A DNA stretch of 64,000 nucleotides. It comes from Pseudanabaena frigida. Its GTDB lineage: Bacteria; Cyanobacteriota; Cyanobacteriia; Pseudanabaenales; Pseudanabaenaceae. Below are positions 1 to 64,000 of the stretch, piece by piece. The stretch's first letter is position 1, and each line of letters opens with the position of its first letter. Location: NCBI GenBank assembly GCA_003242085.1, contig QBML01000004.1, positions 124,001-188,000 on the forward strand, in the 5' to 3' direction. Below the pieces are notes generated by a model, which had not been told where the DNA came from, searched no databases, and saw only the letters and a program-made list of their open reading frames with translations. The position numbers and the translations under genes were made by a program.

Positions 1-2612
1 TTGACGATACTTACAAGGCAAATCGTTCGGAAACCCCTGAAAGTTTTATTCCCGATATCCAGAACTTACAGAAAGTATTAGCTGCGATGAATCTGCCAGC
101 GATTACTCAGGCTGGTTTTGAGGCGGATGATGTGTTGGGGACGTTATCTCAGGCGGCGAGTGCTGAGGGTTACACGGTGAAGATTTTAAGCGGCGATCGC
201 GATTTATTTCAGCTAATTGATGCAGATAAGCGAATTTCGGTGTTGAACATCGGACAAAAAGACAAGATTGTTGAATATCACGCCGATCAGGTAAAAGAGA
301 GATTGGGGGTATTGCCTACACAAGTAGTAGACTATAAGGCACTCTGCGGTGATGCTTCGGATAATATTCCTGGGGTGCGCGGTATTGGTGAGAAGACCGC
401 AATTAAACTAATAGAAGAATATGGCAACTTAGAGAATGTTTTAGCAGCATTGCCGAAAATGAAGGGAGCCGTTAAAACTAAACTGGAGCAGGGGATTGAA
501 GCTGCTAGACATTCTCAGTTTATGGCGACAATTAAAACTGATGTACCGCTTCCGATCGCGATCGCTGATTGTCAATTAACAGGTTTTGATACCACAGAGT
601 TAATTCCTTTATTGGAAGAGCTTGAGCTTAAAGCTTTTGTGAATAGGGTTGATCAGATTCAGGCAAAGTTGTCAGGGAATTATGAGAAGAAGCCCTCACC
701 CCCAGCCCCTCTCCCAAAGGGCGAGGGGAGCAAGATGTCGGCTCAGAATGTAGAAGACGAGGAGTTGTGGTTTGATTTTGCTAAGCAGGAAACTGATCAG
801 GCGATCGCAGCGACCGCTTCGTTAAAACTGGATGTGCAGATTATCGACACGATCACCAAATTAGAAAAGTTGTGCGAAACTCTTAGTAGCAAACAACCGA
901 CGGCTTGGGATACGGAAACATCGGCACTAAATCCCTTTGAAGCGGAATTAGTGGGAATTGGTTGCTGTTGGGGTGACTCGATTAGTGAGATTGCTTATAT
1001 CCCTTTGAGTCATAATTCAGGACAAAATCTGCAATGGGAAGAGGTGAGAGAAATTCTTAAGCCTATTCTTGAAGATGCTAGTTATCCGAAATACTTACAG
1101 AATGCTAAGTTCGATCGCTTAATGTTTAAGGCGGCAGGAATTGAACTTGCAGGTGTGGTATTCGATACGATGATTGCTAGTTATGCGATCGATCCAGAGG
1201 CAAGTCATAAACTGGATGATTTGGCGATGGAATTGCTACAAATTCGTACTGTCAGTTATAAAACGCTAGTTGGTAAGCGCAAATCGATCGCCGAAGTTGA
1301 GATTCCATTGGTAGCTCAGTATTGCGGTATGGATACCTATATCACCTATCACATTAGACCGATTTTACAAGAGCAATTAACTGCGGTTCCCGAACTTTGG
1401 GATTTGTTCCACAATGTGGAGATGCCTTTAGAACCAATCCTTGCGGAAATGGAATGGCGTGGTATTAGGATCGATAAAGAATATTTAAGTATTTTCTCGC
1501 AGGAATTAGAAAAAGATTTAGATGCTTTAGAGATTGCTGCCCATCAACAAGCAGGAAAGAAATTTAATCTTAATTCACCTAAGCAGTTGAGTGAAATTTT
1601 AGAAGAAAAGCTCGGCAAAAAATTTACTGATAAATCACGCAAAAGCAAGACAGGCTATTCTACTGATGTTACTGTTCTTAACAAATTGGAAGGTGAAGAT
1701 CCTCTGATTGACACGATCCTCGAAAACCGTACCCTTGCGAAGCTTAAGTCTACTTATGTTGATGCTTTACCATCGCTGATTCAGCCTAAGACTGGGCGCG
1801 TGCATACTGATTTTAATCAAACTGTCGCTTCGACTGGGCGTTTGAGTAGTTCTAATCCTAACTTGCAAAATATTCCCATTCGGACAGCATTTAGTAAGCG
1901 CATTAGAGCAGGTTTCTTACCTGAAGAAGGTTGGATACTGATGGCGGCTGATTATTCGCAAATTGAACTGCGAATTCTTGCCCACTTGAGCCAAGAGCCT
2001 GAATTAATGAGAGCTTTTAATGCTGGCGAAGATGTGCATACTGTCACGGCACAACTGCTATTAGAGAAGGAAGAAGTAACCAGTGATGAGCGGCGCTTGG
2101 CGAAAATCATTAATTACGGTGTGATCTATGGCATGGGAGCGCAGAAATTTAGCCGTGATATCGGTGTACCTGTAAAAGTAGCGAAGCAGTTTATCGAGAA
2201 ATTTAAAGAGCGCTACGAAAGAATCTCTACTTATATGAAAAGCGTGGAAGTAGAAGCAGAACGTGATGGCTACGTCAAAACTATATTAGGAAGACGACGC
2301 TATTTTCATGGGATTAGCGATATTGGCGGTTACCAAAAGGCAGCTTTGTTGCGATCGGCTGTCAATGCGCCAATTCAGGGAACCAGTGCCGATATTATCA
2401 AGGTGGCAATGCTACATATTCATGAGCTTTTACAAAACTATCAGGCTCGCTTGTTGCTACAAGTTCATGATGAACTTGTATTTGAAGTTCCACCTAATGA
2501 AGTTGCTGAACTACAGCCTAAAATTAAAGCTGCTATGGAATCGGCTGTAGAACTTTCAGTCAAGTTGGAAGTGGATATTCATACTGGCAAAAATTGGATG
2601 GAGGCAAAGTAA
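1..2612 (+). CDS. polA: DNA polymerase I, 5'-truncated by window edge
   Basis: Replication and repair polymerase. The reading frame is already open at base 3, with DDTYKANRSETPESF of the 5'-nuclease domain, so the true start lies upstream and about 28 codons precede the first in-window ATG at 87. Domains in order are the 5'-3' exonuclease with its helix-hairpin-helix (DYKALCGDASDNIPGVRGIG), a linker, the 3'-5' exonuclease and the polymerase. The proofreading residues appear intact: WDTETSALNPF holds the DxE pair, AKFDRLMF the second Asp and QYCGMD the Yxxx D. Polymerase motifs A (AADYSQIELRI), B (RRLAKIINYGVIYG) and C (LLQVHDELVFEV) are all present, so the enzyme should have all three activities. 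The linker carries an in-frame palindromic repeat, listed separately. A strong hairpin follows the stop codon. Confidence 0.97.
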   Translation, partial: DDTYKANRSETPESFIPDIQNLQKVLAAMNLPAITQAGFEADDVLGTLSQAASAEGYTVKILSGDRDLFQLIDADKRISVLNIGQKDKIVEYHADQVKERLGVLPTQVVDYKALCGDASDNIPGVRGIGEKTAIKLIEEYGNLENVLAALPKMKGAVKTKLEQGIEAARHSQFMATIKTDVPLPIAIADCQLTGFDTTELIPLLEELELKAFVNRVDQIQAKLSGNYEKKPSPPAPLPKGEGSKMSAQNVEDEELWFDFAKQETDQAIAATASLKLDVQIIDTITKLEKLCETLSSKQPTAWDTETSALNPFEAELVGIGCCWGDSISEIAYIPLSHNSGQNLQWEEVREILKPILEDASYPKYLQNAKFDRLMFKAAGIELAGVVFDTMIASYAIDPEASHKLDDLAMELLQIRTVSYKTLVGKRKSIAEVEIPLVAQYCGMDTYITYHIRPILQEQLTAVPELWDLFHNVEMPLEPILAEMEWRGIRIDKEYLSIFSQELEKDLDALEIAAHQQAGKKFNLNSPKQLSEILEEKLGKKFTDKSRKSKTGYSTDVTVLNKLEGEDPLIDTILENRTLAKLKSTYVDALPSLIQPKTGRVHTDFNQTVASTGRLSSSNPNLQNIPIRTAFSKRIRAGFLPEEGWILMAADYSQIELRILAHLSQEPELMRAFNAGEDVHTVTAQLLLEKEEVTSDERRLAKIINYGVIYGMGAQKFSRDIGVPVKVAKQFIEKFKERYERISTYMKSVEVEAERDGYVKTILGRRRYFHGISDIGGYQKAALLRSAVNAPIQGTSADIIKVAMLHIHELLQNYQARLLLQVHDELVFEVPPNEVAELQPKIKAAMESAVELSVKLEVDIHTGKNWMEAK
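693..730 (+). repeat. Palindromic repeat inserted in frame in polA
   Basis: A C-rich then G-rich element forms a hairpin with arms 706-715 and 719-728 (one mismatch) around an AAA loop. It is translated as PSPPAPLPKGEGSK in the variable linker between the nuclease and proofreading domains. Elements read as PPAPLPKGEG are known to me as a dispersed cyanobacterial repeat that tolerates in-frame insertion; this identification is from memory. No second copy was seen in the window. Confidence 0.7.
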
Positions 2613-2647
2613 CCCGTTATAGCGCAATGCAAGTTTTGCTTTGGACA

Positions 2648-2696
2648 TAAAGCCCAAATAAAGGCGGCGCAAAGCGCCGCCTTTATTTGGGCTTTA
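2648..2696. terminator. Perfect 23-bp palindrome, bidirectional terminator
   Basis: Arms 2648-2670 and 2674-2696 are perfectly complementary around an AAA triloop, with apex GGCGC-AAA-GCGCC. It lies between the convergent polA and aldo/keto reductase genes and probably ends both. It belongs to the GC-NNN-GC palindrome set of this window and shares an AAATAAAGGCGGCGC-like arm with several others. Confidence 0.75.
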
Positions 2697-2697
2697 G

Positions 2698-3636
2698 CTA
2701 GTTACTTTTTTGGCGAAGAAGTTCTACTTCTTCGGGCGTTAATGACCAACCTAACGCACCAGCATTTTGCTTGGCTTGATTGGCATTCTTTGCTCCTGGA
2801 ATAGGAATGACATTTCCTTGAGAGATTAACCAATTTAAAGAAATTTGGGCAGGAGTTTTGTCATATTTCTCTGATAGATCTTTTAAAGTAGAAAATAAAG
2901 GTTCTAGCTTCTGTAAACCTTTGGGACTAAAGCGAGAATCAATACGCCGTCCACCTTGTAAATTTTTTACATTTTCTGGATTGTACTTACCAGTCAATAA
3001 GCCTTGTGATAGCGGACTATAGGCAAGAATGGTTACACCTAGTTGTTTTGCTCTTTCAATGGTTCCATTTTTTTCGACTTGTTTGGTGAGTAGAGAATAG
3101 GGAACTTGATTGACAGCGAGAGGAATTCCTTTTTCAGCAAGATATTGATGCGCCAAAGTCATCTGCTCTGCGGAGTAATTACTTACGCCTACTGACTGGA
3201 TTCGCCCTTTTTTAACTTCTTCAGCTAAGACCTCCATAAAGTCTTTGGTTTTGAGAAAAAACTCTAGGGGCCAATGGATTTGGTAGAGACTGATTTGTGA
3301 AGTTTGTAAGCGCTCAAGACTAGCAGTTAAGGCCTTAGCGATCGCCTCTCGATTCCAGCGCCAAGGTAAAGGAAAATACTTAGTGGCAATCTGAACTGGT
3401 TGTGAAGTTTGCTTGCAAAACTTACCGATTAAGCGTTCTGATTCTCCAAGCCCATAAACTTCGGCAGTGTCGAAAAAAGTAACGCCTGCTTCTATAGAAG
3501 CTTGAAATGCTCCAGCCACATCCTCTGCCCCAAAGTCTTTGCCATAGGCCCAGAATAGCGTGTCTCCCCATGCCCAAGTCCCAACGCCAAGTGCGGTAAC
3601 TGTTGGCCCATCGACTCCGAGTTTGATAGTTTGCAT
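2698..3636 (-). CDS. Aldo/keto reductase
   Basis: A (beta/alpha)8 NADPH-dependent oxidoreductase of the AKR superfamily, probably acting on aldehydes or ketones in the cytoplasm; the substrate is unknown. The catalytic set is visible: Asp in FFDTAEVYGLGESERL, Tyr in the same block, Lys in QIATKYFPLPW and His in SLYQIHWPLEF. The C-terminal cofactor loop IPIPGAKNANQAKQNAGA is conserved. The frame stays open upstream to an ATG at 3723, but that start falls inside an inverted repeat and adds 29 residues without family similarity, so MQTIKLG at 3636 (312 residues) is preferred. The gene is transcribed toward polA and the two probably share the palindrome at 2648 as terminator. Confidence 0.9.
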   Translation of the reverse strand: MQTIKLGVDGPTVTALGVGTWAWGDTLFWAYGKDFGAEDVAGAFQASIEAGVTFFDTAEVYGLGESERLIGKFCKQTSQPVQIATKYFPLPWRWNREAIAKALTASLERLQTSQISLYQIHWPLEFFLKTKDFMEVLAEEVKKGRIQSVGVSNYSAEQMTLAHQYLAEKGIPLAVNQVPYSLLTKQVEKNGTIERAKQLGVTILAYSPLSQGLLTGKYNPENVKNLQGGRRIDSRFSPKGLQKLEPLFSTLKDLSEKYDKTPAQISLNWLISQGNVIPIPGAKNANQAKQNAGALGWSLTPEEVELLRQKSN

Positions 3637-3722
3637 AGATTCTTCGCTAACACTGTGACGCTTATTATAGCGATTTCCTAAATTAGAAGGAGTGCTTTGC
3701 GCCACCTCTATAGCAACTTTCA

Positions 3723-3762
3723 TTCATTCGTTGGCTGAGCGAAGTCGAAGCCAACGAATGAA
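3723..3762. repeat. Inverted repeat with GAGCGAAGTCGA core
   Basis: Arms 3723-3736 and 3749-3762 are perfect 14-mers around GAGCGAAGTCGA. A related core (GAGCTTAGTCGAAGCC) occurs near 35837. Such GAGCGAAGTCGA elements are recalled as common short dispersed repeats in cyanobacteria. It lies between the aldo/keto reductase and the upstream glycosyltransferase, both on the minus strand, and may act as a terminator for the latter. Confidence 0.55.
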
Positions 3763-3775
3763 CGAAAGTTACAAT

Positions 3776-4870
3776 CTAGAATCTAGGTTTTGAGTAGTTC
3801 GTAATTAGGTTGTCAAACCATTTCTCTAGGCGATCGCCCCATACTTCTAGAGAATATTCAGCCTCTAATTGTTGACGACAGGTAAAGCGATCGATTTGAT
3901 CTAACTGAGAAATAGCTTCGATTAAACCTGATACACTTCCCATTTCCACAAGAAATCCTGTCTTACCATGACGGACAATTTCCTTAAGTCCTCCACTATT
4001 GTAAGAAATCACAGGTACGCCACAGGCAAACGCCTCGATCGCTGCATTGCCAAATGCCTCAACCCAGCGAGGAGTCATTAGTAAGGCGCTACATTGTCCT
4101 AATTTTTTTTGGAGTTCATCAGTAGAAAGAAATCCTTCATAATGAATCTCAGCCTTAGAGAAAAAAGTTTTAATCTGCTCCCAATAGGCTCGATCTTGAA
4201 TTAACCCAAATACATGCAAAGGTAATCCCGTACTTTGGGCGGCTTTGGCAGCATCTTCTAGCCCTTTTTCAGGAGAAATACGACCAACCCATGCAAGGCT
4301 TGGTTTTTCGGGCTGCTTCACAAAATTATATTGAGACACATCGAGTCCTTTACCCATGATCATGAGGCGATCGCCATCACTAAAAGTGTCAGCACAGGCG
4401 CGAGTATTTACAGCGATCGCATTAGGGAAGAGATGTGAAGTTTTGCTCACCATTGCGTCCATTACAGGTGAGAGCGATGACATACTGATCCAATGGGCGA
4501 TCGGGCGGTTGAAAAAAGGTGTGAGATAGAGAGGTAGCCAATCATAGGCAAAATTAAATAATAAATCAAACTGATTTTGTGATTCTCTGGCATAACTCCA
4601 CATATTTTCTAGAACCGAGTTTTGGGGAAGCACGACCAGATCTGCACCAACTTGAGTTTGGGCTGAAGTTTGCATATTACCTGCAATTTGCGTTAGCTTG
4701 GTGACATTGGTTGCTGAACCTTCAGGTGCTACGATTTCTACTTCGTGACCTTTAGCAATTAGAGCTTTAGCTGCATTTTGCAAAGTTAATTCTACACCAC
4801 CACCAATTCCAGAACCTAAGGCACCAACTGGAGTAGATAGAAATAGCAATCGATAGTTTGTTTTATTCAT
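3776..4870 (-). CDS. GT4-type glycosyltransferase, possibly pteridine glucosyltransferase
   Basis: A 364-residue GT-B-fold retaining glycosyltransferase. The N-terminal FLSTPVGALGSGIGGGVELT holds the glycine-rich acceptor-side loop. The C-terminal half has the donor-site strand LAWVGRISPEKGLEDA and the EX7E motif in EAFGNAAIEAFACGVPVISY, as in family GT4. The N-terminal motif resembles, from memory, the UDP-glucose:tetrahydrobiopterin glucosyltransferase (BGluT) of Synechococcus, so a pteridine glucosyltransferase is plausible. No other pterin gene lies nearby, so that substrate is inference. No signal peptide is seen and the protein should be cytoplasmic. Confidence 0.82.
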   Translation of the reverse strand: MNKTNYRLLFLSTPVGALGSGIGGGVELTLQNAAKALIAKGHEVEIVAPEGSATNVTKLTQIAGNMQTSAQTQVGADLVVLPQNSVLENMWSYARESQNQFDLLFNFAYDWLPLYLTPFFNRPIAHWISMSSLSPVMDAMVSKTSHLFPNAIAVNTRACADTFSDGDRLMIMGKGLDVSQYNFVKQPEKPSLAWVGRISPEKGLEDAAKAAQSTGLPLHVFGLIQDRAYWEQIKTFFSKAEIHYEGFLSTDELQKKLGQCSALLMTPRWVEAFGNAAIEAFACGVPVISYNSGGLKEIVRHGKTGFLVEMGSVSGLIEAISQLDQIDRFTCRQQLEAEYSLEVWGDRLEKWFDNLITNYSKPRF

Positions 4871-5013
4871 AATTTAGATCTTACCGCCAATTAGGAATAA
4901 GGTTATTCTACAGATTTCCAAAATTGTGCTGAATCGCTTTCTGTAATATTCCTAAATACTCCCACCATCAAGCATAGAATTCAGTTGATATAGCAATGCA
5001 AGGTTAGCTTAGC

Positions 5014-5056
5014 CAAATAAATAGAGGCAGCGCTTCGCGCTGCCTCTATTTATTTG
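5014..5056. terminator. Perfect 20-bp palindrome, terminator
   Basis: Arms 5014-5033 and 5037-5056 are perfect around TTC, with apex GCAGCGC-TTC-GCGCTGC. It lies 25 bp past the stop of the phytochrome kinase gene (minus strand) and upstream of the glycosyltransferase start, so it most likely terminates the kinase mRNA. Confidence 0.7.
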
Positions 5057-5080
5057 TTTTTTGCTATACAAAGCACTGCC

Positions 5081-7843
5081 TTACACTGGTTGGAATTTTT
5101 TTAAAACTTCTGCGAGGTTTTCCATTCGTACAGGTTTACTAATAAAATCATTCATTCCTAATAGAAGGCATTTTTCGCGATCCTCTGCCATTGCATTTGC
5201 AGTCATTGCTACGATTTTAACCCTGTCACTCAGAGGTATATTTTCCTCAATTAATCTAATCCGCCGAGTTGCTTCCAGTCCATCCATCTCTGGCATTTGG
5301 ATATCCATCAAAATTAGATCGTAGGACTGATGCTCTAGCAACTTTAGTACTTCTAGCCCATTCACAGCACAATCTGCTTGATAGCCAAGCTTAGCCAAAA
5401 GTCGTAAAGCAATCATCTGATTAAATGTATTATCTTCAACTAAAAGAATCCGTAAAGATTTAGGCTCATCTAGAGCAAGCTTTGATTCTTTAACTGTAGC
5501 CAGGTTTTGCTCGGGACTTGCATTTACATCCTCTTTAAATTCTTGATTAGATATCTCCTCAACGGCAATATCGAACTGAAAAATTGTCCCTTTCTCCAAA
5601 GTACTACATACTGTAATGTGACCACCCATGAAATGAGCAAACTGTTGACTGATCACTAATCCCAAACCTGTTCCTGTTTGAGATTCTCTCCCTGAGGCTG
5701 TTTGTACAAAAGCTTCAAATAGCTTATCAATTTCGTCTGGTGCAATCCCCGATCCAGAATCTTCTACTTCAAAGTGAATAACAGGCTTTGATAATCCTTT
5801 GTCTTCGGTTAATAGGGAAACACGAAGGATTACATAGCCTTTACTGGTAAACTTGAGCGCATTTCCCAGCAAGTTAAACAAAATTTGGCGAATTTTACGC
5901 CCATCAGCCTTAATATACCGAGGGCAATTGGGATGGATTGCAAAGATTAACTGTATTTTTTTATCCTTTGCCTTAATTTGCAGCATCTCCTGCAGATTAT
6001 TAAGGGATAGATGAAAGTCAAATTTCGTTTGTTCGAGGACAATTTTACCCGCTTCAATCTTTGACATCTCTAAAACATCATCAATCAAGTTCAGCAAATG
6101 TTCGCTGCTATGGCTAATGATATTAACGTATTCCCCAAGATCGTGATTTAGAGCGTCATCATCATGCATTAACTGAGTACATCCCAAAATTGCATTGAGA
6201 GGAGTACGTAATTCATGACTCATCTTTGCTAAGAAATTGCTTTTGGCTTGACTAGCAACTTTTGCACGTTCAGCTTCAAGCTTGAGAGCTTGTTGTGAAA
6301 ATTCTAATGCTGCAAGCATAAGCGTACTTCTTAAGTCTAATGCAGCTTCAATTTCTACTTCATCCCAAGGCAAAGACTTTGCATTGACAATTTCTTTCCA
6401 CAGCTCAAACGATCTTTGTGGAGATAAATCGTATTCATCATCGAGAGCTAATTTACTGGGATCGCCAGCCCAATTAACAGTTTGGATAACTTCACTACGG
6501 AACCAAATAATATGATACGAAGTATGATTAAGTGAGATAGAAATAGCTAATATTCCACTAGCTATATCCTTAATTGAGAGTGCTTCAGGATATTGTTGAC
6601 TCAAGCAATTGGTATGAAAAATATCCTCGGATTTAGTCTCTAGCCATAAAATTAACGATCTGATAAATTCTTGGGAAGGGCAAATTCCAATCTCGGAAAT
6701 GCGATCGCCAAGACAGATAACTGCGCCTTGAGCATTAATCAAATCCAACAAATCCTCTACATCTTGAGAAAATATATGGTTGATTGATTGAGCTGAGTCG
6801 AGGATATTTCGTTTTAATTTGGCTTGAATAATTTTGATTTTTTCTTGAACATTCTTAAACTGCTGTTCGTACTTGTTGACGATTTCGATGGACATGACTT
6901 GCCCCAAAAACTCACAGGTTTTTCTGAGCTCATAGTCGATATATCGAGGAGAAAAGTGGTGGCAAACAATCATTCCCCAGAGCTTGCCATCATTAATCAA
7001 AGAGATACTCAAGGAAGCAGAAACTCCCATCTTTTGTAAATACTTGATGTGAATTGGTGAAACGCTTCTCATCGTGCTGAAGCTTAGATCGATGGGTTCC
7101 TGAGTGATCGGATTGTTTAATGGAACAATCGGAACGGAGCGAGAATTAACATCAACAATTTGACGCAGCCAGCTTTTATAGTATAGCTTTCGCGCAATTT
7201 CTGGAATATCAGCAGCAGGAAAATGTAATCCTAGGAAAGATTCTATCTGTTCATCTTTGGCTTCAGCAATGACAATGCCGTGATTATCTAGATCGAATCG
7301 ATAGATCATTACGCGATCTAGTTGAGTTATTCTGCGAATTTGCTGAGCTAACAAATCTGTCATCTCCGCAAAATCTTTAGCTTTCCTGATAGTTGTAGCG
7401 GCCGATTTTGCAAGATAGTAAAAGCCTAGATGAGAATCTGAATCTTCTAAATCTTTAGATAAAGGCTCTAATTCTAGAACTAGCAATCCATTAGAGCGAT
7501 GAATAATTCCTTGAAACAAATAATTCCTGTCCTCGATTTGGACGGTTATCTGCATGGGGTTAAATATTTCTAAATCTCTGTGATTGATAAAAGATCCTAA
7601 AATGTCAATTTGAGATTGAGGAAATATTGCACTCAAAGGCTTTTCGAGTAATAAGTTAGCGGGAATGTTGAAGAAGTCAATTGTGTTTTCACTGATCTGT
7701 ACAATTTTTAGCGCTGACTCATCAATGCCAATGAGAACACCATGAGGCTGAATATGTCCCAAAAGATGAATTTGTTCGCGATCGCAGTTTTGGTAACCAG
7801 ATGGCGTTGAAATCCCAGAAAATATCGATTGCTTTGCTTCCAT
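5081..7843 (-). CDS. Bacteriophytochrome-type hybrid histidine kinase
   Basis: A 920-residue red/far-red photoreceptor kinase of the PAS-GAF-PHY-HisKA-HATPase-REC type. Cys20, just before DREQIHLLGHIQPHG, fits the N-terminal biliverdin-binding cysteine, while the GAF site SPIHIKYLQKMG lacks the Cph1-type cysteine; this is therefore CphB/BphP-like. GAF has PAADIP (Asp212). The PHY tongue carries WAGD (458-461), but the PRxSF motif reads PQRSF (475-479). The kinase H-box is MSHELRTPLN (His543), the N-box is NLLGNALKF, and the G-boxes include DSGSGI and GTGLGL. The fused receiver domain (about 797-918) has phospho-acceptor Asp847 in LMDIQMP. There is no neighbouring response regulator, so output is probably a phosphorelay to an unlinked partner. 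Confidence 0.93.
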   Translation of the reverse strand: MEAKQSIFSGISTPSGYQNCDREQIHLLGHIQPHGVLIGIDESALKIVQISENTIDFFNIPANLLLEKPLSAIFPQSQIDILGSFINHRDLEIFNPMQITVQIEDRNYLFQGIIHRSNGLLVLELEPLSKDLEDSDSHLGFYYLAKSAATTIRKAKDFAEMTDLLAQQIRRITQLDRVMIYRFDLDNHGIVIAEAKDEQIESFLGLHFPAADIPEIARKLYYKSWLRQIVDVNSRSVPIVPLNNPITQEPIDLSFSTMRSVSPIHIKYLQKMGVSASLSISLINDGKLWGMIVCHHFSPRYIDYELRKTCEFLGQVMSIEIVNKYEQQFKNVQEKIKIIQAKLKRNILDSAQSINHIFSQDVEDLLDLINAQGAVICLGDRISEIGICPSQEFIRSLILWLETKSEDIFHTNCLSQQYPEALSIKDIASGILAISISLNHTSYHIIWFRSEVIQTVNWAGDPSKLALDDEYDLSPQRSFELWKEIVNAKSLPWDEVEIEAALDLRSTLMLAALEFSQQALKLEAERAKVASQAKSNFLAKMSHELRTPLNAILGCTQLMHDDDALNHDLGEYVNIISHSSEHLLNLIDDVLEMSKIEAGKIVLEQTKFDFHLSLNNLQEMLQIKAKDKKIQLIFAIHPNCPRYIKADGRKIRQILFNLLGNALKFTSKGYVILRVSLLTEDKGLSKPVIHFEVEDSGSGIAPDEIDKLFEAFVQTASGRESQTGTGLGLVISQQFAHFMGGHITVCSTLEKGTIFQFDIAVEEISNQEFKEDVNASPEQNLATVKESKLALDEPKSLRILLVEDNTFNQMIALRLLAKLGYQADCAVNGLEVLKLLEHQSYDLILMDIQMPEMDGLEATRRIRLIEENIPLSDRVKIVAMTANAMAEDREKCLLLGMNDFISKPVRMENLAEVLKKFQPV

Positions 7844-8571
7844 TCTCTACTCTTATCGCCTAAATTCCTTCAATCAATTCGCAATCATTTAAAAATATTT
7901 GGGTATTGCAAAAGATGGGAGGATTTTAAAGTTAAGATGGGCGACACTTCGCGTCACCTACTTTAGCTTCTCGATCGCTACCAAATTCTTGACTTTCCCA
8001 ACTGGACTAGCTTTTCCCACGCCACAAAGCTTTTGCATACTTTTTTATAGCTCTTGTACATATGCTACTGCGTATTCCATTATCAATTCTTAATTTAAGT
8101 GTCTTGACCAAATAAATAAGTAAATCAAGAGCATTTTGTCAATTTAAAAATTTCAAATTTACTAACTATGCGATCGCTACAAACAAAAGATTTTTAAATT
8201 ATTTGTAAAAAACTATAGACAAAACATCTCTCATAGGTTTATGATTGCTAATCGTGACTAAAAACAGAAACTAAGAAAAACAACTCGGCATGAGCCTAGC
8301 GCTTGATTTCTTAAGTCTGAGTCACGCATTGGTATAGATAATGCAGAGACATTCAAAAATCTCTCATCTATAACAACCAACCCAAGAGATTGTGTTTCTC
8401 ACGTCTAGTAGTTTGTCTAGACATCTTCTGTAAGTCAGTCGTCTCGAAGCCCCTCAACAAGTCTTCAAAACCAATACTTCTTACCTAAGATCGAAACCGA
8501 TCTCTTTTGAGCCTGTCAAAAATCTGCAAAACACTTTAGTTTGCAGTCACAAGCAAGCGGAGCTAATTTTA
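7844..8571. promoter_or_regulatory. Intergenic region and structured leader of the S10/spc operon
   Basis: A 728-bp gap between the divergent phytochrome kinase and rplC. No convincing gene is present. The distal 180 bases contain three compact stems: 8403-8408 with 8417-8422, 8488-8493 with 8498-8503, and 8524-8530 with 8540-8546. The last ends 25 bases before the rplC ATG, and a GGAG ribosome-binding site lies at 8559-8562. A TATAGATAAT stretch at 8333-8342 could hold a -10 element, but no well-spaced -35 was found. A leader this long before rplC is compatible with ribosomal-protein autoregulation, which is inference. Confidence 0.45.
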
Positions 8572-9213
8572 ATGACTGTCGGAATTCTCGGCACGAAACT
8601 TGGTATGACCCAAGTTTTTGACTCGGATGGTAATGCGGTTCCTGTAACTGTTGTTCAAGCAGGTCCCTGCACAATTACACAAGTTAAGACTGATACCAAA
8701 GAAGGCTATAAAGCTATTCAGATTGGTTATGGCAAAGCTCGTGAAAAGCTAATCTCTAAACCAGAGTTAGGACATTTGAAAGCTTCGGGTTCTGAACCTG
8801 TAAAGCACCTACGTGAATATCGTTTAGATAGCGTCACTGATTACAATGTCGGTCAGACTCTAGATGTAAGTCAGTTCAAGGATGGCGACATCGTTGATGT
8901 GATTGGAACTAGCATTGGTAAAGGTTTCGCTGGTTATCAAAAGCGCCACAACTTTGGTCGCGGTCCGATGGCTCACGGCTCTAAAAACCACAGGCAACCT
9001 GGTTCGACTGGAGCGGGTACAACCCCAGGTCGTGTTTATCCTGGTAAGCGTATGGCTGGTCGTCTTGGCGGTAAGCAAATCACCGTAAAGAAGCTAACTA
9101 TAGTCAAAGTCGATGCAGCGAACAATGTGCTGCTAATCAAAGGAGCTGTTCCTGGTAAGCCCGGTGCATTGCTTAACGTCATTCCTACCGTAATTATCGG
9201 CAAGGCTAAATAA
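8572..9213 (+). CDS. rplC: 50S ribosomal protein L3
   Basis: A 213-residue early-assembly 23S rRNA-binding protein, first gene of the cluster. Recognised from the N-terminal [17 protein letters not shown] and the central loop region [21 protein letters not shown] that reaches toward the peptidyl-transferase centre. Cyanobacterial S10 clusters typically start with rplC because rpsJ lies in the str operon; here too no rpsJ precedes it. GGAG at 8559-8562 supports the start. Confidence 0.98.
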
Positions 9214-9254
9214 GGACTAAGTAGTTTGTTCGTGAGATCGAGAGAATATAAGTT

Positions 9255-9926
9255 ATGCCTACAGTAATAGATTGGACAGGGAATGAAGTTGGTGAAATAA
9301 GCCTTGATTTGCGTGTTGCTAAAGAAGCAAGTGCAAAGGGTTTAGTTCACCGTGCCCTTGTCAGACAGTTAGCTAATGCCCGTCAAGGTACTGCCAGCAG
9401 TAAGACTCGCGCTGAAGTCCGTGGTGGTGGTCGTAAGCCTTTTAGACAAAAGGGTACAGGTCGTGCTCGCGCAGGTTCGACTAGATCGCCTCTAACCCGT
9501 GGTGGTGGTGCAATCTTTGGTCCTAAGCCTAGAGATTACGAAACCAAAATGAATCGTAAAGAGCGTCGTTTGGCTCTTCGTACGGCGTTCATCGGACGCT
9601 CTGCTGATTTGATCGTTGTTGAAGATTTTGCCTTAAATCTTGCTCAGCCCAAAACCAAAGAATTGTGCCAAGCACTTGAGCGTTGGGGTGTGACCTTGGG
9701 TAGCAAGACCCTGATCATTACCGACAGTAAGGATGAGAATGTAGTTTTGTCTGCTCGTAACATTCAAAAACTGCAATTGATTGCTGCCGATCAGCTCAAT
9801 ATTTTCGACATTGTTAACTCAGAAAAAATTGTGGTAACTCGCTCGGCGATCGCCAGAATTCATGAGGTGTACGGTGGCGATGCAAAGTTAGCAACAGAGA
9901 TCGTTACGGTCGAAGATGCAGAATAA
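9255..9926 (+). CDS. rplD: 50S ribosomal protein L4
   Basis: A 223-residue 23S rRNA-binding protein whose extended loop lines the exit tunnel. The tunnel-loop signature is clear: [20 protein letters not shown] followed by [20 protein letters not shown]. In enterobacteria L4 also represses its own operon, and this is the obvious candidate regulator for the structured leader upstream (inference). It follows rplC by 41 bases and precedes rplW by 28. Confidence 0.98.
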
Positions 9927-9954
9927 CGGAATCTAAGTAGAAGAAAGAAAAAAC

Positions 9955-10269
9955 ATGGCTAAGATCCCAACCGAATTCGACCCCCGTCGCTTGCCTGACA
10001 TCATTCGCCGCCCTCTGCTCAATGAAAAGGCAACTCGACAATTGGAAAACAACAAATACACATTTGACGTTTTTCATGATGCTACCAAGCCCGAGATTAA
10101 AGCTGCAATTGAGAGCCTCTTCTCGGTTACGGTTAAGAAAGTGAATACCCATAACCCACCCGCACAAGCGCGTCGTATTGGTAAATTCGCAGGCAAACGC
10201 GCTCAAATTAAAAGAGCGATCGTTACCTTAGCCGAAGGCAGCAAGATCGATTTGTTCCCAGATGTATAA
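9955..10269 (+). CDS. rplW: 50S ribosomal protein L23
   Basis: A 104-residue protein at the exit-tunnel rim, contacted by trigger factor and SRP. The block [20 protein letters not shown] and the C-terminal INTHNPP-like segment ([20 protein letters not shown]) identify the family. Length is normal for cyanobacteria. It follows rplD by 28 bases. Confidence 0.97.
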
Positions 10270-10334
10270 GCATTAGCTTCATACAAAACAAAAGGCAAAA
10301 CCAGAGAACTGTTCTTTAACAACATCAGACAATT

Positions 10335-11201
10335 ATGGGCGTTCGTGCATATAAACCGTATACCGCTAGTACCAGACAAACTGTTGTCTCGGACTTTGCG
10401 GAAATCACCAAATCAGAACCCGAAAAGTCTTTAACCACTCACGTCCATCGTAAAAGAGGACGCAACAACCGTGGTGTAATCACTAGCCGTAGACGTGGCG
10501 GCGGTCACAAGCGGCTTTATCGTCTCATCGATTTCAAGCGTAATAAGCGTGACATCATCGCTGAAGTGATCGCGATCGAATACGATCCAAACCGTACTTC
10601 TCGGATCGCGCTTGTACAGTATGAAGATGGCGAAAAGCGCTACATTCTTGCTCCTAAAGGTATTGCCGTCGGCAACAAAATTCAAGCTGGTGAAAGTGGT
10701 GTGCCCTTTGAAATTGGCAATGCGATGCCTCTATCAGCTATCCCCCTTGGTACGATTGTTCACAACGTCGAAATGACTCCTGGTAAGGGCGGTCAAATCG
10801 TACGATCAGCTGGTGCGGGTGCTCAAATCGCTGCTAAAGAAGGAGATTTCGTCACCCTTAAGCTTCCTTCTAGCGAAGTTCGCTTGATCCGTAAGGAATG
10901 CTTCGCCACCATCGGACAAGTCGGTAACCTCGATCACAGTAATGTCAGTCTTGGTAAAGCTGGTCGTAGTCGTTGGTTGAACCGTCGCCCGAAAGTCAGG
11001 GGTATGGTTATGAACCCCGTCGATCACCCTCATGGTGGTGGAGAAGGTTGCGCTCCCATTGGACGTAGCGGTCCTGTTACACCTTGGGGTAAACCAACCC
11101 TGGGTTATAAGACTCGCAAGAAGAAAAAGCTCAGCGATGCCCTCATTGTTCGTCGCCGCCGCAAGTCTTCGAAGCGCGGTAAGGGCGGACGTAACGCTTA
11201 A
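10335..11201 (+). CDS. rplB: 50S ribosomal protein L2
   Basis: A 288-residue, highly conserved 23S rRNA-binding protein needed for subunit association and peptidyl transfer. The block [20 protein letters not shown] and the C-terminal [12 protein letters not shown], which contains the functionally important histidine, are diagnostic. The C-terminus is strongly basic. It lies 65 bases after rplW. Confidence 0.98.
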
Positions 11202-11264
11202 AATTTTGCTTAGCAGCTGTTTATCAGTCGCCAAGCGCGAAGATTTATTTAGAGAGTACAAATT

Positions 11265-11543
11265 ATGACGCGATCGCTAAAAAAAGGTCCCTTTGTTGCC
11301 GATCACTTAATGACCAAAATTGAAAAGCTGAACGCCAAAGGCGAAAAGCAAGTTATCAAGACATGGTCACGCGCTTCCACTATCCTTCCTCAGATGATCG
11401 GGCATACCATTGCTTGTCACAACGGAAAACAGCACGTTCCTGTATATGTCACGGAGCAAATGGTAGGACACAAACTCGGTGAGTTTGCCCCTACACGCAC
11501 CTTCCGCGGTCATGCCAAGAGCGATAAAAAGGCCAAGAGATAG
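11265..11543 (+). CDS. rpsS: 30S ribosomal protein S19
   Basis: A 92-residue 30S head protein that pairs with S13. The start [15 protein letters not shown] and the block [20 protein letters not shown] are family hallmarks. The ATG overlaps a HIP1 octamer (GCGATCGC at 11271-11278). It is 17 bases upstream of rplV. Confidence 0.98.
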
Positions 11544-11560
11544 GTAGACAGGTAAATAAA

Positions 11561-11917
11561 ATGATCCTTGCCCAAAACGAAATCCCTGCAGTAGCTAAAT
11601 ATATTCGGATGTCTCCCCATAAGGTGCGCCGAGTCCTAGACCAAATCCGTGGTCGCAGCTACCGCGAAGCATTAATGATCTTAGAATTCATGCCTTATCG
11701 CTCCTGCGAACCTATTACTAAAGTATTGCGTTCTGCAGTAGCTAATGCAGAACATAATGCAGGACTAGATCCCGCATCTTTAGTAGTTAATCAAGCTTTT
11801 GCCGATATGGGACCTAGCCTCAAGCGCTTCCGTCCTCGCGCCCAAGGTCGTGCTTACCAAATTCGTAAGCCAACGTGCCACATTACGATCACTGTCAAAC
11901 CATCGGAGGAAGAATAG
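11561..11917 (+). CDS. rplV: 50S ribosomal protein L22
   Basis: A 118-residue 23S rRNA-binding protein whose beta-hairpin forms the tunnel constriction. Recognised from [20 protein letters not shown] and the hairpin [20 protein letters not shown]. The final codons contain the GGAGGAAG ribosome-binding site used by rpsC, so translation of the two is probably coupled. Confidence 0.97.
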
Positions 11918-11919
11918 GT

Positions 11920-12666
11920 ATGGGTCAGAAGATTCACCCAACAGGGTTACGCCTCGGCATCACCAAGTCCCACCTTTCTCGTTGGTACGCTGATGTCAAC
12001 CGCTACGGTATTTTGGCAGAAGAAGATAGCAAAATCCGTAAGTTTATTGAAAAGACTTTGAGCAATGCAGGTATCGCAGACATCTTGATTGACCGCAAGG
12101 CAGACCAAGTTGACCTCGAAATTCGCACTGCTCGTCCAGGAGTTGTTGTTGGTCGTGGTGGCGCTGGTATCGAGCAATTACGTGTCGGACTGGTTAAGCA
12201 CTTAGAACAAGATGGCTCTCTGAAGAAAACTGGTACTAGCCAAGTGCGGATTAACGTCACTGAAGTAACCAGAGTTGACGCAGAAGCACCTCTCATCGCT
12301 GAATACATCGCTCAACAAATCGAACGTCGTGTTTCCTTCCGTCGTGTTGTTCGTCAAGCTATTCAAAGAGCTCAGCGAGCAGGAATCGAAGGTATTAAGG
12401 TGCAAATCAGTGGTCGTCTCAACGGCGCTGAAATTGCCAGAACCGAATGGGTTCGTGAAGGTCGTGTTCCCCTACACACCCTCCGCGCTGACATCGATTA
12501 CAGCTACAAGACTTCCAGAACTATCTATGGTGTCATCGGCATCAAGGTTTGGATTTTTAAAGGCGAAATTATTCAAGGCGAGGAAGCTCCCGCTCCAGCC
12601 GCTCAACCCCGTCGTCGCCAGCAACGTCGTCCCCAATTTGAGGATCGTTCTAGCGCTGAAGGATAA
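11920..12666 (+). CDS. rpsC: 30S ribosomal protein S3
   Basis: A 248-residue protein of the mRNA entry channel. [16 protein letters not shown] is the canonical N-terminus. The KH domain has [14 protein letters not shown] and the C-terminal domain has [20 protein letters not shown]. The frame stays open 45 bases further upstream inside rplV, but the start at 11920, eight bases after a GGAGGAAG site, matches the family. The last 25 or so residues are a low-complexity Ala/Pro/Arg/Gln tail. Confidence 0.97.
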
Positions 12667-12692
12667 ACTTCTGTTATCTAGAGTTTTGAACC

Positions 12693-13106
12693 ATGTTAAG
12701 TCCTAAACGTACAAAATTTCGTAAGCAGCAGCGCGGTCGGATGGCTGGTCCCGCTACCAGAGGAGCTGAAATCAATTTTGGTGATTATGCCATGCAGGCT
12801 CTAGAGCCTTCTTGGATTACTGCCCGTCAAATTGAAGCTGCCCGTCGTGCCATGAACCGCTACATCCGTCGCGGCGGCAAGATTTGGATTCGTATTTTCC
12901 CAGATAAGCCTGTAACCATGCGTCCTGCTGAAACCCGTATGGGTTCTGGTAAAGGCGCTCCAGAATTTTGGGTGTCTGTAGTTAAACCCGGCCGCATCAT
13001 GTTTGAGGTTGCGGGTGTAGCTGAAGAGACCGCAAGAGAGGCAATTCGTCTTGCGGCGGCTAAGATGCCAATCAAAACCAGATTTGTTATCCGCGATAAG
13101 GAGTAA
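12693..13106 (+). CDS. rplP: 50S ribosomal protein L16
   Basis: A 137-residue protein near the A site that helps tRNA accommodation. The N-terminus [19 protein letters not shown] and the block [20 protein letters not shown] are family signatures. The 3' end contains AAGGAG, which serves the rpmC start four bases beyond the stop. Confidence 0.98.
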
Positions 13107-13110
13107 GAAT

Positions 13111-13314
13111 ATGGCACTCCCAAAAGTCCAAGAAACTAGAGAGCTATCTGATGATGAGTTGCAAGCTCAGATCTTGACTGTCAAGAAAGAGCTGTTTGAC
13201 CTACGTTTTAAGCAGGCAACTAGACAACCCGTACAACCACATCAGTTTAAACATGCGAAGCATCATTTGTCTCAACTGATGACTGTCGAACGCGAACGTC
13301 AGTCCAGAGCTTAA
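13111..13314 (+). CDS. rpmC: 50S ribosomal protein L29
   Basis: A 67-residue small L29 protein at the tunnel exit. The conserved core is [20 protein letters not shown] followed by LRFKQATRQ. The frame is open from 13051, inside rplP, but [13 protein letters not shown] at 13111, preceded by AAGGAG in the rplP tail, gives the normal length. Confidence 0.96.
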
Positions 13315-13347
13315 GAAAGCTATTTACAAAACATAGGAATTTTAGCA

Positions 13348-13599
13348 ATGGCAGTTAAAGAAAAAGTTGGCGTTGTCGTCAGCGACAAAATGCAGAAAAC
13401 GGTGGTGGTTGCGGTTGAAAATCGTACCTCTCACCCCAAATATGGAAAAATCGTGGTCAAAACTACCAAGTTTAAAGCCCACGATGAAGAAGACAAAACC
13501 CGTGAAGGCGATCGCGTCAAAATTCGGGAAACCCGTCCCCTCAGCCGTACAAAGCGATGGGAAGTTGTAGAGATTCTCTCATCTAGCTCGGAAGCATAA
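13348..13599 (+). CDS. rpsQ: 30S ribosomal protein S17
   Basis: An 83-residue primary 16S rRNA-binding protein. [19 protein letters not shown] and [20 protein letters not shown] are diagnostic. It is separated from rplN by three bases, which suggests translational coupling. Confidence 0.98.
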
Positions 13600-13602
13600 G
13601 CC

Positions 13603-13971
13603 ATGATTCAACAAGAGTCTTATCTAAACGTTGCGGATAATAGTGGCGCTAAAAAGCTGCTATGTATTCGCGTCCTAGCTGGTGGTAACCGCGCCTTTGG
13701 CGGAGTTGGTGATGTGATTATCGCCACGGTCAAGGATGCTGCACCAAATATGCCAGTCAAAAAATCTGATGTTGTCCGCGCCGTGATTGTTCGTACCAAA
13801 GCATCGATCAACCGTGAAAGCGGTATGAGAATTCGCTTTGACGACAATGCTGCTGTAATCATTAACCAAGACGGCAACCCCAAAGGAACCCGCGTATTTG
13901 GTCCAGTTGCGCGTGAATTGCGGGATAAAAACTTCACTAAAATTATCTCCCTAGCGCCAGAGGTACTGTAA
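13603..13971 (+). CDS. rplN: 50S ribosomal protein L14
   Basis: A 122-residue subunit-interface protein. [20 protein letters not shown] is the canonical N-terminus, and [20 protein letters not shown] the canonical C-terminus. Its stop codon overlaps the rplX start by one base (TAATG), a coupled arrangement. Confidence 0.98.
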
Positions 13972-14354
13972 TGTCATTCAAGTCAAAGCCTGCCTATCGC
14001 GGCAACCGCAAGTCTTTTAAGATTCACGTCAAAAAAGATGATGTAGTTCAAGTAATTTCAGGAAGCTCGAAGGGAACCGTTGCCAAAGTGCTACAGGTTT
14101 TCCCTAAAGACAGCACCATCATCGTTGAAGGTGTGAATGTTAAGACTAAGCACGTTAAGCCTCAAGCTGATGGCGAGTCTGGGCAAATTGTTACCCGCGA
14201 ATTTCCGATTCATAGTTCTAAAGTATTGTTGTATTCCGAAAAAGAAAAGACCGCTAGCCGTTCTTGCTATACCTTTACGGATGATGGCAAGAAAGTCAGA
14301 ATGTTGAAAAAGACTGGCGAAATCGTTGATTCCGTTAAGATCGAAAAGAAATAG
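13971..14354 (+). CDS. rplX: 50S ribosomal protein L24
   Basis: A 127-residue assembly-initiator protein with a KOW motif ([20 protein letters not shown]). [20 protein letters not shown] matches the family. It is slightly longer than many bacterial L24 proteins because of a basic C-terminal tail. The ATG shares its A with the rplN stop. Confidence 0.96.
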
Positions 14355-14413
14355 TTCTATAAACCTGACTAAGTCCTGACCAAGCCCAGGCAAACTCATC
14401 GAGGAAGATAAAA

Positions 14414-14959
14414 ATGCTAACACCGTTTACCGAAGTCTATGCCAAACAGGCTGTTCCTAAATTGATGGAACAGTTTAAGTACACCAATATTCATCAAGTT
14501 CCCAAATTTGAGAAAGTGGTAATCAATCGCGGTCTGGGTGAAGCTGCTCAGAATGCTAAATCCCTTGAAGCTTCTTTGACCGAAATTGCCACGATTGCTG
14601 GTCAAAAGCCCGTAGTCACTAGAGCAAAGAAGGCGATCGCTGGTTTCAAATTGCGCCAAGGTATGCCCGTCGGGATGATGGTTACTCTACGCCGTGACAA
14701 GATGAACAACTTCTTGGATCGTCTGATCAACTTCTCCTTGCCTCGCATCCGTGACTTTCGCGGTGTTAGCCCCAAGAGCTTTGATGGACGTGGTAACTAT
14801 ACCCTCGGTGTCCGCGAGCAGCTTATCTTCCCCGAAATCAGCTACGACAGTATTGAGCAAATTCGGGGGCTTGATATTTCCATCATTACCACTGCTAACA
14901 CGGACGAAGAAGGACGTGCGCTCCTGAAAGCAGTTGGTATGCCCTTTAGAGAATCATAA
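14414..14959 (+). CDS. rplE: 50S ribosomal protein L5
   Basis: A 181-residue 5S rRNA-binding protein. [40 protein letters not shown] and the [20 protein letters not shown] block identify it. No rpsN (S14) lies between it and rpsH, which is the usual cyanobacterial condition. The gap to rpsH is 23 bases. Confidence 0.98.
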
Positions 14960-14982
14960 GTAGATCGAATTAGGAGATAAGG

Positions 14983-15384
14983 ATGGCTACCAACGACACC
15001 ATCTCGGATATGCTTACCCGCATCCGCAATGCCACATTAGCAAAGCATCAGACCACTGCAATTCCTGCAACTAAGATGACTTTGAGCATTGCCCGAGTGA
15101 TGAAACAAGAAGGTTTTATCGCAGATTTTGAAGAAACAGGCGAAAGTATCGACCGCGCCTTGGTCGTCGCCCTCAAGTACGAAGGCAAAAATCGTCAATC
15201 AATTATCAAACGCCTCAAGCGCGTCAGCAAACCTGGTTTACGGGTTTACTCGAACTCTAAAGAATTACCCCGTGTATTAGGTGGGATCGGTATTGCAATC
15301 ATCTCCACCTCTAAAGGGATCATGACCGATCGCGAAGCCCGTAAACAGGGTGTCGGCGGTGAAGTCCTTTGCTATATCTGGTAA
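14983..15384 (+). CDS. rpsH: 30S ribosomal protein S8
   Basis: A 133-residue 16S rRNA-binding protein. The N-terminus [20 protein letters not shown] and the C-terminal [20 protein letters not shown] are diagnostic. In enterobacteria S8 represses the spc operon; nothing here shows whether that holds. AGGAGATAAGG precedes the ATG. Confidence 0.98.
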
Positions 15385-15457
15385 TTCAGGTCTTCTAAGA
15401 TCTGTTAACTCAGGCTGTTAATTCAGCAAATAACATCACAAGCAACGGAAAACAGAC

Positions 15458-16021
15458 ATGTCTCGTATTGGAAAACGTCCCATTCCTCTTCCCCCAAAAG
15501 TTGCGGTCTCCATCGTAGGGCAAGAGGTAACTGTCAAAGGACCTAAAGGCGAACTAAAGCGTGTGTTGCCACCGACTGTAGAAATTCTGCAAGAAGAAAG
15601 CAACCTCGTTGTCAATCGCGCTAACGAATCTCGTCCCGCAAGGCAACAGCACGGTCTTTTCCGCACCCTAGTTGCCAACATGGTCGAAGGTGTGTCCACT
15701 GGCTTTCAACGCAAGTTGGAAATCCAAGGTGTTGGTTATCGTGCCAACCTAAATGGTAGCAATATTGTTCTTACTGTCGGCTATAGCCACACAGTTGATA
15801 TCATTCCTCCTGATGGAATTTCTTTAGGAGTTGAAGATGCTTCTGGCAAGAAAGTCCCGCAAGGCACATTTATCGTCGTCGAAGGTATTGACAAGGAAAT
15901 CGTCGGTAACTTAGCTGCGAAGATTCGCGCTGTACGTCCACCTGAAGTTTACAAAGGCAAGGGTATTCGTTACCTCGGTGAATTCGTCAGACGTAAGGCT
16001 GGTAAGACTGGTAAGAAGTAA
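15458..16021 (+). CDS. rplF: 50S ribosomal protein L6
   Basis: A 187-residue protein near the sarcin-ricin loop. MSRIGKRPIPLPPKVAVSI opens the chain, and the C-terminal block PEVYKGKGIRYLGEFVRRKA with GKTGKK closes it. Length is typical. It sits 73 bases after rpsH. Confidence 0.98.
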   Translation: MSRIGKRPIPLPPKVAVSIVGQEVTVKGPKGELKRVLPPTVEILQEESNLVVNRANESRPARQQHGLFRTLVANMVEGVSTGFQRKLEIQGVGYRANLNGSNIVLTVGYSHTVDIIPPDGISLGVEDASGKKVPQGTFIVVEGIDKEIVGNLAAKIRAVRPPEVYKGKGIRYLGEFVRRKAGKTGKK

Positions 16022-16087
16022 GGCTAAGATTTTTCTGGCTTCCTTATTTAATCTTCTTAATTTTCGTAATCTTCATATATAAAAAAC

Positions 16088-16453
16088 ATGAGTGCTAATA
16101 GTCGTAGACAAGCAACCATAAGCCGCCATAAGCGAATTCGTAAAGGTATGTCAGGTACATCTGAACGTCCTCGTCTCGCAATTTACCGTTCTAACAATCA
16201 CATTGTGGCGCAAGTGATTGATGATGTAGCACAGCATACTCTAGTTGCTGCATCGACCCTCGAATCAGATGTCCGTGAGAGCCTCAGCACTACTGCTAAT
16301 TCTGACGCTTCGGCTAAGGTTGGTGCTTTGATTGCTGAAAGGGCGATCGCTAAGGGAATTACCAAGGTTGTATTCGACCGTGGTGGTAACCTCTATCATG
16401 GAAGAGTCCAAGCTCTCGCTGAAGCTGCCCGCGAAGCAGGTCTCGATTTCTAA
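16088..16453 (+). CDS. rplR: 50S ribosomal protein L18
   Basis: A 121-residue 5S rRNA-binding protein. [20 protein letters not shown] and the C-terminal [20 protein letters not shown] are family signatures. It follows rplF by 66 bases and precedes rpsE by 35. Confidence 0.98.
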
Positions 16454-16488
16454 ATCATCCAGCAGTGAATCAGTAGATAGAAACAAAT

Positions 16489-17103
16489 ATGGCTAAGAAT
16501 AGAGAATCAAGACCAGGTGGTGGTCGCGACAGTGGCAGCGGCGACAGTGGCGATAACCGCGATGAAAAACGCAAAGGTAAGCGCGATAGTAAAAAAAGCG
16601 ATCGCGCTCGTACTGAAAAAGAATCTGAATGGCAAGAACGAGTTGTCCAAATCCGCCGCGTAACCAAGGTTGTCAAGGGTGGTAAAAAACTCAGTTTCCG
16701 TGCGATCGTTGTCGTCGGTAATGAAAAAGGACAGGTTGGTGTTGGCGTTGGCAAAGCTGCTGACGTAATTAATGCCGTCAAAAAAGGTGTCGCCGATGCT
16801 AGAAAACACGCGATCGACGTTCCTTTGACTAAGGCTAACTCTATCCCTCATCCTACTAATGGTATTGGTGGTGGAGCGAAGGTAATGATCCGTCCTGCAT
16901 CTCCAGGTACTGGGGTAATTGCTGGTGGAGCTGTCAGAACTGTACTAGAACTTGCGGGTGTCAAAAATATTTTGGCGAAGCAACTTGGTTCCAGCAGCCC
17001 TCTAAACAATGCTCGTGCTGCAATTAATGCACTTTCAACCTTGCGTACCTTTGGTGAAGTTGCCAGAGCGCGTGGTATTACGTTGGAACAGTTATTTAAC
17101 TAA
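16489..17103 (+). CDS. rpsE: 30S ribosomal protein S5 with charged N-terminal extension
   Basis: A 204-residue decoding-fidelity protein. The core begins around residue 46 ([20 protein letters not shown]) and holds [14 protein letters not shown] and [20 protein letters not shown]-like sequence. The first 45 residues are a low-complexity Gly/Asp/Ser/Lys/Arg stretch, so the protein is longer than most S5 proteins. No rpmD (L30) follows, as usual in cyanobacteria; instead a perfect 21-bp palindrome occupies the gap to rplO. Confidence 0.97.
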
Positions 17104-17147
17104 TAACTTTTAAAAATCCTTGCAACGCAAGGATTTTTAAAAGTTAT
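17103..17147. terminator. Perfect 21-bp palindrome inside the ribosomal operon
   Basis: Arms 17103-17123 and 17127-17147 are perfect around AAC, with apex TTGC-AAC-GCAA. The first base overlaps the rpsE stop codon. It lies between two genes that must both be expressed, so it may act as a partial terminator, an mRNA processing site or a stability element rather than a full stop. This is inference from position. Confidence 0.6.
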
Positions 17148-17189
17148 GTAAGGCGCAAAGCCTAAAATAGTAATCAGCTAGGAAAAACT

Positions 17190-17633
17190 ATGAGAATTGA
17201 CGATCTTCAGCCTCAAGAAGGCTCACAGCATCGGAAGCGTCGTTTAGGACGTGGAATTGCCGCAGGGCAAGGTGCTAGCGGTGGATTTGGTATGCGCGGT
17301 CAAAAATCTCGTTCAGGTCGTCCCACCAGACCTGGTTTTGAAGGTGGTCAAATCCCCCTGTATAGACGAGTACCAAAACTTAAGCATTTTACAATTGTTA
17401 ATCCTAAACATTTCACAATTGTTAATCTCGATCAATTAAGTGGATTACCTAAAGGCACAGTAGTAACTCTTGAGTCTTTAATGGACGCAGGCATTATTAC
17501 TCAAAATGACGGCGTATTGCGTGTATTAGGAAGAGGCGAAGTCAATGTAGCGCTAACTGTTCGCGCTCATTCGATTACTGCATCTGCTAAGAGCAAGATC
17601 GAAGCGGCTGGCGGTACTGTAGAAGTTGCCTAA
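17190..17633 (+). CDS. rplO: 50S ribosomal protein L15
   Basis: A 147-residue late-assembly protein. [20 protein letters not shown] and [20 protein letters not shown] are diagnostic. The middle reads [17 protein letters not shown], a near-duplicate heptapeptide encoded by near-identical 24-base units; overall length is normal for the family. Two hairpins separate it from secY. Confidence 0.97.
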
Positions 17634-17638
17634 GCATG

Positions 17639-17685
17639 AAGAGAATATGTGGCGAAGTGCTGAGCGCTTCGCCACATATTCTCTT
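17639..17685 (+). terminator. 22-bp hairpin with T-run between rplO and secY
   Basis: Arms 17639-17660 and 17664-17685 pair with a single wobble position around TGA, with apex GTGC-TGA-GCGC, and are followed by TTTTGTTGTTTT. A second, weaker stem pairs 17751-17759 with 17773-17781. The position 3' of rplO inside a 179-base gap suggests that secY-adk-infA may be partly uncoupled from the ribosomal genes and may have its own promoter. Confidence 0.6.
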
Positions 17686-17812
17686 TTGTTGTTTTGGGAG
17701 AACCTCAAGTTGCACCTTTCTCTATGCAACTACAATATTTAAATATCTTTGGATTAGGCGGCGCGAAACACTGCCTAATCCATAATTCACTAGCTTAGAG
17801 GTAAGTTTAGTT

Positions 17813-19153
17813 ATGGTTGTCAGTAAAGGAAAGAACCCGACAGCACAAGAAACTTTTATGCAAATGGCTCAAGCCGCAGGATTGCGGGGACGTTTGCTAG
17901 TTACTGTTGGTGTTTTGATATTAGTTAGACTTGGTATTTACTTGCCATTACCAGGAGTTGACCGCGTTCAATTTGCTTCAATTGTCAAAAATAATGCCGT
18001 AGTTAATTTTTTAGATATCTTCTCTGGTGGTGGCTTATCCCTACTTGGTATTTTTGCCCTTGGCATTTTGCCATTTATCAATGCATCGATCATCATGCAA
18101 TTGATGACTTCGGCGTTACCAACCTTAGAAAATCTTCAAAAAAATGAAGGTGAAGCTGGTAGAAGAAAAATTTCTCAATACACTCGTTACGTTGCCTTTG
18201 TATGGGCAATCATTCAAAGTTGGGGTCTAGGCGTTTGGGTGCAAAACTCTGGAGTGCTATCAGAGGTAAGTTCCAACTGGATTACGATTGGTGATAATCG
18301 GGTAATTTTTTCCAGCTTTATTTTTCAAACAACTGTAGCTCTTGCGGCTGGCTCTATGTTTGTGATGTGGGCTGGAGAACTAATTACTGAGAAAGGAGTG
18401 GGTAACGGCGCTTCACTACTAATTTTTATTAGTATTGTTGCTAACCTGCCAAAATCGCTAGGTGACACGATCGCCCTTGCTCAAAAAGATAGCTCGCGAG
18501 TTGGCGGCGTAATTTTGCTACTCATAGTCTTTCTAGTAATGATCGTTGGCATTGTCTTTGTCCAGGAGGGAACAAGGCGGATTCCAATTATTTCTGCACG
18601 TCGCCAAGTTGGTCGTAAGCTCTATCGCGAACAAGCCTCCTACCTACCCTTGCGGTTGAATCAAGGCGGCGTTATGCCAATCATTTTTGCCTCATCGGTG
18701 ATGATTTTGCCTGCCTATCTCAGTCAAAGCATTAATAATAAAGTGTTTGTGGATATCGCTGCTTGGATGTCTCCTAGTGGTGCAGGTCATATTCCCGTTT
18801 ATATGTTGCTGATCCTTGGATTCAGCTTCTTTTACTCAACTTTAGTCCTGAATCCTGTGGAATTGTCGCAAAACCTGAAGAAGATGGGTAGTAGTATTCC
18901 TACGGTGCGCCCTGGCACAGCCACATCTGATTACATCAGCCGCATTCTGAACCGCTTAACTTTGCTTGGTTCCGTATTCTTGTGTGGTATAGCGATTATT
19001 CCTAGCGCGCTTGAAAAAGCAACAGGAGTCTCGACATTTAGTGGTATTGGCGCGACTTCTCTGCTGATTTTAGTAGGTGTGGCGATTGAAACCTCGAAGC
19101 AGATCCAAACTTATGTGATCTCTCAACGTTACGAAGGTATGGTGAAACAATAA
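17813..19153 (+). CDS. secY: Preprotein translocase channel subunit SecY
   Basis: A 446-residue integral membrane protein, core of the SecYEG channel for thylakoid and plasma-membrane protein export. Signature segments include LVRLGIYLPLPGVD, the GILPFINASIIMQLMTSALP block, GNGASLLIFISI, and the GVMPIIFASSVMILPAYLSQ loop. About ten hydrophobic segments can be counted. The stop overlaps the adk start by one base (TAATG). The gap from rplO holds two hairpins. Confidence 0.98.
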   Translation: MVVSKGKNPTAQETFMQMAQAAGLRGRLLVTVGVLILVRLGIYLPLPGVDRVQFASIVKNNAVVNFLDIFSGGGLSLLGIFALGILPFINASIIMQLMTSALPTLENLQKNEGEAGRRKISQYTRYVAFVWAIIQSWGLGVWVQNSGVLSEVSSNWITIGDNRVIFSSFIFQTTVALAAGSMFVMWAGELITEKGVGNGASLLIFISIVANLPKSLGDTIALAQKDSSRVGGVILLLIVFLVMIVGIVFVQEGTRRIPIISARRQVGRKLYREQASYLPLRLNQGGVMPIIFASSVMILPAYLSQSINNKVFVDIAAWMSPSGAGHIPVYMLLILGFSFFYSTLVLNPVELSQNLKKMGSSIPTVRPGTATSDYISRILNRLTLLGSVFLCGIAIIPSALEKATGVSTFSGIGATSLLILVGVAIETSKQIQTYVISQRYEGMVKQ

Positions 19154-19710
19154 TGCCGCGACTAATTTTGATGGGCCCTCCCGGATCTGGTAAGGGCACA
19201 CAAGGAGAAATTTTAGCTGACTCTTGGCAGGTTCCCAAAATTGCACCTGGTGATATTTTTCGGTCTGAAATCAAGCAAGGTACCGAGTTAGGTTTAAAGG
19301 TTAAGTCTTTTAGTGATTCTGGCAGACTAGTACCTGATGAGGTTGTAATTGAGGTAATTGCAGCGCGATTGAAACAGCCTGACACTCAAGTCGGTTGGAT
19401 TCTTGATGGATTCCCACGTACTGTAGCTCAGGCTGAAGCATTAGATGTTTTGCTAGCGGAACTAAATCAGCCTTATGATTCGGTAATTAATCTTGATGTG
19501 TCAGAGCAATTCTTGATCGATCGCCTCAAAGCAAGGGCAATCGATCAAGGGCGTGCTGATGATACTGAAGAGGTCATCAAAAATCGGCTAGAAGAGTACA
19601 ATGCCAAAACAAGACCTCTGCTAGAATTTTATGGAGAAAATGTTACACAAGTTGATGGCACACCGTCTATGCCAGAAGTAACAGAGACAATCAGAAAATT
19701 CTTTGCATAG
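19153..19710 (+). CDS. adk: Adenylate kinase
   Basis: A 185-residue enzyme interconverting ATP + AMP and 2 ADP. The P-loop is LILMGPPGSGKGTQGE. AMP-binding and core motifs appear in RLVPDEVVIEVIAARL and GWILDGFPRTVAQAEAL. It is the short form without the zinc-binding LID insert, common in cyanobacteria. Translation is coupled to secY through the one-base overlap, the classic spc-operon arrangement. Confidence 0.98.
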   Translation: MPRLILMGPPGSGKGTQGEILADSWQVPKIAPGDIFRSEIKQGTELGLKVKSFSDSGRLVPDEVVIEVIAARLKQPDTQVGWILDGFPRTVAQAEALDVLLAELNQPYDSVINLDVSEQFLIDRLKARAIDQGRADDTEEVIKNRLEEYNAKTRPLLEFYGENVTQVDGTPSMPEVTETIRKFFA

Positions 19711-19794
19711 ATGGGTGAAATAACATTTTTAAGCTTAGATTCTCAAAAATGTATTTGAATAAATAGAAATTATACTGAAATTTGGAGAGGTTAT

Positions 19795-20034
19795 TTGTCA
19801 AAAGAAGATGCTATTGAAATGGAAGGGACAGTGACTGAGTCTCTTCCTAATGCTATGTTTCGAGTTGCCCTCGATAATGGCTTTAATGTACTTGCTCACA
19901 TTTCGGGCAAGATCCGTCGGAACTATATCAAGATTTTGCCAGGCGATCGCGTGAAAGTAGAACTAACACCATACGATCTTACGAAAGGACGCATTACCTA
20001 TCGTCTTAAGAACCAAGGCGGCGGGAAAAAATAA
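19795..20034 (+). CDS. infA: Translation initiation factor IF-1
   Basis: A 79-residue OB-fold factor that binds the 30S A site. The sequence [20 protein letters not shown], then [21 protein letters not shown], is unmistakable. The start is TTG at 19795, supported by GGAGAGG at 19784-19790; no in-frame ATG gives the full domain. It is the last gene of the cluster here. In most cyanobacteria rpmJ, rpsM, rpsK and rpoA follow, but they are absent. Confidence 0.97.
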
Positions 20035-20037
20035 AAC

Positions 20038-20072
20038 AAAAAAGAAACGTCCACATGGGCGTTTCTTTTTTT
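20038..20072 (+). terminator. Rho-independent terminator of the ribosomal operon
   Basis: The stem AAAGAAACGTCC with GGGCGTTTCTTT around ACAT is followed by an uninterrupted T-run. It begins three bases after the infA stop and probably ends the whole S10/spc transcript. Confidence 0.85.
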
Positions 20073-20172
20073 GATTCATCGTGCGGTCGCAACTATTGCC
20101 ACTCGAATCAAGAGAGCTTTTATGTATTAGTTTGATGCAAAGCTTGAACCAAAAATTATTGATGCTGAGTAG

Positions 20173-20451
20173 ATGCAGTTTGAGCGGAATCCAGATAAGG
20201 CAGCGTTAAATTTAAAAAAGCATGGCGCGTCCTTTGATGAAGCAGCCACAGTTTTTAATGATTCTTTGTCTGTGACATTTCCTGATTCCGATCACTCCTA
20301 CAGTGTGGAGCGCTACGTTATTATTGGATTATCTAGCGCTAATCGGTTACTGATTGTTGCTCATACTGATCGAGCAGATCGGGTTCGATTAATCAGCGCA
20401 CGCGAAGCAACTCGATTTGAGCAGAGGTTTTACAAAGATGGATATAAGTAA
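20173..20451 (+). CDS. brnT: BrnT-family toxin
   Basis: A 92-residue protein of the BrnT/DUF497 family, predicted type II toxin with a RelE-like fold that cleaves RNA. Hallmarks are FERNPDKAALNLKKHGASFD near the N-terminus, the central FPDSDHSYSVERYVIIGLS and the C-terminal RVRLISAREATRFEQRFY. Its end overlaps the next gene by 14 bases, the usual coupling in toxin-antitoxin pairs. It occupies the place where rpmJ-rpsM would be expected. Confidence 0.85.
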   Translation: MQFERNPDKAALNLKKHGASFDEAATVFNDSLSVTFPDSDHSYSVERYVIIGLSSANRLLIVAHTDRADRVRLISAREATRFEQRFYKDGYK

Positions 20452-20653
20452 TGAGTTAGAGGATGATTTACGTCCTGAGTATGACTTCAGTAAGATGCAA
20501 GGTGGCGTTAGGGGAAAGTCTGTTGATCGCTATCGAGCAGGAACTAATATTGTGTTACTCGATCCTGATGTTTTCCAGGCTTTTCCTACTAGTGAATCAG
20601 TGAATGAAGCGCTTCGACTACTTATGCAAATAGCTAATAGAAAAAAGATTTAA
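20438..20653 (+). CDS. Putative antitoxin paired with BrnT
   Basis: A 71-residue protein starting MDISNELEDDLRPEYDFSK; an upstream ATG at 20417 lies deep within brnT and is less likely. The central RGKSVDRYRAGTNIVLLDPD and VNEALRLLMQIAN suggest a short ribbon-helix-helix-like DNA-binding protein. It lacks the length and longer N-terminal toxin-binding segment of canonical BrnA, so it may be a different antitoxin family adapted to BrnT. Pairing is inferred from the overlap. Confidence 0.7.
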   Translation: MDISNELEDDLRPEYDFSKMQGGVRGKSVDRYRAGTNIVLLDPDVFQAFPTSESVNEALRLLMQIANRKKI

Positions 20654-20684
20654 ATTCATTTTTAGAAAAGAGATAAAATCTATT

Positions 20685-21638
20685 TCAGACTAGCTTCTGT
20701 AGCCAGTGAATCACCAGAGCATTAACAATTTCAGGGCGATCGTCGTGGGGGCAATGTCCAGTATTGGGAATCGGAATTATTTGAATATCCTTAGTCTTGC
20801 TTGCATCTTCGTAAACCCTCGCTCCATTAATCGGAGTCCAAGGATCGGCATCACCCCAAAGTACTAATAGAGGCTTCTCGACCTTGGCTAATAAATCAGA
20901 AGTTCGGGGACCAGCAGGAGCTGTCAAAATCGAGGCAAAAACCTTTTGTGCGCCTTCATCGCAGGATGGCTGATAGAGCATATCCACTAACTCATCATTG
21001 ATCGCTTGATGATTGCGATAAACCTGACGGAGGGAATTGCGAATATTCCGCTTTTTACGAACTTGGTTAAATACAAATTTCCCCGTTACTTCAGAGCTAA
21101 TTAACTTCGCAAAAGCACCCATCACTAATCGTAAGGGCAAATTCAACTCTTCAGGTCGATGATTTAATCCACCTGCGGCATTGAGTAACACTGCCCCGAT
21201 CGCAATTTCAGGAGCATGGGTTACCACCATTAGCGCAAGTAATGCACCGATGGAATTGCCGATAAAAATGGCAGGTTGTTGCACTAATTCCTGATAAAAA
21301 TCCTTGAGTAGTTCTTCCCAAAGTTCTAATGAATAATCAAGTGCAGGCTTTGCTGAACCGCCAAAGCCCAACAAATCAAGTGCAAATACTTGATAGCCAG
21401 CCTCGGCAAATGCAGGAATATTCTTTTTCCAATGTCCGATGGATGCACCGAAGCCGTGAATTAAAACGAGGGGTGTCCCTGTACCAGTAACAGAATATTG
21501 GATTTTATATCCGCGCCATGTCCATGTTTGCAAGGGAGATAAAAGGCGATCGCGAGTTTCGAGGTTTTCTGTGGTTAGCACTGTGGTAACTCTTGGATGA
21601 AATGTATGATTTTTTAATCTGTTGACTATTCTTAACAA
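20685..21638 (-). CDS. Alpha/beta hydrolase
   Basis: A 317-residue alpha/beta-hydrolase-fold protein. The oxyanion region is LVLIHGFGASIGHW, the nucleophile elbow GNSIGA (Ser), the acid Asp in LWGDADPWTP and the His in NTGHCPHDDRPEIV. The overall pattern resembles cyanobacterial and plastid hydrolases of the pheophytinase/epoxide-hydrolase type; the substrate is not deducible. The first 30 or so residues look non-conserved, so a later start is possible. It follows rsmD by 45 bases on the same strand and may be co-transcribed. Confidence 0.85.
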   Translation of the reverse strand: MLRIVNRLKNHTFHPRVTTVLTTENLETRDRLLSPLQTWTWRGYKIQYSVTGTGTPLVLIHGFGASIGHWKKNIPAFAEAGYQVFALDLLGFGGSAKPALDYSLELWEELLKDFYQELVQQPAIFIGNSIGALLALMVVTHAPEIAIGAVLLNAAGGLNHRPEELNLPLRLVMGAFAKLISSEVTGKFVFNQVRKKRNIRNSLRQVYRNHQAINDELVDMLYQPSCDEGAQKVFASILTAPAGPRTSDLLAKVEKPLLVLWGDADPWTPINGARVYEDASKTKDIQIIPIPNTGHCPHDDRPEIVNALVIHWLQKLV

Positions 21639-21683
21639 TTTTAAGTTGCTATAGCGAAATCGTCATCATGCTTAGAGTTGACT

Positions 21684-22220
21684 CTATTCTTTCTCGTAAA
21701 AGACCAAAGCAGTTTGTCCGTATTGACGGCGATCGCAACAGATGAGATCGCCCACTACATCAGGAAGAGGACGTAAGCGATCGCATTCGGCTATCACTAG
21801 AGCATTATCTTTAAGCAAAGGCGATAGAGATGTAAGTACTGGTTGATAAAGATCGCTTTGGTAAGGAGGATCGAAATAGACTAGATCGAAATATTGGGGC
21901 TGCAATTTCCGCAATGTTTTGACAGCGTCTCCCTTGATAACTTGAAAAGTTTGATCTGACTTCGCGAATTTTTGCCAGTTTTCGCTCGCGATCTGACAGG
22001 CGATCGCCGATAGTTCGAGACCTACAATATTAGCCGCACCTCTTACTAATGCTTCTGCCCCCATCGCGCCCGACCCAGCACACACATCTAGCCAATTTGC
22101 TCCCTTGATACGAGTTTGCAAAATATTAAAAACTGCCGCCCTAACCTTACTCGCGGTTGGACGAATCGACAGGTCATTTGAGGTTTTGATCGGGCGTGCG
22201 CCATTGATACGAATAGACAT
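21684..22220 (-). CDS. rsmD: 16S rRNA (guanine966-N2)-methyltransferase RsmD
   Basis: A 178-residue SAM-dependent methyltransferase modifying 16S rRNA in the 30S head. RPTASKVRAAVFNILQ, the SAM-binding WLDVCAGSGAMGAEALVRGA and the catalytic DPPY in YFDPPYQSDLY are all present. MSIRINGARPIKT at 22220 matches family starts better than the ATG four codons upstream. Confidence 0.9.
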   Translation of the reverse strand: MSIRINGARPIKTSNDLSIRPTASKVRAAVFNILQTRIKGANWLDVCAGSGAMGAEALVRGAANIVGLELSAIACQIASENWQKFAKSDQTFQVIKGDAVKTLRKLQPQYFDLVYFDPPYQSDLYQPVLTSLSPLLKDNALVIAECDRLRPLPDVVGDLICCDRRQYGQTALVFYEKE

Positions 22221-22282
22221 AATGAAATCCACTAAGTAAAGTTGGCGCTAAGTGGGCAGGCACAATTAAATATAAAAGACTG

Positions 22283-22319
22283 AAATCTGTACCGCCCGCT
22301 GCGCGGGCGGTACAGATTT
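22283..22319. terminator. Perfect 17-bp palindrome
   Basis: Arms 22283-22299 and 22303-22319 are perfect around TGC, with apex CCGC-TGC-GCGG. The location downstream of the 22367-22915 gene and upstream of rsmD (both minus) suggests it terminates the former. Confidence 0.65.
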
Positions 22320-22366
22320 TGGATTTGGGGTTTAATTATGCTGAGGTACTTACACACCTTCCTTAC

Positions 22367-22915
22367 TTAGATTAAATGGTTAGAAAAAGATAATCCTTCG
22401 ATCTGGTCAATCGGAACCATCCAGATTTTATTTTGATAAGGTCTCCATACCGCACTCATGACATAGTGATTGCGAATAGAGATGATATGTACGTGAGGAA
22501 TTCCAGAAAACTTTGAGCAAGAACGTAAAAAGTCTAAAGTCCGAATTAAGCGGCTATGGAGAAATGTTGCCATTTCATCACTACAGTTTTGTCGTAACAT
22601 CGGTACAACTTGCGGATCGGCCTCGCCTCTTAATTCGTAAATAATATGGGTCTTTCCTTTAAAATCAATTTTTCGCGATCGCAGTTCCCATCCGCACAGT
22701 ACGCCAAAGCCGATTACTGCCATCCCCAAATCGATATGAAAATCCCGCATTTGGAATTTCGTGTTGCTACTCATATCGGTATGCGTGTTATACCCAGTCC
22801 AACCGTGAAACTTCTCCAAATTATCGTCATTAATATCAACTGCTGAACGATAGGGGGAAGTTACAACACGATTAAGACTAATTTGTGTGTTTTCTGATGG
22901 TGGCTCTGATGTCAT
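22367..22915 (-). CDS. Conserved hypothetical protein
   Basis: A 182-residue protein that I do not recognise. No signal peptide or membrane segment is evident. The N-terminal 20 residues are polar; a mixed alpha/beta body follows with FHIDLGMAVIGFGVLCGWEL and a C-terminal segment IPHVHIISIRNHYVMSAVWR. It ends close to a terminator-like palindrome and is divergent from the K+ channel gene. It looks like a genuine single-domain cyanobacterial protein of unknown role. Confidence 0.75.
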   Translation of the reverse strand: MTSEPPSENTQISLNRVVTSPYRSAVDINDDNLEKFHGWTGYNTHTDMSSNTKFQMRDFHIDLGMAVIGFGVLCGWELRSRKIDFKGKTHIIYELRGEADPQVVPMLRQNCSDEMATFLHSRLIRTLDFLRSCSKFSGIPHVHIISIRNHYVMSAVWRPYQNKIWMVPIDQIEGLSFSNHLI

Positions 22916-23150
22916 ACTTGTCTCGCGAGTGACAGCATCTATAAAGGGACTAAGTATTTAGAATTAAAGATATCCTGACTTTATCAAATCAAAGCAATAG
23001 TTCAGTTAGTCTAAACAAACTAAACCGAAACAACAAGTAATCTTAGTAGAAATGTCGTAAAGCCCAATTAGTATTGCTGTAAGCAGCTTAACATTCTTTG
23101 AATTAAGTTCTTAGTTAAATTACTTACAAGTTACAACTGTATAGACTTTT

Positions 23151-24254
23151 ATGCCTCCCAAAAGTTCGCTTAACTACCAACAGTTGCAACCTATCGTTTT
23201 ACAGCGTGAGTTGCTTGAATATCAGCGTACTTTACTTACCAATGTGGGGATTTTAGTCGGACTAACGGCAATCGGTACATTGGGCTATCGCATCATTGAG
23301 GGATGGAGCTGGTTTGACTCGTTGTATATGACGATTATTACCCTCGCAACGATTGGTTATGGAGAAACCTATCCTTTGCACCTAGAGGGACGCGTTTTTA
23401 CAATTATGTTGATTGTAATGGGCGTAGTAAGCATTAGCTATATTGCAGCTCAGTTTACGGCGGCGATCGCCAATGGCCATATTTACAATATTTTTCAGGC
23501 GAGGCGGCAGCGAAAGATGATGGATTCATTAAACAAACACTACATAGTTTGTGGGTTTGGGCGAACGGGACGACAGGTTACCGCAGAATTTGAGGCTGAG
23601 GGAAGTATTTCATTTGTTGTAATCGATAGCGATCCTTTAGCGATCGAACAAGCAGAGCTAGCAGGTTATCCAGCTTTACAGGGTGATGCGGCTCTTGACA
23701 ATACCTTACTACTAGCAGGAATCGAGAGAGCTGTCTGCATTGTGGCGGCTCTGCCTTCGGATGCTGAAAACCTCTATACAGTTTTATCGGCTAAAACCTT
23801 AAATACTGAAATTCGGGCGATCGCTAGAGCGAGTACCGAGGAGGCGATGCAAAAGTTGCGTCGGGGTGGAGCTGACGAAGTAATTTCACCATATATTACA
23901 GGTGGAAAACGTATGGCAGCCGTGGCTTTACGTCCGCAAGTGATGGATTTTGTCGATGGAATTATTGCAGGATCGAATCGATCGTTTTATATTGAGGAAT
24001 ATCGAATTGATGAGCCTAGTTTCATTGGAGTCACACTCAAGAAAGCTAGTTTGCGATCGCAAACAGGTGTTTTAGTATTGGCAATTCGCCGTGCTGATGG
24101 TGATGTGATTGCAGGACCTGATGGCAATACTGAGATTTTGCAAGGCGATGTATTGATCTCAATGGGAACTCCTGAGCAGTTAAGAGCGCTCAATCAGATA
24201 CTGAGTCCATTCTCGAAAAAGCAAAATATTTTACGACTGCCTCGCAGTAAATAG
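23151..24254 (+). CDS. Potassium channel with RCK (TrkA-N/TrkA-C) domains
   Basis: A 367-residue two-TM potassium channel subunit. TM1 is near residues 28-48, the pore helix and filter are ITLATIGYGETYP (TIGYG), and TM2 follows (VFTIMLIVMGVVSISYIAAQ). The RCK domain begins HYIVCGFGRTGRQV, a Rossmann dinucleotide-binding GxGxxG, and continues with DSDPLAIEQAELAGYPALQGDA. A TrkA-C domain ends the chain. It resembles MthK/GsuK-type ligand-gated channels; the gating ligand is not visible. Confidence 0.93.
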   Translation: MPPKSSLNYQQLQPIVLQRELLEYQRTLLTNVGILVGLTAIGTLGYRIIEGWSWFDSLYMTIITLATIGYGETYPLHLEGRVFTIMLIVMGVVSISYIAAQFTAAIANGHIYNIFQARRQRKMMDSLNKHYIVCGFGRTGRQVTAEFEAEGSISFVVIDSDPLAIEQAELAGYPALQGDAALDNTLLLAGIERAVCIVAALPSDAENLYTVLSAKTLNTEIRAIARASTEEAMQKLRRGGADEVISPYITGGKRMAAVALRPQVMDFVDGIIAGSNRSFYIEEYRIDEPSFIGVTLKKASLRSQTGVLVLAIRRADGDVIAGPDGNTEILQGDVLISMGTPEQLRALNQILSPFSKKQNILRLPRSK

Positions 24255-24289
24255 CTCTATAGCGCGTTACCCTCCGATTAGGTTAAGCT

Positions 24290-25105
24290 GTGAAGTTGAT
24301 TTCTCCATCTCGAATTATTCAAATTGCGATCGCGTTAGCGATTAATGAAAACTTTAAGCTTTTGCTAGATCCTAGAGAAATTGCACTAGAGATTTGCTAT
24401 CCCAAATATGGAGTGCATTACACATCGGCAATTGCTTTAGCAATTTCCCATCGAGTAGGAATAGAAGCTATTCAAATTGCTGAAAAAATAGCTAAAAAAG
24501 TTACTGAAGCGATCGCGGAAAACTGTTCGCAAAATCCACAAATATTTGCAGAATGGAAAATTAAATCCTGTGATAAAGGTTTATTAAATATTTATCTAAG
24601 TGAGAGATATCTGGGTGACAGCCTACATACTCTAATGAGTTGGCAACTTGACAATGAGTCTTTTGAGATAAGTAGCGATCGTCGTCCGTTATGGCAAAAG
24701 CGTAATATCTCTATAAGTACTTCTCAGCCATCTCTCGAACCAATGCAGCAGTATGCCCATGCTCGATGCTGTGCTTTAATCAGGTTGCAGGACAGAACCG
24801 CTAAGGAAAATTCACTGCAATCTAAAAATATTAGCAAAATAGAATCGATAGAACCTGAGGAAGTTAGTTTGTTATTGCGAAATCTGGCGATCGCTGATTA
24901 TTTGGAAAATGAAAATATTTTGCCTTTAAATAGACAGAAGTTATCGCGATCGCTAGCCGAAGCCTTTTTACAGTTTTACGATCGCTGTCGAGTTTTTGGG
25001 GTCGATCGCTATGCCGTACAGAGACGATCGTTACTACTGAGAGTTACACAAAAATTTTTAGTAGCGATCGCGCCACCTGAAATTAATTACGCAATGTATT
25101 TATAG
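24290..25105 (+). CDS. DALR-domain protein, ArgRS-like without catalytic core
   Basis: A 271-residue protein starting at GTG 24290. The N-terminal half (YPKYGVHYTSAIALAISHRV) resembles the additive N-terminal domain of arginyl-tRNA synthetase. The C-terminal half has a DALR anticodon-binding signature (YAHARCCALIRL, FLQFYDRCRVFG, RRSLLLRVTQKFLVAI). The Rossmann catalytic core with HIGH and KMSK is missing, so it cannot aminoacylate. It begins 35 bases after the channel gene and ends at a palindrome. A tRNA-binding or regulatory role is inference. Confidence 0.8.
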   Translation: MKLISPSRIIQIAIALAINENFKLLLDPREIALEICYPKYGVHYTSAIALAISHRVGIEAIQIAEKIAKKVTEAIAENCSQNPQIFAEWKIKSCDKGLLNIYLSERYLGDSLHTLMSWQLDNESFEISSDRRPLWQKRNISISTSQPSLEPMQQYAHARCCALIRLQDRTAKENSLQSKNISKIESIEPEEVSLLLRNLAIADYLENENILPLNRQKLSRSLAEAFLQFYDRCRVFGVDRYAVQRRSLLLRVTQKFLVAIAPPEINYAMYL

Positions 25106-25106
25106 C

Positions 25107-25139
25107 GATAAAAGACGATGCAAAGCATCGTCTTTTATC
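25107..25139. terminator. Perfect 15-bp palindrome, bidirectional terminator
   Basis: Arms 25107-25121 and 25125-25139 are perfect around AAA, with apex ATGC-AAA-GCAT. It sits between two convergent genes and covers the queA stop codon. Confidence 0.75.
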
Positions 25140-26193
25140 TCAGGATTAGCACGGCATCACCAAAGGAATAAAAGCGATAGTCTTTGGCGATCGCCTCTTG
25201 GTACACCGACATGAGAAACTCCCGACCATCTTTACCCAAAAATGATGCCACCATCATTAGTAGAGTTGACTTTGGTAAATGGAAATTAGTAACCATCGCA
25301 TCAATCACTTTCCATTCATAGCCTGGATAAATCATCAAATTGGTTTTGCCTTTGAAAACTTGGAAGTTTGAACTTTCGAGCGATCGCGCTACCGTACTGC
25401 CAACGCCAATGACTCGCCCGCCTCGCGCTTTAGTTTCTTTGATTTTGGCGATTGTCTGCTCGGGCACTTCACACCACTCATTGTGCATTACATGCTGGGT
25501 AATGTCCTCAGTTTCGACTGGTCGAAAAGTGCCGATGCCTACATGCAAGGTCACAAAAGCCTTATCAATTCCCCGATCTTGTAACTGCTGAAATAGTTCA
25601 TCTGTAAAATGTAGACCTGCCGTTGGTGCAGCGATCGCCCCTGACACCTCAGCATAAATAGTTTGATAGCGTGCGGGATCGGTATGCGAATCGGTGACAT
25701 AGGGTGGCAATGGCAGCTTGCCGAGTCGATCGATAATTAGATCGAGATTGGCATCGGCAGGAATATGAAACTGTAACTCTCTCGCCCTTGTCGTTGTCTC
25801 AATCCCTTCTACCGTCGCTTTGACATTATCGGCAAATACAATCGTGCTACCAATTGGTAAACGCTTACCTGGTTTGACCAATGCTAACCAGCGATCGTTG
25901 CCGAGCGGCTCCATCAGCAAAATTTCGACAGGAACCCCCGACAGTTTATGTCCGTACATACGAGCAGGGATGACTTTAGTGTTATTGAAAACTAATAAAT
26001 CCCCTGCGCGCAAAAAATTGGGCAGATCGTAGAAATGATGATGCAGTAAATTTCGCTCGGCATCAATTACAAGTAGGCGTGATGTATCCCTCGGTGTAAC
26101 TGGATCTTGAGCAATGCGATCGCTAGGCAATTCATAGTCATAGGCACTCAACGTATAGTCAAGCTCTAGTTCGGGCACAGGCGATGAAGTCAT
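25135..26193 (-). CDS. queA: tRNA preQ1(34) S-adenosylmethionine ribosyltransferase-isomerase
   Basis: A 352-residue enzyme transferring the ribosyl moiety of SAM to preQ1 at tRNA position 34, giving epoxyqueuosine. Family motifs are YDLPSDRIAQDPVTPRDTSR, GDLLVFNNTKVIPARM, GAIAAPTAGLHFTDEL, TLHVGIGTFRPV, and the C-terminal TNFHLPKSTLLMMVASF. Length is normal. It is a single-gene unit convergent with the DALR gene. Confidence 0.97.
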   Translation of the reverse strand: MTSSPVPELELDYTLSAYDYELPSDRIAQDPVTPRDTSRLLVIDAERNLLHHHFYDLPNFLRAGDLLVFNNTKVIPARMYGHKLSGVPVEILLMEPLGNDRWLALVKPGKRLPIGSTIVFADNVKATVEGIETTTRARELQFHIPADANLDLIIDRLGKLPLPPYVTDSHTDPARYQTIYAEVSGAIAAPTAGLHFTDELFQQLQDRGIDKAFVTLHVGIGTFRPVETEDITQHVMHNEWCEVPEQTIAKIKETKARGGRVIGVGSTVARSLESSNFQVFKGKTNLMIYPGYEWKVIDAMVTNFHLPKSTLLMMVASFLGKDGREFLMSVYQEAIAKDYRFYSFGDAVLILR

Positions 26194-26401
26194 AGAAAGG
26201 TTACATTTTGGGACATTGGCACTACTTGAAAATTTGCAGCACTTCTACAAGTGTTTGACAAAAAGTGACTAAGTTGCAAAAAAATATAAGAAATGTTATA
26301 TACCAATCGCGTAAACAGTGGTATACAGATGGCAGCAGCAACATATGCTGTACGTATATCGCGATCGCTTTTTCAAGTTTTGAATATTTAACGAGGAGTT
26401 T

Positions 26402-26602
26402 ATGCAGTACTTAATGACAGATCTTCACCAACGTTTTATTGGAGCGTTGCACTATAACAAGCCTCTCTCTGTGGGTGATGTATTCCGTGCTGACAATACT
26501 AAAACTTACACAGTTGTAAGTATTAATGACACTCGGAATAAGAGTAAGGATGTCAAATCCGTTACCGTGATTCCCGTTCGCGAAACTGCAACTGCCCAAT
26601 AG
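26402..26602 (+). CDS. Small conserved protein, unknown function
   Basis: A 66-residue polar protein beginning MQYLMTDLHQRFIGALHYNK, with a predicted small beta-rich body (VGDVFRADNTKTYTVVSIND) and no membrane segment. The start is supported by GAGGAG at 26392-26397. A second in-frame ATG at 26414 is possible. A palindrome with HIP1-like GCGATCGC precedes it. I do not recognise a family; coding quality and RBS argue that it is real. Confidence 0.65.
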   Translation: MQYLMTDLHQRFIGALHYNKPLSVGDVFRADNTKTYTVVSINDTRNKSKDVKSVTVIPVRETATAQ

Positions 26603-26814
26603 TTTGGCTTGTTTTTTACTTGATGGTCTAGCCAATTGATTTTAAGTCACTCACAAAAGCTAAAAATATTAGCTCCAAGCATTGAAGTGCTGAGTAAGTC
26701 TAGAAAAATTATCAAACGCGATCTGAGAGACTTATAGAAGCTGTCACTAATACATTGATATACAAGAGTATTTCTTAATTCTCTACAGATATTTAAACGA
26801 GACTGAGAACCTAG

Positions 26815-26851
26815 AAAGAGAAGGACGACGCATAGCGTCGTCCTTCTCTTT
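26815..26851. terminator. Perfect 17-bp palindrome
   Basis: Arms 26815-26831 and 26835-26851 are perfect around ATA, with apex GACGC-ATA-GCGTC. It abuts the stop of the LRR gene (minus) and probably terminates it, and may also stop transcripts from the small gene at 26402. Confidence 0.7.
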
Positions 26852-27604
26852 TTAGATTAAAATTACGCCGCTACGTATATTACTCAAAGTTTCTGAGTTT
26901 ATGGAGTTACCCCTCAAATCAAGACGTGCCAGCTTGGTAAGATTTGCAATTTCAGGAGGTAATGAGGTTAGCTGATTGTGAGATAAATCTAGTTCGGTAA
27001 TATTTGTCAGCTTGCCGATTGCGGGCGGAAGTTCTTTTAACTGATTATTGCCAAGATAGAGATCGGTCAAACTCGTGAGATATGCAATTTCTTCTGGCAG
27101 GCTCGTCAAGTTGTTTTTTCGCAGATCTAATTCAGTTAAATTTGTGAGACGGAAAAATTCTAAAGGTAGGCTTTCAATTTTGTTTTCGCATAAATCGAGC
27201 CATGTTAAAAATTTGAGAAATCCTATCTCAGTCGGTAATGTTTTGAGATTATTGTTACTAACATCTAGCCTTGCGAGTTGTGATAAGTTTCTAATTTCTG
27301 AAGGTAATTTTTCAATTTGGTTTTCTGCTAGATTTAATACCGTCAGATTTTTGAGATACATCACAGCATCTGGAATTTTAAAAAGCTGATTGCATTCTAG
27401 GTGTAGCCAAGTCAGGCTTCGTAAATTGGCGATCGCATCTGGGAGTGTTGTCAACTGATTTTCACTGAGGTAAAGCCAAACCAAATCAGTTAATTGACTC
27501 ACTTTTTCAGGAACAGCGGTCATTTGCAGTTCGCTCAGATAAAGTGAGGTTGCTTCAGAAGCTCTGGCGTTCTCAATTGCTTCAAGGATTTCCTGTTCGT
27601 TCAT
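26852..27604 (-). CDS. Leucine-rich repeat protein
   Basis: A 250-residue protein made almost entirely of about nine 23-residue leucine-rich repeats with consensus LxxLPxxIxxLxxLxxLxLxxN (for example LTTLPDAIANLRSLTWLHLE). This is the bacterial/plant-intracellular LRR type, a protein-interaction horseshoe. There is no signal peptide, kinase, Roc/COR or other effector domain. Its ATG is only 24 bases from the divergent menH ATG. The function is unknown. Confidence 0.9.
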   Translation of the reverse strand: MNEQEILEAIENARASEATSLYLSELQMTAVPEKVSQLTDLVWLYLSENQLTTLPDAIANLRSLTWLHLECNQLFKIPDAVMYLKNLTVLNLAENQIEKLPSEIRNLSQLARLDVSNNNLKTLPTEIGFLKFLTWLDLCENKIESLPLEFFRLTNLTELDLRKNNLTSLPEEIAYLTSLTDLYLGNNQLKELPPAIGKLTNITELDLSHNQLTSLPPEIANLTKLARLDLRGNSINSETLSNIRSGVILI

Positions 27605-27628
27605 TGGGCTGTCGTCCAGTTTTTATTT

Positions 27629-28471
27629 ATGGCACTCAAAGTGCAAATTGATAATGGGCGTTTTACGTACTGCTCAGAGGGAGATTCAAGCCATCCTGCG
27701 GTTTTATTTTTGCATGGATTTATGGGCAATGTTGATGAGTTTAAAGAAACGATTGCTTCTTTATCTAAACAGTTTTACTGTGTATCGATCGATCTACCTG
27801 CCCACGGCCAGACTGACATTGCTAACAGTGACGTCAATCGGGAGCAATATTACACAATACAATCAAGCGCCAATTTTGTCATCAAATTTTTAGGCTTTCT
27901 TCGTATTGAGGAATGTTACTTAGTTGGTTATTCGATGGGCGGTCGTTTAGCTTTATATCTAACAATCAACTTCCCGCAATACTTCCATAAAGTCGTTTTA
28001 GAGTCAGCCTCGGCAGGTTTGCGAACCTCGATCGAAAGAAGCGATCGCCTAGTCAAAGATCGAAAACTCGCCTCAGATTTAGAGACTAATGATTTTCGAT
28101 TGTTTTTAGAAAATTGGTATCAGCAAGCAATCTTTGCGAATCTGCGATCGCATCCAAAATTTCCGCAGATGTTAGAACAACGGCTCAACAATTCTCCAGC
28201 TCTATTGGCAAAATCTTTACGCTACTTCAGCATAGGAAATCAGCCATCACTATGGGAACATCTATCGAAGAATGAGGTTCCGTTACTTTTACTTGTTGGT
28301 GAGTTAGATGACAAGTTTATCCAAATAAATCAACAAATGTCGCAACTATGCAAATTCTCGCAGCTAGAAATTATTCCTAACTGCGGGCACAATATTCATT
28401 TCGAGCATCCTGAAATATTTGTTAGGCAAATTCAGGCTTTTTTTGCCTCTAGTTCCTTTGAAAAGGTGTGA
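27629..28471 (+). CDS. menH: MenH-type 2-succinyl-6-hydroxy-cyclohexadiene-carboxylate synthase
   Basis: A 280-residue alpha/beta hydrolase of the phylloquinone/menaquinone pathway, eliminating pyruvate from SEPHCHC. FLHGFMGNVDEFKETI, the nucleophile elbow VGYSMGGRLALY, the Asp in LLLVGELDDKFI and the His in NCGHNIHFEHPE support MenH over a general hydrolase. Phylloquinone is the PSI secondary acceptor in cyanobacteria. The start lies 24 bases from the divergent LRR gene, and the gene ends five bases before the convergent GHL10 gene. Confidence 0.82.
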   Translation: MALKVQIDNGRFTYCSEGDSSHPAVLFLHGFMGNVDEFKETIASLSKQFYCVSIDLPAHGQTDIANSDVNREQYYTIQSSANFVIKFLGFLRIEECYLVGYSMGGRLALYLTINFPQYFHKVVLESASAGLRTSIERSDRLVKDRKLASDLETNDFRLFLENWYQQAIFANLRSHPKFPQMLEQRLNNSPALLAKSLRYFSIGNQPSLWEHLSKNEVPLLLLVGELDDKFIQINQQMSQLCKFSQLEIIPNCGHNIHFEHPEIFVRQIQAFFASSSFEKV

Positions 28472-28476
28472 AAGCT

Positions 28477-29757
28477 TTAGCTGCCAACAGAAGCAATATT
28501 TTTTAAATCTGGACGAGCCGCAGGGGTAAATAGGAGAGATTCAAAAGAAGAATCCCGATTACCTAGAGTTCCGTAAAAGAAGAATGAGAAGCCATCAAAC
28601 GATAGCTCTCGTGCAATTTTGACTTGCCCTTTAATTTGACGCATATCAACATTTTGAATTCTTAGACCTGTCAAGATGCCTACGGCGACAGGAATCTTAT
28701 GGCGGATTTCCTGCCATTCTGGACGTTGTAACTCAATTTGGTAATTTTCAATATTATCTCGGTAGACTTGCACGATTAGTTCGTCAACATATCCTAGATA
28801 AACCCAGCTATACCAATCCTGTAAATACTTAGAAAACGAGAATTCCTTAGGATTAGGCGATAGTGAAACTAAGCAATTTGGTTTAACCGCTTTAACTGCT
28901 CTGGAGATTTTACTCATCAGTATTGTCAAATACTTAGATCGCCATTGCATCCATGACGGATCTTTAAAATCTTCGGGAGGAAGTTTGCCAAAATGCTCTT
29001 TTTTGTATAGGGCGATCGTGTAGTCGTCGTAGCCTAGCTCTGAGGGCATTCCGAAATGATCGTCTAGTTGAATACCATCTACATTGTACTTGGTGACAAC
29101 TTCCACGATTAAATCGGTCAGAAACTTCTGAACTTCTGGACGCGCAGGATTCAGCCAAACTAGTCGATGCTCGTCATACTCTCCATGCAAAAATACTTGG
29201 GAGCCGTCTAGTCGATTGGTGACCCAGTCAGGATGCTGTCTCATTAATTCTGAGCCTTCTTCTGTCATCAAGCCATACTCAAACCAAGGAATTACAGCAA
29301 AATTTTGATCGTGCCCTAATTCAATAGTTTCTGCGAGCATGTCCCGACTCTTAAATTCAGGCGTAGGATCTATATCTGCACCAAAGGTTTTTTGAGCGAC
29401 TTGGCTGGGATAGAGCGTGTATCCGCCATTCCAAACCGTTGGGTAAAGTGTATTAAATTTTAATCTCTTTAATCTTTTAATGGCTTGCTGAAGATTTTGG
29501 GTCGAAAGCAAGACATCGCTATCGACATTTGTTAACCAAATGCCGCGTAATTCGTTGTTATTAGTTGGTCTAATTGCTGGGGTGCTTGGGCGAGTAGTTG
29601 GTGATTCAACTGAGTTGCTAGCAGTATTATTTGTAGTGGAAGTTTGAGCTAATGCCCAAAAAGGAAAATTGAGTGTTAGCGCGATCGCTAATCCTAAAAA
29701 AGCTAAAACGAGAAAGCGAAGCCGTGCTTGCCAAGATACAGAATTAATTTTCCCCAT
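28477..29757 (-). CDS. GHL10-family (DUF187) glycoside hydrolase-like lipoprotein/exported protein
   Basis: A 426-residue exported protein. Residues 12-38 form a signal segment (FLVLAFLGLAIALTLNFPFW then ALAQ), followed by a Ser/Thr/Asn-rich linker. The catalytic-type domain starts ELRGIWLTNVDSDVLLS and contains the TIM-barrel elements TLYPTVWNGGYTLYPS, GIQLDDHFGMPSELGYDDYT and LSPNPKEFSFSKYLQDWYSW, typical of GHL10/DUF187 proteins thought to act on cell-wall or exopolysaccharide glycans. The substrate is unknown. Confidence 0.88.
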   Translation of the reverse strand: MGKINSVSWQARLRFLVLAFLGLAIALTLNFPFWALAQTSTTNNTASNSVESPTTRPSTPAIRPTNNNELRGIWLTNVDSDVLLSTQNLQQAIKRLKRLKFNTLYPTVWNGGYTLYPSQVAQKTFGADIDPTPEFKSRDMLAETIELGHDQNFAVIPWFEYGLMTEEGSELMRQHPDWVTNRLDGSQVFLHGEYDEHRLVWLNPARPEVQKFLTDLIVEVVTKYNVDGIQLDDHFGMPSELGYDDYTIALYKKEHFGKLPPEDFKDPSWMQWRSKYLTILMSKISRAVKAVKPNCLVSLSPNPKEFSFSKYLQDWYSWVYLGYVDELIVQVYRDNIENYQIELQRPEWQEIRHKIPVAVGILTGLRIQNVDMRQIKGQVKIARELSFDGFSFFFYGTLGNRDSSFESLLFTPAARPDLKNIASVGS

Positions 29758-29880
29758 AACAAATGAGCCAATTAAGCTCTAACTCCTCACATTTAGGCTT
29801 TAATTTCCTTGCAGACATAATTGTATAGCAATCACTATCATGCACAAAAGAAGAAAGAGCAATATGCGCTCCTCCTACCT

Positions 29881-30366
29881 TTATAGGTTTTTTGACTGAA
29901 ATCCTAAAAAATTACGATTCATTTCTAAGATCGGGCATAACAAATCAGCAATATCTTTGGGCAGAATATCTTTTACGACATCTTGCATTATTAAGTATGT
30001 GACATTACAGGCTTCTTGCGCTCCAAAGGCTTGCATGATTGTCTGGAACCAATATAAAAACTGCTGTCGCAAGAGTTCGGGATCGTCTAACAAAACTGTC
30101 ATTGCCGAATGACGTAACACCCGAAATGTATCTTGTTTCCATTTGTTTTTCATGTCTTCACCCTTGGGGAGAAGCAAATTAGGGTGGGATACTTGCAACT
30201 TTGCTAGAACGGTTTCGACAATTTCTTTCTCTACAGCTTTGATACGGTGATAAGCATCAACTCTTGAATCAAAAGAAGTGATGTACGTATCCATAAACTG
30301 CAATTCATCGTCGCTAGCATAGCGACCATCTGCGTTTGTTCCTAATTGTTGCAGCTTACTTAACAT
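29881..30366 (-). CDS. Phycobiliprotein-like protein lacking the bilin cysteine
   Basis: A 161-residue protein with the length and helical pattern of an allophycocyanin subunit: NADGRYASDDELQFMDTYI near the start and KAVEKEIVETVLAKLQ in the first helices. Aligned by eye with ApcA, the CLRDLDYYLR chromophore block becomes WKQDTFRVLR, so the bilin-attaching cysteine is Trp while the Asp three residues later is kept. It should therefore not bind a bilin covalently. It may be a regulatory or structural phycobilisome-superfamily member; the role is unknown. It is monocistronic, far from apc or cpc genes. Confidence 0.8.
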   Translation of the reverse strand: MLSKLQQLGTNADGRYASDDELQFMDTYITSFDSRVDAYHRIKAVEKEIVETVLAKLQVSHPNLLLPKGEDMKNKWKQDTFRVLRHSAMTVLLDDPELLRQQFLYWFQTIMQAFGAQEACNVTYLIMQDVVKDILPKDIADLLCPILEMNRNFLGFQSKNL

Positions 30367-30535
30367 AGTTAAACGTCACTCTAATTAATATTAATTATGT
30401 ATATATGATTTTATATGGGTCTGAGCCTGAAAATATCCGCCACTTCAATCATTATCTCTAGCGATCGCCGATTTTTTGTTACGATTCAGATAAATTGATA
30501 AACATCTATGCGATCGCTCGCCGCAATATCCTGTC

Positions 30536-32191
30536 ATGTTATCTGACAATGACCACATTGAAGGGCTGTTCCCAGAAGCTGCTCAAAGTTGGGATTTAAA
30601 TCGGCTTTATGCGGATTTACAAGCTGCTAGTGGCAAGGAAATTAAGCCATTTGAAAAGGCTTGTTTGCGTGGGTTGTTATGTCGGTACCGACCAGGGCAA
30701 CTTGCCTTTAAGCTAGCTTGGACTTCGGGGGCTTTACGGGTGGAGTTAAATAAAGGGCTGTATCGATCGCTTGAGGCGATCGCCGCTCAGCCACTCAATA
30801 CCTTACGGTGGGAAAAAGTGCCTGAATGGTTAGAGGCTAAAGGTTATAAGGCTCAACGCCAAAATTTGCATAATACAACCGCCGACTCTCAAATTAACTC
30901 AGGGGCAAATTTGGCAGATTGGGGCGAGGCTCCTAACATTCAAACTTTTTATGGACGCACTGAAGAATTAGCCAAACTAGAGCAATGGCTTGGGCGCGAT
31001 CGCTGTCATCTCTTGGCAATTTGTGGGATGGGCGGCATTGGCAAGACAGCCTTAGCAGTGAAACTAGTTGAAAATATTCAATCGCAGTTTGATTGTTTTA
31101 TTTGGCGATCGCTGCGGGGTGCACAACCGACTGCTCAGTTAATTGCTGACTTGTTGCAATTTCTCAACTATTCGCAACAACCAGATTGTGACATTTCTGA
31201 TTTGTTAGAAATTTTGCGCCAAAAGCGTTGTTTGATCGTACTAGATGACTTTGAAGCAACATTGCAAGATGGGGAACTGGTAGGAGCCTATCGCCAAGGT
31301 TGCGAATCTCATGCAGAATTATTACAGCGCGTTGGGTCTGAACGCCATCAAAGTTCGTTGATTTTAATTGGGCGCGAACAACCCAAGGAAATTTCAATGC
31401 ATCAAGGGGAAGATCAACCGATTCGCTATTACAAAGTGAATGGATTGCAGCGACAAGGTGCATTTGAGTTATTGAGAGCGCGAGGCTTTACAGGCTCTGA
31501 AAATGGATTAGATGCTTTAGTCCAACAATATCGCGGTAATCCCTCGGCTTTGAGAATTGTGGCGGGGACAATTCAGGAGTTATTTAATGGCAATGTTTCG
31601 GAATTTCTCAAACAGACTGCGCTTGCTCTTGGTGATGTATTACGCACGCTTCTCTATCAACAGTTTGAGCGACTCTCCAAACTAGAAAAAGATGTTTTGT
31701 ATTGGCTGGCGATTAAGCATCGTCCTGTATCTCTCTCAACCTTGCGATCGGAGATGAATTTGCAAACCTCTGGCTCAGAATTAATTAATGCTCTAGAGTC
31801 GCTGCGGTGGCGATCGCTAATTGAGAAAGTCTCAGAACAGGATGAGGTGATGTTTTTGCTAGAGCCTGTGGTATTGAAATATGTGAATCGTCAATTTGTG
31901 GATGAAGTGAGCAAAGAAATCACCGCGATCGCGATGCAACAAAATCTCAAATCGATTAATTTACTACAAAGCCATGTTCTCGTCGAAGATCGAGCTCCTG
32001 ACTCGATTCGGGCGATGCAGATTCGCTTAGTTCTGAAGCCAATTAAGGACAAACTAAATAAGGCGATCGCCCAAAATAATATTGAATTGGAAGCTCTACG
32101 AGAGATTCTCGCTAGTCAGCATCAAGTGCAACCAACTGAAGGCACAAGTTACACCGAAGTTAATCTCGCTCTGATTGGCTTATGGTGGTAA
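30536..32191 (+). CDS. STAND (NB-ARC) NTPase without C-terminal repeats
   Basis: A 551-residue signalling ATPase. Residues 20-90 form a helix-turn-helix-like N-terminal domain (ACLRGLLCRYRPGQLAFKLA) found at the front of cyanobacterial NB-ARC proteins. The NTPase domain begins TFYGRTEELAKLEQWLG, with Walker A GMGGIGKTA (164-172) and Walker B CLIVLDD (232-238), followed by winged-helix-type segments. Relatives usually continue into WD40 or TPR sensor repeats; this chain ends at about the point where they would start. The next gene begins 65 bases downstream in the same direction, so the missing sensor or effector function may be supplied in trans. Confidence 0.85.
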   Translation: MLSDNDHIEGLFPEAAQSWDLNRLYADLQAASGKEIKPFEKACLRGLLCRYRPGQLAFKLAWTSGALRVELNKGLYRSLEAIAAQPLNTLRWEKVPEWLEAKGYKAQRQNLHNTTADSQINSGANLADWGEAPNIQTFYGRTEELAKLEQWLGRDRCHLLAICGMGGIGKTALAVKLVENIQSQFDCFIWRSLRGAQPTAQLIADLLQFLNYSQQPDCDISDLLEILRQKRCLIVLDDFEATLQDGELVGAYRQGCESHAELLQRVGSERHQSSLILIGREQPKEISMHQGEDQPIRYYKVNGLQRQGAFELLRARGFTGSENGLDALVQQYRGNPSALRIVAGTIQELFNGNVSEFLKQTALALGDVLRTLLYQQFERLSKLEKDVLYWLAIKHRPVSLSTLRSEMNLQTSGSELINALESLRWRSLIEKVSEQDEVMFLLEPVVLKYVNRQFVDEVSKEITAIAMQQNLKSINLLQSHVLVEDRAPDSIRAMQIRLVLKPIKDKLNKAIAQNNIELEALREILASQHQVQPTEGTSYTEVNLALIGLWW

Positions 32192-32256
32192 ATTAATCGC
32201 AAGGCAAAGATCAGTACTACTAACTCCTGAACTTCAAATTCTGACATCCAAATCTT

Positions 32257-33636
32257 ATGACTACACCTTCCAACATATTGGCAACTAATCTCAAAGATGC
32301 CTATCGCGTTTGCGATGTGGTTCCGCTCCAAGATTTAGAGCTAGAGCGCTATTATGTGGATTTGTCAAAGACGCGCAAAACTGATGCGATCGATAGCATT
32401 ACACTAATCTTAGATGATCAAAAGTCAGGAGATTTTGTCACAATTTTATTTACTGGACATAGAGGTAGTGGCAAAAGTACAGAATTAAGACTAATCCAAA
32501 AGCGTTGGCAAGATGAATATCAGGTAATTTATGTTGATGCTTCGAGCGAAACGGATATTAATGATGCTGAATATACTGATATCTACTTAATTGTGATCAA
32601 GTGGGTAGAGTTCGAGCTGCGTAAACAGGGATTGAAATTTGATGCTGAATTACTATCAAATTTTGAAGAATGGTTTAAAGAAGTAACCAATGAAACAGTG
32701 GAATCAGTAGACAAGTCAATTTCTGTAGAAGGAGAAGTAACTTTAAATGCTGAGGTTCCTTTTGTGGGAGTAGTGCCGCCATTTTTGGCAAAACTTGTGT
32801 TAAAGCTTTTAGGGCAAGTTAAGGCTTCGCATCAGGGCAAAAAGACAGTTAGGCAGACTCTTTTAAAAGATGTCGAACGCTTAAAAACTGATATCAATTT
32901 ACTATTGGATGATGGATTAAAAAAGTGGCAGAAAAAGTTTCCCAAATGCAAAGACTTTTTGATAATTTTCGATAATTTAGATCGCTGTCCTCCCCCTGTC
33001 GCTAATCATTTGTTTTTTGACTATGCCTCACAGCTAAAGGATTTACACTGCTCAATTGTTTATACTGTGCCAATCTCAGCCGTCTATTCGCCTAAAGGCG
33101 TTAGCGCTGCTTTTCCGAATTACCATATCATTCCCATGATTAATATTTACAATTACGATCCTCTCGATCGCAGTGGTAAAGAGCCTGAGTATAATGCCAA
33201 GGGTTTAGATGCAGTGGCAAGTTTGATTGAGAAGCGGATCGATATTGATGCGATCTTTGAGTCTCGACAATGTGTATTGGAGTTAGCAAAATATAGTGGT
33301 GGTCACGTTCGACAAATGATGCAGATCGTCAGAGGAGCCATTCAAAATGCGAGGACTAGTCGTCGAGACAAGGTAAATGATGAGAATGTTACCTATGCGA
33401 TTAATCAACAACAATTCACTATGGAGCGCATGATTCCAAATGAACATTATCCCGTTTTGGTGAAGGTCTATTTGGAGAAAAATGTGCCAAGGGATGAGGT
33501 GGGACAGTTGATGTTGTCGAATATTTCAGTTTTGGAATATAACGGACTAGAACGTTGGAATTATCTTAATCCAGTGGTAATTAGAAGTCGTCTATTTAAG
33601 AGAGCGTTGGAAGATTATCTTGCTAAGAATCCATAA
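32257..33636 (+). CDS. P-loop ATPase (AAA/KAP-like)
   Basis: A 459-residue ATPase. Walker A is GHRGSGKST (67-75), Walker B is in FLIIFDNLDRCPPP, and a sensor-like segment follows in CSIVYTVPISAVYS. A hydrophobic stretch near residues 167-185 (VPFVGVVPPFLAKLVLKLLG) precedes a Lys-rich helix, a possible membrane-contacting insertion as in KAP-type ATPases. The C-terminal winged region (LMLSNISVLEYNGLERWNYL) resembles STAND/Orc-like proteins. It sits between a STAND protein and a TPR protein with a five-base gap to the latter, so the three probably act together. The specific role is unknown. Confidence 0.8.
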   Translation: MTTPSNILATNLKDAYRVCDVVPLQDLELERYYVDLSKTRKTDAIDSITLILDDQKSGDFVTILFTGHRGSGKSTELRLIQKRWQDEYQVIYVDASSETDINDAEYTDIYLIVIKWVEFELRKQGLKFDAELLSNFEEWFKEVTNETVESVDKSISVEGEVTLNAEVPFVGVVPPFLAKLVLKLLGQVKASHQGKKTVRQTLLKDVERLKTDINLLLDDGLKKWQKKFPKCKDFLIIFDNLDRCPPPVANHLFFDYASQLKDLHCSIVYTVPISAVYSPKGVSAAFPNYHIIPMINIYNYDPLDRSGKEPEYNAKGLDAVASLIEKRIDIDAIFESRQCVLELAKYSGGHVRQMMQIVRGAIQNARTSRRDKVNDENVTYAINQQQFTMERMIPNEHYPVLVKVYLEKNVPRDEVGQLMLSNISVLEYNGLERWNYLNPVVIRSRLFKRALEDYLAKNP

Positions 33637-33641
33637 ATGCT

Positions 33642-35453
33642 ATGACAGAAGATGATCACCAAGAAGAAGAAAACCTACCTAAGTTCCGATCGCAAAATGA
33701 TGACGCGATTCAAAGCTTGTTGGCGATGATGGATTTGTCGCAGGGTTTCACGATCGCTTTTGCTGAGTGTAATTTTTGGCAAGATGGGGTGGCGTTGGTG
33801 GCGGCGCTAAATGAAGAGATCGCTAGTGATCCAGAGTGGGAGGAGTTGCAGCTAGAGTCTTGGGAATTTAATGATCCTGATTTGCGATATTTGTTGGATG
33901 AGTTGAGCAAGCGTCTAGAGACTTTACCGCGCCAAGAGGGGAAGAAGTTGGTGTTGGTATTGAGTGGTTTAGAAAATGCGATCGGGGTGGTGGGCGAATA
34001 TCCGCCATTTTTAGTGGATTTGAATTTTGTGCGCGATGCTTATGCACGGTTGGCTCCTCATCCTGTGGTGTTTGTGTTGCCAGACTATGCGATCACCCGT
34101 GTGGCAAATTTTGCACCCGACTTTTGGGCGTGGAAATCTGGGGTGTTTAAGTTTCAGACATCAAAGGAAACTAGGGATTTTGCTGAAGCAAAAACAATTG
34201 GCTCAGATCGAATTATTGGCAATTATCTTAAGCCTGAAAAGAGAGAACGTATTAATTTGTTACATCGGTTGTTAATGGAATCTAATCCCTCTGGATCTGA
34301 TCCAGCATCTGATCGCAATGCAGCTAGTCAGATGAATATTTTGATTCAATTGGGATCGGCTTACTTAAGTTTGAGTAAATTTAATCAAGCAATTGATTTT
34401 TACGATCAAGCATTGTCGCTAGCCAGAAAGTTAGGAGATCGCAATGGTGAAGCAAATTCTCTTTGGAATATAGGCAATGCTTACGGTTCACTAGGACAGT
34501 ACCAACAAGCAATTCACTTCCATCATCAATCCCTAGAAATCGCCAAAGAAATTGGTGATCGCAGTAGTGAAGCAAGATCTCTCAACGGTCTAGGCAATAC
34601 TTACAGTTCACTAGGACAGTACCAGCAAGCAATTGATTTCCATCTGCAATCTCTGGAAATTTCAGAAGAAATTGGTGATCGCAATGGTGAAGCAAGATCT
34701 CTCAATAATCTAGGGCTTGCATACGGTTCACTAGGGCAGTATCAGCAAGCGATTGAGTTCCATCAGCAGTCTTTGGCAATTGATAAGGAAGCAGGCGATC
34801 TCAATGGTGAAGCAACATCTCTTGGCAATCTAGGGCTTACTTACTATTTACTAGGACAGTACCAGCAAGCGATTCAGTTTTATCAGCAGTCTTTGGAAAT
34901 CGAAAGAGAAATTGGTGATCGCAATGGCGAAGCAAATTCTCTTGGCAATCTAGGGATTGCTTTTGATTCACTAGGACAGTGCCAGCAAGCAATTCAGTTT
35001 CAGCAACAGTCTTTGGAAATCAAAAGAGAAATTGGCGATCGCGATGGTGAAGCAGCTTCTCTTGGCAATCTAGGCAATGCATACTATTCACTAGGGCAGT
35101 ACCAGCAAGCAATTCAGTTTCAGCAACAGTCTTTGGAAATTGATAGAGAAATAGGCGATCGCAATGGTGAAGCAAATTCTCTCCATAATCTAGGGCTTGC
35201 CCTTAAAGCATTAGGTCGCAGAGGTGAATCCATAGAGGCTCTCAATGCTTCAAGAAAAATATATGAAGAATTGGGACTTTATCATAAGATTGAGAATTCA
35301 GATAAATCCTTTGCACCGCTAGAAACTGTCGCCAAAGAACCCAAGCGATTTGAACTACCAGACCCACCCAAACGCAAGCGCCGCAAAAATCTCTTTCAGA
35401 TTATTTTTATTTGGTTGAGACGCATCTGGTCGAAACTATGGAAGAGAAATTAG
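33642..35453 (+). CDS. TPR protein with degenerate NTPase-like head and basic/aromatic tail
   Basis: A 603-residue protein. The first 190 residues look like a P-loop-type domain that has lost Walker A (FAECNFWQDGVALVAAL at the expected place) but keeps a Walker-B-like strand (KLVLVLSGLENA). Residues from about 227 to 530 are roughly eight 40-residue TPRs with consensus SLGNLGxAYxSLGQYQQAI, encoded by near-identical 120-base units. The last 27 residues are Lys/Arg-rich and then alternate Trp/Phe/Ile with basic residues, a possible amphipathic membrane-binding helix. It is adjacent to the P-loop ATPase gene and is likely its partner. Confidence 0.85.
   Translation: MTEDDHQEEENLPKFRSQNDDAIQSLLAMMDLSQGFTIAFAECNFWQDGVALVAALNEEIASDPEWEELQLESWEFNDPDLRYLLDELSKRLETLPRQEGKKLVLVLSGLENAIGVVGEYPPFLVDLNFVRDAYARLAPHPVVFVLPDYAITRVANFAPDFWAWKSGVFKFQTSKETRDFAEAKTIGSDRIIGNYLKPEKRERINLLHRLLMESNPSGSDPASDRNAASQMNILIQLGSAYLSLSKFNQAIDFYDQALSLARKLGDRNGEANSLWNIGNAYGSLGQYQQAIHFHHQSLEIAKEIGDRSSEARSLNGLGNTYSSLGQYQQAIDFHLQSLEISEEIGDRNGEARSLNNLGLAYGSLGQYQQAIEFHQQSLAIDKEAGDLNGEATSLGNLGLTYYLLGQYQQAIQFYQQSLEIEREIGDRNGEANSLGNLGIAFDSLGQCQQAIQFQQQSLEIKREIGDRDGEAASLGNLGNAYYSLGQYQQAIQFQQQSLEIDREIGDRNGEANSLHNLGLALKALGRRGESIEALNASRKIYEELGLYHKIENSDKSFAPLETVAKEPKRFELPDPPKRKRRKNLFQIIFIWLRRIWSKLWKRN
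34430..35210 (+). repeat. Tandem 120-bp coding repeats in the TPR gene
   Basis: About seven consecutive units of 120 bases share long identical tracts, such as CTAGGACAGTACCAGCAAGC and the GGTGATCGCAATGGTGAAGC-like junction. The nucleotide-level similarity exceeds what protein constraint requires and implies recent unit duplication or gene conversion. Copy number probably varies between strains. Confidence 0.8.
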
Positions 35454-35473
35454 CAAATAAAATAGAACTGTAG

Positions 35474-35538
35474 GGGCATAGCATTCCCGCCGCAATCTAT
35501 AAATTTTTAGATTATCTTCCTTTGGGAATGCTATGCCC
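35474..35538. repeat. Small inverted-repeat element, copy 1
   Basis: Arms 35474-35488 and 35524-35538 are perfect 15-mers of the GGGCATAGCATTCCC type, bounding about 35 bases of AT-rich sequence. A second element of similar design lies 44 bases downstream. The outer sequence TGTAGGGGC recurs in inverted orientation at 35646-35653. It resembles dispersed GTAGGGGC...AGCATT elements recalled from other cyanobacteria. Confidence 0.55.
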
Positions 35539-35581
35539 AAAACCTTGAAACGCAGAGACAATTTGTCTATGAAAGCACAGA

Positions 35582-35647
35582 GGGCTTAGCATTTGCAGAT
35601 CAGGGTTTCTGTGATGTGTTTGAAATTGTAGCGCAAATGCTAAGCCC
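35582..35647. repeat. Small inverted-repeat element, copy 2
   Basis: Arms 35582-35596 and 35633-35647 are perfect 15-mers of the GGGCTTAGCATTTGC type. Arm sequence and spacing match copy 1 closely, so the two are probably one family. No coding capacity is present. Confidence 0.55.
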
Positions 35648-35696
35648 CTACAATTTTGCTACGAGAAATCTGAGGGGACAAGAATAATTCATGACA

Positions 35697-35822
35697 CTAG
35701 AGTGGAAGCTCTAAATTTGCGATCGCCTTACGTGCCACATCTAAATCATAGGAAAAAGGATTACGACGGGGTTGGTAATCTTTGGCATAGAGCGCACAGT
35801 GACACAAGACAGAGTTCACCAT
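35697..35822 (-). CDS. Possible 41-residue ORF or gene remnant
   Basis: An ATG-to-TAG frame encoding 41 residues, including ALYAKDYQPRRNPFSYDLDV near the middle. The composition looks protein-like and the end spans a HIP1 octamer. There is no clear ribosome-binding site and no family is recognised. It may be the tail of a decayed gene left in this repeat-rich spacer. Confidence 0.25.
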   Translation of the reverse strand: MVNSVLCHCALYAKDYQPRRNPFSYDLDVARKAIANLELPL

Positions 35823-35897
35823 TAAACAAGGTTGATGAGCTTAGTCGAAGCCACTCTCATATCATTTAGGATTGCTGTAATTTTAATGAGGAGAATC

Positions 35898-35932
35898 AAA
35901 AAAGCACCTTAACCAGATTGGTGAAGGTGCTT
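35898..35932 (-). terminator. Rho-independent terminator of the micro-ORF transcript
   Basis: Read on the minus strand, AAGCACCTT pairs with AAGGTGCTT around a 13-base loop and is followed by a T-run. It lies 23 bases past the stop of the second micro-ORF and is oriented for minus-strand transcripts, defining the end of a short independent unit. Confidence 0.75.
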
Positions 35933-35954
35933 GACATTTTTAGAGGAGAAACTT

Positions 35955-36047
35955 TTAAAAACTATATGCGGCGTTAGTTACAGCTAAGGCAGCGATCGCG
36001 CAGAACAAAAACTTACAAGCGAAAAGCAGGATTTGAAATATATCCAT
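35955..36047 (-). CDS. 30-residue hydrophobic micro-ORF, distal copy
   Basis: It starts MDIFQILLFACKF and ends TNAAYSF, with a single hydrophobic segment spanning most of the chain. It has the same length as the proximal micro-ORF and shares with it FQ at positions 4-5, Phe9, KF at 12-13, IA at 18-19, Leu21 and NA at 25-26, so the two look like tandem paralogues. The ribosome-binding site is weaker (AAG-type). Not recognised as a known photosystem or cytochrome small subunit; probably a membrane micropeptide. Confidence 0.6.
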   Translation of the reverse strand: MDIFQILLFACKFLFCAIAALAVTNAAYSF

Positions 36048-36066
36048 TTTCTTGGAACTTTAAAAA

Positions 36067-36159
36067 CTAGAGTGTAGAGACTGCATTTGCTAAAACTAAA
36101 ATAGCGATCGAACCAGCGTAAAACTTGAAAATAAATCCGCCGAATTGAAATACTGACAT
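36067..36159 (-). CDS. 30-residue hydrophobic micro-ORF, proximal copy
   Basis: It starts MSVFQFGGFIFKFYAGSIA and ends VLANAVSTL, one predicted membrane span. An AAGGAG ribosome-binding site lies 9 bases upstream of the ATG (minus strand). The stop is 20 bases before the second micro-ORF. It is divergent from glnA with about 270 bases between the start codons, a region holding a palindromic NtcA-type site. Function unknown; coexpression with nitrogen-control genes is a testable inference. Confidence 0.65.
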   Translation of the reverse strand: MSVFQFGGFIFKFYAGSIAILVLANAVSTL

Positions 36160-36331
36160 TGCCTTACTCCTTCTTTGTTTAGCTCTTGGTGTACTTAGTA
36201 TCGAGTTTTCTTTGAGATGAAGCAGTGATGCCAGCAATATATGTTTGCGATCGCGATCACAAGATAAGTTTATTGAAATTAACAGTTAATTTTCACAAGT
36301 TTTGTTACATATAGTTTAGCCTGTTGAAAAA

Positions 36332-36373
36332 GTATTGAAAGTTACAAAATGGCTATACCATCCTCTCTACCAT
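36332..36373 (+). promoter_or_regulatory. NtcA-activated glnA promoter
   Basis: GTATTGAAAGTTAC at 36332-36345 is a perfect GTA-N8-TAC NtcA site. Exactly 22 bases later TACCAT at 36368-36373 fits the TAN3T -10 element of class II NtcA promoters. Transcription should start near 36380, about 50 bases before the glnA ATG. NtcA with 2-oxoglutarate would activate glnA under nitrogen limitation. The operator is palindromic and could also affect the divergent micro-ORFs. Confidence 0.85.
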
Positions 36374-36431
36374 TTACATCTAAGTAAGTCAGACCATACA
36401 TTTAATTTTTAAAGATATTTAAGGATAAAAC

Positions 36432-37853
36432 ATGGCTCAGTCTCCTCAAGAAGTTCTGCAAATGATCCAAGAGCAGAACATTAAAATGATCGATCTCAAG
36501 TTCATTGATACGCCTGGAATTTGGCAACACTGCTCATTTTACTACAACCAAATTGACGAAAACTCCTTTGTAGATGGGGTTCCCTTCGATGGTTCTAGTA
36601 TTCGTGGTTGGAAGGCAATTAACGAATCTGACATGGCAATGATTCCCGATCCGACTACTGCATGGATCGATCCCTTCATGGAAGTGCCAACTCTTAGCAT
36701 GGTTTGCACGATCGCCGATCCGCGTACTGGTAATTTATACAGCCGATGTCCTCGTGCGATCGCCAAAAAGGCAGTGGAATATCTGCAATCCACTGGCATC
36801 GGTGACACAGCCTATTTTGGTCCCGAAGCTGAATTTTTCATGTTCGATAGTGTTACCTACGGACAAGAAATTAACACTGGCTACTACAAGGTAGACTCTA
36901 GCGAAGGTCATTGGAATACTGGTCGCGAAGAACTTGGGGGCAACCTCGGCTACAAGATTCGTGGCAAGCAAGGTTATTTCCCAGTTTCGCCTTCCGACTC
37001 TTTCCAAGATATCCGCACGGAAATGTTGCTGACCATGGCAGACTGCGGCGTTCCTATTGAAAAGCATCACCACGAAGTCGCAACAGGTGGGCAAGCAGAA
37101 CTCGGTTTCAAATTTGACACAATGGTTCGAGCTGCTGATTACTTGATGACATATAAGTACGTGATCAGAAATGTGGCAAATCGCTATGGCAAGACAGTTA
37201 CCTTCATGCCTAAGCCTCTATTTGGTGATAATGGTTCGGGTATGCACACCCACCAGTCAATCTGGAAGGATGGACAACCTCTATTTGCAGGGGATAAATA
37301 TGCTGGATTGAGCGATATGGCTCTTTACTATATCGGTGGTTTGTTGAAACACGCTCCAGCTCTATTGGCACTTACCAATCCATCAACTAATTCCTATAAA
37401 CGTCTTGTTCCAGGATTTGAAGCACCTGTAAACTTAGCTTACTCGCAAGGCAACCGTTCTGCTTCGATTCGCATTCCTCTCTCTGGCACAAATCCGAAAG
37501 CGAAGCGTTTAGAGTTCCGTTGTCCCGATGCTACCTGTAACCCATATCTTGCTTTCGCGGCAATGTTAATGGCAGGGCTAGATGGTATCAAGAATCAGAT
37601 TCATCCTGGTGAATCTCTTGATGTTGATATCTATGAACTGTCTCCTGAAGAGCTATCAAAGATTCCTTCTACCCCAGGGTCATTGCGTGAAGCCTTATCA
37701 AACTTGAAAGCAGATCATGCATTCTTAACTGAAGGTGGCGTGTTTACAGAAGACTTCATCAATACTTGGATTACTTACAAGTTGACCAATGAAGTTCTCC
37801 CAACTGAAATTCGTCCTCATCCTTATGAGTTCAGCCTCTATTACGACTGCTAA
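36432..37853 (+). CDS. glnA: Glutamine synthetase type I
   Basis: A 473-residue dodecameric enzyme making glutamine from glutamate, ammonium and ATP, the entry of nitrogen through [37 protein letters not shown], the ATP-site [16 protein letters not shown] and NRSASIRIP are diagnostic. The adenylylation-loop region near the C-terminus is [20 protein letters not shown], without the usual enterobacterial Tyr-modification context; cyanobacteria instead use inactivating factors. An NtcA site lies upstream and a strong terminator follows. Confidence 0.98.
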
Positions 37854-37862
37854 TTAAGTTCT

Positions 37863-37897
37863 AATTAAAAAAGGGCGCATCGCGCCCTTTTTTAATT
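37863..37897. terminator. Perfect 16-bp palindrome, bidirectional terminator
   Basis: Arms 37863-37878 and 37882-37897 are perfect around ATC, with apex GGGCGC-ATC-GCGCCC, flanked by A- and T-runs on both sides. It sits between convergent glnA and the TVP38 gene and overlaps the stop of the latter. Confidence 0.85.
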
Positions 37898-38629
37898 GCT
37901 AGCTTCAGCAAGCGCCTTGCTAGCGATACGTGTGGCATATACTGTTATTGCAACTGTGGCAATAAAGCCGATTATACGAATAGCCCATTGAATAGAGGGA
38001 TCTGTAGGTTGGTTCTCACTACCAATACGGGCGATGTCACCAGCTAGAGAACCAATATAGACATACATCACTGTTCCAGGGAGCATTCCTACTGAAGCGA
38101 TCGCATAGTCTCTCAGGCTGACACCAGTTATCGCAAATGCATAATTCAGTAAATTGAATGGAAATACTGGGGATAGGCGCGTTAATAAAACAATTTTGAA
38201 TCCAGAGTGTGTAACTGCTCGATCAATCGCGGCAAACTTCTGGTTCCCCTCGATCTTTTTACTAATCCATTCGCGTGCTAAGTAACGCCCAATTAGAAAT
38301 GCGGCGATCGCACCTAAAGTAGCGCCAATAAATACATAGAGCGAACCGAAGATTGTCCCAAACAAAACGCCTGCACCTAAAGTTAAAGCTGTGCCGGGGA
38401 TAAAGGCAACAGTCGCAACAATGTACACGAGGACAAATGCAACACCTCCAACATAACCGAGACTTTCAATCCATTTCAAAGCAGATCGAAGAAGTTCTTG
38501 AGGATTGAAGTTTTGGATGGTTAAATTATCTTGGGCAAATGCGGGACTAACGTCGATCGTATTAATGCATAGTAATGCGATCGCCATCATAACAACGACT
38601 ACTAAGTTTCTTCTATTCATTAGCAACAT
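37892..38629 (-). CDS. TVP38/TMEM64 (VTT-domain) membrane protein
   Basis: A 245-residue inner-membrane protein with an N-terminal signal-anchor (VVVMMAIALLCINTIDV) and the VTT core FIPGTALTLGAGVLFG, GAIAAFLIGRYLAR and LTRLSPVFPFNLLNYAFAIT. DedA/TVP38 proteins are implicated in lipid scrambling and membrane homeostasis. Its start overlaps the arsM stop by 10 bases, so they form an operon. Such a gene is often found beside arsenosugar biosynthesis genes, which suggests a role in arsenic handling. Confidence 0.88.
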   Translation of the reverse strand: MLLMNRRNLVVVVMMAIALLCINTIDVSPAFAQDNLTIQNFNPQELLRSALKWIESLGYVGGVAFVLVYIVATVAFIPGTALTLGAGVLFGTIFGSLYVFIGATLGAIAAFLIGRYLAREWISKKIEGNQKFAAIDRAVTHSGFKIVLLTRLSPVFPFNLLNYAFAITGVSLRDYAIASVGMLPGTVMYVYIGSLAGDIARIGSENQPTDPSIQWAIRIIGFIATVAITVYATRIASKALAEASN

Positions 38630-39588
38630 CCACCGCCGTTATAGTGCCAAGTAGAATCTGTAACAACTACTTCTTGCGGAAACTTTTGAGCAAGTTTTGA
38701 TGCTGTTTTATCACATACAGAAGTTGGATTTCCGCGTTGTAAAACATGACCTGCGCGATCGTCTAAAAAGGCATCTAATCCGCTATATATTGCAGTTTTT
38801 CCTGTAAATACACAAGCTCCATCCTCGGGGATGGGAACCTTAAATGATACTGAGTCTAAACTCTCTAACATCAGTGGTGTATCTAGATCGAAGCTATGAA
38901 TATCTAGAAGTCGATAGGGGCGGCGAGCGCGAACTTCTATCTGCCCAAATCCTGCTGCGATGAGATAGTGAATATATTCGTCATAGGTCATCGCTCCAGA
39001 TAGACACATAGCACGCAAACGCTCGTCAGCTTGTAGGATTGCAGGAATCGGGCGGGTGGCGATCGGATCGCTCATAATCAGTCTTCCCTTAGGCTTGAGA
39101 ACTCGATAGACCTCTTTTAACGCCCGTTGTAAATCTTTTGCGTCAAATATATTAAATAGGCAATTTTGAGCAACTACATCAACTGAAGAATCGGGTATGG
39201 GTAATGCAAAGGCATCTCCTGCTAAGATTTCTACAAATTCAGGATCGAACCAAGAATTTTCTTGAGCAGCTAATTGTAAATTGCGTGTAGCCACCTCACG
39301 CATTGCTTCCACAGGCTCGATCGCGATCACACCACGTTTGCGACGGCAGAAATAGGCAAATTGCAATGCTTCTAAGCCACCACCAACCCCAATATACAAA
39401 ACTGTTGGCGAGCCTCTTAATTCCGTAGGATGAATAGTTGTACCGCAGCCATAGTTCATTTGCTGCATGATTTCAGGTATTTTCAAATCGGGATATTGCA
39501 TTGGTGGTGTACTAATACAGCACAAACCAACTTGAGGTGTTTTAGCAGCTTCTGTATAAAATTCGGCAGCAGTTTCAAGATAGCTCAT
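38620..39588 (-). CDS. arsM: Arsenosugar-type arsenite methyltransferase ArsM
   Basis: A 322-residue SAM-dependent methyltransferase. The glycine-rich SAM site is VLYIGVGGGLEALQFAYFCR, with GDAFALPIPDSSVDVVAQNC as motif II region. Cysteines that could bind As(III) occur in GLCCIST, NYGCGTT, QNCLFN and the terminal GGGCC. The extended C-terminal half (PEDGACVFTGKTAIYSG) matches the arsenosugar-biosynthesis ArsM group as I recall it. The radical-SAM partner ArsS is not next to it. It is coupled by a 10-base overlap to a TVP38 membrane protein. Confidence 0.82.
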   Translation of the reverse strand: MSYLETAAEFYTEAAKTPQVGLCCISTPPMQYPDLKIPEIMQQMNYGCGTTIHPTELRGSPTVLYIGVGGGLEALQFAYFCRRKRGVIAIEPVEAMREVATRNLQLAAQENSWFDPEFVEILAGDAFALPIPDSSVDVVAQNCLFNIFDAKDLQRALKEVYRVLKPKGRLIMSDPIATRPIPAILQADERLRAMCLSGAMTYDEYIHYLIAAGFGQIEVRARRPYRLLDIHSFDLDTPLMLESLDSVSFKVPIPEDGACVFTGKTAIYSGLDAFLDDRAGHVLQRGNPTSVCDKTASKLAQKFPQEVVVTDSTWHYNGGGCC

Positions 39589-39678
39589 AAAAATTTATTC
39601 AGAATTTGATGAAAAATTAGGAAAGGGTCATATAGCTACTATAGCAATCGCTACAACGCTTAAGACTAGTTAAAAATG

Positions 39679-39717
39679 CAAAAACAGAGTCTCAGCTTTG
39701 CTGAGACTCTGTTTTTG
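39679..39717. terminator. Perfect 18-bp palindrome
   Basis: Arms 39679-39696 and 39700-39717 are perfect around TTT, with apex CAGC-TTT-GCTG and flanking A5/T5. It lies downstream of the 39754-41301 gene (minus) and upstream of arsM, so it terminates the former. Confidence 0.75.
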
Positions 39718-39753
39718 GAAATATGGGTTTACTCTTTAGTCCTTACCTCTTTT

Positions 39754-41301
39754 TTAGAAAAGAGTAGGAATATTGTTTGGTCGTAAGTCTTTGTAATCTA
39801 GGATCTTGCGGATCATGTCAAATGTAGGCAAAGAATTATCAATAGGGATCAGTGCAGTTAGCTGTCCTGGTAAAACTTGCATTACAGGAGGCATCTCTGG
39901 CGTGAAAAAGTCGATCGCGCGATCGACCAATGAATTCTCACCCTTTGCAAAGGCATTGGTGTAAGTACATTGATTGCTTGCTTGGGGGAGACCTGCAACA
40001 TTAAATAAACCAAGAGGAATTCCTTGCGATGATGGAAGGAATCTTGCAACTGTTTGAGTAAGAACTGTTGAAGTTTGAATTTGAGTGAAGTAGTCGTAAA
40101 TTTTAACATTGCGATCGATCTGACCAATGCGTTGGGAGTCAATACCCGAAACAGTTCTCAATGTGCCATAAGCAGATGGATCGCTTGGTAGAATCAGGTT
40201 AACATTGGCAAAGTTCTTGAGCAGTTGAAATTCGCTATAGCCCAATGGACGATTTTGTAAATCGAACAAGCGGACAATAATGCGATCGCCTGGGTTAACA
40301 CCTGCACCAATAAAGTTGGCACGCTGATTAACGGGAAAACGATAATCACCAATAAAGCGTTCTTTGATGAATTTTTTAGAGCTCTTAGATTTGATCGATA
40401 TGCGTGCAATTACTTCGGAAAAACGTGGCTGAGACTGTAAAACAGCTAGTCTGAAATGTCCGCGATGAGGATTTTTCTTGGACATCTCAACGCCTTCTTG
40501 ATCTCTACGATCCTTGCGATCTTTACGATCGTCGCCATCGTAGTCATCATCTTCATCGTCGTAGTCTTTTCTAGTGACGATAATTGGTTTCGTTGACTGT
40601 ACGGTTGAAGTCTGAATAACAGTAGTCTGAGAAGTAGTCTGGGAACCATTCGAGATTCCTAAGTCGCGATCGGAAAGCGTTGAGTTATTAGAAATAGAAG
40701 TGTTGTTAGAGGAATTGCTAGCAGTTGTATATACAGATGTAACCCGCCTAGCAGTTATCTCTGATTCTCTGACTGTCACAAGTGAAGTGAAGGATTTTAC
40801 TTCTTCGATCTCAAATCTGGAATCCTTGACTCCATTAGGAAGATCGTAGCGAACACTCGTAATTGCCTTGAGATCGCCGTTGTAAATATCATCTAGTGAA
40901 ATTTTTTCGCTTAAACGACTGAGGGAAATTACTTCCACAGGAGTGAAGTATCTACCTGCAGTTTTACTCAGTAGACGCGCACCAGAGTTAGTATAAACTT
41001 CACGCCATTCTCCAGCTCGTTTGACATAGAGTTGATAGACGACGTTTGCATAGGTGGTAGTGGGTTTGTTGGCCACATCGAACAAAATACCAATACTTGA
41101 AAGGTTACCAGAATTGTCGAGTAGGCGTAGGATCTGAACCCCCGTCTGCCAATCTTGGGGAACTTGAGCAACAATTTGGGGAACAGATGGTGCGGCGATC
41201 GCATCTAATGTGGATAGAAAAGGAATAGTAGTTAGGGTAGCGGCAAAAAGAGACACAGAAGTCCTATGAATTGCGCGGAAATTTTTATGAAAAATATTCA
41301 T
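39754..41301 (-). CDS. Conserved exported protein, unknown function
   Basis: A 515-residue protein with an N-terminal signal peptide (TSVSLFAATLTTIPFLSTL then DAIAAP). The first domain (about 45-185) looks beta-rich. A Ser/Thr/Asn low-complexity linker and a short Asp/Lys/Arg block (DDEDDDYDGDDRKDRKDR) come next, and a second domain from about residue 275 contains RFPVNQRANFIGAGVNPGDR and FDLQNRPLGYSEFQLL. It should be periplasmic or outer-membrane associated. I do not recognise a characterised family; it appears to be cyanobacterial. Confidence 0.8.
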   Translation of the reverse strand: MNIFHKNFRAIHRTSVSLFAATLTTIPFLSTLDAIAAPSVPQIVAQVPQDWQTGVQILRLLDNSGNLSSIGILFDVANKPTTTYANVVYQLYVKRAGEWREVYTNSGARLLSKTAGRYFTPVEVISLSRLSEKISLDDIYNGDLKAITSVRYDLPNGVKDSRFEIEEVKSFTSLVTVRESEITARRVTSVYTTASNSSNNTSISNNSTLSDRDLGISNGSQTTSQTTVIQTSTVQSTKPIIVTRKDYDDEDDDYDGDDRKDRKDRRDQEGVEMSKKNPHRGHFRLAVLQSQPRFSEVIARISIKSKSSKKFIKERFIGDYRFPVNQRANFIGAGVNPGDRIIVRLFDLQNRPLGYSEFQLLKNFANVNLILPSDPSAYGTLRTVSGIDSQRIGQIDRNVKIYDYFTQIQTSTVLTQTVARFLPSSQGIPLGLFNVAGLPQASNQCTYTNAFAKGENSLVDRAIDFFTPEMPPVMQVLPGQLTALIPIDNSLPTFDMIRKILDYKDLRPNNIPTLF

Positions 41302-41386
41302 CTTGATTTATTCCTAGCTTGATTTGATTTTATTTGTAGTTACTAGAGTCAACATAAATGCAGCATTCTGCGATCGAACTAGAACC

Positions 41387-41435
41387 AATAAACTTTGTGA
41401 AAGTATTGATGAGTAACACTTTCACAAAGTTTATT
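41387..41435. promoter_or_regulatory. Perfect 18-bp inverted repeat upstream of exported-protein gene
   Basis: Arms read AATAAACTTTGTGAAAGT and its complement around a 13-base loop, 86 bases upstream of the 41301 start codon. It has no T-run and no GC-rich apex, so an operator or an mRNA leader hairpin is more likely than a terminator. No regulator is identified. Confidence 0.45.
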
Positions 41436-41652
41436 ATGATTCTCTCGATCGATAATGGCTGTAAGTTGACGCATAACTATATGGGCGCACAATGCGTCTC
41501 GGTATTGGCAAAAAGACTCTACTTATTAGGACGATTTCACTATTTTTTTGTTCCAACCTCCAAAAGAAGAAAACCGAAGTTGTAAAGGTTTCTTCTTTTG
41601 GAGATTTAGATCCTGGAGGCTACAGGAATGAAAGAGATAGCTAGAACAAATC

Positions 41653-41707
41653 AAAACCCCAATAAATAGAGGCAGCACTAAGCGTCGCCTCTATTTATTG
41701 GGGTTTT
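41653..41707. terminator. 21-bp palindrome with degenerate apex
   Basis: Outer arms 41653-41673 and 41687-41707 are perfect and carry the AATAAATAGAGGC block shared with palindromes at 5014, 49484 and 57637. The apex has mismatches, so this copy appears to be decaying. It lies downstream of the 41765 gene (minus). Confidence 0.65.
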
Positions 41708-41764
41708 ATGTCTAAGCAAAACTTGCATTGCTATAGATCTTGTCTTATCTATGGTTACTGAGTT

Positions 41765-42184
41765 TTAGAGAAACCGCGATATTTGAATTTGCACCCAAAA
41801 GTTTTGTAGGCGATCGCTCAGACTGGCTTGAGGAAATCTCGTCTGAGCTTGCCATTTGTCCAGTAACAAATGTCCCATTGGTGTGAGACGAAAACTATCG
41901 GTAATTCCTTGTCCGTCAACCTCTCGCCTTAGTACGCCAACTTGAATCAGCCACAATAAAGAATTCTCGGTAATGATTAAATTGGTAGGGCTAGTTAAAT
42001 ATTGATTTTTGATGCCATCACTACCTGCGATCGCCCGCAAATTTACGCCCTGGGTTGACATGTCAGCGAACAACTTGACTGTAAATGGAGCGCATTGCAA
42101 AGCTATTTCTGCCCTTCGCAATATTTTAGGTTCATATTCAGCAAAACCTTCATTGTTCTTTGGAGGTAAAGTTTCGGTTGACAT
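41765..42184 (-). CDS. Conserved cyanobacterial hypothetical protein (Npun_F0494-like)
   Basis: A 139-residue soluble protein with no signal peptide. ILRRAEIALQCAPFTVKLFA and SLLWLIQVGVLRREVDGQGI then FRLTPMGHLLLDKW suggest a winged-helix-like fold. The layout resembles the cyanobacterial Npun_F0494 family as I recall it, of unknown function. It is a single-gene unit between palindromes. Confidence 0.7.
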   Translation of the reverse strand: MSTETLPPKNNEGFAEYEPKILRRAEIALQCAPFTVKLFADMSTQGVNLRAIAGSDGIKNQYLTSPTNLIITENSLLWLIQVGVLRREVDGQGITDSFRLTPMGHLLLDKWQAQTRFPQASLSDRLQNFWVQIQISRFL

Positions 42185-42282
42185 TGCGGGTTGTTAAAAA
42201 TCTATTAATTCAATATTCTAGCGCTGAGTTAAGTGTTGCTTCGCACGATAGCGATCGTAAATTATTTATGAATTTCAGATAA

Positions 42283-42335
42283 GGTTTAGAATCCTCTCAG
42301 CCATTAGGATAAATTGGCTGAGAGGATTCTAAACC
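42283..42335. terminator. Perfect 21-bp palindrome with 11-base loop
   Basis: Arms 42283-42303 and 42315-42335 are perfect. The apex differs from the GC-NNN-GC set because the loop is 11 bases. It lies just downstream of the Lys-rich micro-ORF (minus strand) and could terminate it. Confidence 0.6.
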
Positions 42336-42380
42336 CCATACAAATCATTGAGGATTACTGTAATTCAGCCAATTCTTAGA

Positions 42381-42476
42381 TTAATCGTATCTTTTAGGAT
42401 CTTTCTTTTCCTTCTTTTCGGAAGGATCTTTTTTTGGTTTTTTGGACTCTTTATTACCCTTTTGTTCTTTCGACAT
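42381..42476 (-). CDS. Lys-rich 31-residue small protein
   Basis: It begins MSKEQKGNKESKKPKKDP and continues with repeated K/E/P/D residues to DPKRYD; almost entirely Lys, Glu, Asp, Ser and Pro. GGAGA lies five bases before the ATG. Small MSKEQKGNKE-type proteins occur in many bacteria as I recall, with no established role. Very basic and disordered, perhaps nucleic-acid binding. Flanked by palindromes on both sides. Confidence 0.65.
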   Translation of the reverse strand: MSKEQKGNKESKKPKKDPSEKKEKKDPKRYD

Positions 42477-42599
42477 TATTTTCTCCATTACATATCAAAA
42501 TCTAAAATAGGCATTGCAAAATGCCACTTATACTCACCATTCTAACTTAATCCTAAATAATTTGTGAGCTTCCCCAATTTCACTCAACATCATATTATG

Positions 42600-42649
42600 A
42601 AACCAATTTCAGAGTTGACAGCTTGTGCTGTCAACTCTGAAATTGGTTT
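42600..42649. terminator. Perfect 23-bp palindrome
   Basis: Arms 42600-42622 and 42627-42649 are perfect around TTGT, with apex ACAGC-TTGT-GCTGT. It lies between the divergent Lys-rich micro-ORF and the pentapeptide gene, thus not at an obvious 3' end. Confidence 0.6.
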
Positions 42650-42752
42650 GAACCTATGCAATCCTATAGGGTGAAGTGCAATCCATAGCGATCGCCTATA
42701 TTTAAATCAATAGCTGCAAATAGCTAAATGACTAAGCTAGAGAGCGATTGCA

Positions 42753-43334
42753 ATGATGACCATTCAAAATTCTAGAACTCACTCTTTTAAACATAATGCC
42801 CTCGCAATGGGAATGGCATTAAAGAAGATGTATGAAACGGGGCGAAAAGATTTTGATTCCGAGGATTTTTCAGGTCTAAAGCTATCATGCTGTAAGCTGC
42901 CAGCAATTAATCTGACAAGTTCTGATTTGCGAGATGCCGATCTCGATCTGACTGATTTAAGTGGAGCCGATCTACGGGGGGCAAATCTAGAGCGATCGAC
43001 ACTTAGCTTTACAAACCTGACTAATGCGGATTTGAGTAATGCTAATTTGAGGGAAGTGAATCTGGGGGGAGCCGATCTGAGTGGAGCAATTTTGAGCGGA
43101 GCGATTCTCCAAAATGCAAATTTGCGGGGTGCAAACCTTAGCAATGCCCAGCTTGAATTTGCCGATCTCCAAGGCGCTGACCTAACAGGAGCCAACTGCT
43201 GTTTTTGTAACTTCAGCCATGCAAATCTCAACAATGCTGACCTAACTGAGGCAAATTTAGACAATGCAAATCTGTTAAACAGCAATATCGAAAATGCAGT
43301 GCTAAAGGGAACAAGTTGGGAATCCGCAAATTAA
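42753..43334 (+). CDS. Pentapeptide-repeat protein
   Basis: A 193-residue protein. From about residue 45 it is a run of A(D/N)LxX pentapeptides (for example ADLDLTDLSGADLRGANLER), predicting a right-handed quadrilateral beta-helix. No signal peptide or other domain is seen. The N-terminal 40 residues include KKMYETGRKDFDSEDFSGLK, a short cap similar to the one at the start of the 47069 protein. Function unknown. Confidence 0.88.
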   Translation: MMTIQNSRTHSFKHNALAMGMALKKMYETGRKDFDSEDFSGLKLSCCKLPAINLTSSDLRDADLDLTDLSGADLRGANLERSTLSFTNLTNADLSNANLREVNLGGADLSGAILSGAILQNANLRGANLSNAQLEFADLQGADLTGANCCFCNFSHANLNNADLTEANLDNANLLNSNIENAVLKGTSWESAN

Positions 43335-43377
43335 AATATCGGGATCTAGTTAGAGCTTAGTGACAGTCATATCTTAA

Positions 43378-44718
43378 TTACTCAATACCGATCGCTAGAC
43401 GATTGTAAACAGTCGCTAATGCATTGGCATCACCAACATTTCCGGGGAATAAGACAACAGGTAAATCGGGAAATCGGGGATGATTTTCAGGGGTACGCAC
43501 CACAGAACAGCCTGCGAGAATTTGTCCTAAAAGTCTTGCAGTTGGTAAGTCCAGTCCAGTACTTAAAACATCGTTAGAAGTAATTCCACCCTTACTAATT
43601 AAAAAACCAATATCTGCGGGTAATTCCTGCACGATCGCCATCAATAGTGCAGAGACTGATTGACCAAAGGCGAGACGAGTTGAGATATCGGTAAATTCCA
43701 ATTCTTTACGGCTGGTAAATACAACCGCAGTTTTGCCTGCATCATGGGCTTGCTGAACTTGAGTTAATGCTTCTTGTTTGAGAATTTCTGATTGGGACGT
43801 AGGATCGTTCAATAGTCGAGAAACATCGATCTCAACTGGAAATGTGTTGGGCGCTTTGAGCAGGTTTTCTAATTGCTCGGTAGTTTTTTTAACATGGGAA
43901 CCGACGATCGCTACCCCTGCTTTGTGCGATTGCATGTACTTCGACATATCTTCCGCAGGAATTGGCTGCGGCGGTAACTTCGCTAGTGCAGTCAGCAAAC
44001 TGGCTGCACTACGAAATAAGAACCGCTTACCAGTAGCAGCGATCGCCAAAATATCAGAGGCAAATTGATTGAGATCGGCTTGGTTCTCGGCATCAACAAC
44101 ACCGCATTGATTGTCATGCAATCGTGCTAAGCGTTGACGGACACCTGAACGAATATCTCCCAATAAAAAACGCTCTACCTCTGTCGCAGGAATTTTGCCC
44201 TTAGTTTTTTCTTCGACATAATCAGGTAAATAGCTATGGGTATAGCCAAAGACAGAATCCTTGGCAAATTCGGTTTCATGGACTGGGGTTGGCACACCAT
44301 TAACAACTAAATAATGCACGCTTGATTTAGTAAAGCGCCCCCCTTCAAAAAATGCTGGCACGAGAAAATGTGCGTCAAAACCACCCAACTCTTCGGCGAT
44401 CGCATCAGTCTCGATCGGATAATGTCCGCGTAGGGTCGAGTCGGATCGGCTGACGATCATAAATTCATGAATACCTTCAGCTTCAAGAGCTGGTTTGAGA
44501 TTACGACAAACTTCGCGAGTCACCTTTGTTGCATCTTCAGGCGTAAGCGATCGCGTATTTGTTAGCACAAACATAATGGGCGAAGCATCAGCCAACCCAA
44601 TCCGTAAGGTTTCCACATCCCATTTAGTCAGCAATAGGCAACTATGAACAGTTTGCGAACCTGTTGGGTCGTCATCAAGAACAATAATTTTAGGCTGATG
44701 AGAAGAAGTAGCTGCCAT
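43378..44718 (-). CDS. Four-carbon acid sugar kinase family protein (DUF1537)
   Basis: A 446-residue kinase-like protein. The N-terminal IIVLDDDPTGSQTVHSCLLL is the substrate-side motif, SRSDSTLRGHYPIETDAI is highly conserved, and the C-terminal nucleotide domain has LISKGGITSNDVLSTGL and VVLFPGNVGDANAL. Family members (OtnK/DtnK/LtnK) phosphorylate four-carbon sugar acids such as erythronate; the exact substrate here cannot be told. No aldolase or dehydrogenase partner is adjacent. Confidence 0.88.
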   Translation of the reverse strand: MAATSSHQPKIIVLDDDPTGSQTVHSCLLLTKWDVETLRIGLADASPIMFVLTNTRSLTPEDATKVTREVCRNLKPALEAEGIHEFMIVSRSDSTLRGHYPIETDAIAEELGGFDAHFLVPAFFEGGRFTKSSVHYLVVNGVPTPVHETEFAKDSVFGYTHSYLPDYVEEKTKGKIPATEVERFLLGDIRSGVRQRLARLHDNQCGVVDAENQADLNQFASDILAIAATGKRFLFRSAASLLTALAKLPPQPIPAEDMSKYMQSHKAGVAIVGSHVKKTTEQLENLLKAPNTFPVEIDVSRLLNDPTSQSEILKQEALTQVQQAHDAGKTAVVFTSRKELEFTDISTRLAFGQSVSALLMAIVQELPADIGFLISKGGITSNDVLSTGLDLPTARLLGQILAGCSVVRTPENHPRFPDLPVVLFPGNVGDANALATVYNRLAIGIE

Positions 44719-44842
44719 TGCTTTCTAAAGTTGAAAATTAGTGCTCTTAGAAGCTTATCCTGATTTACGCGATAACACCCAATCTTGTTGCTAATGAGCT
44801 TAAAGAAGATGCTTTGTGCTGTTATCCATCTCTTGTTCTACT

Positions 44843-45730
44843 TTAAGTGCGTCTGCCCAATGCTACGCACAAAAGCACACCTGTTGCAAACCCAAATGTC
44901 GTGAGCTTCATCGGTTCTCCTAAAAGTACGGCTGATGCCAAAATTGTTAGAAATGGCTGAAATAGCTGTAGTTGTCCCACGCGAGCAATGCCACCAAAAT
45001 ATAAGCCCCGATACCATGCAAAAAAAACAAGAAACATGCTGAACAGGCTGAGATATAGAAAACCTAGCCAAGCATTGCTGGAAATAGTTGCTAAAGAAGC
45101 TGGTAAATGTTGCAATACAATCGGTAACAAAATAGGAAAAGCAAGTACTAGTGCCCAGCAAACTACCTGCCATGAGCCAAAAGTCCTTGCCAAAATCGCT
45201 CCCTCTGCATAGCCCAGACTTGCTGTAACGACTGCTCCTAATAAAGCTAAATCAGCAAAACGAATAGCCCCTGCGCCAGAAGTCATGGCAAATGTGACGA
45301 CTAATCCACTGCCTGCGATCGCAAAGAGCCAAAATGTTACCGATGGTCGTTCGCCTGCTCGCCAAAATCCAAACATTGCTGTAGATAATGGCAGTAGCCC
45401 TATAATTACCGCTCCATAAGAAGCGGAAGTATCCCGCATCGCCAAAGTTGATAATAGTGGAAACCCGATAATACCGCCGATCGCTACAACTGCAAAATTG
45501 GGTAGAAATTTCCAATGCGGAAGTGGCTGCCGAGTAGAGATCAGTAAAATTAACGACAAACTAGCAGCAATGACCGCTCGGCCAAGCCCAACGAAGACAG
45601 GATCGAATTCAGTAAGTGCAATCCGAGTTGCTGGCAAAGTGATGCTAAAAATTAGTACCCCAAGCAACCCGTAAACAAGCCCCATGATGTCTTGTCTGGA
45701 TTTTGGAGATTGTATAGTCATTTGCCTCAA
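44843..45730 (-). CDS. EamA/DMT-family transporter
   Basis: A 295-residue membrane protein with about ten hydrophobic segments in two repeated EamA halves, for example VYGLLGVLIFSITLPATRIA and AWLGFLYLSLFSMFLVFFAW. The substrate is unknown; DMT permeases export amino acids, nucleobases or metabolites. A short alternate start four codons in is possible (MTIQSPKS). Upstream lies the nested palindrome region. Confidence 0.9.
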   Translation of the reverse strand: MRQMTIQSPKSRQDIMGLVYGLLGVLIFSITLPATRIALTEFDPVFVGLGRAVIAASLSLILLISTRQPLPHWKFLPNFAVVAIGGIIGFPLLSTLAMRDTSASYGAVIIGLLPLSTAMFGFWRAGERPSVTFWLFAIAGSGLVVTFAMTSGAGAIRFADLALLGAVVTASLGYAEGAILARTFGSWQVVCWALVLAFPILLPIVLQHLPASLATISSNAWLGFLYLSLFSMFLVFFAWYRGLYFGGIARVGQLQLFQPFLTILASAVLLGEPMKLTTFGFATGVLLCVALGRRT

Positions 45731-46142
45731 TATTTCGCTAAGTGCCTTGCTATTAATTAAAGTGCTTATCTAACGTGAGTTCGGGATAATTTAAAACGGG
45801 CTTTGAGAGAGGGTTTGCTATGCAAACCCTCTCTCAAAGCCCAGAAGCAAAAGCATTGCGTAGCAATGCTTTTGCTTCTGGGCTTATAAAATTTGCAAGC
45901 TTAACCCGAACTCACGTTATCTAACGTTGACTGAACACAGTCAACGTTAGATAAGCACTGTCGAAGCTATATAACTTGCTGGGACATTTTCTCGGTAAGT
46001 GCCTAATTATTGCGAATTCTAATAATACAACTCTAAGAAGGGCACAGTTAAGCATTGCCTTTCTTAGCAGTAATTCGCATTATAAAAATTTGTTTTCAAT
46101 GCATTAGACGCTGAAAACAACAAAATCGCTTTTCTCAGAGTT
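45731..46142. other. Intergenic region dominated by palindromes
   Basis: A 412-bp spacer between the EamA gene and the 46143 gene (both minus). The first half is the nested palindrome complex at 45761-45960. The second half holds an imperfect hairpin CTAAGAAGGGCA with TGCCTTTCTTAG at about 46033-46067 and a GTTTTCA/TGAAAAC stem near 46092-46118, likely terminators of the 46143 gene. No gene is seen. Confidence 0.65.
45761..45960. repeat. Nested and interlocked palindrome complex
   Basis: Four pairings share this 200-bp region. Two tall hairpins touch: 45798-45818 with 45822-45842 (loop TAT), and 45837-45859 with 45863-45885 (loop GTA), sharing AAGCCC. They are bracketed by 45771-45785 with 45905-45919. 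A further hairpin pairs 45917-45933 with 45938-45954, and the left end 45761-45776 is also complementary to 45944-45959. Alternative folds are therefore mutually exclusive. Confidence 0.8.
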
Positions 46143-46883
46143 TTAATAAAATGGTTTTAAGGCTTGTAAGATGACGGCTGAGGCGCGTTTAGCATCTTCT
46201 GGTTGATCTAGAGTTTGACTTACTTTGGTTAGCTGTTTCTCTAATGCGTCAAATGTTTCGTAAGTTTGGAATATAAGTTGCATCAAATCATCAAGATCGT
46301 AGGTATAGAGGGGTGACCAATCCCGCTCTTGAGGACTAAAACGATGATTTAGGCTGGAAAATAAGAGGATTTTGGCATGGAGCGGGCTGACATTTCGGGA
46401 AATATCAGTTCGCAAATCAAATAAATTGGTTAAATACTTGAGGTTATGACGATGGGGAATAGTTGATTGAGAATCAGTCTCATTTTTCTCTGTTGTAGTA
46501 CGTTGAGATAAAGTAGCGTCATTTTTTGTGGCGATCGCCCCAGCATTATTCAGATTTAAAAAGTTATTTGGTAGTTTGCCATCGTCTCGTAAAGTGTAGA
46601 GAAATCCGATGCTATCGATAATATTATCGGCAGCTAACAGATAGTCTGATTGTTTGCTAAGTTGCTTGACTTGGCTATTTAGTTTTTGCTTGAGCATATT
46701 GAGATCGGGAAACATAATCATCAATTCGCGGACAAGCTGACGAATATGCAACGACTTGACTTCGTTGACATCATTTGACCAAGTATCATGACAAGTGAAG
46801 AGGATGAGTCGTTTGATGCGAAGTACATTACTGTCTTGCTCCAAGCTATCTATAACTTCCTCTAGAAGACTTAAATCTTCCAT
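46143..46883 (-). CDS. Hypothetical protein, helical
   Basis: A 246-residue soluble protein that I do not recognise. The first 110 residues look alpha-helical (LLEEVIDSLEQDSNVLRIKR, LRQLV-type helices), a polar Asn/Thr/Ser linker follows at about 115-145, and a second helical part ends the chain. There is no signal peptide, membrane segment or catalytic motif. It is a single-gene unit followed by hairpins. Confidence 0.7.
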   Translation of the reverse strand: MEDLSLLEEVIDSLEQDSNVLRIKRLILFTCHDTWSNDVNEVKSLHIRQLVRELMIMFPDLNMLKQKLNSQVKQLSKQSDYLLAADNIIDSIGFLYTLRDDGKLPNNFLNLNNAGAIATKNDATLSQRTTTEKNETDSQSTIPHRHNLKYLTNLFDLRTDISRNVSPLHAKILLFSSLNHRFSPQERDWSPLYTYDLDDLMQLIFQTYETFDALEKQLTKVSQTLDQPEDAKRASAVILQALKPFY

Positions 46884-47068
46884 AGTCTTTTTTGTGATAT
46901 TGCTAAAGATAGCAGGATTTGATAAGGGTAAGTGAGGCTAAACTTTGGATCGTTCATTCTAAATATTCAGATCGCTTTTAGATTGCTCTGCAAATACGCT
47001 GTTTAATTGACATCTTGGTTGATGAAGGCTATTTGCGTCAAGGATAGCAAGAATATTTTCTGGACTTT

Positions 47069-48061
47069 CTAAGAATATGTCTTCCCATCGGGCATAGTTG
47101 CACCATTAAAGATTGTATTAATTGTACTAGCTCCACTAAGCTCGGCTCTAGTTAGTATGGCATCGCTAAGATCGGCTCCATCGAGATTGGCTCTCACTAA
47201 ATAAGCATCAACCAAACTGGCTTGATTGAGATTAGCTTTATCGAGTAGCGATCGCGAAAGATCGCTGCCCGTAAGAATTGCTTGAATCAATCCTGCATTG
47301 CTCAAAGTTGCCATGCTGATATTAGCTTTAGTTAGGTTGGCTCCAAATAAGTTGGCAAGACGGAGATTTGCATTTTTGAGGTCAGCCTTAATCAAGTTGG
47401 CTCCTTTAAAATTAGCTTCAGTTAGGTTTGCATTACCGAGATTAGCTTCAGTGAAAATTGCCCCGATCGCGATCGCGCCACTGAGATTAGCTCCTTGTAA
47501 ATTAACCCTTGAAAGCGTCGCCTCACTGAGATTTGCCCCAGAGAGATCGACACCAGTCATATCGGCTCCACTTAGATTTGCACCTCGCAAATCTGCCTTT
47601 CGTAAATTTGCACCACTCATTGTTGTGGGTGGGTAGCCTCGCTCTTCACGCATTAACGTTGCACTTAAAATCGCGCAGCGTAAATTTGCTCCGCGTAAAT
47701 TTACGCTTCTTAAGTCAGCTTCACTGAGATTGGCATCCATGAGGTTTGCCAATGAAAGATTTGCCCCAAACAGGTTCACCCGTTGCAACATGGCTCCATG
47801 TAAATCTGCCTCAGTGAGATTAGCGTTCATCATGATCGCTTGGTTGAGAGTCGCGCCGCCTAATTTGGCTCCAGCTAAGTTAGCGTTATTGAAAGTGACC
47901 TTGTTTAGATAGGCAAAGACAAGATTAGTTCGTCTTAGATCGGCTTTACTTAAATTAACGCCGATCAAATCGCTATTAAACAGGTTGGCATTAGATAGGT
48001 TTAAGCTGGCAAAGTCACGCCGCCCAGAAGCATAGTCTTTCAGAAGTTTTTCTGCACTCAT
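47069..48061 (-). CDS. Pentapeptide-repeat protein
   Basis: A 330-residue protein built of about 55 A(D/N)LxX-type pentapeptides from residue 18 to near the C-terminus (for example ANLSLANLMDANLSEADLRS), so a long quadrilateral beta-helix. The N-terminal cap AEKLLKDYASGRRDFASLNL is shared by many cyanobacterial members. A short interruption around RGYPPTTMSG breaks the helix. Function unknown. It precedes, on the same strand, no close gene (185 bases to the next). Confidence 0.9.
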   Translation of the reverse strand: MSAEKLLKDYASGRRDFASLNLSNANLFNSDLIGVNLSKADLRRTNLVFAYLNKVTFNNANLAGAKLGGATLNQAIMMNANLTEADLHGAMLQRVNLFGANLSLANLMDANLSEADLRSVNLRGANLRCAILSATLMREERGYPPTTMSGANLRKADLRGANLSGADMTGVDLSGANLSEATLSRVNLQGANLSGAIAIGAIFTEANLGNANLTEANFKGANLIKADLKNANLRLANLFGANLTKANISMATLSNAGLIQAILTGSDLSRSLLDKANLNQASLVDAYLVRANLDGADLSDAILTRAELSGASTINTIFNGATMPDGKTYS

Positions 48062-48122
48062 GATTTATTAAGATGTCGCTAGATTGCGGAATTAGGCTGT
48101 TGGGAATGGATCTACCTAGTTT

Positions 48123-49448
48123 TTATTTACTAATCGGCTCGGAGACTTGTTGATTTGCGGTTACAAGATTTTGATATGGTAGAGCGATTGTAATCCATGC
48201 GCCCCCAGTCTCAGGATGGTTTTTTGCCAAGATATCTCCTTTATGAAGTTTGACAATTTGGCTAGCGATCGCTAGTCCTAGACCACTACCACCTCGGTCT
48301 AGTCCCGATCTAGTGCGTGATGGATCGATTCGATAAAAGCGATCAAAAATATGTGGTAAAGACTCTTCAGGAAATCCATCTCCAGCATCAATTGTTTCTA
48401 TTTGGACTTGTGAATCTATGACACTAGCTTTGATTGTAATGCTCTGGAGGGCAGGACTGTGCTTAATGCTGTTGTCTAATAGGTTGAGTAGTAGTCGATA
48501 AATGCGAGATTCATCAACGTAAATAGTTAATTGTTCGTCACCGATGTATTTTAGGACAACTTGCTTGCGATTGGCGATCGGTTCAAGGGTTGTCCAGACT
48601 GATCGCACTAGCTCTGCTAAATTTACATCACTGAAACATAAATTTGGCTCAATTCCCACATCCATCTGCCCCAGATCGAGTAAATCTTTGACAAGATTGG
48701 CAATACGATCTATTTCGCTGAGCAAACGCTCAACCCAAATTCGCGCCGATGGATCGACACGTGGTTCGATTGTTTCGGCAACTAAACGGATCGAAGTAAG
48801 CGGTGTCTTTAGTTCGTGGGCAACATCTGATGTCCAGCGGTCGCGCTGTTGGGCAATAGCGGTCGCCTCTTGGCGATCTTCCAAAAAAATACCAATCTGA
48901 CCATCGTCGAGGTTGATGCTATAAGCCCGAATCGGTTGACTTTGCTGTGGGATAGGATCGACGGGATCGGGGATGGCAGGATGAAATACCCAATCAACTT
49001 GAGAGCCTGCACCGCGCGATCGGGTTTGTTCGACTAAATAATCGAGTTCATAGGATCGAATTAATTGCAACAAAAAAGGTTTGCGAAGTAGTCCTTGTTG
49101 ATGATTAGCGATGCCCATCATCGTTGCGGCTTTTTGATTGCATACGGACAATCGATTATCTCGATCGACTTGGATATAACCTATGGGAGCCGATTCGATA
49201 ACTTTTTCAAGCTTACGTTCAATTACATAGCCAGCTTTTCCATTCATCTCAAATCGATCGCGATAATCTTGTTGAATGTTCTGTGCCCAAGATTTAAAAT
49301 TATGTATCGATTTGGATTTGATCGTATGCCGCGATCGCTTACGAAACTTTCGATTGCGCTGTTTATGAGCATGGTTCCAACTAAACCAGCAAGCACTGGT
49401 TGCGATCGAGCCAATTCCAATTCCTACCAGTAGCCAGAGCAATTGCAC
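48123..49448 (-). CDS. Membrane-anchored sensor histidine kinase (SphS-like)
   Basis: A 441-residue kinase. One N-terminal membrane segment (LLWLLVGIGIGSIATSACWF) is followed by a basic stretch, a PAS-type domain (PIGYIQVDRDNRLSVCNQKA) and the HisKA H-box WTSDVAHELKTPLTSIRLVA. The catalytic domain contains LLLNLLDNSIKHSP, IDAGDGFPEE and GGSGLGLAIASQIVKLH. The architecture resembles the cyanobacterial phosphate sensor SphS, but no response regulator is linked, so that assignment is tentative. Confidence 0.88.
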   Translation of the reverse strand: MQLLWLLVGIGIGSIATSACWFSWNHAHKQRNRKFRKRSRHTIKSKSIHNFKSWAQNIQQDYRDRFEMNGKAGYVIERKLEKVIESAPIGYIQVDRDNRLSVCNQKAATMMGIANHQQGLLRKPFLLQLIRSYELDYLVEQTRSRGAGSQVDWVFHPAIPDPVDPIPQQSQPIRAYSINLDDGQIGIFLEDRQEATAIAQQRDRWTSDVAHELKTPLTSIRLVAETIEPRVDPSARIWVERLLSEIDRIANLVKDLLDLGQMDVGIEPNLCFSDVNLAELVRSVWTTLEPIANRKQVVLKYIGDEQLTIYVDESRIYRLLLNLLDNSIKHSPALQSITIKASVIDSQVQIETIDAGDGFPEESLPHIFDRFYRIDPSRTRSGLDRGGSGLGLAIASQIVKLHKGDILAKNHPETGGAWITIALPYQNLVTANQQVSEPISK

Positions 49449-49483
49449 CTTGAAGCCCTCTGCAACAGGTCTAACGCTTTAAG

Positions 49484-49530
49484 TATATAGCAATAGAGGC
49501 GGCGCAAAGCGCCGCCTCTATTGCTATATA
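49484..49530. terminator. Perfect 22-bp palindrome
   Basis: Arms 49484-49505 and 49509-49530 are perfect around AAA, with apex GGCGC-AAA-GCGCC and the AATAGAGGCGGCGC block shared with other copies. It is located 3' of petH (minus) and 5' of the kinase gene, so it ends petH. Confidence 0.75.
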
Positions 49531-49554
49531 CAGGGAAAAGTGCAACACACTTTT

Positions 49555-50448
49555 TTAGTACGTTTCAACGTGCCAACGACCGTCTTTTTTCATTTGCTTC
49601 TCGAATTCTTTCCAAACTGCCCCATTCTTTTCGGCAGTTTTGGTCATGAACTCAGAGATGCCATCTTCCATACCGCGTAAACCGCACATGTAAGTATGGG
49701 TAGTAGGCTTTTGCATTACTTCCCATAATTCATCAGCATATTCAGCCATACGGTTTTGGATGTACATCTTTTCACCTTTGGCATTTTTCTGCTCGCGGCT
49801 GATCGCTACATCATAGCGGAAGTTACGCTTGTGCTTATAGGCCATCCATTCAAGATCGGGCTTGTAAAGAACAGTTGAATCAGTTGGGACACCAAAGAAA
49901 AGCCAAGCTAAACCATTAAATTTGTAATCTTCATGCTTTTCCTTGAACATCCGCCATAGGAAAGCGCGGAATGGTGCAATACCAGTACCTGTGGCAATCA
50001 TGATGATCGTGGCATTAGGATCGTCTGGTAGCAGCATTTCCTTACCAACGGGGCCAGTCAGCTTGACATCATCGCCAGGTTTAAGGTCAGTTAAAAAGTT
50101 AGAGCAAACACCCTTAACTGTCTCACCTGCTTCGTTTTGATACTCTAAACGCTTGACGCTCAGAGATAGAGTTTTGCCATCGAGATCGTCACCAAGACGG
50201 GTAGAAGCGATCGAGTAGAGACGGAGTTTATTAGGCTTGCCATTTTTATCTTCACCAGGAGGCACAACACCAATACTTTGACCTTCTAAATAACGAAGGC
50301 TACCTCCTGAAATATCAAACTTGACATGGCGTGTATCGCCGACAGCACCTGGTCTGACTAATACTTCGTTAGAAATACATTTTGCAGTGAAGGGACTCGC
50401 AGGGCGGTAGATATTCACTGGAATATCTTTTTCTGATTTTTCACTCAT
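49555..50448 (-). CDS. petH: Ferredoxin-NADP+ reductase, two-domain form
   Basis: A 297-residue FAD enzyme transferring electrons from ferredoxin to NADP+ at the end of linear photosynthetic transport. FAD-site [15 protein letters not shown] and [18 protein letters not shown]-site [19 protein letters not shown] and the C-terminal [10 protein letters not shown] are canonical. The N-terminal CpcD-like phycobilisome-docking domain found in most cyanobacterial PetH is absent, and no such frame lies upstream. It would behave as the short soluble FNR form. Confidence 0.96.
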
Positions 50449-50938
50449 GGGATGTTATATGGAAGGTATATGACAGAAGGACACGGAGTTATTATATTTT
50501 TAAATGCGCCTTGTCTGTATTCTGTAATCTAAAGATCTCTTTAGTAGGGCAAATATTATATGTTTATTAATATTTTCAGCGATTCAAGATGAAGCGATCG
50601 CATAGCAGCTTTGCGTCAGCTTGTCTATGTTATTATTGATACAATTGCTACAAATTATAAACTTAAGGTACTTGCTTCTAGCTACATATTTGTAGTATGG
50701 AGAGCAAAAAGTATCTGAAAATGCTTTAGAATTCAACATTTCTCTATCTAGAGCCAATTTGACTATTAGCGCTGCCTAAGGTAACGCAAAAATTGAAATT
50801 GATTTTGATGAAAGTTGGTTTTCCATTACCTTTTGCCAAAATGAATTTTTATGGAGAACTTCAGTAAGCAACGATTTTTGCTTGGATCGCGAACAATTTA
50901 GATTAAGTATTTAAAGTAAGAGTCTAGAGGAGGCTACT
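50449..50938. other. Divergent promoter region of petH and ilvB
   Basis: A 490-bp AT-rich spacer with one HIP1 octamer. No open frame of convincing quality, no strong hairpin and no NtcA or Fur consensus was found. It must contain the promoters for both flanking genes. Confidence 0.5.
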
Positions 50939-52702
50939 TTGCGAACAACGGGTGCATTTGCTCTCATCGACAGTGTGAGACGACAGGGTGTAAAACATAT
51001 TTTCGGCTATCCCGGTGGAGCGATTCTGCCAGTGTATGACGAAATTTATCAGGCAGAGTCAAGAGGCGAGATTAAGCATTATCTCGTGCGCCACGAGCAG
51101 GGAGCCGTCCATGCTGCCGATGGATATGCCCGCGCAACTGGAAAGGTGGGAGTATGTGTGGCAACTTCTGGACCAGGTGCAACTAATCTGGTAACTGGGA
51201 TTGCAACCGCGCAAATGGACTCCATTCCGATGGTGATCATCACAGGACAAGTGCCTTCCTATGCGATCGGTACTGATGCGTTTCAGGAGACAGATATTTG
51301 GGGTATTACTTTACCCATTGTCAAACATTCCTATGTGATTCGCAAGCCAGAGGATATTGCTCGGATTATGGCTGAAGCTTTTCATATTGCAGGTACGGGT
51401 CGCCCAGGTCCTGTATTGGTGGATATTCCGAAGGATATTGCTCAGCAACAGTTTGACTACAACCCCGATGTTCAAATTGATTTACCAGGTTATCAGCCCA
51501 AAGCCAAGGGACATTTGCATCAAATTGCCGCAGCGATCGCCCTAATCCGTGAAGCTAAAAGACCGTTGCTTTATGCTGGTGGCGGCGCACTTGTATCCAA
51601 TGCCCATGCTGAAATTGCCGAATTGGCAAAGCGCTTTCAATTGCCAGTAACCACGACTCTCATGGGTAAGGGTGCTTACGACGAAAATAATTACCTTTCT
51701 CTTGGCATGTTAGGAATGCATGGTACTGCTTACGCCAACTTTGCAGTTCAGAGCTGTGACTTGTTAATTGCAGTAGGTGCGCGATTTGACGATCGCGTAA
51801 CGGGTCGCCTTGATAAGTTTGCGCCAACTGCCAAAGTCATTCATATTGACATCGATCCTGCAGAAGTTGGTAAAAATCGCACTCCTGAAGTACCCATCAT
51901 TGGCGATGTGAAGGAAGTATTGCAAGCTATTCTTGAAGCTACTAGCTACGAAGAGACAATTCAAACTAAAGCTTGGTTTGAGCAAATCGACGAGTGGAAA
52001 GAAGACTACCCCCTTGAAGTGCCTGCCTATGACAACGTTCTCTCCCCACAGCAGGTAATCTATGAATTTGGGAAACAAGCCCCCGATGCTTATTTCACTA
52101 CCGATGTTGGGCAACATCAAATGTGGTCGGCGCAATTAATCAAAACTGGCCCTCGCAAATGGATTTCTAGTGCTGGACTAGGTACGATGGGCTATGGAAT
52201 GCCTGCGGCAATGGGCGTAAAAGTTGCTCTACCCAACGATCAAGTAATCTGCATTAGCGGTGATGCTAGTATTCAGATGAATATTCAAGAGCTTGGTACG
52301 CTTGCTCAGTATAGTATCAATGTCAAAGTGATCATTGTTAACAACGGTTGGCAAGGCATGGTACGTCAGTGGCAAGAAAGTTTCTATGATGAGCGCTATT
52401 CTTCTTCTAATATGGAAGCAGGGATGCCAGACTTTGTGAAACTTGCTGAAGCGTTTGGTATCAAGGGGCTGAAGGTAGTTGAGCCGAACGATCTCCAAGC
52501 TGCGGTTGCTGAAATTTTGGCTTACGATGGCCCAGTTTTTGCTGATTTCCGCGTGAAGCGTGATGAGAACTGTTATCCGATGGTTCCCCCTGGTGCTAGT
52601 AATGCAGAAATGGTTGGCTTGCAGACTCCCAAGCGATCGCACGTAAGTAGAGAAGTTCAGGAAGCTACGACTGAATTAGAGCGGGTAACTCAACTCGTTT
52701 AG
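50939..52702 (+). CDS. ilvB: Acetolactate synthase large (catalytic) subunit
   Basis: A 587-residue ThDP-dependent enzyme, first step of branched-chain amino acid synthesis. [20 protein letters not shown], the catalytic Glu in [19 protein letters not shown], and the ThDP/Mg site [18 protein letters not shown] with [16 protein letters not shown] are present. The start is TTG at 50939, five bases after AGAGGAGG; an in-frame stop lies 27 bases upstream, so no longer N-terminus is possible. The regulatory subunit gene ilvH/ilvN is not adjacent. Confidence 0.97.
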
Positions 52703-52707
52703 TTGCT

Positions 52708-52755
52708 TAAATTCCAAAAGCAGGGGCGCTTTGCGTTCCCTGCTTTTGGAATTTA
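52708..52755. terminator. 22-bp palindrome after ilvB
   Basis: Arms 52708-52729 and 52733-52755 pair with a single bulge around TTT, with apex GGCGC-TTT-GCGTT. It starts six bases past the ilvB stop. Confidence 0.75.
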
Positions 52756-52841
52756 GAGATTATTACGTCTTATGTATGGCATTTTCTCTTTGTTGTTGAT
52801 GAATGGCGGTGCTATGCTTTTGCTTTGTTAAATTAAAAAGT

Positions 52842-53327
52842 ATGAAACCTGAAAAGTCTTATCGCCCAAATGTCGGGCTGATTGTTTTTAATCGCAAGGG
52901 AGAAGTGCTAGTCGGCGAACGTCTCGGAGTGCCTGACTCGTGGCAATTTCCTCAAGGTGGAATTGATGAAGGGGAAGATCCACAGGCGGCTGCACTAAGA
53001 GAACTCTATGAAGAAGTAGGAATTAATGATGCAGAGTTAGCATACGTACATCCTGAATGGCTGTACTATGACTTTCCGCCTTCACTCAAGTTAACGGGGA
53101 AATGGGCAAACTACTGCGGACAAAGACAGCGTTGGTACGCTTTTTATTGGGATCGTCCTGCATCTGATTGTCAGTTAGATATTCACGATCGCGAGTTTCG
53201 GGTAGTACAATTTATGGCGATCGAGGAGACCCTTGATTCAATTGTTAGATTTAAAAGAGAAGTTTATCAACAGGTAGTTAAGATTTTTACACCCGTAATC
53301 CGTGACTATATCGGCAAATTGAAATAA
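52842..53327 (+). CDS. rppH: Nudix hydrolase, RppH/Ap4A-hydrolase type
   Basis: A 161-residue Nudix hydrolase. The Nudix box is GGIDEGEDPQAAALRELYEE then VG. YRPNVGLIVFNRKGEVLVGE and WANYCGQRQRWYAFYW match RppH, which removes pyrophosphate from mRNA 5' ends or cleaves diadenosine polyphosphates. MKPEKSYRPNVG at 52842 is preferred to the ATG at 52803, whose first 13 residues look non-conserved. Monocistronic. Confidence 0.88.
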   Translation: MKPEKSYRPNVGLIVFNRKGEVLVGERLGVPDSWQFPQGGIDEGEDPQAAALRELYEEVGINDAELAYVHPEWLYYDFPPSLKLTGKWANYCGQRQRWYAFYWDRPASDCQLDIHDREFRVVQFMAIEETLDSIVRFKREVYQQVVKIFTPVIRDYIGKLK

Positions 53328-53504
53328 ACCTACGTTATCAAGATTGTTCTAAAAATTGAAACTATTAAGATTTACTTACTCAAGGATTAAGAAATTTAAA
53401 TCCTTTAGAGAATAAATGGATATATATTCCGATGGGATTACGATACTAATGGACGCTGAAATCAACGTCTTTACACTATCGTTCTGCTTGGGGACTATAA
53501 CATA

Positions 53505-54110
53505 ATGAATTTTTCTAGGTATTTCCCTTTTCCATATTTAGGCGTGATTTGGCGTAGGGTTGCACTATTTTTTATTACTTTATTTGCAGTTGTCAGCCTA
53601 CAACATTTTATTGCACAGCCTGTCCTATCCGCTTCTAGTTCTTTATCTAATGCGATCGCCTCTTCTTCAATAATTACCCAAAATAGCGATCGGCTTATTG
53701 CTCAAGATAGTACACCTGATCCCACTACTCCTAGTATTAGAACCTATGAGTCACTAACGGATGAGCAAAAAGCTCTTGTGGATAAAATCCTTCTTTATGT
53801 AGTGATTTTTGGAGCTATCGTCTATGTTTTTACGAGTTTCTGTCTGATGAAAATTGCTGACAAGCTCAGCATTCCTAATAGTTGGCTGGCATGGATTCCC
53901 ATCGCTCAAACTTGGGTCATGGTTCGTGCCGCAGGAAAACCAGGATGGTGGCTAATTTTACTTTTTATTCCTCTGGTTAATATTGTCATTGCCTTTATTA
54001 TCTTATTTGCAATGCCGACCAACCTCGGCAAATCACCGCTCTATGGTCTATTAACGTTTATACCGATCTTGGGCATATTTCTATACTTTGGATTACTTGC
54101 CTTTACTTAA
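53505..54110 (+). CDS. DUF5684-like membrane protein
   Basis: A 201-residue membrane protein. The N-terminal segment VALFFITLFAVVSLQHFIAQ is a signal-anchor; a Ser/Thr/Asn/Asp-rich linker follows and then a C-terminal unit of about four membrane helices beginning LLYVVIFGAIVYVFTSFCLM. IPNSWLAWIPIAQTWVMVRA with GKPGWWLILLFIPLVNIVIA is the pattern of DUF5684-type domains. The function is unknown. Confidence 0.75.
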   Translation: MNFSRYFPFPYLGVIWRRVALFFITLFAVVSLQHFIAQPVLSASSSLSNAIASSSIITQNSDRLIAQDSTPDPTTPSIRTYESLTDEQKALVDKILLYVVIFGAIVYVFTSFCLMKIADKLSIPNSWLAWIPIAQTWVMVRAAGKPGWWLILLFIPLVNIVIAFIILFAMPTNLGKSPLYGLLTFIPILGIFLYFGLLAFT

Positions 54111-54187
54111 TAACTGAGGGTACGTGCAAGTTTGTATGGCCATCGTCCCTCTCCTTAAGGAGGTTTTAGGGGAATAAGGGTTCCACG

Positions 54188-54240
54188 TAAAGGTGTAATA
54201 AAAAAGGGACGCAAAGCGTCCCTTTTTTATTACACCTTTA
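54188..54240. terminator. Perfect 25-bp palindrome, bidirectional terminator
   Basis: Arms 54188-54212 and 54216-54240 are perfect around AAA, with apex GGGACGC-AAA-GCGTCCC and flanking A/T-runs. It separates convergent genes and contains the stop codon of the DJ-1 gene. It is one of the two longest stems in the window. Confidence 0.8.
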
Positions 54241-54777
54241 TACGACCATATCTATAGTGAGTTTGCTAGCGATCGCCTCACCTTGTAAAATTTCGACTAA
54301 CTTGAGCGCAAAAGCCATTGCCGTTCCTGCGCCACGACTGGTGACTATATTGCCATCAACAACTACGGGAATCGTTAAATACTCGCCCACTTCCATTTGA
54401 GCTTTGACGGAAGGGTAGGAGGTGGCTCGTTTATCTTTGAGCAAACCTGCGGCAGAGAGAACGCTGGGGGCTGCACAGATCGCGGCAACTAATTTATTAG
54501 CATTAGCATGGGCAATCAATATTTTGGCAATTCTCGGATCTTCCCTTAGTCGAAAAGTGCCCGCTCCACCTGGGAGTACGATCGCATCAAATTGGCTGGC
54601 ATCGACTTCATCAAGAATCTTATCGGCAGTAATCGCGATCGCATGAGCGCCCATCACATTATTAGCGAGCAATCCTGCGGTAACCACCTCAATATTTGCA
54701 CGGCGCAACACATCGATAATCGTAACCGCTTCTATTTCTTCAAAGCCTTCAAAAAGGGGAACGAGTACAGTAGGCAT
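54238..54777 (-). CDS. DJ-1/PfpI-family protein
   Basis: A 179-residue DJ-1-fold protein. The nucleophilic cysteine lies in LVAAICAAPSVLSAAG and the supporting Glu in PLFEGFEEIEAV. FDAIVLPGGAG and TSRGAGTAMAFALKLVEIL complete the signature. DJ-1 proteins act in oxidative-stress defence or glyoxal detoxification; length and motifs fit the DJ-1/YajL subgroup. It is followed upstream by a Fur-family gene on the same strand with 44 bases between. Confidence 0.92.
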   Translation of the reverse strand: MPTVLVPLFEGFEEIEAVTIIDVLRRANIEVVTAGLLANNVMGAHAIAITADKILDEVDASQFDAIVLPGGAGTFRLREDPRIAKILIAHANANKLVAAICAAPSVLSAAGLLKDKRATSYPSVKAQMEVGEYLTIPVVVDGNIVTSRGAGTAMAFALKLVEILQGEAIASKLTIDMVV

Positions 54778-54821
54778 AGAATTATCACAATAAATTTTTA
54801 TGACTCAGTTAAGAATCCTTG

Positions 54822-55211
54822 TTATTGGGATTCTTCTTGGCATTGACCGCACATCCCGAAAAACTCGAGCGTGTGGTAGTAAATCTGGAAACTGTGAGTT
54901 TTGGCAAGTTGGTTGCCAAGATCGTGGACTGGGCAACTGTCAATCGGTAAAGATTTGCCACAGTTGAGGCAATTGAGGTGGTGCTTATCGGCAGGCATAA
55001 CGCTATAAACTGTTTCGCCGTTAGGTAAAGTCAGAGCCTTGATTAAGCCTTGTAGCTTTAATGTGTCCAGAGATCGATAAACTGTGGCTAATCCCACACT
55101 TTGTTCGCTACTACGTAACTCCGAATAGATACTCTGCGCGGATACAGCGCGATCGTGGTGTTGGAGGAGGTGTAGCACTCGTTCTTGGCTGCGAGTGAGT
55201 TTTTCTTTCAT
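54822..55211 (-). CDS. Fur-family metal regulator, probably Zur
   Basis: A 129-residue winged-helix repressor. The DNA-recognition helix region is SVGLATVYRSLDTLKLQGLI, the metal-binding segment is DKHHLNCLNCGKSLPIDSC, and a second Cys pair occurs in MCGQCQ, giving the structural zinc site. The phrase YYHTLEFFGMCGQC resembles cyanobacterial Zur/FurB rather than FurA, as I recall. Co-orientation with the DJ-1 gene suggests a shared stress-related transcript. Confidence 0.88.
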   Translation of the reverse strand: MKEKLTRSQERVLHLLQHHDRAVSAQSIYSELRSSEQSVGLATVYRSLDTLKLQGLIKALTLPNGETVYSVMPADKHHLNCLNCGKSLPIDSCPVHDLGNQLAKTHSFQIYYHTLEFFGMCGQCQEESQ

Positions 55212-55285
55212 ACTGAATATTTTGTAGCGTTCCGCGCTTACCTAACCCCAGATCGTGTTTAAAGTGGTGGTGGATTTTAGACATG

Positions 55286-55314
55286 GGATGGGCGGCGCTT
55301 TGCGCCACTCATCC
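55286..55314. terminator. 13-bp palindrome with GC-TTT-GC apex
   Basis: Arms 55286-55298 and 55302-55314 pair with two wobbles around TTT, with apex GGCGC-TTT-GCGCC. It sits downstream of the Eis-type gene and upstream of the Fur-family gene (both minus). Confidence 0.55.
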
Positions 55315-55355
55315 TATCTTCTCGATCTTACGCTTAGTGCAGACTTCAAAATGGC

Positions 55356-56582
55356 TTAGAACTTAAAAGGATTATAAATCACGCATGGCGTAAACCATTT
55401 TTCTAATAGCTGGTACGTCTCTGAGTTGAGATCTGTAATCGATTGATTTTGAACGAGTTCTTCGATCGCAGATGTGCCATAAATCAGCGCTGAGATACCT
55501 GCGATCGTGGCACGAAAGTTGATCGCTAGATCTTGAAAATCGCCTTTACCATAGCGTTTTACCACAAGCTCGCCGCGATCGCTATTCACCCCAAAAACAC
55601 CCTCATTCCAAATGCAATGCGGATCGCTAATGGCAAAAGTAAAAGGATCGCACTGTATCGGCAATCCGTTCAATGCTGCAACAATATCGATTGCCCTAAC
55701 CATCCAAGGTTCGGTCATTGTTGATTGCATTTTTCCTGCATCGCTGAGCCATGCATGAACATTTGTACCAAGAGGGACGGGCATTTTGAGACTGTAAATT
55801 TGATCGCGATGGCTGGCAAAAAAATGTAATAGGCGATCGCGTGACTCGATATCCGTCCAAAAAATCGATGAAATTTCGATTTGCCGCTCGTTCGTTGGCA
55901 AATTACCACTGCTATCAATTGCATAAATTGACATGGCAACAATTTGACGATCGCGCTTCACTACAACACAGAGCTTTTGGCGATGCAAGTGCCACCATTG
56001 ATCGTAAGAAAATTTTGTAATCGTGACACCGTGGCTATGGGGCAGTAAAGTCTGCGATCGCAAGGTTTCGGATAAGAAATTTGCCAAAATGTCCTTTACC
56101 TCTGTAGCAGCGAGGCGATCGCATTGCCAGTTAGCGGACTTTGGTAGCTTTAAATAATTTGATAAAGAGACGATCGGAATATTTACTTCGTTGGTGGAAT
56201 TAGCGATCGCATATCCCATAGCCGCATAAAAACTTTCTTTAAAAGGCGTGAGCATACTTACACAAATGCCTTGCATCCGCATTTCTAAAAATGCACTTTT
56301 CATCAAAGCCTTTACGCAGCCTTGATTGCGATATTCAGGATATGTCCATACGCCGCCAATACCCCCCATTGGCTTCAGACAGCCACGTACCGACTGCTGA
56401 AAACTAAAACATTGTAATGCCGCTGCAATCTTGCCATCGATTTCGGCTGCTAATACTTCTTCAGTGTTAATTGCGGTTAAGTGCGATCGCGGTAGATCCT
56501 GATTAGTCCAGCGAGAATAGGCATACAAATCCCCCTTTAAAATTTCAAGGCGCTCATTATTATTGATTTTGCGAATTTTCAT
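55356..56582 (-). CDS. Eis-type GNAT N-acetyltransferase
   Basis: A 408-residue protein. The N-terminal GNAT core has the acetyl-CoA loop VWTYPEYRNQGCVKALMKSA and MGGIGGVWTY before it, a second GNAT-like domain follows and a C-terminal SCP2-like sterol-carrier fold (NEGVFGVNSDRGELVVKRYG) completes the Eis architecture. Eis proteins acetylate amines such as aminoglycosides or polyamines; the substrate here is unknown. It is divergent from psbE. Confidence 0.86.
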   Translation of the reverse strand: MKIRKINNNERLEILKGDLYAYSRWTNQDLPRSHLTAINTEEVLAAEIDGKIAAALQCFSFQQSVRGCLKPMGGIGGVWTYPEYRNQGCVKALMKSAFLEMRMQGICVSMLTPFKESFYAAMGYAIANSTNEVNIPIVSLSNYLKLPKSANWQCDRLAATEVKDILANFLSETLRSQTLLPHSHGVTITKFSYDQWWHLHRQKLCVVVKRDRQIVAMSIYAIDSSGNLPTNERQIEISSIFWTDIESRDRLLHFFASHRDQIYSLKMPVPLGTNVHAWLSDAGKMQSTMTEPWMVRAIDIVAALNGLPIQCDPFTFAISDPHCIWNEGVFGVNSDRGELVVKRYGKGDFQDLAINFRATIAGISALIYGTSAIEELVQNQSITDLNSETYQLLEKWFTPCVIYNPFKF

Positions 56583-56725
56583 GAAATAGTTACTTTTAAA
56601 TAAGTGGAAGCATAAAGCTTTTCTACTTACTTTCTGGGTTTTATGTTTGCTATAGCAAGTTGGTACAATAGTAAATTATTATTTAAAATAAACGATTTTA
56701 GACATCACACATTTAGAGGACTGTT

Positions 56726-56971
56726 ATGGCAGGTACTACTGGAGAGCGTCCATTTTCCGACATTATTACTAGTGTTCGTTATTGGCTAATTCATAGCCTT
56801 ACCATCCCTGCACTTTTTTTGGCAGGTTGGTTATTTGTAAGCACTGGCTTGGCTTATGACGTATTTGGCACACCACGCCCTAACGAATACTACTCACAAG
56901 ATCGTCAAACTGCACCTCTTGTAACCGATCGCTACAATCCTGCGAAAGACATCCCATCAGCGGGTAAATAG
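56726..56971 (+). CDS. psbE: Cytochrome b559 alpha subunit
   Basis: An 81-residue photosystem II subunit. The N-terminal [20 protein letters not shown] is followed by the heme-ligand His in [16 protein letters not shown] and a lumenal tail ending KDIPSAGK. It heads the psbEFLJ operon. The usual upstream rubredoxin and ycf48 genes are missing; an Eis-type gene lies divergently there. TACAAT at 56657-56662 is a possible -10. Confidence 0.98.
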
Positions 56972-57048
56972 CGTTTAGAACAACGTTTCGTTAACTCTCA
57001 ACCACAAAACCCCAACTCCAAGTTAAACGCATTTATTACTTAACTACT

Positions 57049-57183
57049 ATGGCAAGCAACAATCCTAACCAACCCATCCAGTACCCTGTATTTACTTTCC
57101 GTTGGCTAGCAGTTCACGGTTTGGGCGTTCCTACCGTATTTTTCATCGGTGCGATCGCGGCGATGCAATTCATTAGCCGTTAG
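57049..57183 (+). CDS. psbF: Cytochrome b559 beta subunit
   Basis: A 44-residue photosystem II subunit. It reads [20 protein letters not shown] then [18 protein letters not shown], with the heme-ligand His in AVHGLGVP, ending MQFISR. It is 77 bases downstream of psbE and follows the universal psbEFLJ order. Confidence 0.97.
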
Positions 57184-57242
57184 TTCTTACGCACTCCAAA
57201 CGTAATCCAAAAAATAAAACCCAAAAATAAAACTACTGACTT

Positions 57243-57359
57243 ATGGCTCCTAAAAATCCTAATAGCCAACCTGTAGAGTTGAATCGTACTTCTCTCTTCT
57301 TGGGACTATTACTCATTTTCGTAACTGTTTTGCTATTTTCCAGCTACTTCTTCAACTAA
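57243..57359 (+). CDS. psbL: Photosystem II protein L
   Basis: A 38-residue single-span protein, needed at the PSII quinone side and dimer interface. It reads [20 protein letters not shown] then [18 protein letters not shown], the canonical PsbL. It lies 59 bases after psbF. Confidence 0.97.
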
Positions 57360-57461
57360 GTACTAAATTTTTTTGTGGATATAAATCATTACTAAATACG
57401 ATTTATATATCCAGACTAATCATTCATTTCATAAAATCATTTTCTTTGGAGATTTAAATTC

Positions 57462-57581
57462 ATGCTTCAAAATGGACGTATTCCACTTTGGCTAGTTGCA
57501 ACAGTTGCTGGTACTGGCGTACTAGTTGTCGTCGGTCTATTCTTTTATGGTTCTTATGTAGGTCTTGGCTCCGCTAGCTAA
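57462..57581 (+). CDS. psbJ: Photosystem II protein J
   Basis: A 39-residue single-span protein that supports PSII electron flow. It reads [20 protein letters not shown] then [19 protein letters not shown]. The 102-base gap from psbL is larger than the usual few bases and carries an imperfect stem near 57377-57412, so psbJ may be processed or regulated separately. A ribosome-binding site TTTGGAGA lies 13 bases upstream of the ATG. Confidence 0.97.
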
Positions 57582-57589
57582 GTTCTCAC

Positions 57590-57624
57590 AAAAAAGAGGG
57601 AGCGCATTGCGCTCCCTCTTTTTT
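57590..57624 (+). terminator. Terminator of the psbEFLJ operon
   Basis: Arms 57590-57605 and 57609-57624 are perfect around ATT, with apex GAGCGC-ATT-GCGCTC, an A6 approach and a T6 tail. It begins nine bases past the psbJ stop. Confidence 0.85.
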
Positions 57625-57636
57625 ATTGAATATATT

Positions 57637-57691
57637 AAAACCCAAACATATAGAGGCGGCGTGAAGCGCCGCCTCTATATGTTTGGGTTTT
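57637..57691. terminator. Perfect 25-bp palindrome between psbJ and a GST gene
   Basis: Arms 57637-57661 and 57667-57691 are perfect; a further wobble pair closes a GAA triloop. The ATAGAGGCGGCG arm block is shared with 5014, 41653 and 49484. It lies 35 bases beyond the stop of the GST gene (minus), which it probably terminates. Confidence 0.75.
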
Positions 57692-57725
57692 GATGTGTCC
57701 TAACGTAACTGGCTACTATGAAAGT

Positions 57726-58274
57726 CTAAAAGCCAATCGCTTTTTTATAAGCAGGGCGATCGGCGATCCGTTTCACATAGGCATCAATCGCAGGATAGTC
57801 AGCGTATGACATCTTCAACATCGGAATTGCATAGGTGAGAATTGTCCCAACTGCTACATCTGACACTGTGAAGCTATCGCCTGTAAGATAAGGTTGATTT
57901 TCGAGAATCTTGTTTAAGCCGCCGAGCAATCTTGGAGTTTCTTTTTCACGGGTATCTGCACCAAACAAACCAGGTCCAAGCGTAGCATTGGCAAATAAGA
58001 CCCATTGAGAGGCGATCGCTCTTTCTTCTAAAGTTTTCACTTGCTCGTATTTATCGGCAAGGTATAGCAAAATTGCGCCTGATTCCCATATTTTAAAATC
58101 GCCATCGGCGATCGCAGGGACTTTGCCGAAGGGATTAATTGTCAAAAAGTCGGGCTGTAAATGCTCTCCTACAGACATATCGAGGAGTTGAAACTCATAG
58201 GGAGCTTGCAATTCTTCTAAATACCATTTTACGATTGAGGCACGACTTCGTGCGCCGCCATAAAGTTCGATCAT
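57726..58274 (-). CDS. Glutathione S-transferase
   Basis: A 182-residue GST. The N-terminal thioredoxin-like domain begins MIELYGGARSRASIVKWYLE and contains the cis-Pro segment GKVPAIADGDFKIWESGAIL then LYLAD. The all-alpha C-terminal domain includes NQPYLTGDSFTVSDVAVGTI, the N-capping box. It is shorter than most GSTs by about 20 residues at the C-terminus. Role in detoxification or stress is likely; the substrate is unknown. Confidence 0.92.
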   Translation of the reverse strand: MIELYGGARSRASIVKWYLEELQAPYEFQLLDMSVGEHLQPDFLTINPFGKVPAIADGDFKIWESGAILLYLADKYEQVKTLEERAIASQWVLFANATLGPGLFGADTREKETPRLLGGLNKILENQPYLTGDSFTVSDVAVGTILTYAIPMLKMSYADYPAIDAYVKRIADRPAYKKAIGF

Positions 58275-58380
58275 AATTTTTCTCTAAATTAGTTTTTGAC
58301 TGTTCGATCCTATCGGTGCGTTAGACACCTTAAATTCACCCGATAGTATAACTAGCTATAGCCAATTGTATGCAAGCTCA

Positions 58381-58421
58381 AAAGAAGAGATGCGGCGCGA
58401 AGCGCCGCATCTCTTCTTTTG
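58381..58421. terminator. Perfect 19-bp palindrome
   Basis: Arms 58381-58399 and 58403-58421 are perfect around GAA, with apex GGCGC-GAA-GCGCC. It lies between the GST gene and the Rieske oxygenase gene (both minus), downstream of the latter. Confidence 0.7.
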
Positions 58422-58500
58422 GGTAATGCTAAAGTCAGCACTTTGCAACAACTTGAGGTTTTGGTTTTAAATAACTGGGCGCAATTGAATATAAAAACAA

Positions 58501-58539
58501 AAAACCTATGGCGCACACGCAGCGTGCGCCATAGGTTTT
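58501..58539. terminator. Perfect 16-bp palindrome with 7-base loop
   Basis: Arms 58501-58516 and 58524-58539 are perfect around ACGCAGC, flanked by A and T tracts. It is the palindrome closest to the Rieske oxygenase stop (58569) and is its most likely terminator. With 58381 it makes a double terminator. Confidence 0.65.
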
Positions 58540-58568
58540 GACTCTGGTTTTTAATTATGCCTAGCTAC

Positions 58569-60005
58569 TTAGAGGTTGCGTAATGGAGTTTCTTGTCCGT
58601 AGATAAATTTTTTCTCTAGGTTATTGCAGATTAGCCATAGAGTTATGGCGATCGCTGCGGGAATAGCGCTAAGCAAAATCGCTAGCAAATTGGCTGGAGC
58701 AAAAAAGAAGCTAATTAATGGGCTTGCTGTCCATGCGATCGCCGCGATCGCCATACTGATAGTCTTAATCTTGCGGACATTTCGCAAAGCTTGACTACAA
58801 CTCGCACATTTAGAAGTATGTGAATGATACCGATCTAAGAGAACTTCTTTAACTAATGGCTCAGATAGCTGCTGCCCTACAAAAGGATCGGCTTCATAGC
58901 GACTTACCCATTTCCGTAGTTCTGAAACGTAGGTGTCAGCTTGAGTTGCTAAATAGAAAGCTTTCGCATGATTGGCATTTCCTTCCATTTTGGCAAGTGC
59001 TTGTTCGAGGTAGATCTCTTGGTAATGCAAGAAAATCTGATCGTCTTCCAGAATTCCATTTTGTCCAATGTGAGAATACCATCGGGGCGTAATCCCAATA
59101 AAAAATCGCGGAATCGCCGAACTAAATTGAAAAGGGAATCTAGCAAACAGACGGCATTCACCCTTGCGCGTCGGAGTGGCATATACGGCAGTAATCGTTC
59201 TTCCAAATTGTTTAGAAGTAAGATCGTGCCACATTAGAGAAGGAGCGATAAATGTAGTATCTTGCTTTCCTAACTTACCGCGTCGGGGGCCTTCTTCCCA
59301 AGTTCCCTTAAATCCATATTTGTCAGTTTCGAGGACTTCTAAAACCATCGGGGCGGCATTGGCACGATTGCCAACAGATTTATGATGGGTAAAGGGTAAA
59401 TGACTAGCATCAAGAACATTTTCTAAAAGAGTCAGCGCATCATAGGGGAGGTCGCGAAATGTTCCGAACAATGTCCATTTTTCAGTTTCCGTGTCGAGAG
59501 GTTCGATGATCGGGATTTTGACTTGAGGCGCATTTTCAGGTTTGCCCGCATATACAAATAGGAGTCCTTGGCGCGCGGCTGTTGGTAATGCATTGACACA
59601 AGCCCGCTTAGAAGTATGGGCAGTTCCACCTTCAGGTTGTTGAGGGATGCGATCGCAACTTCCATCACCTTTAAAAGCCCAACCGTGATAAGGACATTCT
59701 AATAGACCATCTTCAGCAATTCTTCCTTCCGATAGAGGTACGAGCCGATGGGGACAGCGATCGTCGAAGGCTTTCCATGCATTCGTATGGCAATCCCACC
59801 AAATGACGAGATCGCGCTCTAGTAAGGTAAATTTGGCAGGTTTAGTTTTATCTAAATCTTCGATGTAAAAGACGGGATACCATACCTCCTGCCAGTCAAA
59901 GCGATCGGGATCTTGTCCACCCGCAGGCAAAACTTTCGATCGCTGATCGACATTGGCAGGAAATTTGTCATTAAGCTCGTCTCTAAGCAGAATATTTGCA
60001 GTCAT
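58569..60005 (-). CDS. Rieske non-heme iron oxygenase, PaO/Tic55-like
   Basis: A 478-residue oxygenase. The Rieske [2Fe-2S] ligands are C84/H86 (DRCPHRLVPLSEGR) and C104/H107 (LECPYHGWAF). The mononuclear iron motif is in LLENVLDASHLPFTHHKSVG. A CxxC (HTSKCASC) typical of the PaO group precedes two C-terminal membrane spans, so the protein is probably thylakoid-bound. Plant relatives are pheophorbide a oxygenase, Tic55 and chlorophyllide oxygenase; the substrate here is unknown. It follows the FAD oxidoreductase gene by 80 bases on the same strand. Confidence 0.9.
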   Translation of the reverse strand: MTANILLRDELNDKFPANVDQRSKVLPAGGQDPDRFDWQEVWYPVFYIEDLDKTKPAKFTLLERDLVIWWDCHTNAWKAFDDRCPHRLVPLSEGRIAEDGLLECPYHGWAFKGDGSCDRIPQQPEGGTAHTSKRACVNALPTAARQGLLFVYAGKPENAPQVKIPIIEPLDTETEKWTLFGTFRDLPYDALTLLENVLDASHLPFTHHKSVGNRANAAPMVLEVLETDKYGFKGTWEEGPRRGKLGKQDTTFIAPSLMWHDLTSKQFGRTITAVYATPTRKGECRLFARFPFQFSSAIPRFFIGITPRWYSHIGQNGILEDDQIFLHYQEIYLEQALAKMEGNANHAKAFYLATQADTYVSELRKWVSRYEADPFVGQQLSEPLVKEVLLDRYHSHTSKCASCSQALRNVRKIKTISMAIAAIAWTASPLISFFFAPANLLAILLSAIPAAIAITLWLICNNLEKKFIYGQETPLRNL

Positions 60006-60085
60006 AGCAGACAGTGGGATCGCATTGTGAAGTTATGTATAGTTTAACTTGCGATCGGCAAATCATGTTGACCTTGCCCAGCCTC

Positions 60086-61420
60086 CTACATTTGCCATCC
60101 TTTCATTTTATCGGGGTTCATCAAACCGTAGGGATCGACTGTGCGCTTGAAGTTAAGCTGATCGTAATCGATAGTTTTCATGCCCCCATCTTCGAGAATA
60201 TAGGTATGGGGATTGGCAATAAATACACCCTGAGACTCATGGTATTCAATAATTTCATTAAGGCGATCGCCTGTTGTAAAGCGCACCACTTGAATCGCCG
60301 CAGGAATGACAACTCCATTCACCTTAATAAACTCCAAATGCATCATCACTTCATCACCAAAATGCTCATACATTTGTTGGACGAGTTCTAATTTCGGATC
60401 GTTGAGAAATAGGCTTTGGAGATAGGTCAGCGTCGGGTCAGCAGCACGAGCATGGAGTGTGGTGTGATTCCAAGTAAATTCGATGAGGCTAATCCCCTTA
60501 CCTGCGTCCTGAGCGCTTTTTTCATAACAAATCTCACCCTTAAATTCTCGGACTAAGCTGATAAATGGTTCGCGATCGCTTTCGGCAACTAGGACGAAAG
60601 CACAATGGGAATCTGTGGGAATATAGCTCTGTAAGGCGGTGAAATAATTAGAAATGGGAGCCGCTTGAACGCATATCAACTTTTTAATAATGCCATCGCT
60701 ATTACCGAGGGCTTGCCCAAATCTAGCCGCAGTCATGAAGTCAGAGAAACTAATTACAAATTCCGACCATCCATAGGCAGGGGCTAAGGGAACTTCGAGT
60801 TCGGTGATAATGCCATTGGTTCCATAGGCGTGTGCCACTTTTTGGACATCATCGCCACGCAATTCGATTACTCGTGGTTCGTCTTCGAGCGTTACTACAC
60901 GCACCGCTCTCAAGTTACCGCGATCGCGTAATTGTCCATACAACACTGAGCCAATGCCACCACTTCCCCCTGCGATAAATCCCCCGACCGTAGCACTTCT
61001 AAATGTAGACGGAATCATCCGCGATTCCCAACCAATTTCTTGGGCTTTTTTATCGAGCGTCATCAATTTTACGCCTGTTTCCACACAAGCGATACCTGTT
61101 TTAATCCATTTGATTTCTTGTAGTCGCGAAGTTTCTAAAATTACGCCGCCTCTAAGGGGTGTACATTGTCCATAGTTGCCTGTACCACTACCGCGCACCG
61201 TGAGGGGTATTTTGTATTTCACGCAAGTTTGAGCAATTCGCAGTACTTCACTCTCGTTGCTAGGGCGAACTACGACATCACCGACTTTGCCTGCTAGTAA
61301 TGGAACGAGGACTGGGCTAAAGTGAGAGTAATCCTCTGAAAGTTTGGCAACTTGTGCGGGATTCGTAATTGCCTCAATGCCCGATAATTCTTCTAATAGA
61401 TTTTCTAAAGATATTTGCAT
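60086..61420 (-). CDS. FAD-binding (PCMH/VAO-type) oxidoreductase
   Basis: A 444-residue flavoprotein. The FAD-binding domain includes VVVRPSNESEVLRIAQTCVK, IPLTVRGSGTGNYGQCTPLR and GGVILETSRLQEI, then AGGSGGIGSVLYGQLRDRGN. The C-terminal part is like FAD-linked oxidases of the glycolate/D-lactate dehydrogenase group, and it ends YGLMNPDKMKGWQM. An ATG at 61444 adds eight residues; MQISLENLLEELSG at 61420 looks better. The Rieske oxygenase gene lies directly downstream and may be a redox partner. Confidence 0.85.
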   Translation of the reverse strand: MQISLENLLEELSGIEAITNPAQVAKLSEDYSHFSPVLVPLLAGKVGDVVVRPSNESEVLRIAQTCVKYKIPLTVRGSGTGNYGQCTPLRGGVILETSRLQEIKWIKTGIACVETGVKLMTLDKKAQEIGWESRMIPSTFRSATVGGFIAGGSGGIGSVLYGQLRDRGNLRAVRVVTLEDEPRVIELRGDDVQKVAHAYGTNGIITELEVPLAPAYGWSEFVISFSDFMTAARFGQALGNSDGIIKKLICVQAAPISNYFTALQSYIPTDSHCAFVLVAESDREPFISLVREFKGEICYEKSAQDAGKGISLIEFTWNHTTLHARAADPTLTYLQSLFLNDPKLELVQQMYEHFGDEVMMHLEFIKVNGVVIPAAIQVVRFTTGDRLNEIIEYHESQGVFIANPHTYILEDGGMKTIDYDQLNFKRTVDPYGLMNPDKMKGWQM

Positions 61421-61508
61421 AATTGACGATTTTTGCGATCCCACTATTCTAAGCCTAGCAACTATGCTAGGATAGCACTGCTGTTATTACAATTTGTACT
61501 AACATAAT

Positions 61509-61835
61509 ATGAATTCCAAAACCTATACACTCTCTCCCGCGAAAATTGGTAATTCTTCAGGCTTTAGGCTACCAATATCGTTTTATCGCGACCATCCCCA
61601 ATTTACTAATGCTAGTGGATGGGTAGAGGTACTAGCTGATAATACGCTTTTAGTAAAGTTGGAACCTGAGGTTGTGTTAGAAGAGGAAGAAGAAAGCAGT
61701 GAGTTAATTCTCAGTTTGTTTTTGGACTTCATCACTAAGGATGCACTCAAAAATAGCGATCGCCTTGAGGCATATACCGAAGCTATGGCAGCAGAAGATG
61801 ATGAGCTCCTTGCAGGAATTGAAATCGATTCATGA
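61509..61835 (+). CDS. PrlF/AbrB-type antitoxin
   Basis: A 108-residue protein with an AbrB-like swapped-hairpin N-terminus (YTLSPAKIGNSSGFRLPISF) and an acidic Glu-rich C-terminal half (VVLEEEEESSELIL). It overlaps the next gene by four bases (ATGA). With the YhaV toxin downstream it forms a PrlF-YhaV-type module; the antitoxin would repress its own promoter and wrap the toxin. Confidence 0.78.
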   Translation: MNSKTYTLSPAKIGNSSGFRLPISFYRDHPQFTNASGWVEVLADNTLLVKLEPEVVLEEEEESSELILSLFLDFITKDALKNSDRLEAYTEAMAAEDDELLAGIEIDS

Positions 61836-62284
61836 GTGCCATCGTGCGTAATGGTTGGGAGATTTACTTCCATCGCAATTTGTTTGGTCAACAGAGACGG
61901 CAGCTAAAAGAACAAGTCAGACAATTAAAGGCAAATCTACCCCATGAAGAGTTTGTCAAGCATCCGACCGTCAAGTTGCTGGCGGCAGTGATGGCAGGCA
62001 TCAAAGAAAAAATCGTTCTCGATCCTTTTGCTGCACAATTTTCGCTTAAAGGTGCTTTAAGGCATTATGGACGTTTAAAGGGAATGGGACTAAGCGATCG
62101 CTATCGGCTCTTTTTTCGTGCTTTTGAAGCAGAAGATCGCAAGGTTCTGATTGTTCTCTGGCTGGGATTTCCGCGTAAGGAAGGCGATAGGAATGATTGT
62201 TATGAAGTATTTTCGAGAATGGTTCGTAATGGTGATTTTCCTGAGAACTTAGAACAATTGCTTTCGGAAGCTGATGGCATTTAA
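61832..62284 (+). CDS. YhaV-family toxin
   Basis: A 150-residue RelE-superfamily ribonuclease toxin. It starts VRNGWEIYFHRNLFGQQRRQ, contains FSLKGALRHYGRLKGMGLSD and RYRLFFRAF, and ends with CYEVFSRMVRNGDFPENLEQ, all typical of YhaV. It overlaps the antitoxin gene by four bases. It should cleave mRNA in a ribosome-associated way when antitoxin is lost. Confidence 0.85.
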   Translation: MSAIVRNGWEIYFHRNLFGQQRRQLKEQVRQLKANLPHEEFVKHPTVKLLAAVMAGIKEKIVLDPFAAQFSLKGALRHYGRLKGMGLSDRYRLFFRAFEAEDRKVLIVLWLGFPRKEGDRNDCYEVFSRMVRNGDFPENLEQLLSEADGI

Positions 62285-62289
62285 TCTCT

Positions 62290-62337
62290 CAGTTTATATT
62301 TTACGACCCAAGTATGGAAGAGTCAGACTGCGAGCGC
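62290..62337 (+). repeat. Degenerate direct repeat, copy 1 (flanks TA modules)
   Basis: CAGTTTATATTTTACGACCC and its continuation to CGAGCGC match 63851-63892 with a few substitutions and a six-base gap. The 13-mer TCTACAAATGGCG also recurs (62349-62361 and 63801-63813) in the opposite relative order. The copies bracket the VapBC-like and MazEF-like modules. Confidence 0.55.
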
Positions 62338-62405
62338 ACTAAATATTCTCTACAAATGGCGATCGCCTATATCAGTTATCACGAATTAGCAAGGCGATCT
62401 CACTA

Positions 62406-62831
62406 TCATTTCGTTATGTCAGGCATAATCACTGGGATTTCTTGATTACGATGCTTGCGATAAATCCTAAAGTCACTATCTAATGTCATTACTGAATTGT
62501 CATCATAGTTTTCAGCCATTCGCACTAGGCAGGCATCGGCTAAAGATATAGGGACAGATTGATAACGATGCATTAGTTTTTCAATCGCTTCAATTTCTTC
62601 ACTCAAGCAAAAAGGTATTTCAATATATCCTTGTTTGACTAATTGTAAAACCTTTTCTCTTCCTGCATGGACTCTTTGTAATAAGAAGCAAACTTCAGTT
62701 AGAACGGCTTCACAAGTCAAGATGGGATAGTTAACATTCGCAAGTGAGGATACAGCCCACTGATGGTATTTGTCACTGGGCATCAAGAAAGCTACTAAAA
62801 CTCCTGTATCAATAATGATGCTTTTTCGCAT
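62406..62831 (-). CDS. vapC: PIN-domain toxin (VapC-like)
   Basis: A 141-residue ribonuclease toxin. The acidic PIN residues are visible: Asp in SIIIDTGVLVAFLMP, Glu in CEAVLTEVCFLLQ, Asp in SLADACLVRMAENY and the Asp pair in VMTLDSDFRIYR. It overlaps the antitoxin gene by one base at its start. Target RNA unknown. Confidence 0.88.
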   Translation of the reverse strand: MRKSIIIDTGVLVAFLMPSDKYHQWAVSSLANVNYPILTCEAVLTEVCFLLQRVHAGREKVLQLVKQGYIEIPFCLSEEIEAIEKLMHRYQSVPISLADACLVRMAENYDDNSVMTLDSDFRIYRKHRNQEIPVIMPDITK

Positions 62832-63079
62832 TACTTGCCGAATCCTTCCATGTATTTAGGATTGTAAGATAAATCTTCTAGATTGCTGTCTAAACAACCA
62901 ATGAAGTCTTTGGCTACCTCAGCAAATGAAAGTTCTTTTTTGTCAGTTTCTATCTGTTCTTGATTGTCACTAGGTTTACCTACTTTAAATTCTAAGAACT
63001 CAATAAATCTAATTACTTCGTTGCGTTGCTCGGCAGGTAATTTTTTGATTTTGGCGATCGCTATTTCTAAGGTAGTCAT
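62831..63079 (-). CDS. Antitoxin of the VapC-like pair (DUF2281-like)
   Basis: An 82-residue protein starting MTTLEIAIAKIKKLPAEQRN, with EVIRFIEFLEFKVGK like DUF2281 antitoxins, and an acidic C-terminal region that would bind the toxin. It precedes the PIN toxin with a one-base overlap. DNA binding and self-repression are inferred from the family. Confidence 0.78.
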   Translation of the reverse strand: MTTLEIAIAKIKKLPAEQRNEVIRFIEFLEFKVGKPSDNQEQIETDKKELSFAEVAKDFIGCLDSNLEDLSYNPKYMEGFGK

Positions 63080-63221
63080 TTTTTCGTTCTTGCGATTAAG
63101 TTAGTCTTAGTTTAGCAAAACCTAGTATTAAAGGCGATCGCATGAATCATCTCTACACAAGGCGATCGCTATTCGATACTTATGCTACTGTAGGTAGTAT
63201 TATGAGTAGCATAAAATAGCT

Positions 63222-63440
63222 ATGAAAATATCTATTTCTCTTCCAGATGAGTTAGTCCATTACGTTGACGATCGCGTAGAAAATCGTAGTCGGCTCATTG
63301 AGGGGTTACTGCAAGCATGGCGGAAGCAGCAGGAAAAACAGGCGATGGTTGAGGCTTGTTTGTTGTTAGATGAATTGTCAAATGATGAGGATACGGCATG
63401 GCAGCAAGCGGCGATTATCGATTGGGAAGCATCTGGCTAG
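63222..63440 (+). CDS. Ribbon-helix-helix antitoxin (MazE-like)
   Basis: A 72-residue protein with a CopG/RHH N-terminus (KISISLPDELVHYVDDRVEN, then RSRLIEGLLQAW) and a toxin-binding C-terminal helix region. It overlaps the following toxin by 43 bases, unusually long for a TA pair. Divergent from the VapBC-like unit, sharing the 142-bp spacer 63080-63221. Confidence 0.82.
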   Translation: MKISISLPDELVHYVDDRVENRSRLIEGLLQAWRKQQEKQAMVEACLLLDELSNDEDTAWQQAAIIDWEASG

Positions 63441-63754
63441 TGAGTTTCGATCCTTCCATTGGGACAGAAATTCGCAAAACTCGACCTGCGGTGATTATCT
63501 CTGGAACTGCTTTTAATCAGCGTAGTAAGGTAACTGTGTTACCGATAACTTCTGCTAATCCTAGTGATCGCCTATTTCCAGTAATTGTACCTTTGGTTCC
63601 TTCTGTTACGAATGGGCTGAACAGTAATAGTTTTGTTGTCTGTATCGATCCGATGACTTTTGATAAACGTAGATTGATTCAATGTCTTGGGCAAGTAGAA
63701 CCGAATCAATTGGAAGAAATACAACAGATTTTAGCTAGGTATTTAGAACTGTAG
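63398..63754 (+). CDS. MazF/PemK-family toxin
   Basis: A 118-residue endoribonuclease toxin. LGSIWLVSFDPSIGTEIRKT then RPAVIISG is the MazF signature, and CIDPMTFDKRRLIQCLG matches the C-terminal half. The start at 63398 gives eight residues before LGSIWL; a later start is unlikely to preserve the first strand. It is translated in a frame different from the antitoxin across their overlap. Confidence 0.88.
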   Translation: MAASGDYRLGSIWLVSFDPSIGTEIRKTRPAVIISGTAFNQRSKVTVLPITSANPSDRLFPVIVPLVPSVTNGLNSNSFVVCIDPMTFDKRRLIQCLGQVEPNQLEEIQQILARYLEL

Positions 63755-63850
63755 GCTGAATTAATATCTCAAAAGGCGATTCTAAATCTCACAAATAATT
63801 TCTACAAATGGCGGCTAAATTCCTCTCCATATTCATGAGTCTATGGAGTT

Positions 63851-63892
63851 CAGTTTATATTTAACAACCCATGTGCGGAAGAGTTCGAGCGC
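63851..63892 (+). repeat. Degenerate direct repeat, copy 2 (flanks TA modules)
   Basis: This 42-base stretch starts CAGTTTATATTTAACAACCC and matches 62290-62337. It lies between the MazF-like toxin and the partial gene at the window end. It could mark the edge of an inserted block or be a fossil of a duplicated 3' flank. Confidence 0.5.
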
Positions 63893-63904
63893 GATCACCA
63901 ATTT

Positions 63905-64000
63905 TTATAATTGTATATATCCTAGATATGACAATCGAAAAGTCATGGCTTGAGGGCTAACATCATATTTAGCTGCTAAGTCCTTTATAAAGTCATCATC
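63905..64000 (-). CDS. 3' end of an ImmA/IrrE-like metallopeptidase gene (partial)
   Basis: The minus-strand frame entering from the right edge encodes 31 residues and then TAA: DDDFIKDLAAKYDVSPQAMT then FRLSYLGYIQL. This resembles the C-terminal helix of ImmA/IrrE (DUF955) proteins, whose tails read like LAxxYxVSxxAMxxRLxxLG. The catalytic HExxH region lies outside the window, so the identification is tentative. ImmA/IrrE proteins are often paired with a regulator in toxin-antitoxin or stress loci, which fits the neighbours. Confidence 0.5.
   Translation of the reverse strand, partial: DDDFIKDLAAKYDVSPQAMTFRLSYLGYIQL

Follow-up and report, generated by a model that had tools for sequence, protein, structure and literature searches.

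The stretch of 64,000 nucleotides of Pseudanabaena frigida DNA analyzed here (hereafter, the window) contains two tandem 30-codon ORFs on the minus strand, denoted P1 and P2, which are divergent from the glutamine synthetase (GS) gene glnA and are framed by a conserved promoter block with a CRP-type palindrome on one side and by a CU-rich element and a rho-independent terminator on the other side (Table 1). The coordinates of the two ORFs, the strong Shine-Dalgarno (SD) site of the first one, the residues common to the two peptides and the presence of a minus-strand terminator just past the second ORF were all correctly given in a preliminary description made from the sequence alone; the terminator hairpin starts 22 nt past the P2 stop codon.

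Table 1. Coordinates of the features of the P1/P2 unit in the window
Feature	Coordinates	Strand	Sequence and remarks
Rho-independent terminator	35898..35932	minus	AAGCACC...GGTGCTTTTTT; hairpin and T run, -16.4 kcal/mol
Candidate antisense sigma70-like promoter	35931..35959	plus	TTGACA-17-TTTAAA; weak, not family-wide
CU-rich 3' element	35938..35951	minus	TTTCTCCTCTAAAA; conserved SD complement between stop and terminator
P2	35955-36047	minus	30 aa, MDIFQILLFACKFLFCAIAALAVTNAAYSF; paralogue of P1
P1-P2 spacer	36048..36066	minus	19 nt, no SD motif
P1	36067-36159	minus	30 aa, MSVFQFGGFIFKFYAGSIAILVLANAVSTL; predicted single-helix membrane microprotein gene
SD of P1	36167..36172	minus	AAGGAG
Promoter/5' leader block	36184..36202	minus	GATACTAAGTACACCAAGA; conserved; GATACT at 36197-36202 is the presumed -10 box
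CRP-type palindrome	36246..36261		minus strand TGTGATCGCGATCGCA; 9/10 consensus positions; centre 51 nt upstream of the promoter box

Pairwise comparison of P1 and P2 reveals 11 identities in 30 positions, M1 included. When P2 was shuffled 200,000 times, at least 11 identities to P1 arose in 34 cases, and among the 12 adjacent same-strand pairs of small ORFs in the 64 kb (ATG ORFs of 25-45 aa, gap of at most 80 nt, lengths within 2), P1/P2 is the sole case with at least 8 identities. Single-sequence AlphaFold models consist of one helix each, spanning residues 3-29 (pLDDT 95 for P1 and 91 for P2), and the maximum 19-residue hydropathy values are 1.85 and 2.43, respectively, in agreement with the single membrane span per peptide that had been proposed previously. 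Membrane insertion and topology are thus predictions from the helix models and hydropathy, and, judged by these alone, both peptides fall within the size (<60 aa) and hydrophobic span that are used to recognize type I toxins. In 15 aligned P1 sequences, M1, K12, Y14 and L21 are invariant.

The P1/P2 family in Pseudanabaena

A tblastn search of 58 genomes with P1 yielded strong matches in Pseudanabaena (as delimited by GTDB), the genus of the window, and the P1 pattern was matched in Pseudanabaena sp., P. biceps PCC 7429, Phormidium tenue FACHB-1050 and one uncultured MAG. Profile searches of 388 genomes of the class and 38 genomes of the taxonomic family identified the peptide family in 20 genomes at E <=0.001, namely 19 of the 26 Pseudanabaena and one genome (G029) of another genus from the same taxonomic family. 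Altogether, 37 units were counted, with a tandem pair taken as one unit and with 0-3 units per genome; one unit under the cut-off (G020:C1:2569251, E 0.0038) was accepted on the strength of its frame and promoter-like upstream sequence, and L061 and L063 were excluded as chance matches. There are 17 intact tandem pairs, found in 14 of the 20 family-bearing genomes, and the preliminary description, which had proposed a real dicistronic unit and a tBLASTn search for conserved tandem pairs, is upheld on this point.

No family member was detected at E <=0.001 in seven Pseudanabaena genomes (G001, G006, G007, G013, G015, G022 and G024), with completeness values of 82% for G006 and 76% for G015. In the profile search of the class, relaxing the cut-off to E <=0.05 gives 33 genomes, 13 beyond the 20 accepted ones; nine of these 13 remaining weak-match loci were inspected, the other weak matches being those in G165, G335, G348 and G355, and none of the nine contains a start-to-stop ORF of the family kind. 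One of the nine, L070 (G001:C24:49971-50015), is a 33-aa open frame that includes the sequence IFDLGSFVFKF and has no start codon, and may be a decayed family member in the otherwise family-negative G001.

Profile comparison shows that P1 and P2 are homologous (E 2.2e-9) and that P1 has further homologues, mostly 27 aa long, in a third branch (E 4.4e-10). The promoter is common to this branch and the pair units, and the genome from which the window derives encodes two of its members (G000:C55:45653-45733 and C63:3732-3812). The Ka/Ks comparison envisaged in the preliminary description could be made for both peptides. The median dN/dS of P1 is 0.17 (24 distinct sequences, 202 of 276 pairs with dS <1.5, 43 saturated) and drops to 0.096 in the closest group of 15 sequences (104 of 105 pairs), whereas that of P2 is 0.26 (15 distinct sequences, 54 of 105 pairs, 24 saturated); in both genes, codon position 3 is the most variable one. 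The low dN/dS, together with the variable third positions, implies that P1 and P2 are both translated and maintained as proteins, P2 under looser constraint than P1. P2 is frameshifted in L042, disrupted by an inserted palindromic sequence in L046, and missing in L045, L048, L051, L054 and L055, where P1 stands alone. Two further features of individual loci were noticed. Long palindromic (MITE-like) sequences directly follow P1 in L046 and L050, where they disrupt or replace P2, and in L053 (G010:C33) an intact pair is followed, after about 200 nt, by another P1 unit that is preceded by promoter-like sequence of its own, a tandem amplification of the cassette.

Searches of family libraries with 21 members produced single-member matches at most in Pfam (best E 0.046) and NCBIfam (best E 0.05); in PHROGs, the best match is at E 0.008, in one member, PADLOC contains no matching family, and the comparison of the family profile with PDB sequences gave E values of 2.2 or worse. 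No credible match to a curated photosystem, cytochrome or other small-subunit family was found, and the GS inactivating factors IF7/IF17, which are soluble whereas P1 and P2 are hydrophobic single helices, have no match among the Pfam and NCBIfam results, as anticipated in the preliminary description, where none of these proteins could be recognized in the peptides. No Rfam family matches the window at gathering scores. A mobile or phage origin was considered and rejected: plasmids gave no match, phages a single one at E 3, and viral contigs no exact occurrence of the pattern. No openly licensed paper on the family was found, judging from titles or the opening of abstracts. The interpretation of P1 and P2 as chance ORFs is ruled out by the relatives, the selection and the shuffle and pair controls. 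As far as sequence can tell, these are genuine, paralogous, dicistronic genes for single-helix hydrophobic peptides that are missed by length cut-offs, and the case for a microprotein family that is new to the libraries searched and nearly confined to Pseudanabaena is well supported.

Promoter, CRP-type site and the glnA neighborhood

The aligned upstream regions of the units share the block GATACTAAGTACATCAAGAG...AGGAG, with a CRP-type palindrome further up. When the leader block was sought in the genome of the window strain, three matches with at most two mismatches were identified, namely two family units and a site on C16 without a family ORF behind it, and 12 matches with at most three mismatches, compared to 6 for a backwards control. 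Upstream of the units, a second word, CATCAC(G/C), is conserved as well, roughly 27 nt ahead of the GATACT box.

CRP-type sites (TGTGA-N6-TCACA, at least 8 of 10 consensus positions), scored at seven fixed spacings to the box, are located 51 or 74-75 nt upstream of it in 27 of the 32 boxed units, compared to an expected rate of 0.36% from the window background including GCGATCGC words; these figures are descriptive because the units are related and the box variants were picked by eye after viewing the sequences. The score of the best site was reached in at most 1 of 100 shuffles in 20 of the 32 rows and more often in the other 12. No site was found at the scored spacings in L045, L048, L051, L062 and L107, and L056, L057 and L060, which have no recognizable box, are outside the 32. 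The site of the window, one of two matches of at least 9/10 in the 64 kb, overlaps the common cyanobacterial word GCGATCGC, as do the sites of many copies; those in L044, L054, L058 and L109 match without needing this word. Perfect TGTGA-N6-TCACA sequences occur six times in the genome of the window strain (once in the control), in no case at a family unit. Among loci outside the family, L124 (G000:C9:98533-98548) has a perfect site between divergent genes, one of which resembles an ammonium transporter by eye.

Spacings two helical turns apart are compatible with activation from one face of the DNA; the spacings of 51 and 74-75 nt differ by approximately this distance, so that same-face activation would be allowed. 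The genome of the window strain encodes seven proteins with a Crp-type helix-turn-helix, one of which reads as NtcA. Another one (G000:C24), distinct from the NtcA-like protein, contains a RETVTR recognition helix, which we take to read TGTGA, and is similar to solved CRP-family proteins; this protein is CRP-like, with putative cAMP binding, and has orthologues in 25 of the 26 Pseudanabaena genomes, including some that lack the peptides. In a published study, TGTGAN6TCACA is given as the consensus for cyanobacterial CRP (PMC2633013). The units accordingly look CRP-controlled rather than nitrogen-controlled, and a CRP-type promoter appears to be nearly well supported.

Control by nitrogen had been suggested from an NtcA palindrome in the interval between the pair and glnA. 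This GTA-N8-TAC sequence (36332-36345), one of 8 matches in the whole window, is real as sequence but is not part of the peptide unit: it is located at the glnA end, with about 87 nt separating it from glnA and 173 nt from P1, no other match is found in 36101-36500 and none near the P1 promoter block. It belongs to glnA, if to anything. The glnA gene itself (GSI, 36432-37853) belongs to the accessory genes of Pseudanabaena, with a presence in 3 of the 26 genomes, the other two copies showing 96% and 57% identity, whereas the peptide family is present in 19 of the 26, and it is the CRP-type site that recurs at the units; a link to NtcA and glnA was rejected on these grounds. The divergent arrangement with glnA is true of the window, but no other unit adjoins this gene. 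The second GS gene, glnN (GSIII), is found in 25 of the 26 genomes, with both genes present in the window strain.

As far as the contigs show, 5 of the 37 units are within 5 kb of a GS gene, a count in which C9 of G016 ends at a contig edge and outside which G029 falls; glnN adjoins a unit in G018 and G008, and in G004 and G014 a distance of about 2 kb separates it from a 27-aa unit. In the window, glnA is flanked by a VTT-domain gene and by the micro-ORF pair. In G004, it is glnN that borders the same two genes on this side, an indication of acquisition or exchange at that spot. L035 has the same methyltransferase and VTT-domain neighbors as the window unit and no glnA; these common neighbors suggest one old neighborhood, not repeated association with GS. 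Among the 31 loci laid out, 12 units are located behind a gene read as a putative molybdopterin-type oxidoreductase (F1), the rest are in different or unshared contexts, and no neighbor gene is common to all. Elsewhere in the window (30536-35453), an NTPase of the NB-ARC/NACHT type, a P-loop protein with weak similarity to KAP and a protein with TPR repeats are encoded by three consecutive genes on the plus strand, and this order of genes recalls that of defence or signalling islands.

Translation signals and the 3' element

An SD motif (AGGA, GGAG or GAGG) precedes P1 in 15 of 16 pairs and P2 in none of the 16, and the spacer between the two genes is 12-19 nt long in these pairs. The presence of the SD on P1 alone and the short spacer make it likely that P2 is translated by coupling to P1. 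The terminator is retained across units with changes in both arms, as judged by eye.

The TCTCC motif occurs between the last stop codon and the hairpin in 18 of 21 units, compared to one among 46 ORFs of the window that are 150 aa or longer, and is present in the pair, single-P1 and 27-aa branches. The 21 units, picked from 35, are those with a family-type terminator; L046 and L057, with inserted or unlike hairpins, are excluded, and in both of them the interval from stop to hairpin is devoid of TCTCC. In the count of 18, L042 was scored as a miss (the motif is beyond the frameshifted P2) and L047 as a hit (TCTCC is inside the terminator stem), and the two offset each other. Pairing of the SD with the 3' TCTCC is predicted in about 6 of the 21 units, namely the window (0.76), L043, L054, L055, partly L044, and L042, where the predicted partner is TCTCCTC. 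Taken across the units, SD pairing for the most part falls inside the range given by synonymous-shuffle controls, and the accessibility of TCTCC in full-length folds shows no clear excess over shuffled controls. Fold-back of the 3' element onto the SD was rejected as the main account, being limited to these units and hence not family-wide.

On the opposite strand, a promoter-like TTGACA-16/17 site is the best antisense site at the same place in 7 of the 21 units, the window included; the window score is reached in 12% of shuffles, and the overall mean is 9.2 compared to 8.5 for the background.

Candidate functions of the unit

The account that we favor, and to which we assign an even chance, is a CRP-controlled mini-operon whose products, two paralogous microproteins with one membrane span each, tune a partner in the membrane. 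Under this scenario, cAMP-bound CRP would occupy the TGTGA-N6-TCACA site, which precedes the presumed start site by approximately 62 bp (in many relatives, by approximately 86 bp), and, as we infer, activate rather than repress a promoter that lacks a good -35 hexamer. The resulting transcript of about 290 nt would encode both peptides, with P1 made from the strong SD site and P2 probably by translational coupling. Both would be single helices in the plasma or thylakoid membrane, with Lys12 presumably near the cytoplasmic face, and, perhaps as a hetero-pair, would probably bind and tune a membrane protein complex when cAMP changes. The gene and family parts of this account are well supported. 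Sequence comparison establishes the family, the action of selection on P1 as well as P2, the recurrence of the promoter architecture, the terminator and the lack of an SD before P2. The 3' TCTCC element falls outside what the mini-operon account explains.

Several other functions have to be weighed. Like CydX, MgtS, KdpF, PetN and PsbM, which are small regulatory or subunit membrane proteins, P1 and P2 are single helices of about 30 residues; a single span of this length is typical of such subunits, and P1 is under strong constraint. It is nevertheless quite improbable that they are small constitutive subunits of a photosynthetic or respiratory complex comparable to PetN, PsbM or CydX: the distribution is accessory, with 7 of 26 Pseudanabaena genomes negative at E <=0.001 (including the two less complete ones), 0-3 units per genome and no convincing presence outside the taxonomic family, Pfam, NCBIfam and PDB sequences yield nothing credible, and, in contrast to those proteins, no common partner gene is found beside the units. 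A nitrogen-controlled accessory of glutamine synthetase, tied to glnA and NtcA, would account for the divergent glnA in the window and for the glnN genes beside or near units in four genomes, and GSIII inactivation in Pseudanabaena 6903 is described as unresolved in PMC6316151; the scarcity of glnA, the few units close to a GS gene and the absence of GTA-N8-TAC around the promoter block of P1 in the window render this highly unlikely. We give even less credence to a precursor of a secreted signal peptide that would be cut after ANA near the C end. Most P1 and P2 sequences do contain A/V/T-N-A followed by a short tail, but the 27-aa branch has no tail, position 26 is not Ala in L050 and L058, and a basic n-region is absent.

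The type I toxins Hok, TisB, Ibs and AapA, as well as msoT1/msoA1 of Microcystis, are, like P1 and P2, very short, hydrophobic, lineage-restricted and multi-copy, sometimes in tandem. P1 (and P2) might accordingly be membrane-damaging and silenced by antisense RNA or mRNA fold-back, and the small size, single helix, genus restriction and occurrence of dispersed and tandem units, the complementarity of the 3' TCTCC to the P1 SD with the pairing predicted in some units, and the antisense site in 7 of the 21 are all in line with this possibility. We consider it unlikely because the SD pairing is confined to a minority of the units and mostly within the shuffle spread, the antisense promoter scores are near background, so that, unlike in type I systems, neither device is family-wide, PADLOC has no match, and an activator-type CRP promoter would be unusual for type I toxin-antitoxin systems. 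A cyanobacterial type I candidate has been published, but msoT1 is predicted with two helices and the Microcystis candidates comprise 39-81 aa (PMC12390103), in contrast to the single helix and 30 aa of P1 and P2. The 3' element, found in all three branches and in few ordinary ORFs, would be accommodated by a dispersed, CRP-controlled dual-function RNA cassette, in which the two microproteins would act at the membrane and the 3' seed UCUCCU would pair with the SD regions of other mRNAs and repress them, although this, too, is unlikely. The anatomy is similar to that of VcdRP of Vibrio cholerae, which, according to its description (PMC8672173), combines a CRP site, a 29-aa ORF (VcdP), a conserved cytosine-rich pairing stretch and a terminator; the P1/P2 unit likewise has a CRP-type site, very short ORFs and a conserved cytosine-containing element before an intrinsic terminator. 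The likeness is one of anatomy: in contrast to the CRP-controlled dual-function RNAs VcdRP and AzuCR (the latter from Escherichia coli), the unit encodes two paralogous hydrophobic peptides and base pairing is putative, and, whereas we envisage activation of P1/P2, the same source describes VcdRP and AzuCR as repressed by CRP and VcdRP as requiring Hfq. In addition, the folds reveal no clear gain in accessibility of the element over the shuffled controls. The role of TCTCC might be that of a dual-function RNA seed, a part of toxin-type control or something else. By description, the units are also akin to the cyanobacterial Norf/NsiR/HliR microproteins, with short ORFs and, as predicted here, regulated transcripts of their own; the text of that Synechocystis study does not mention Pseudanabaena (PMC5126843).

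The present analysis adds to Pseudanabaena a well-supported microprotein family to which Pfam, NCBIfam, PHROGs and PADLOC offer no credible counterpart. To our knowledge, little is known of the outputs of cAMP-CRP signalling in cyanobacteria beyond a few model strains, and it is toward this signalling that the family points. If the dual-function reading is true, the cassette would be an independent cyanobacterial parallel to VcdRP and AzuCR. The genes are accessory, dispersed, short enough to be missed by annotation and accompanied by a conserved 3' element, and the alternatives to be told apart are membrane regulators, toxins and dual-function RNAs.
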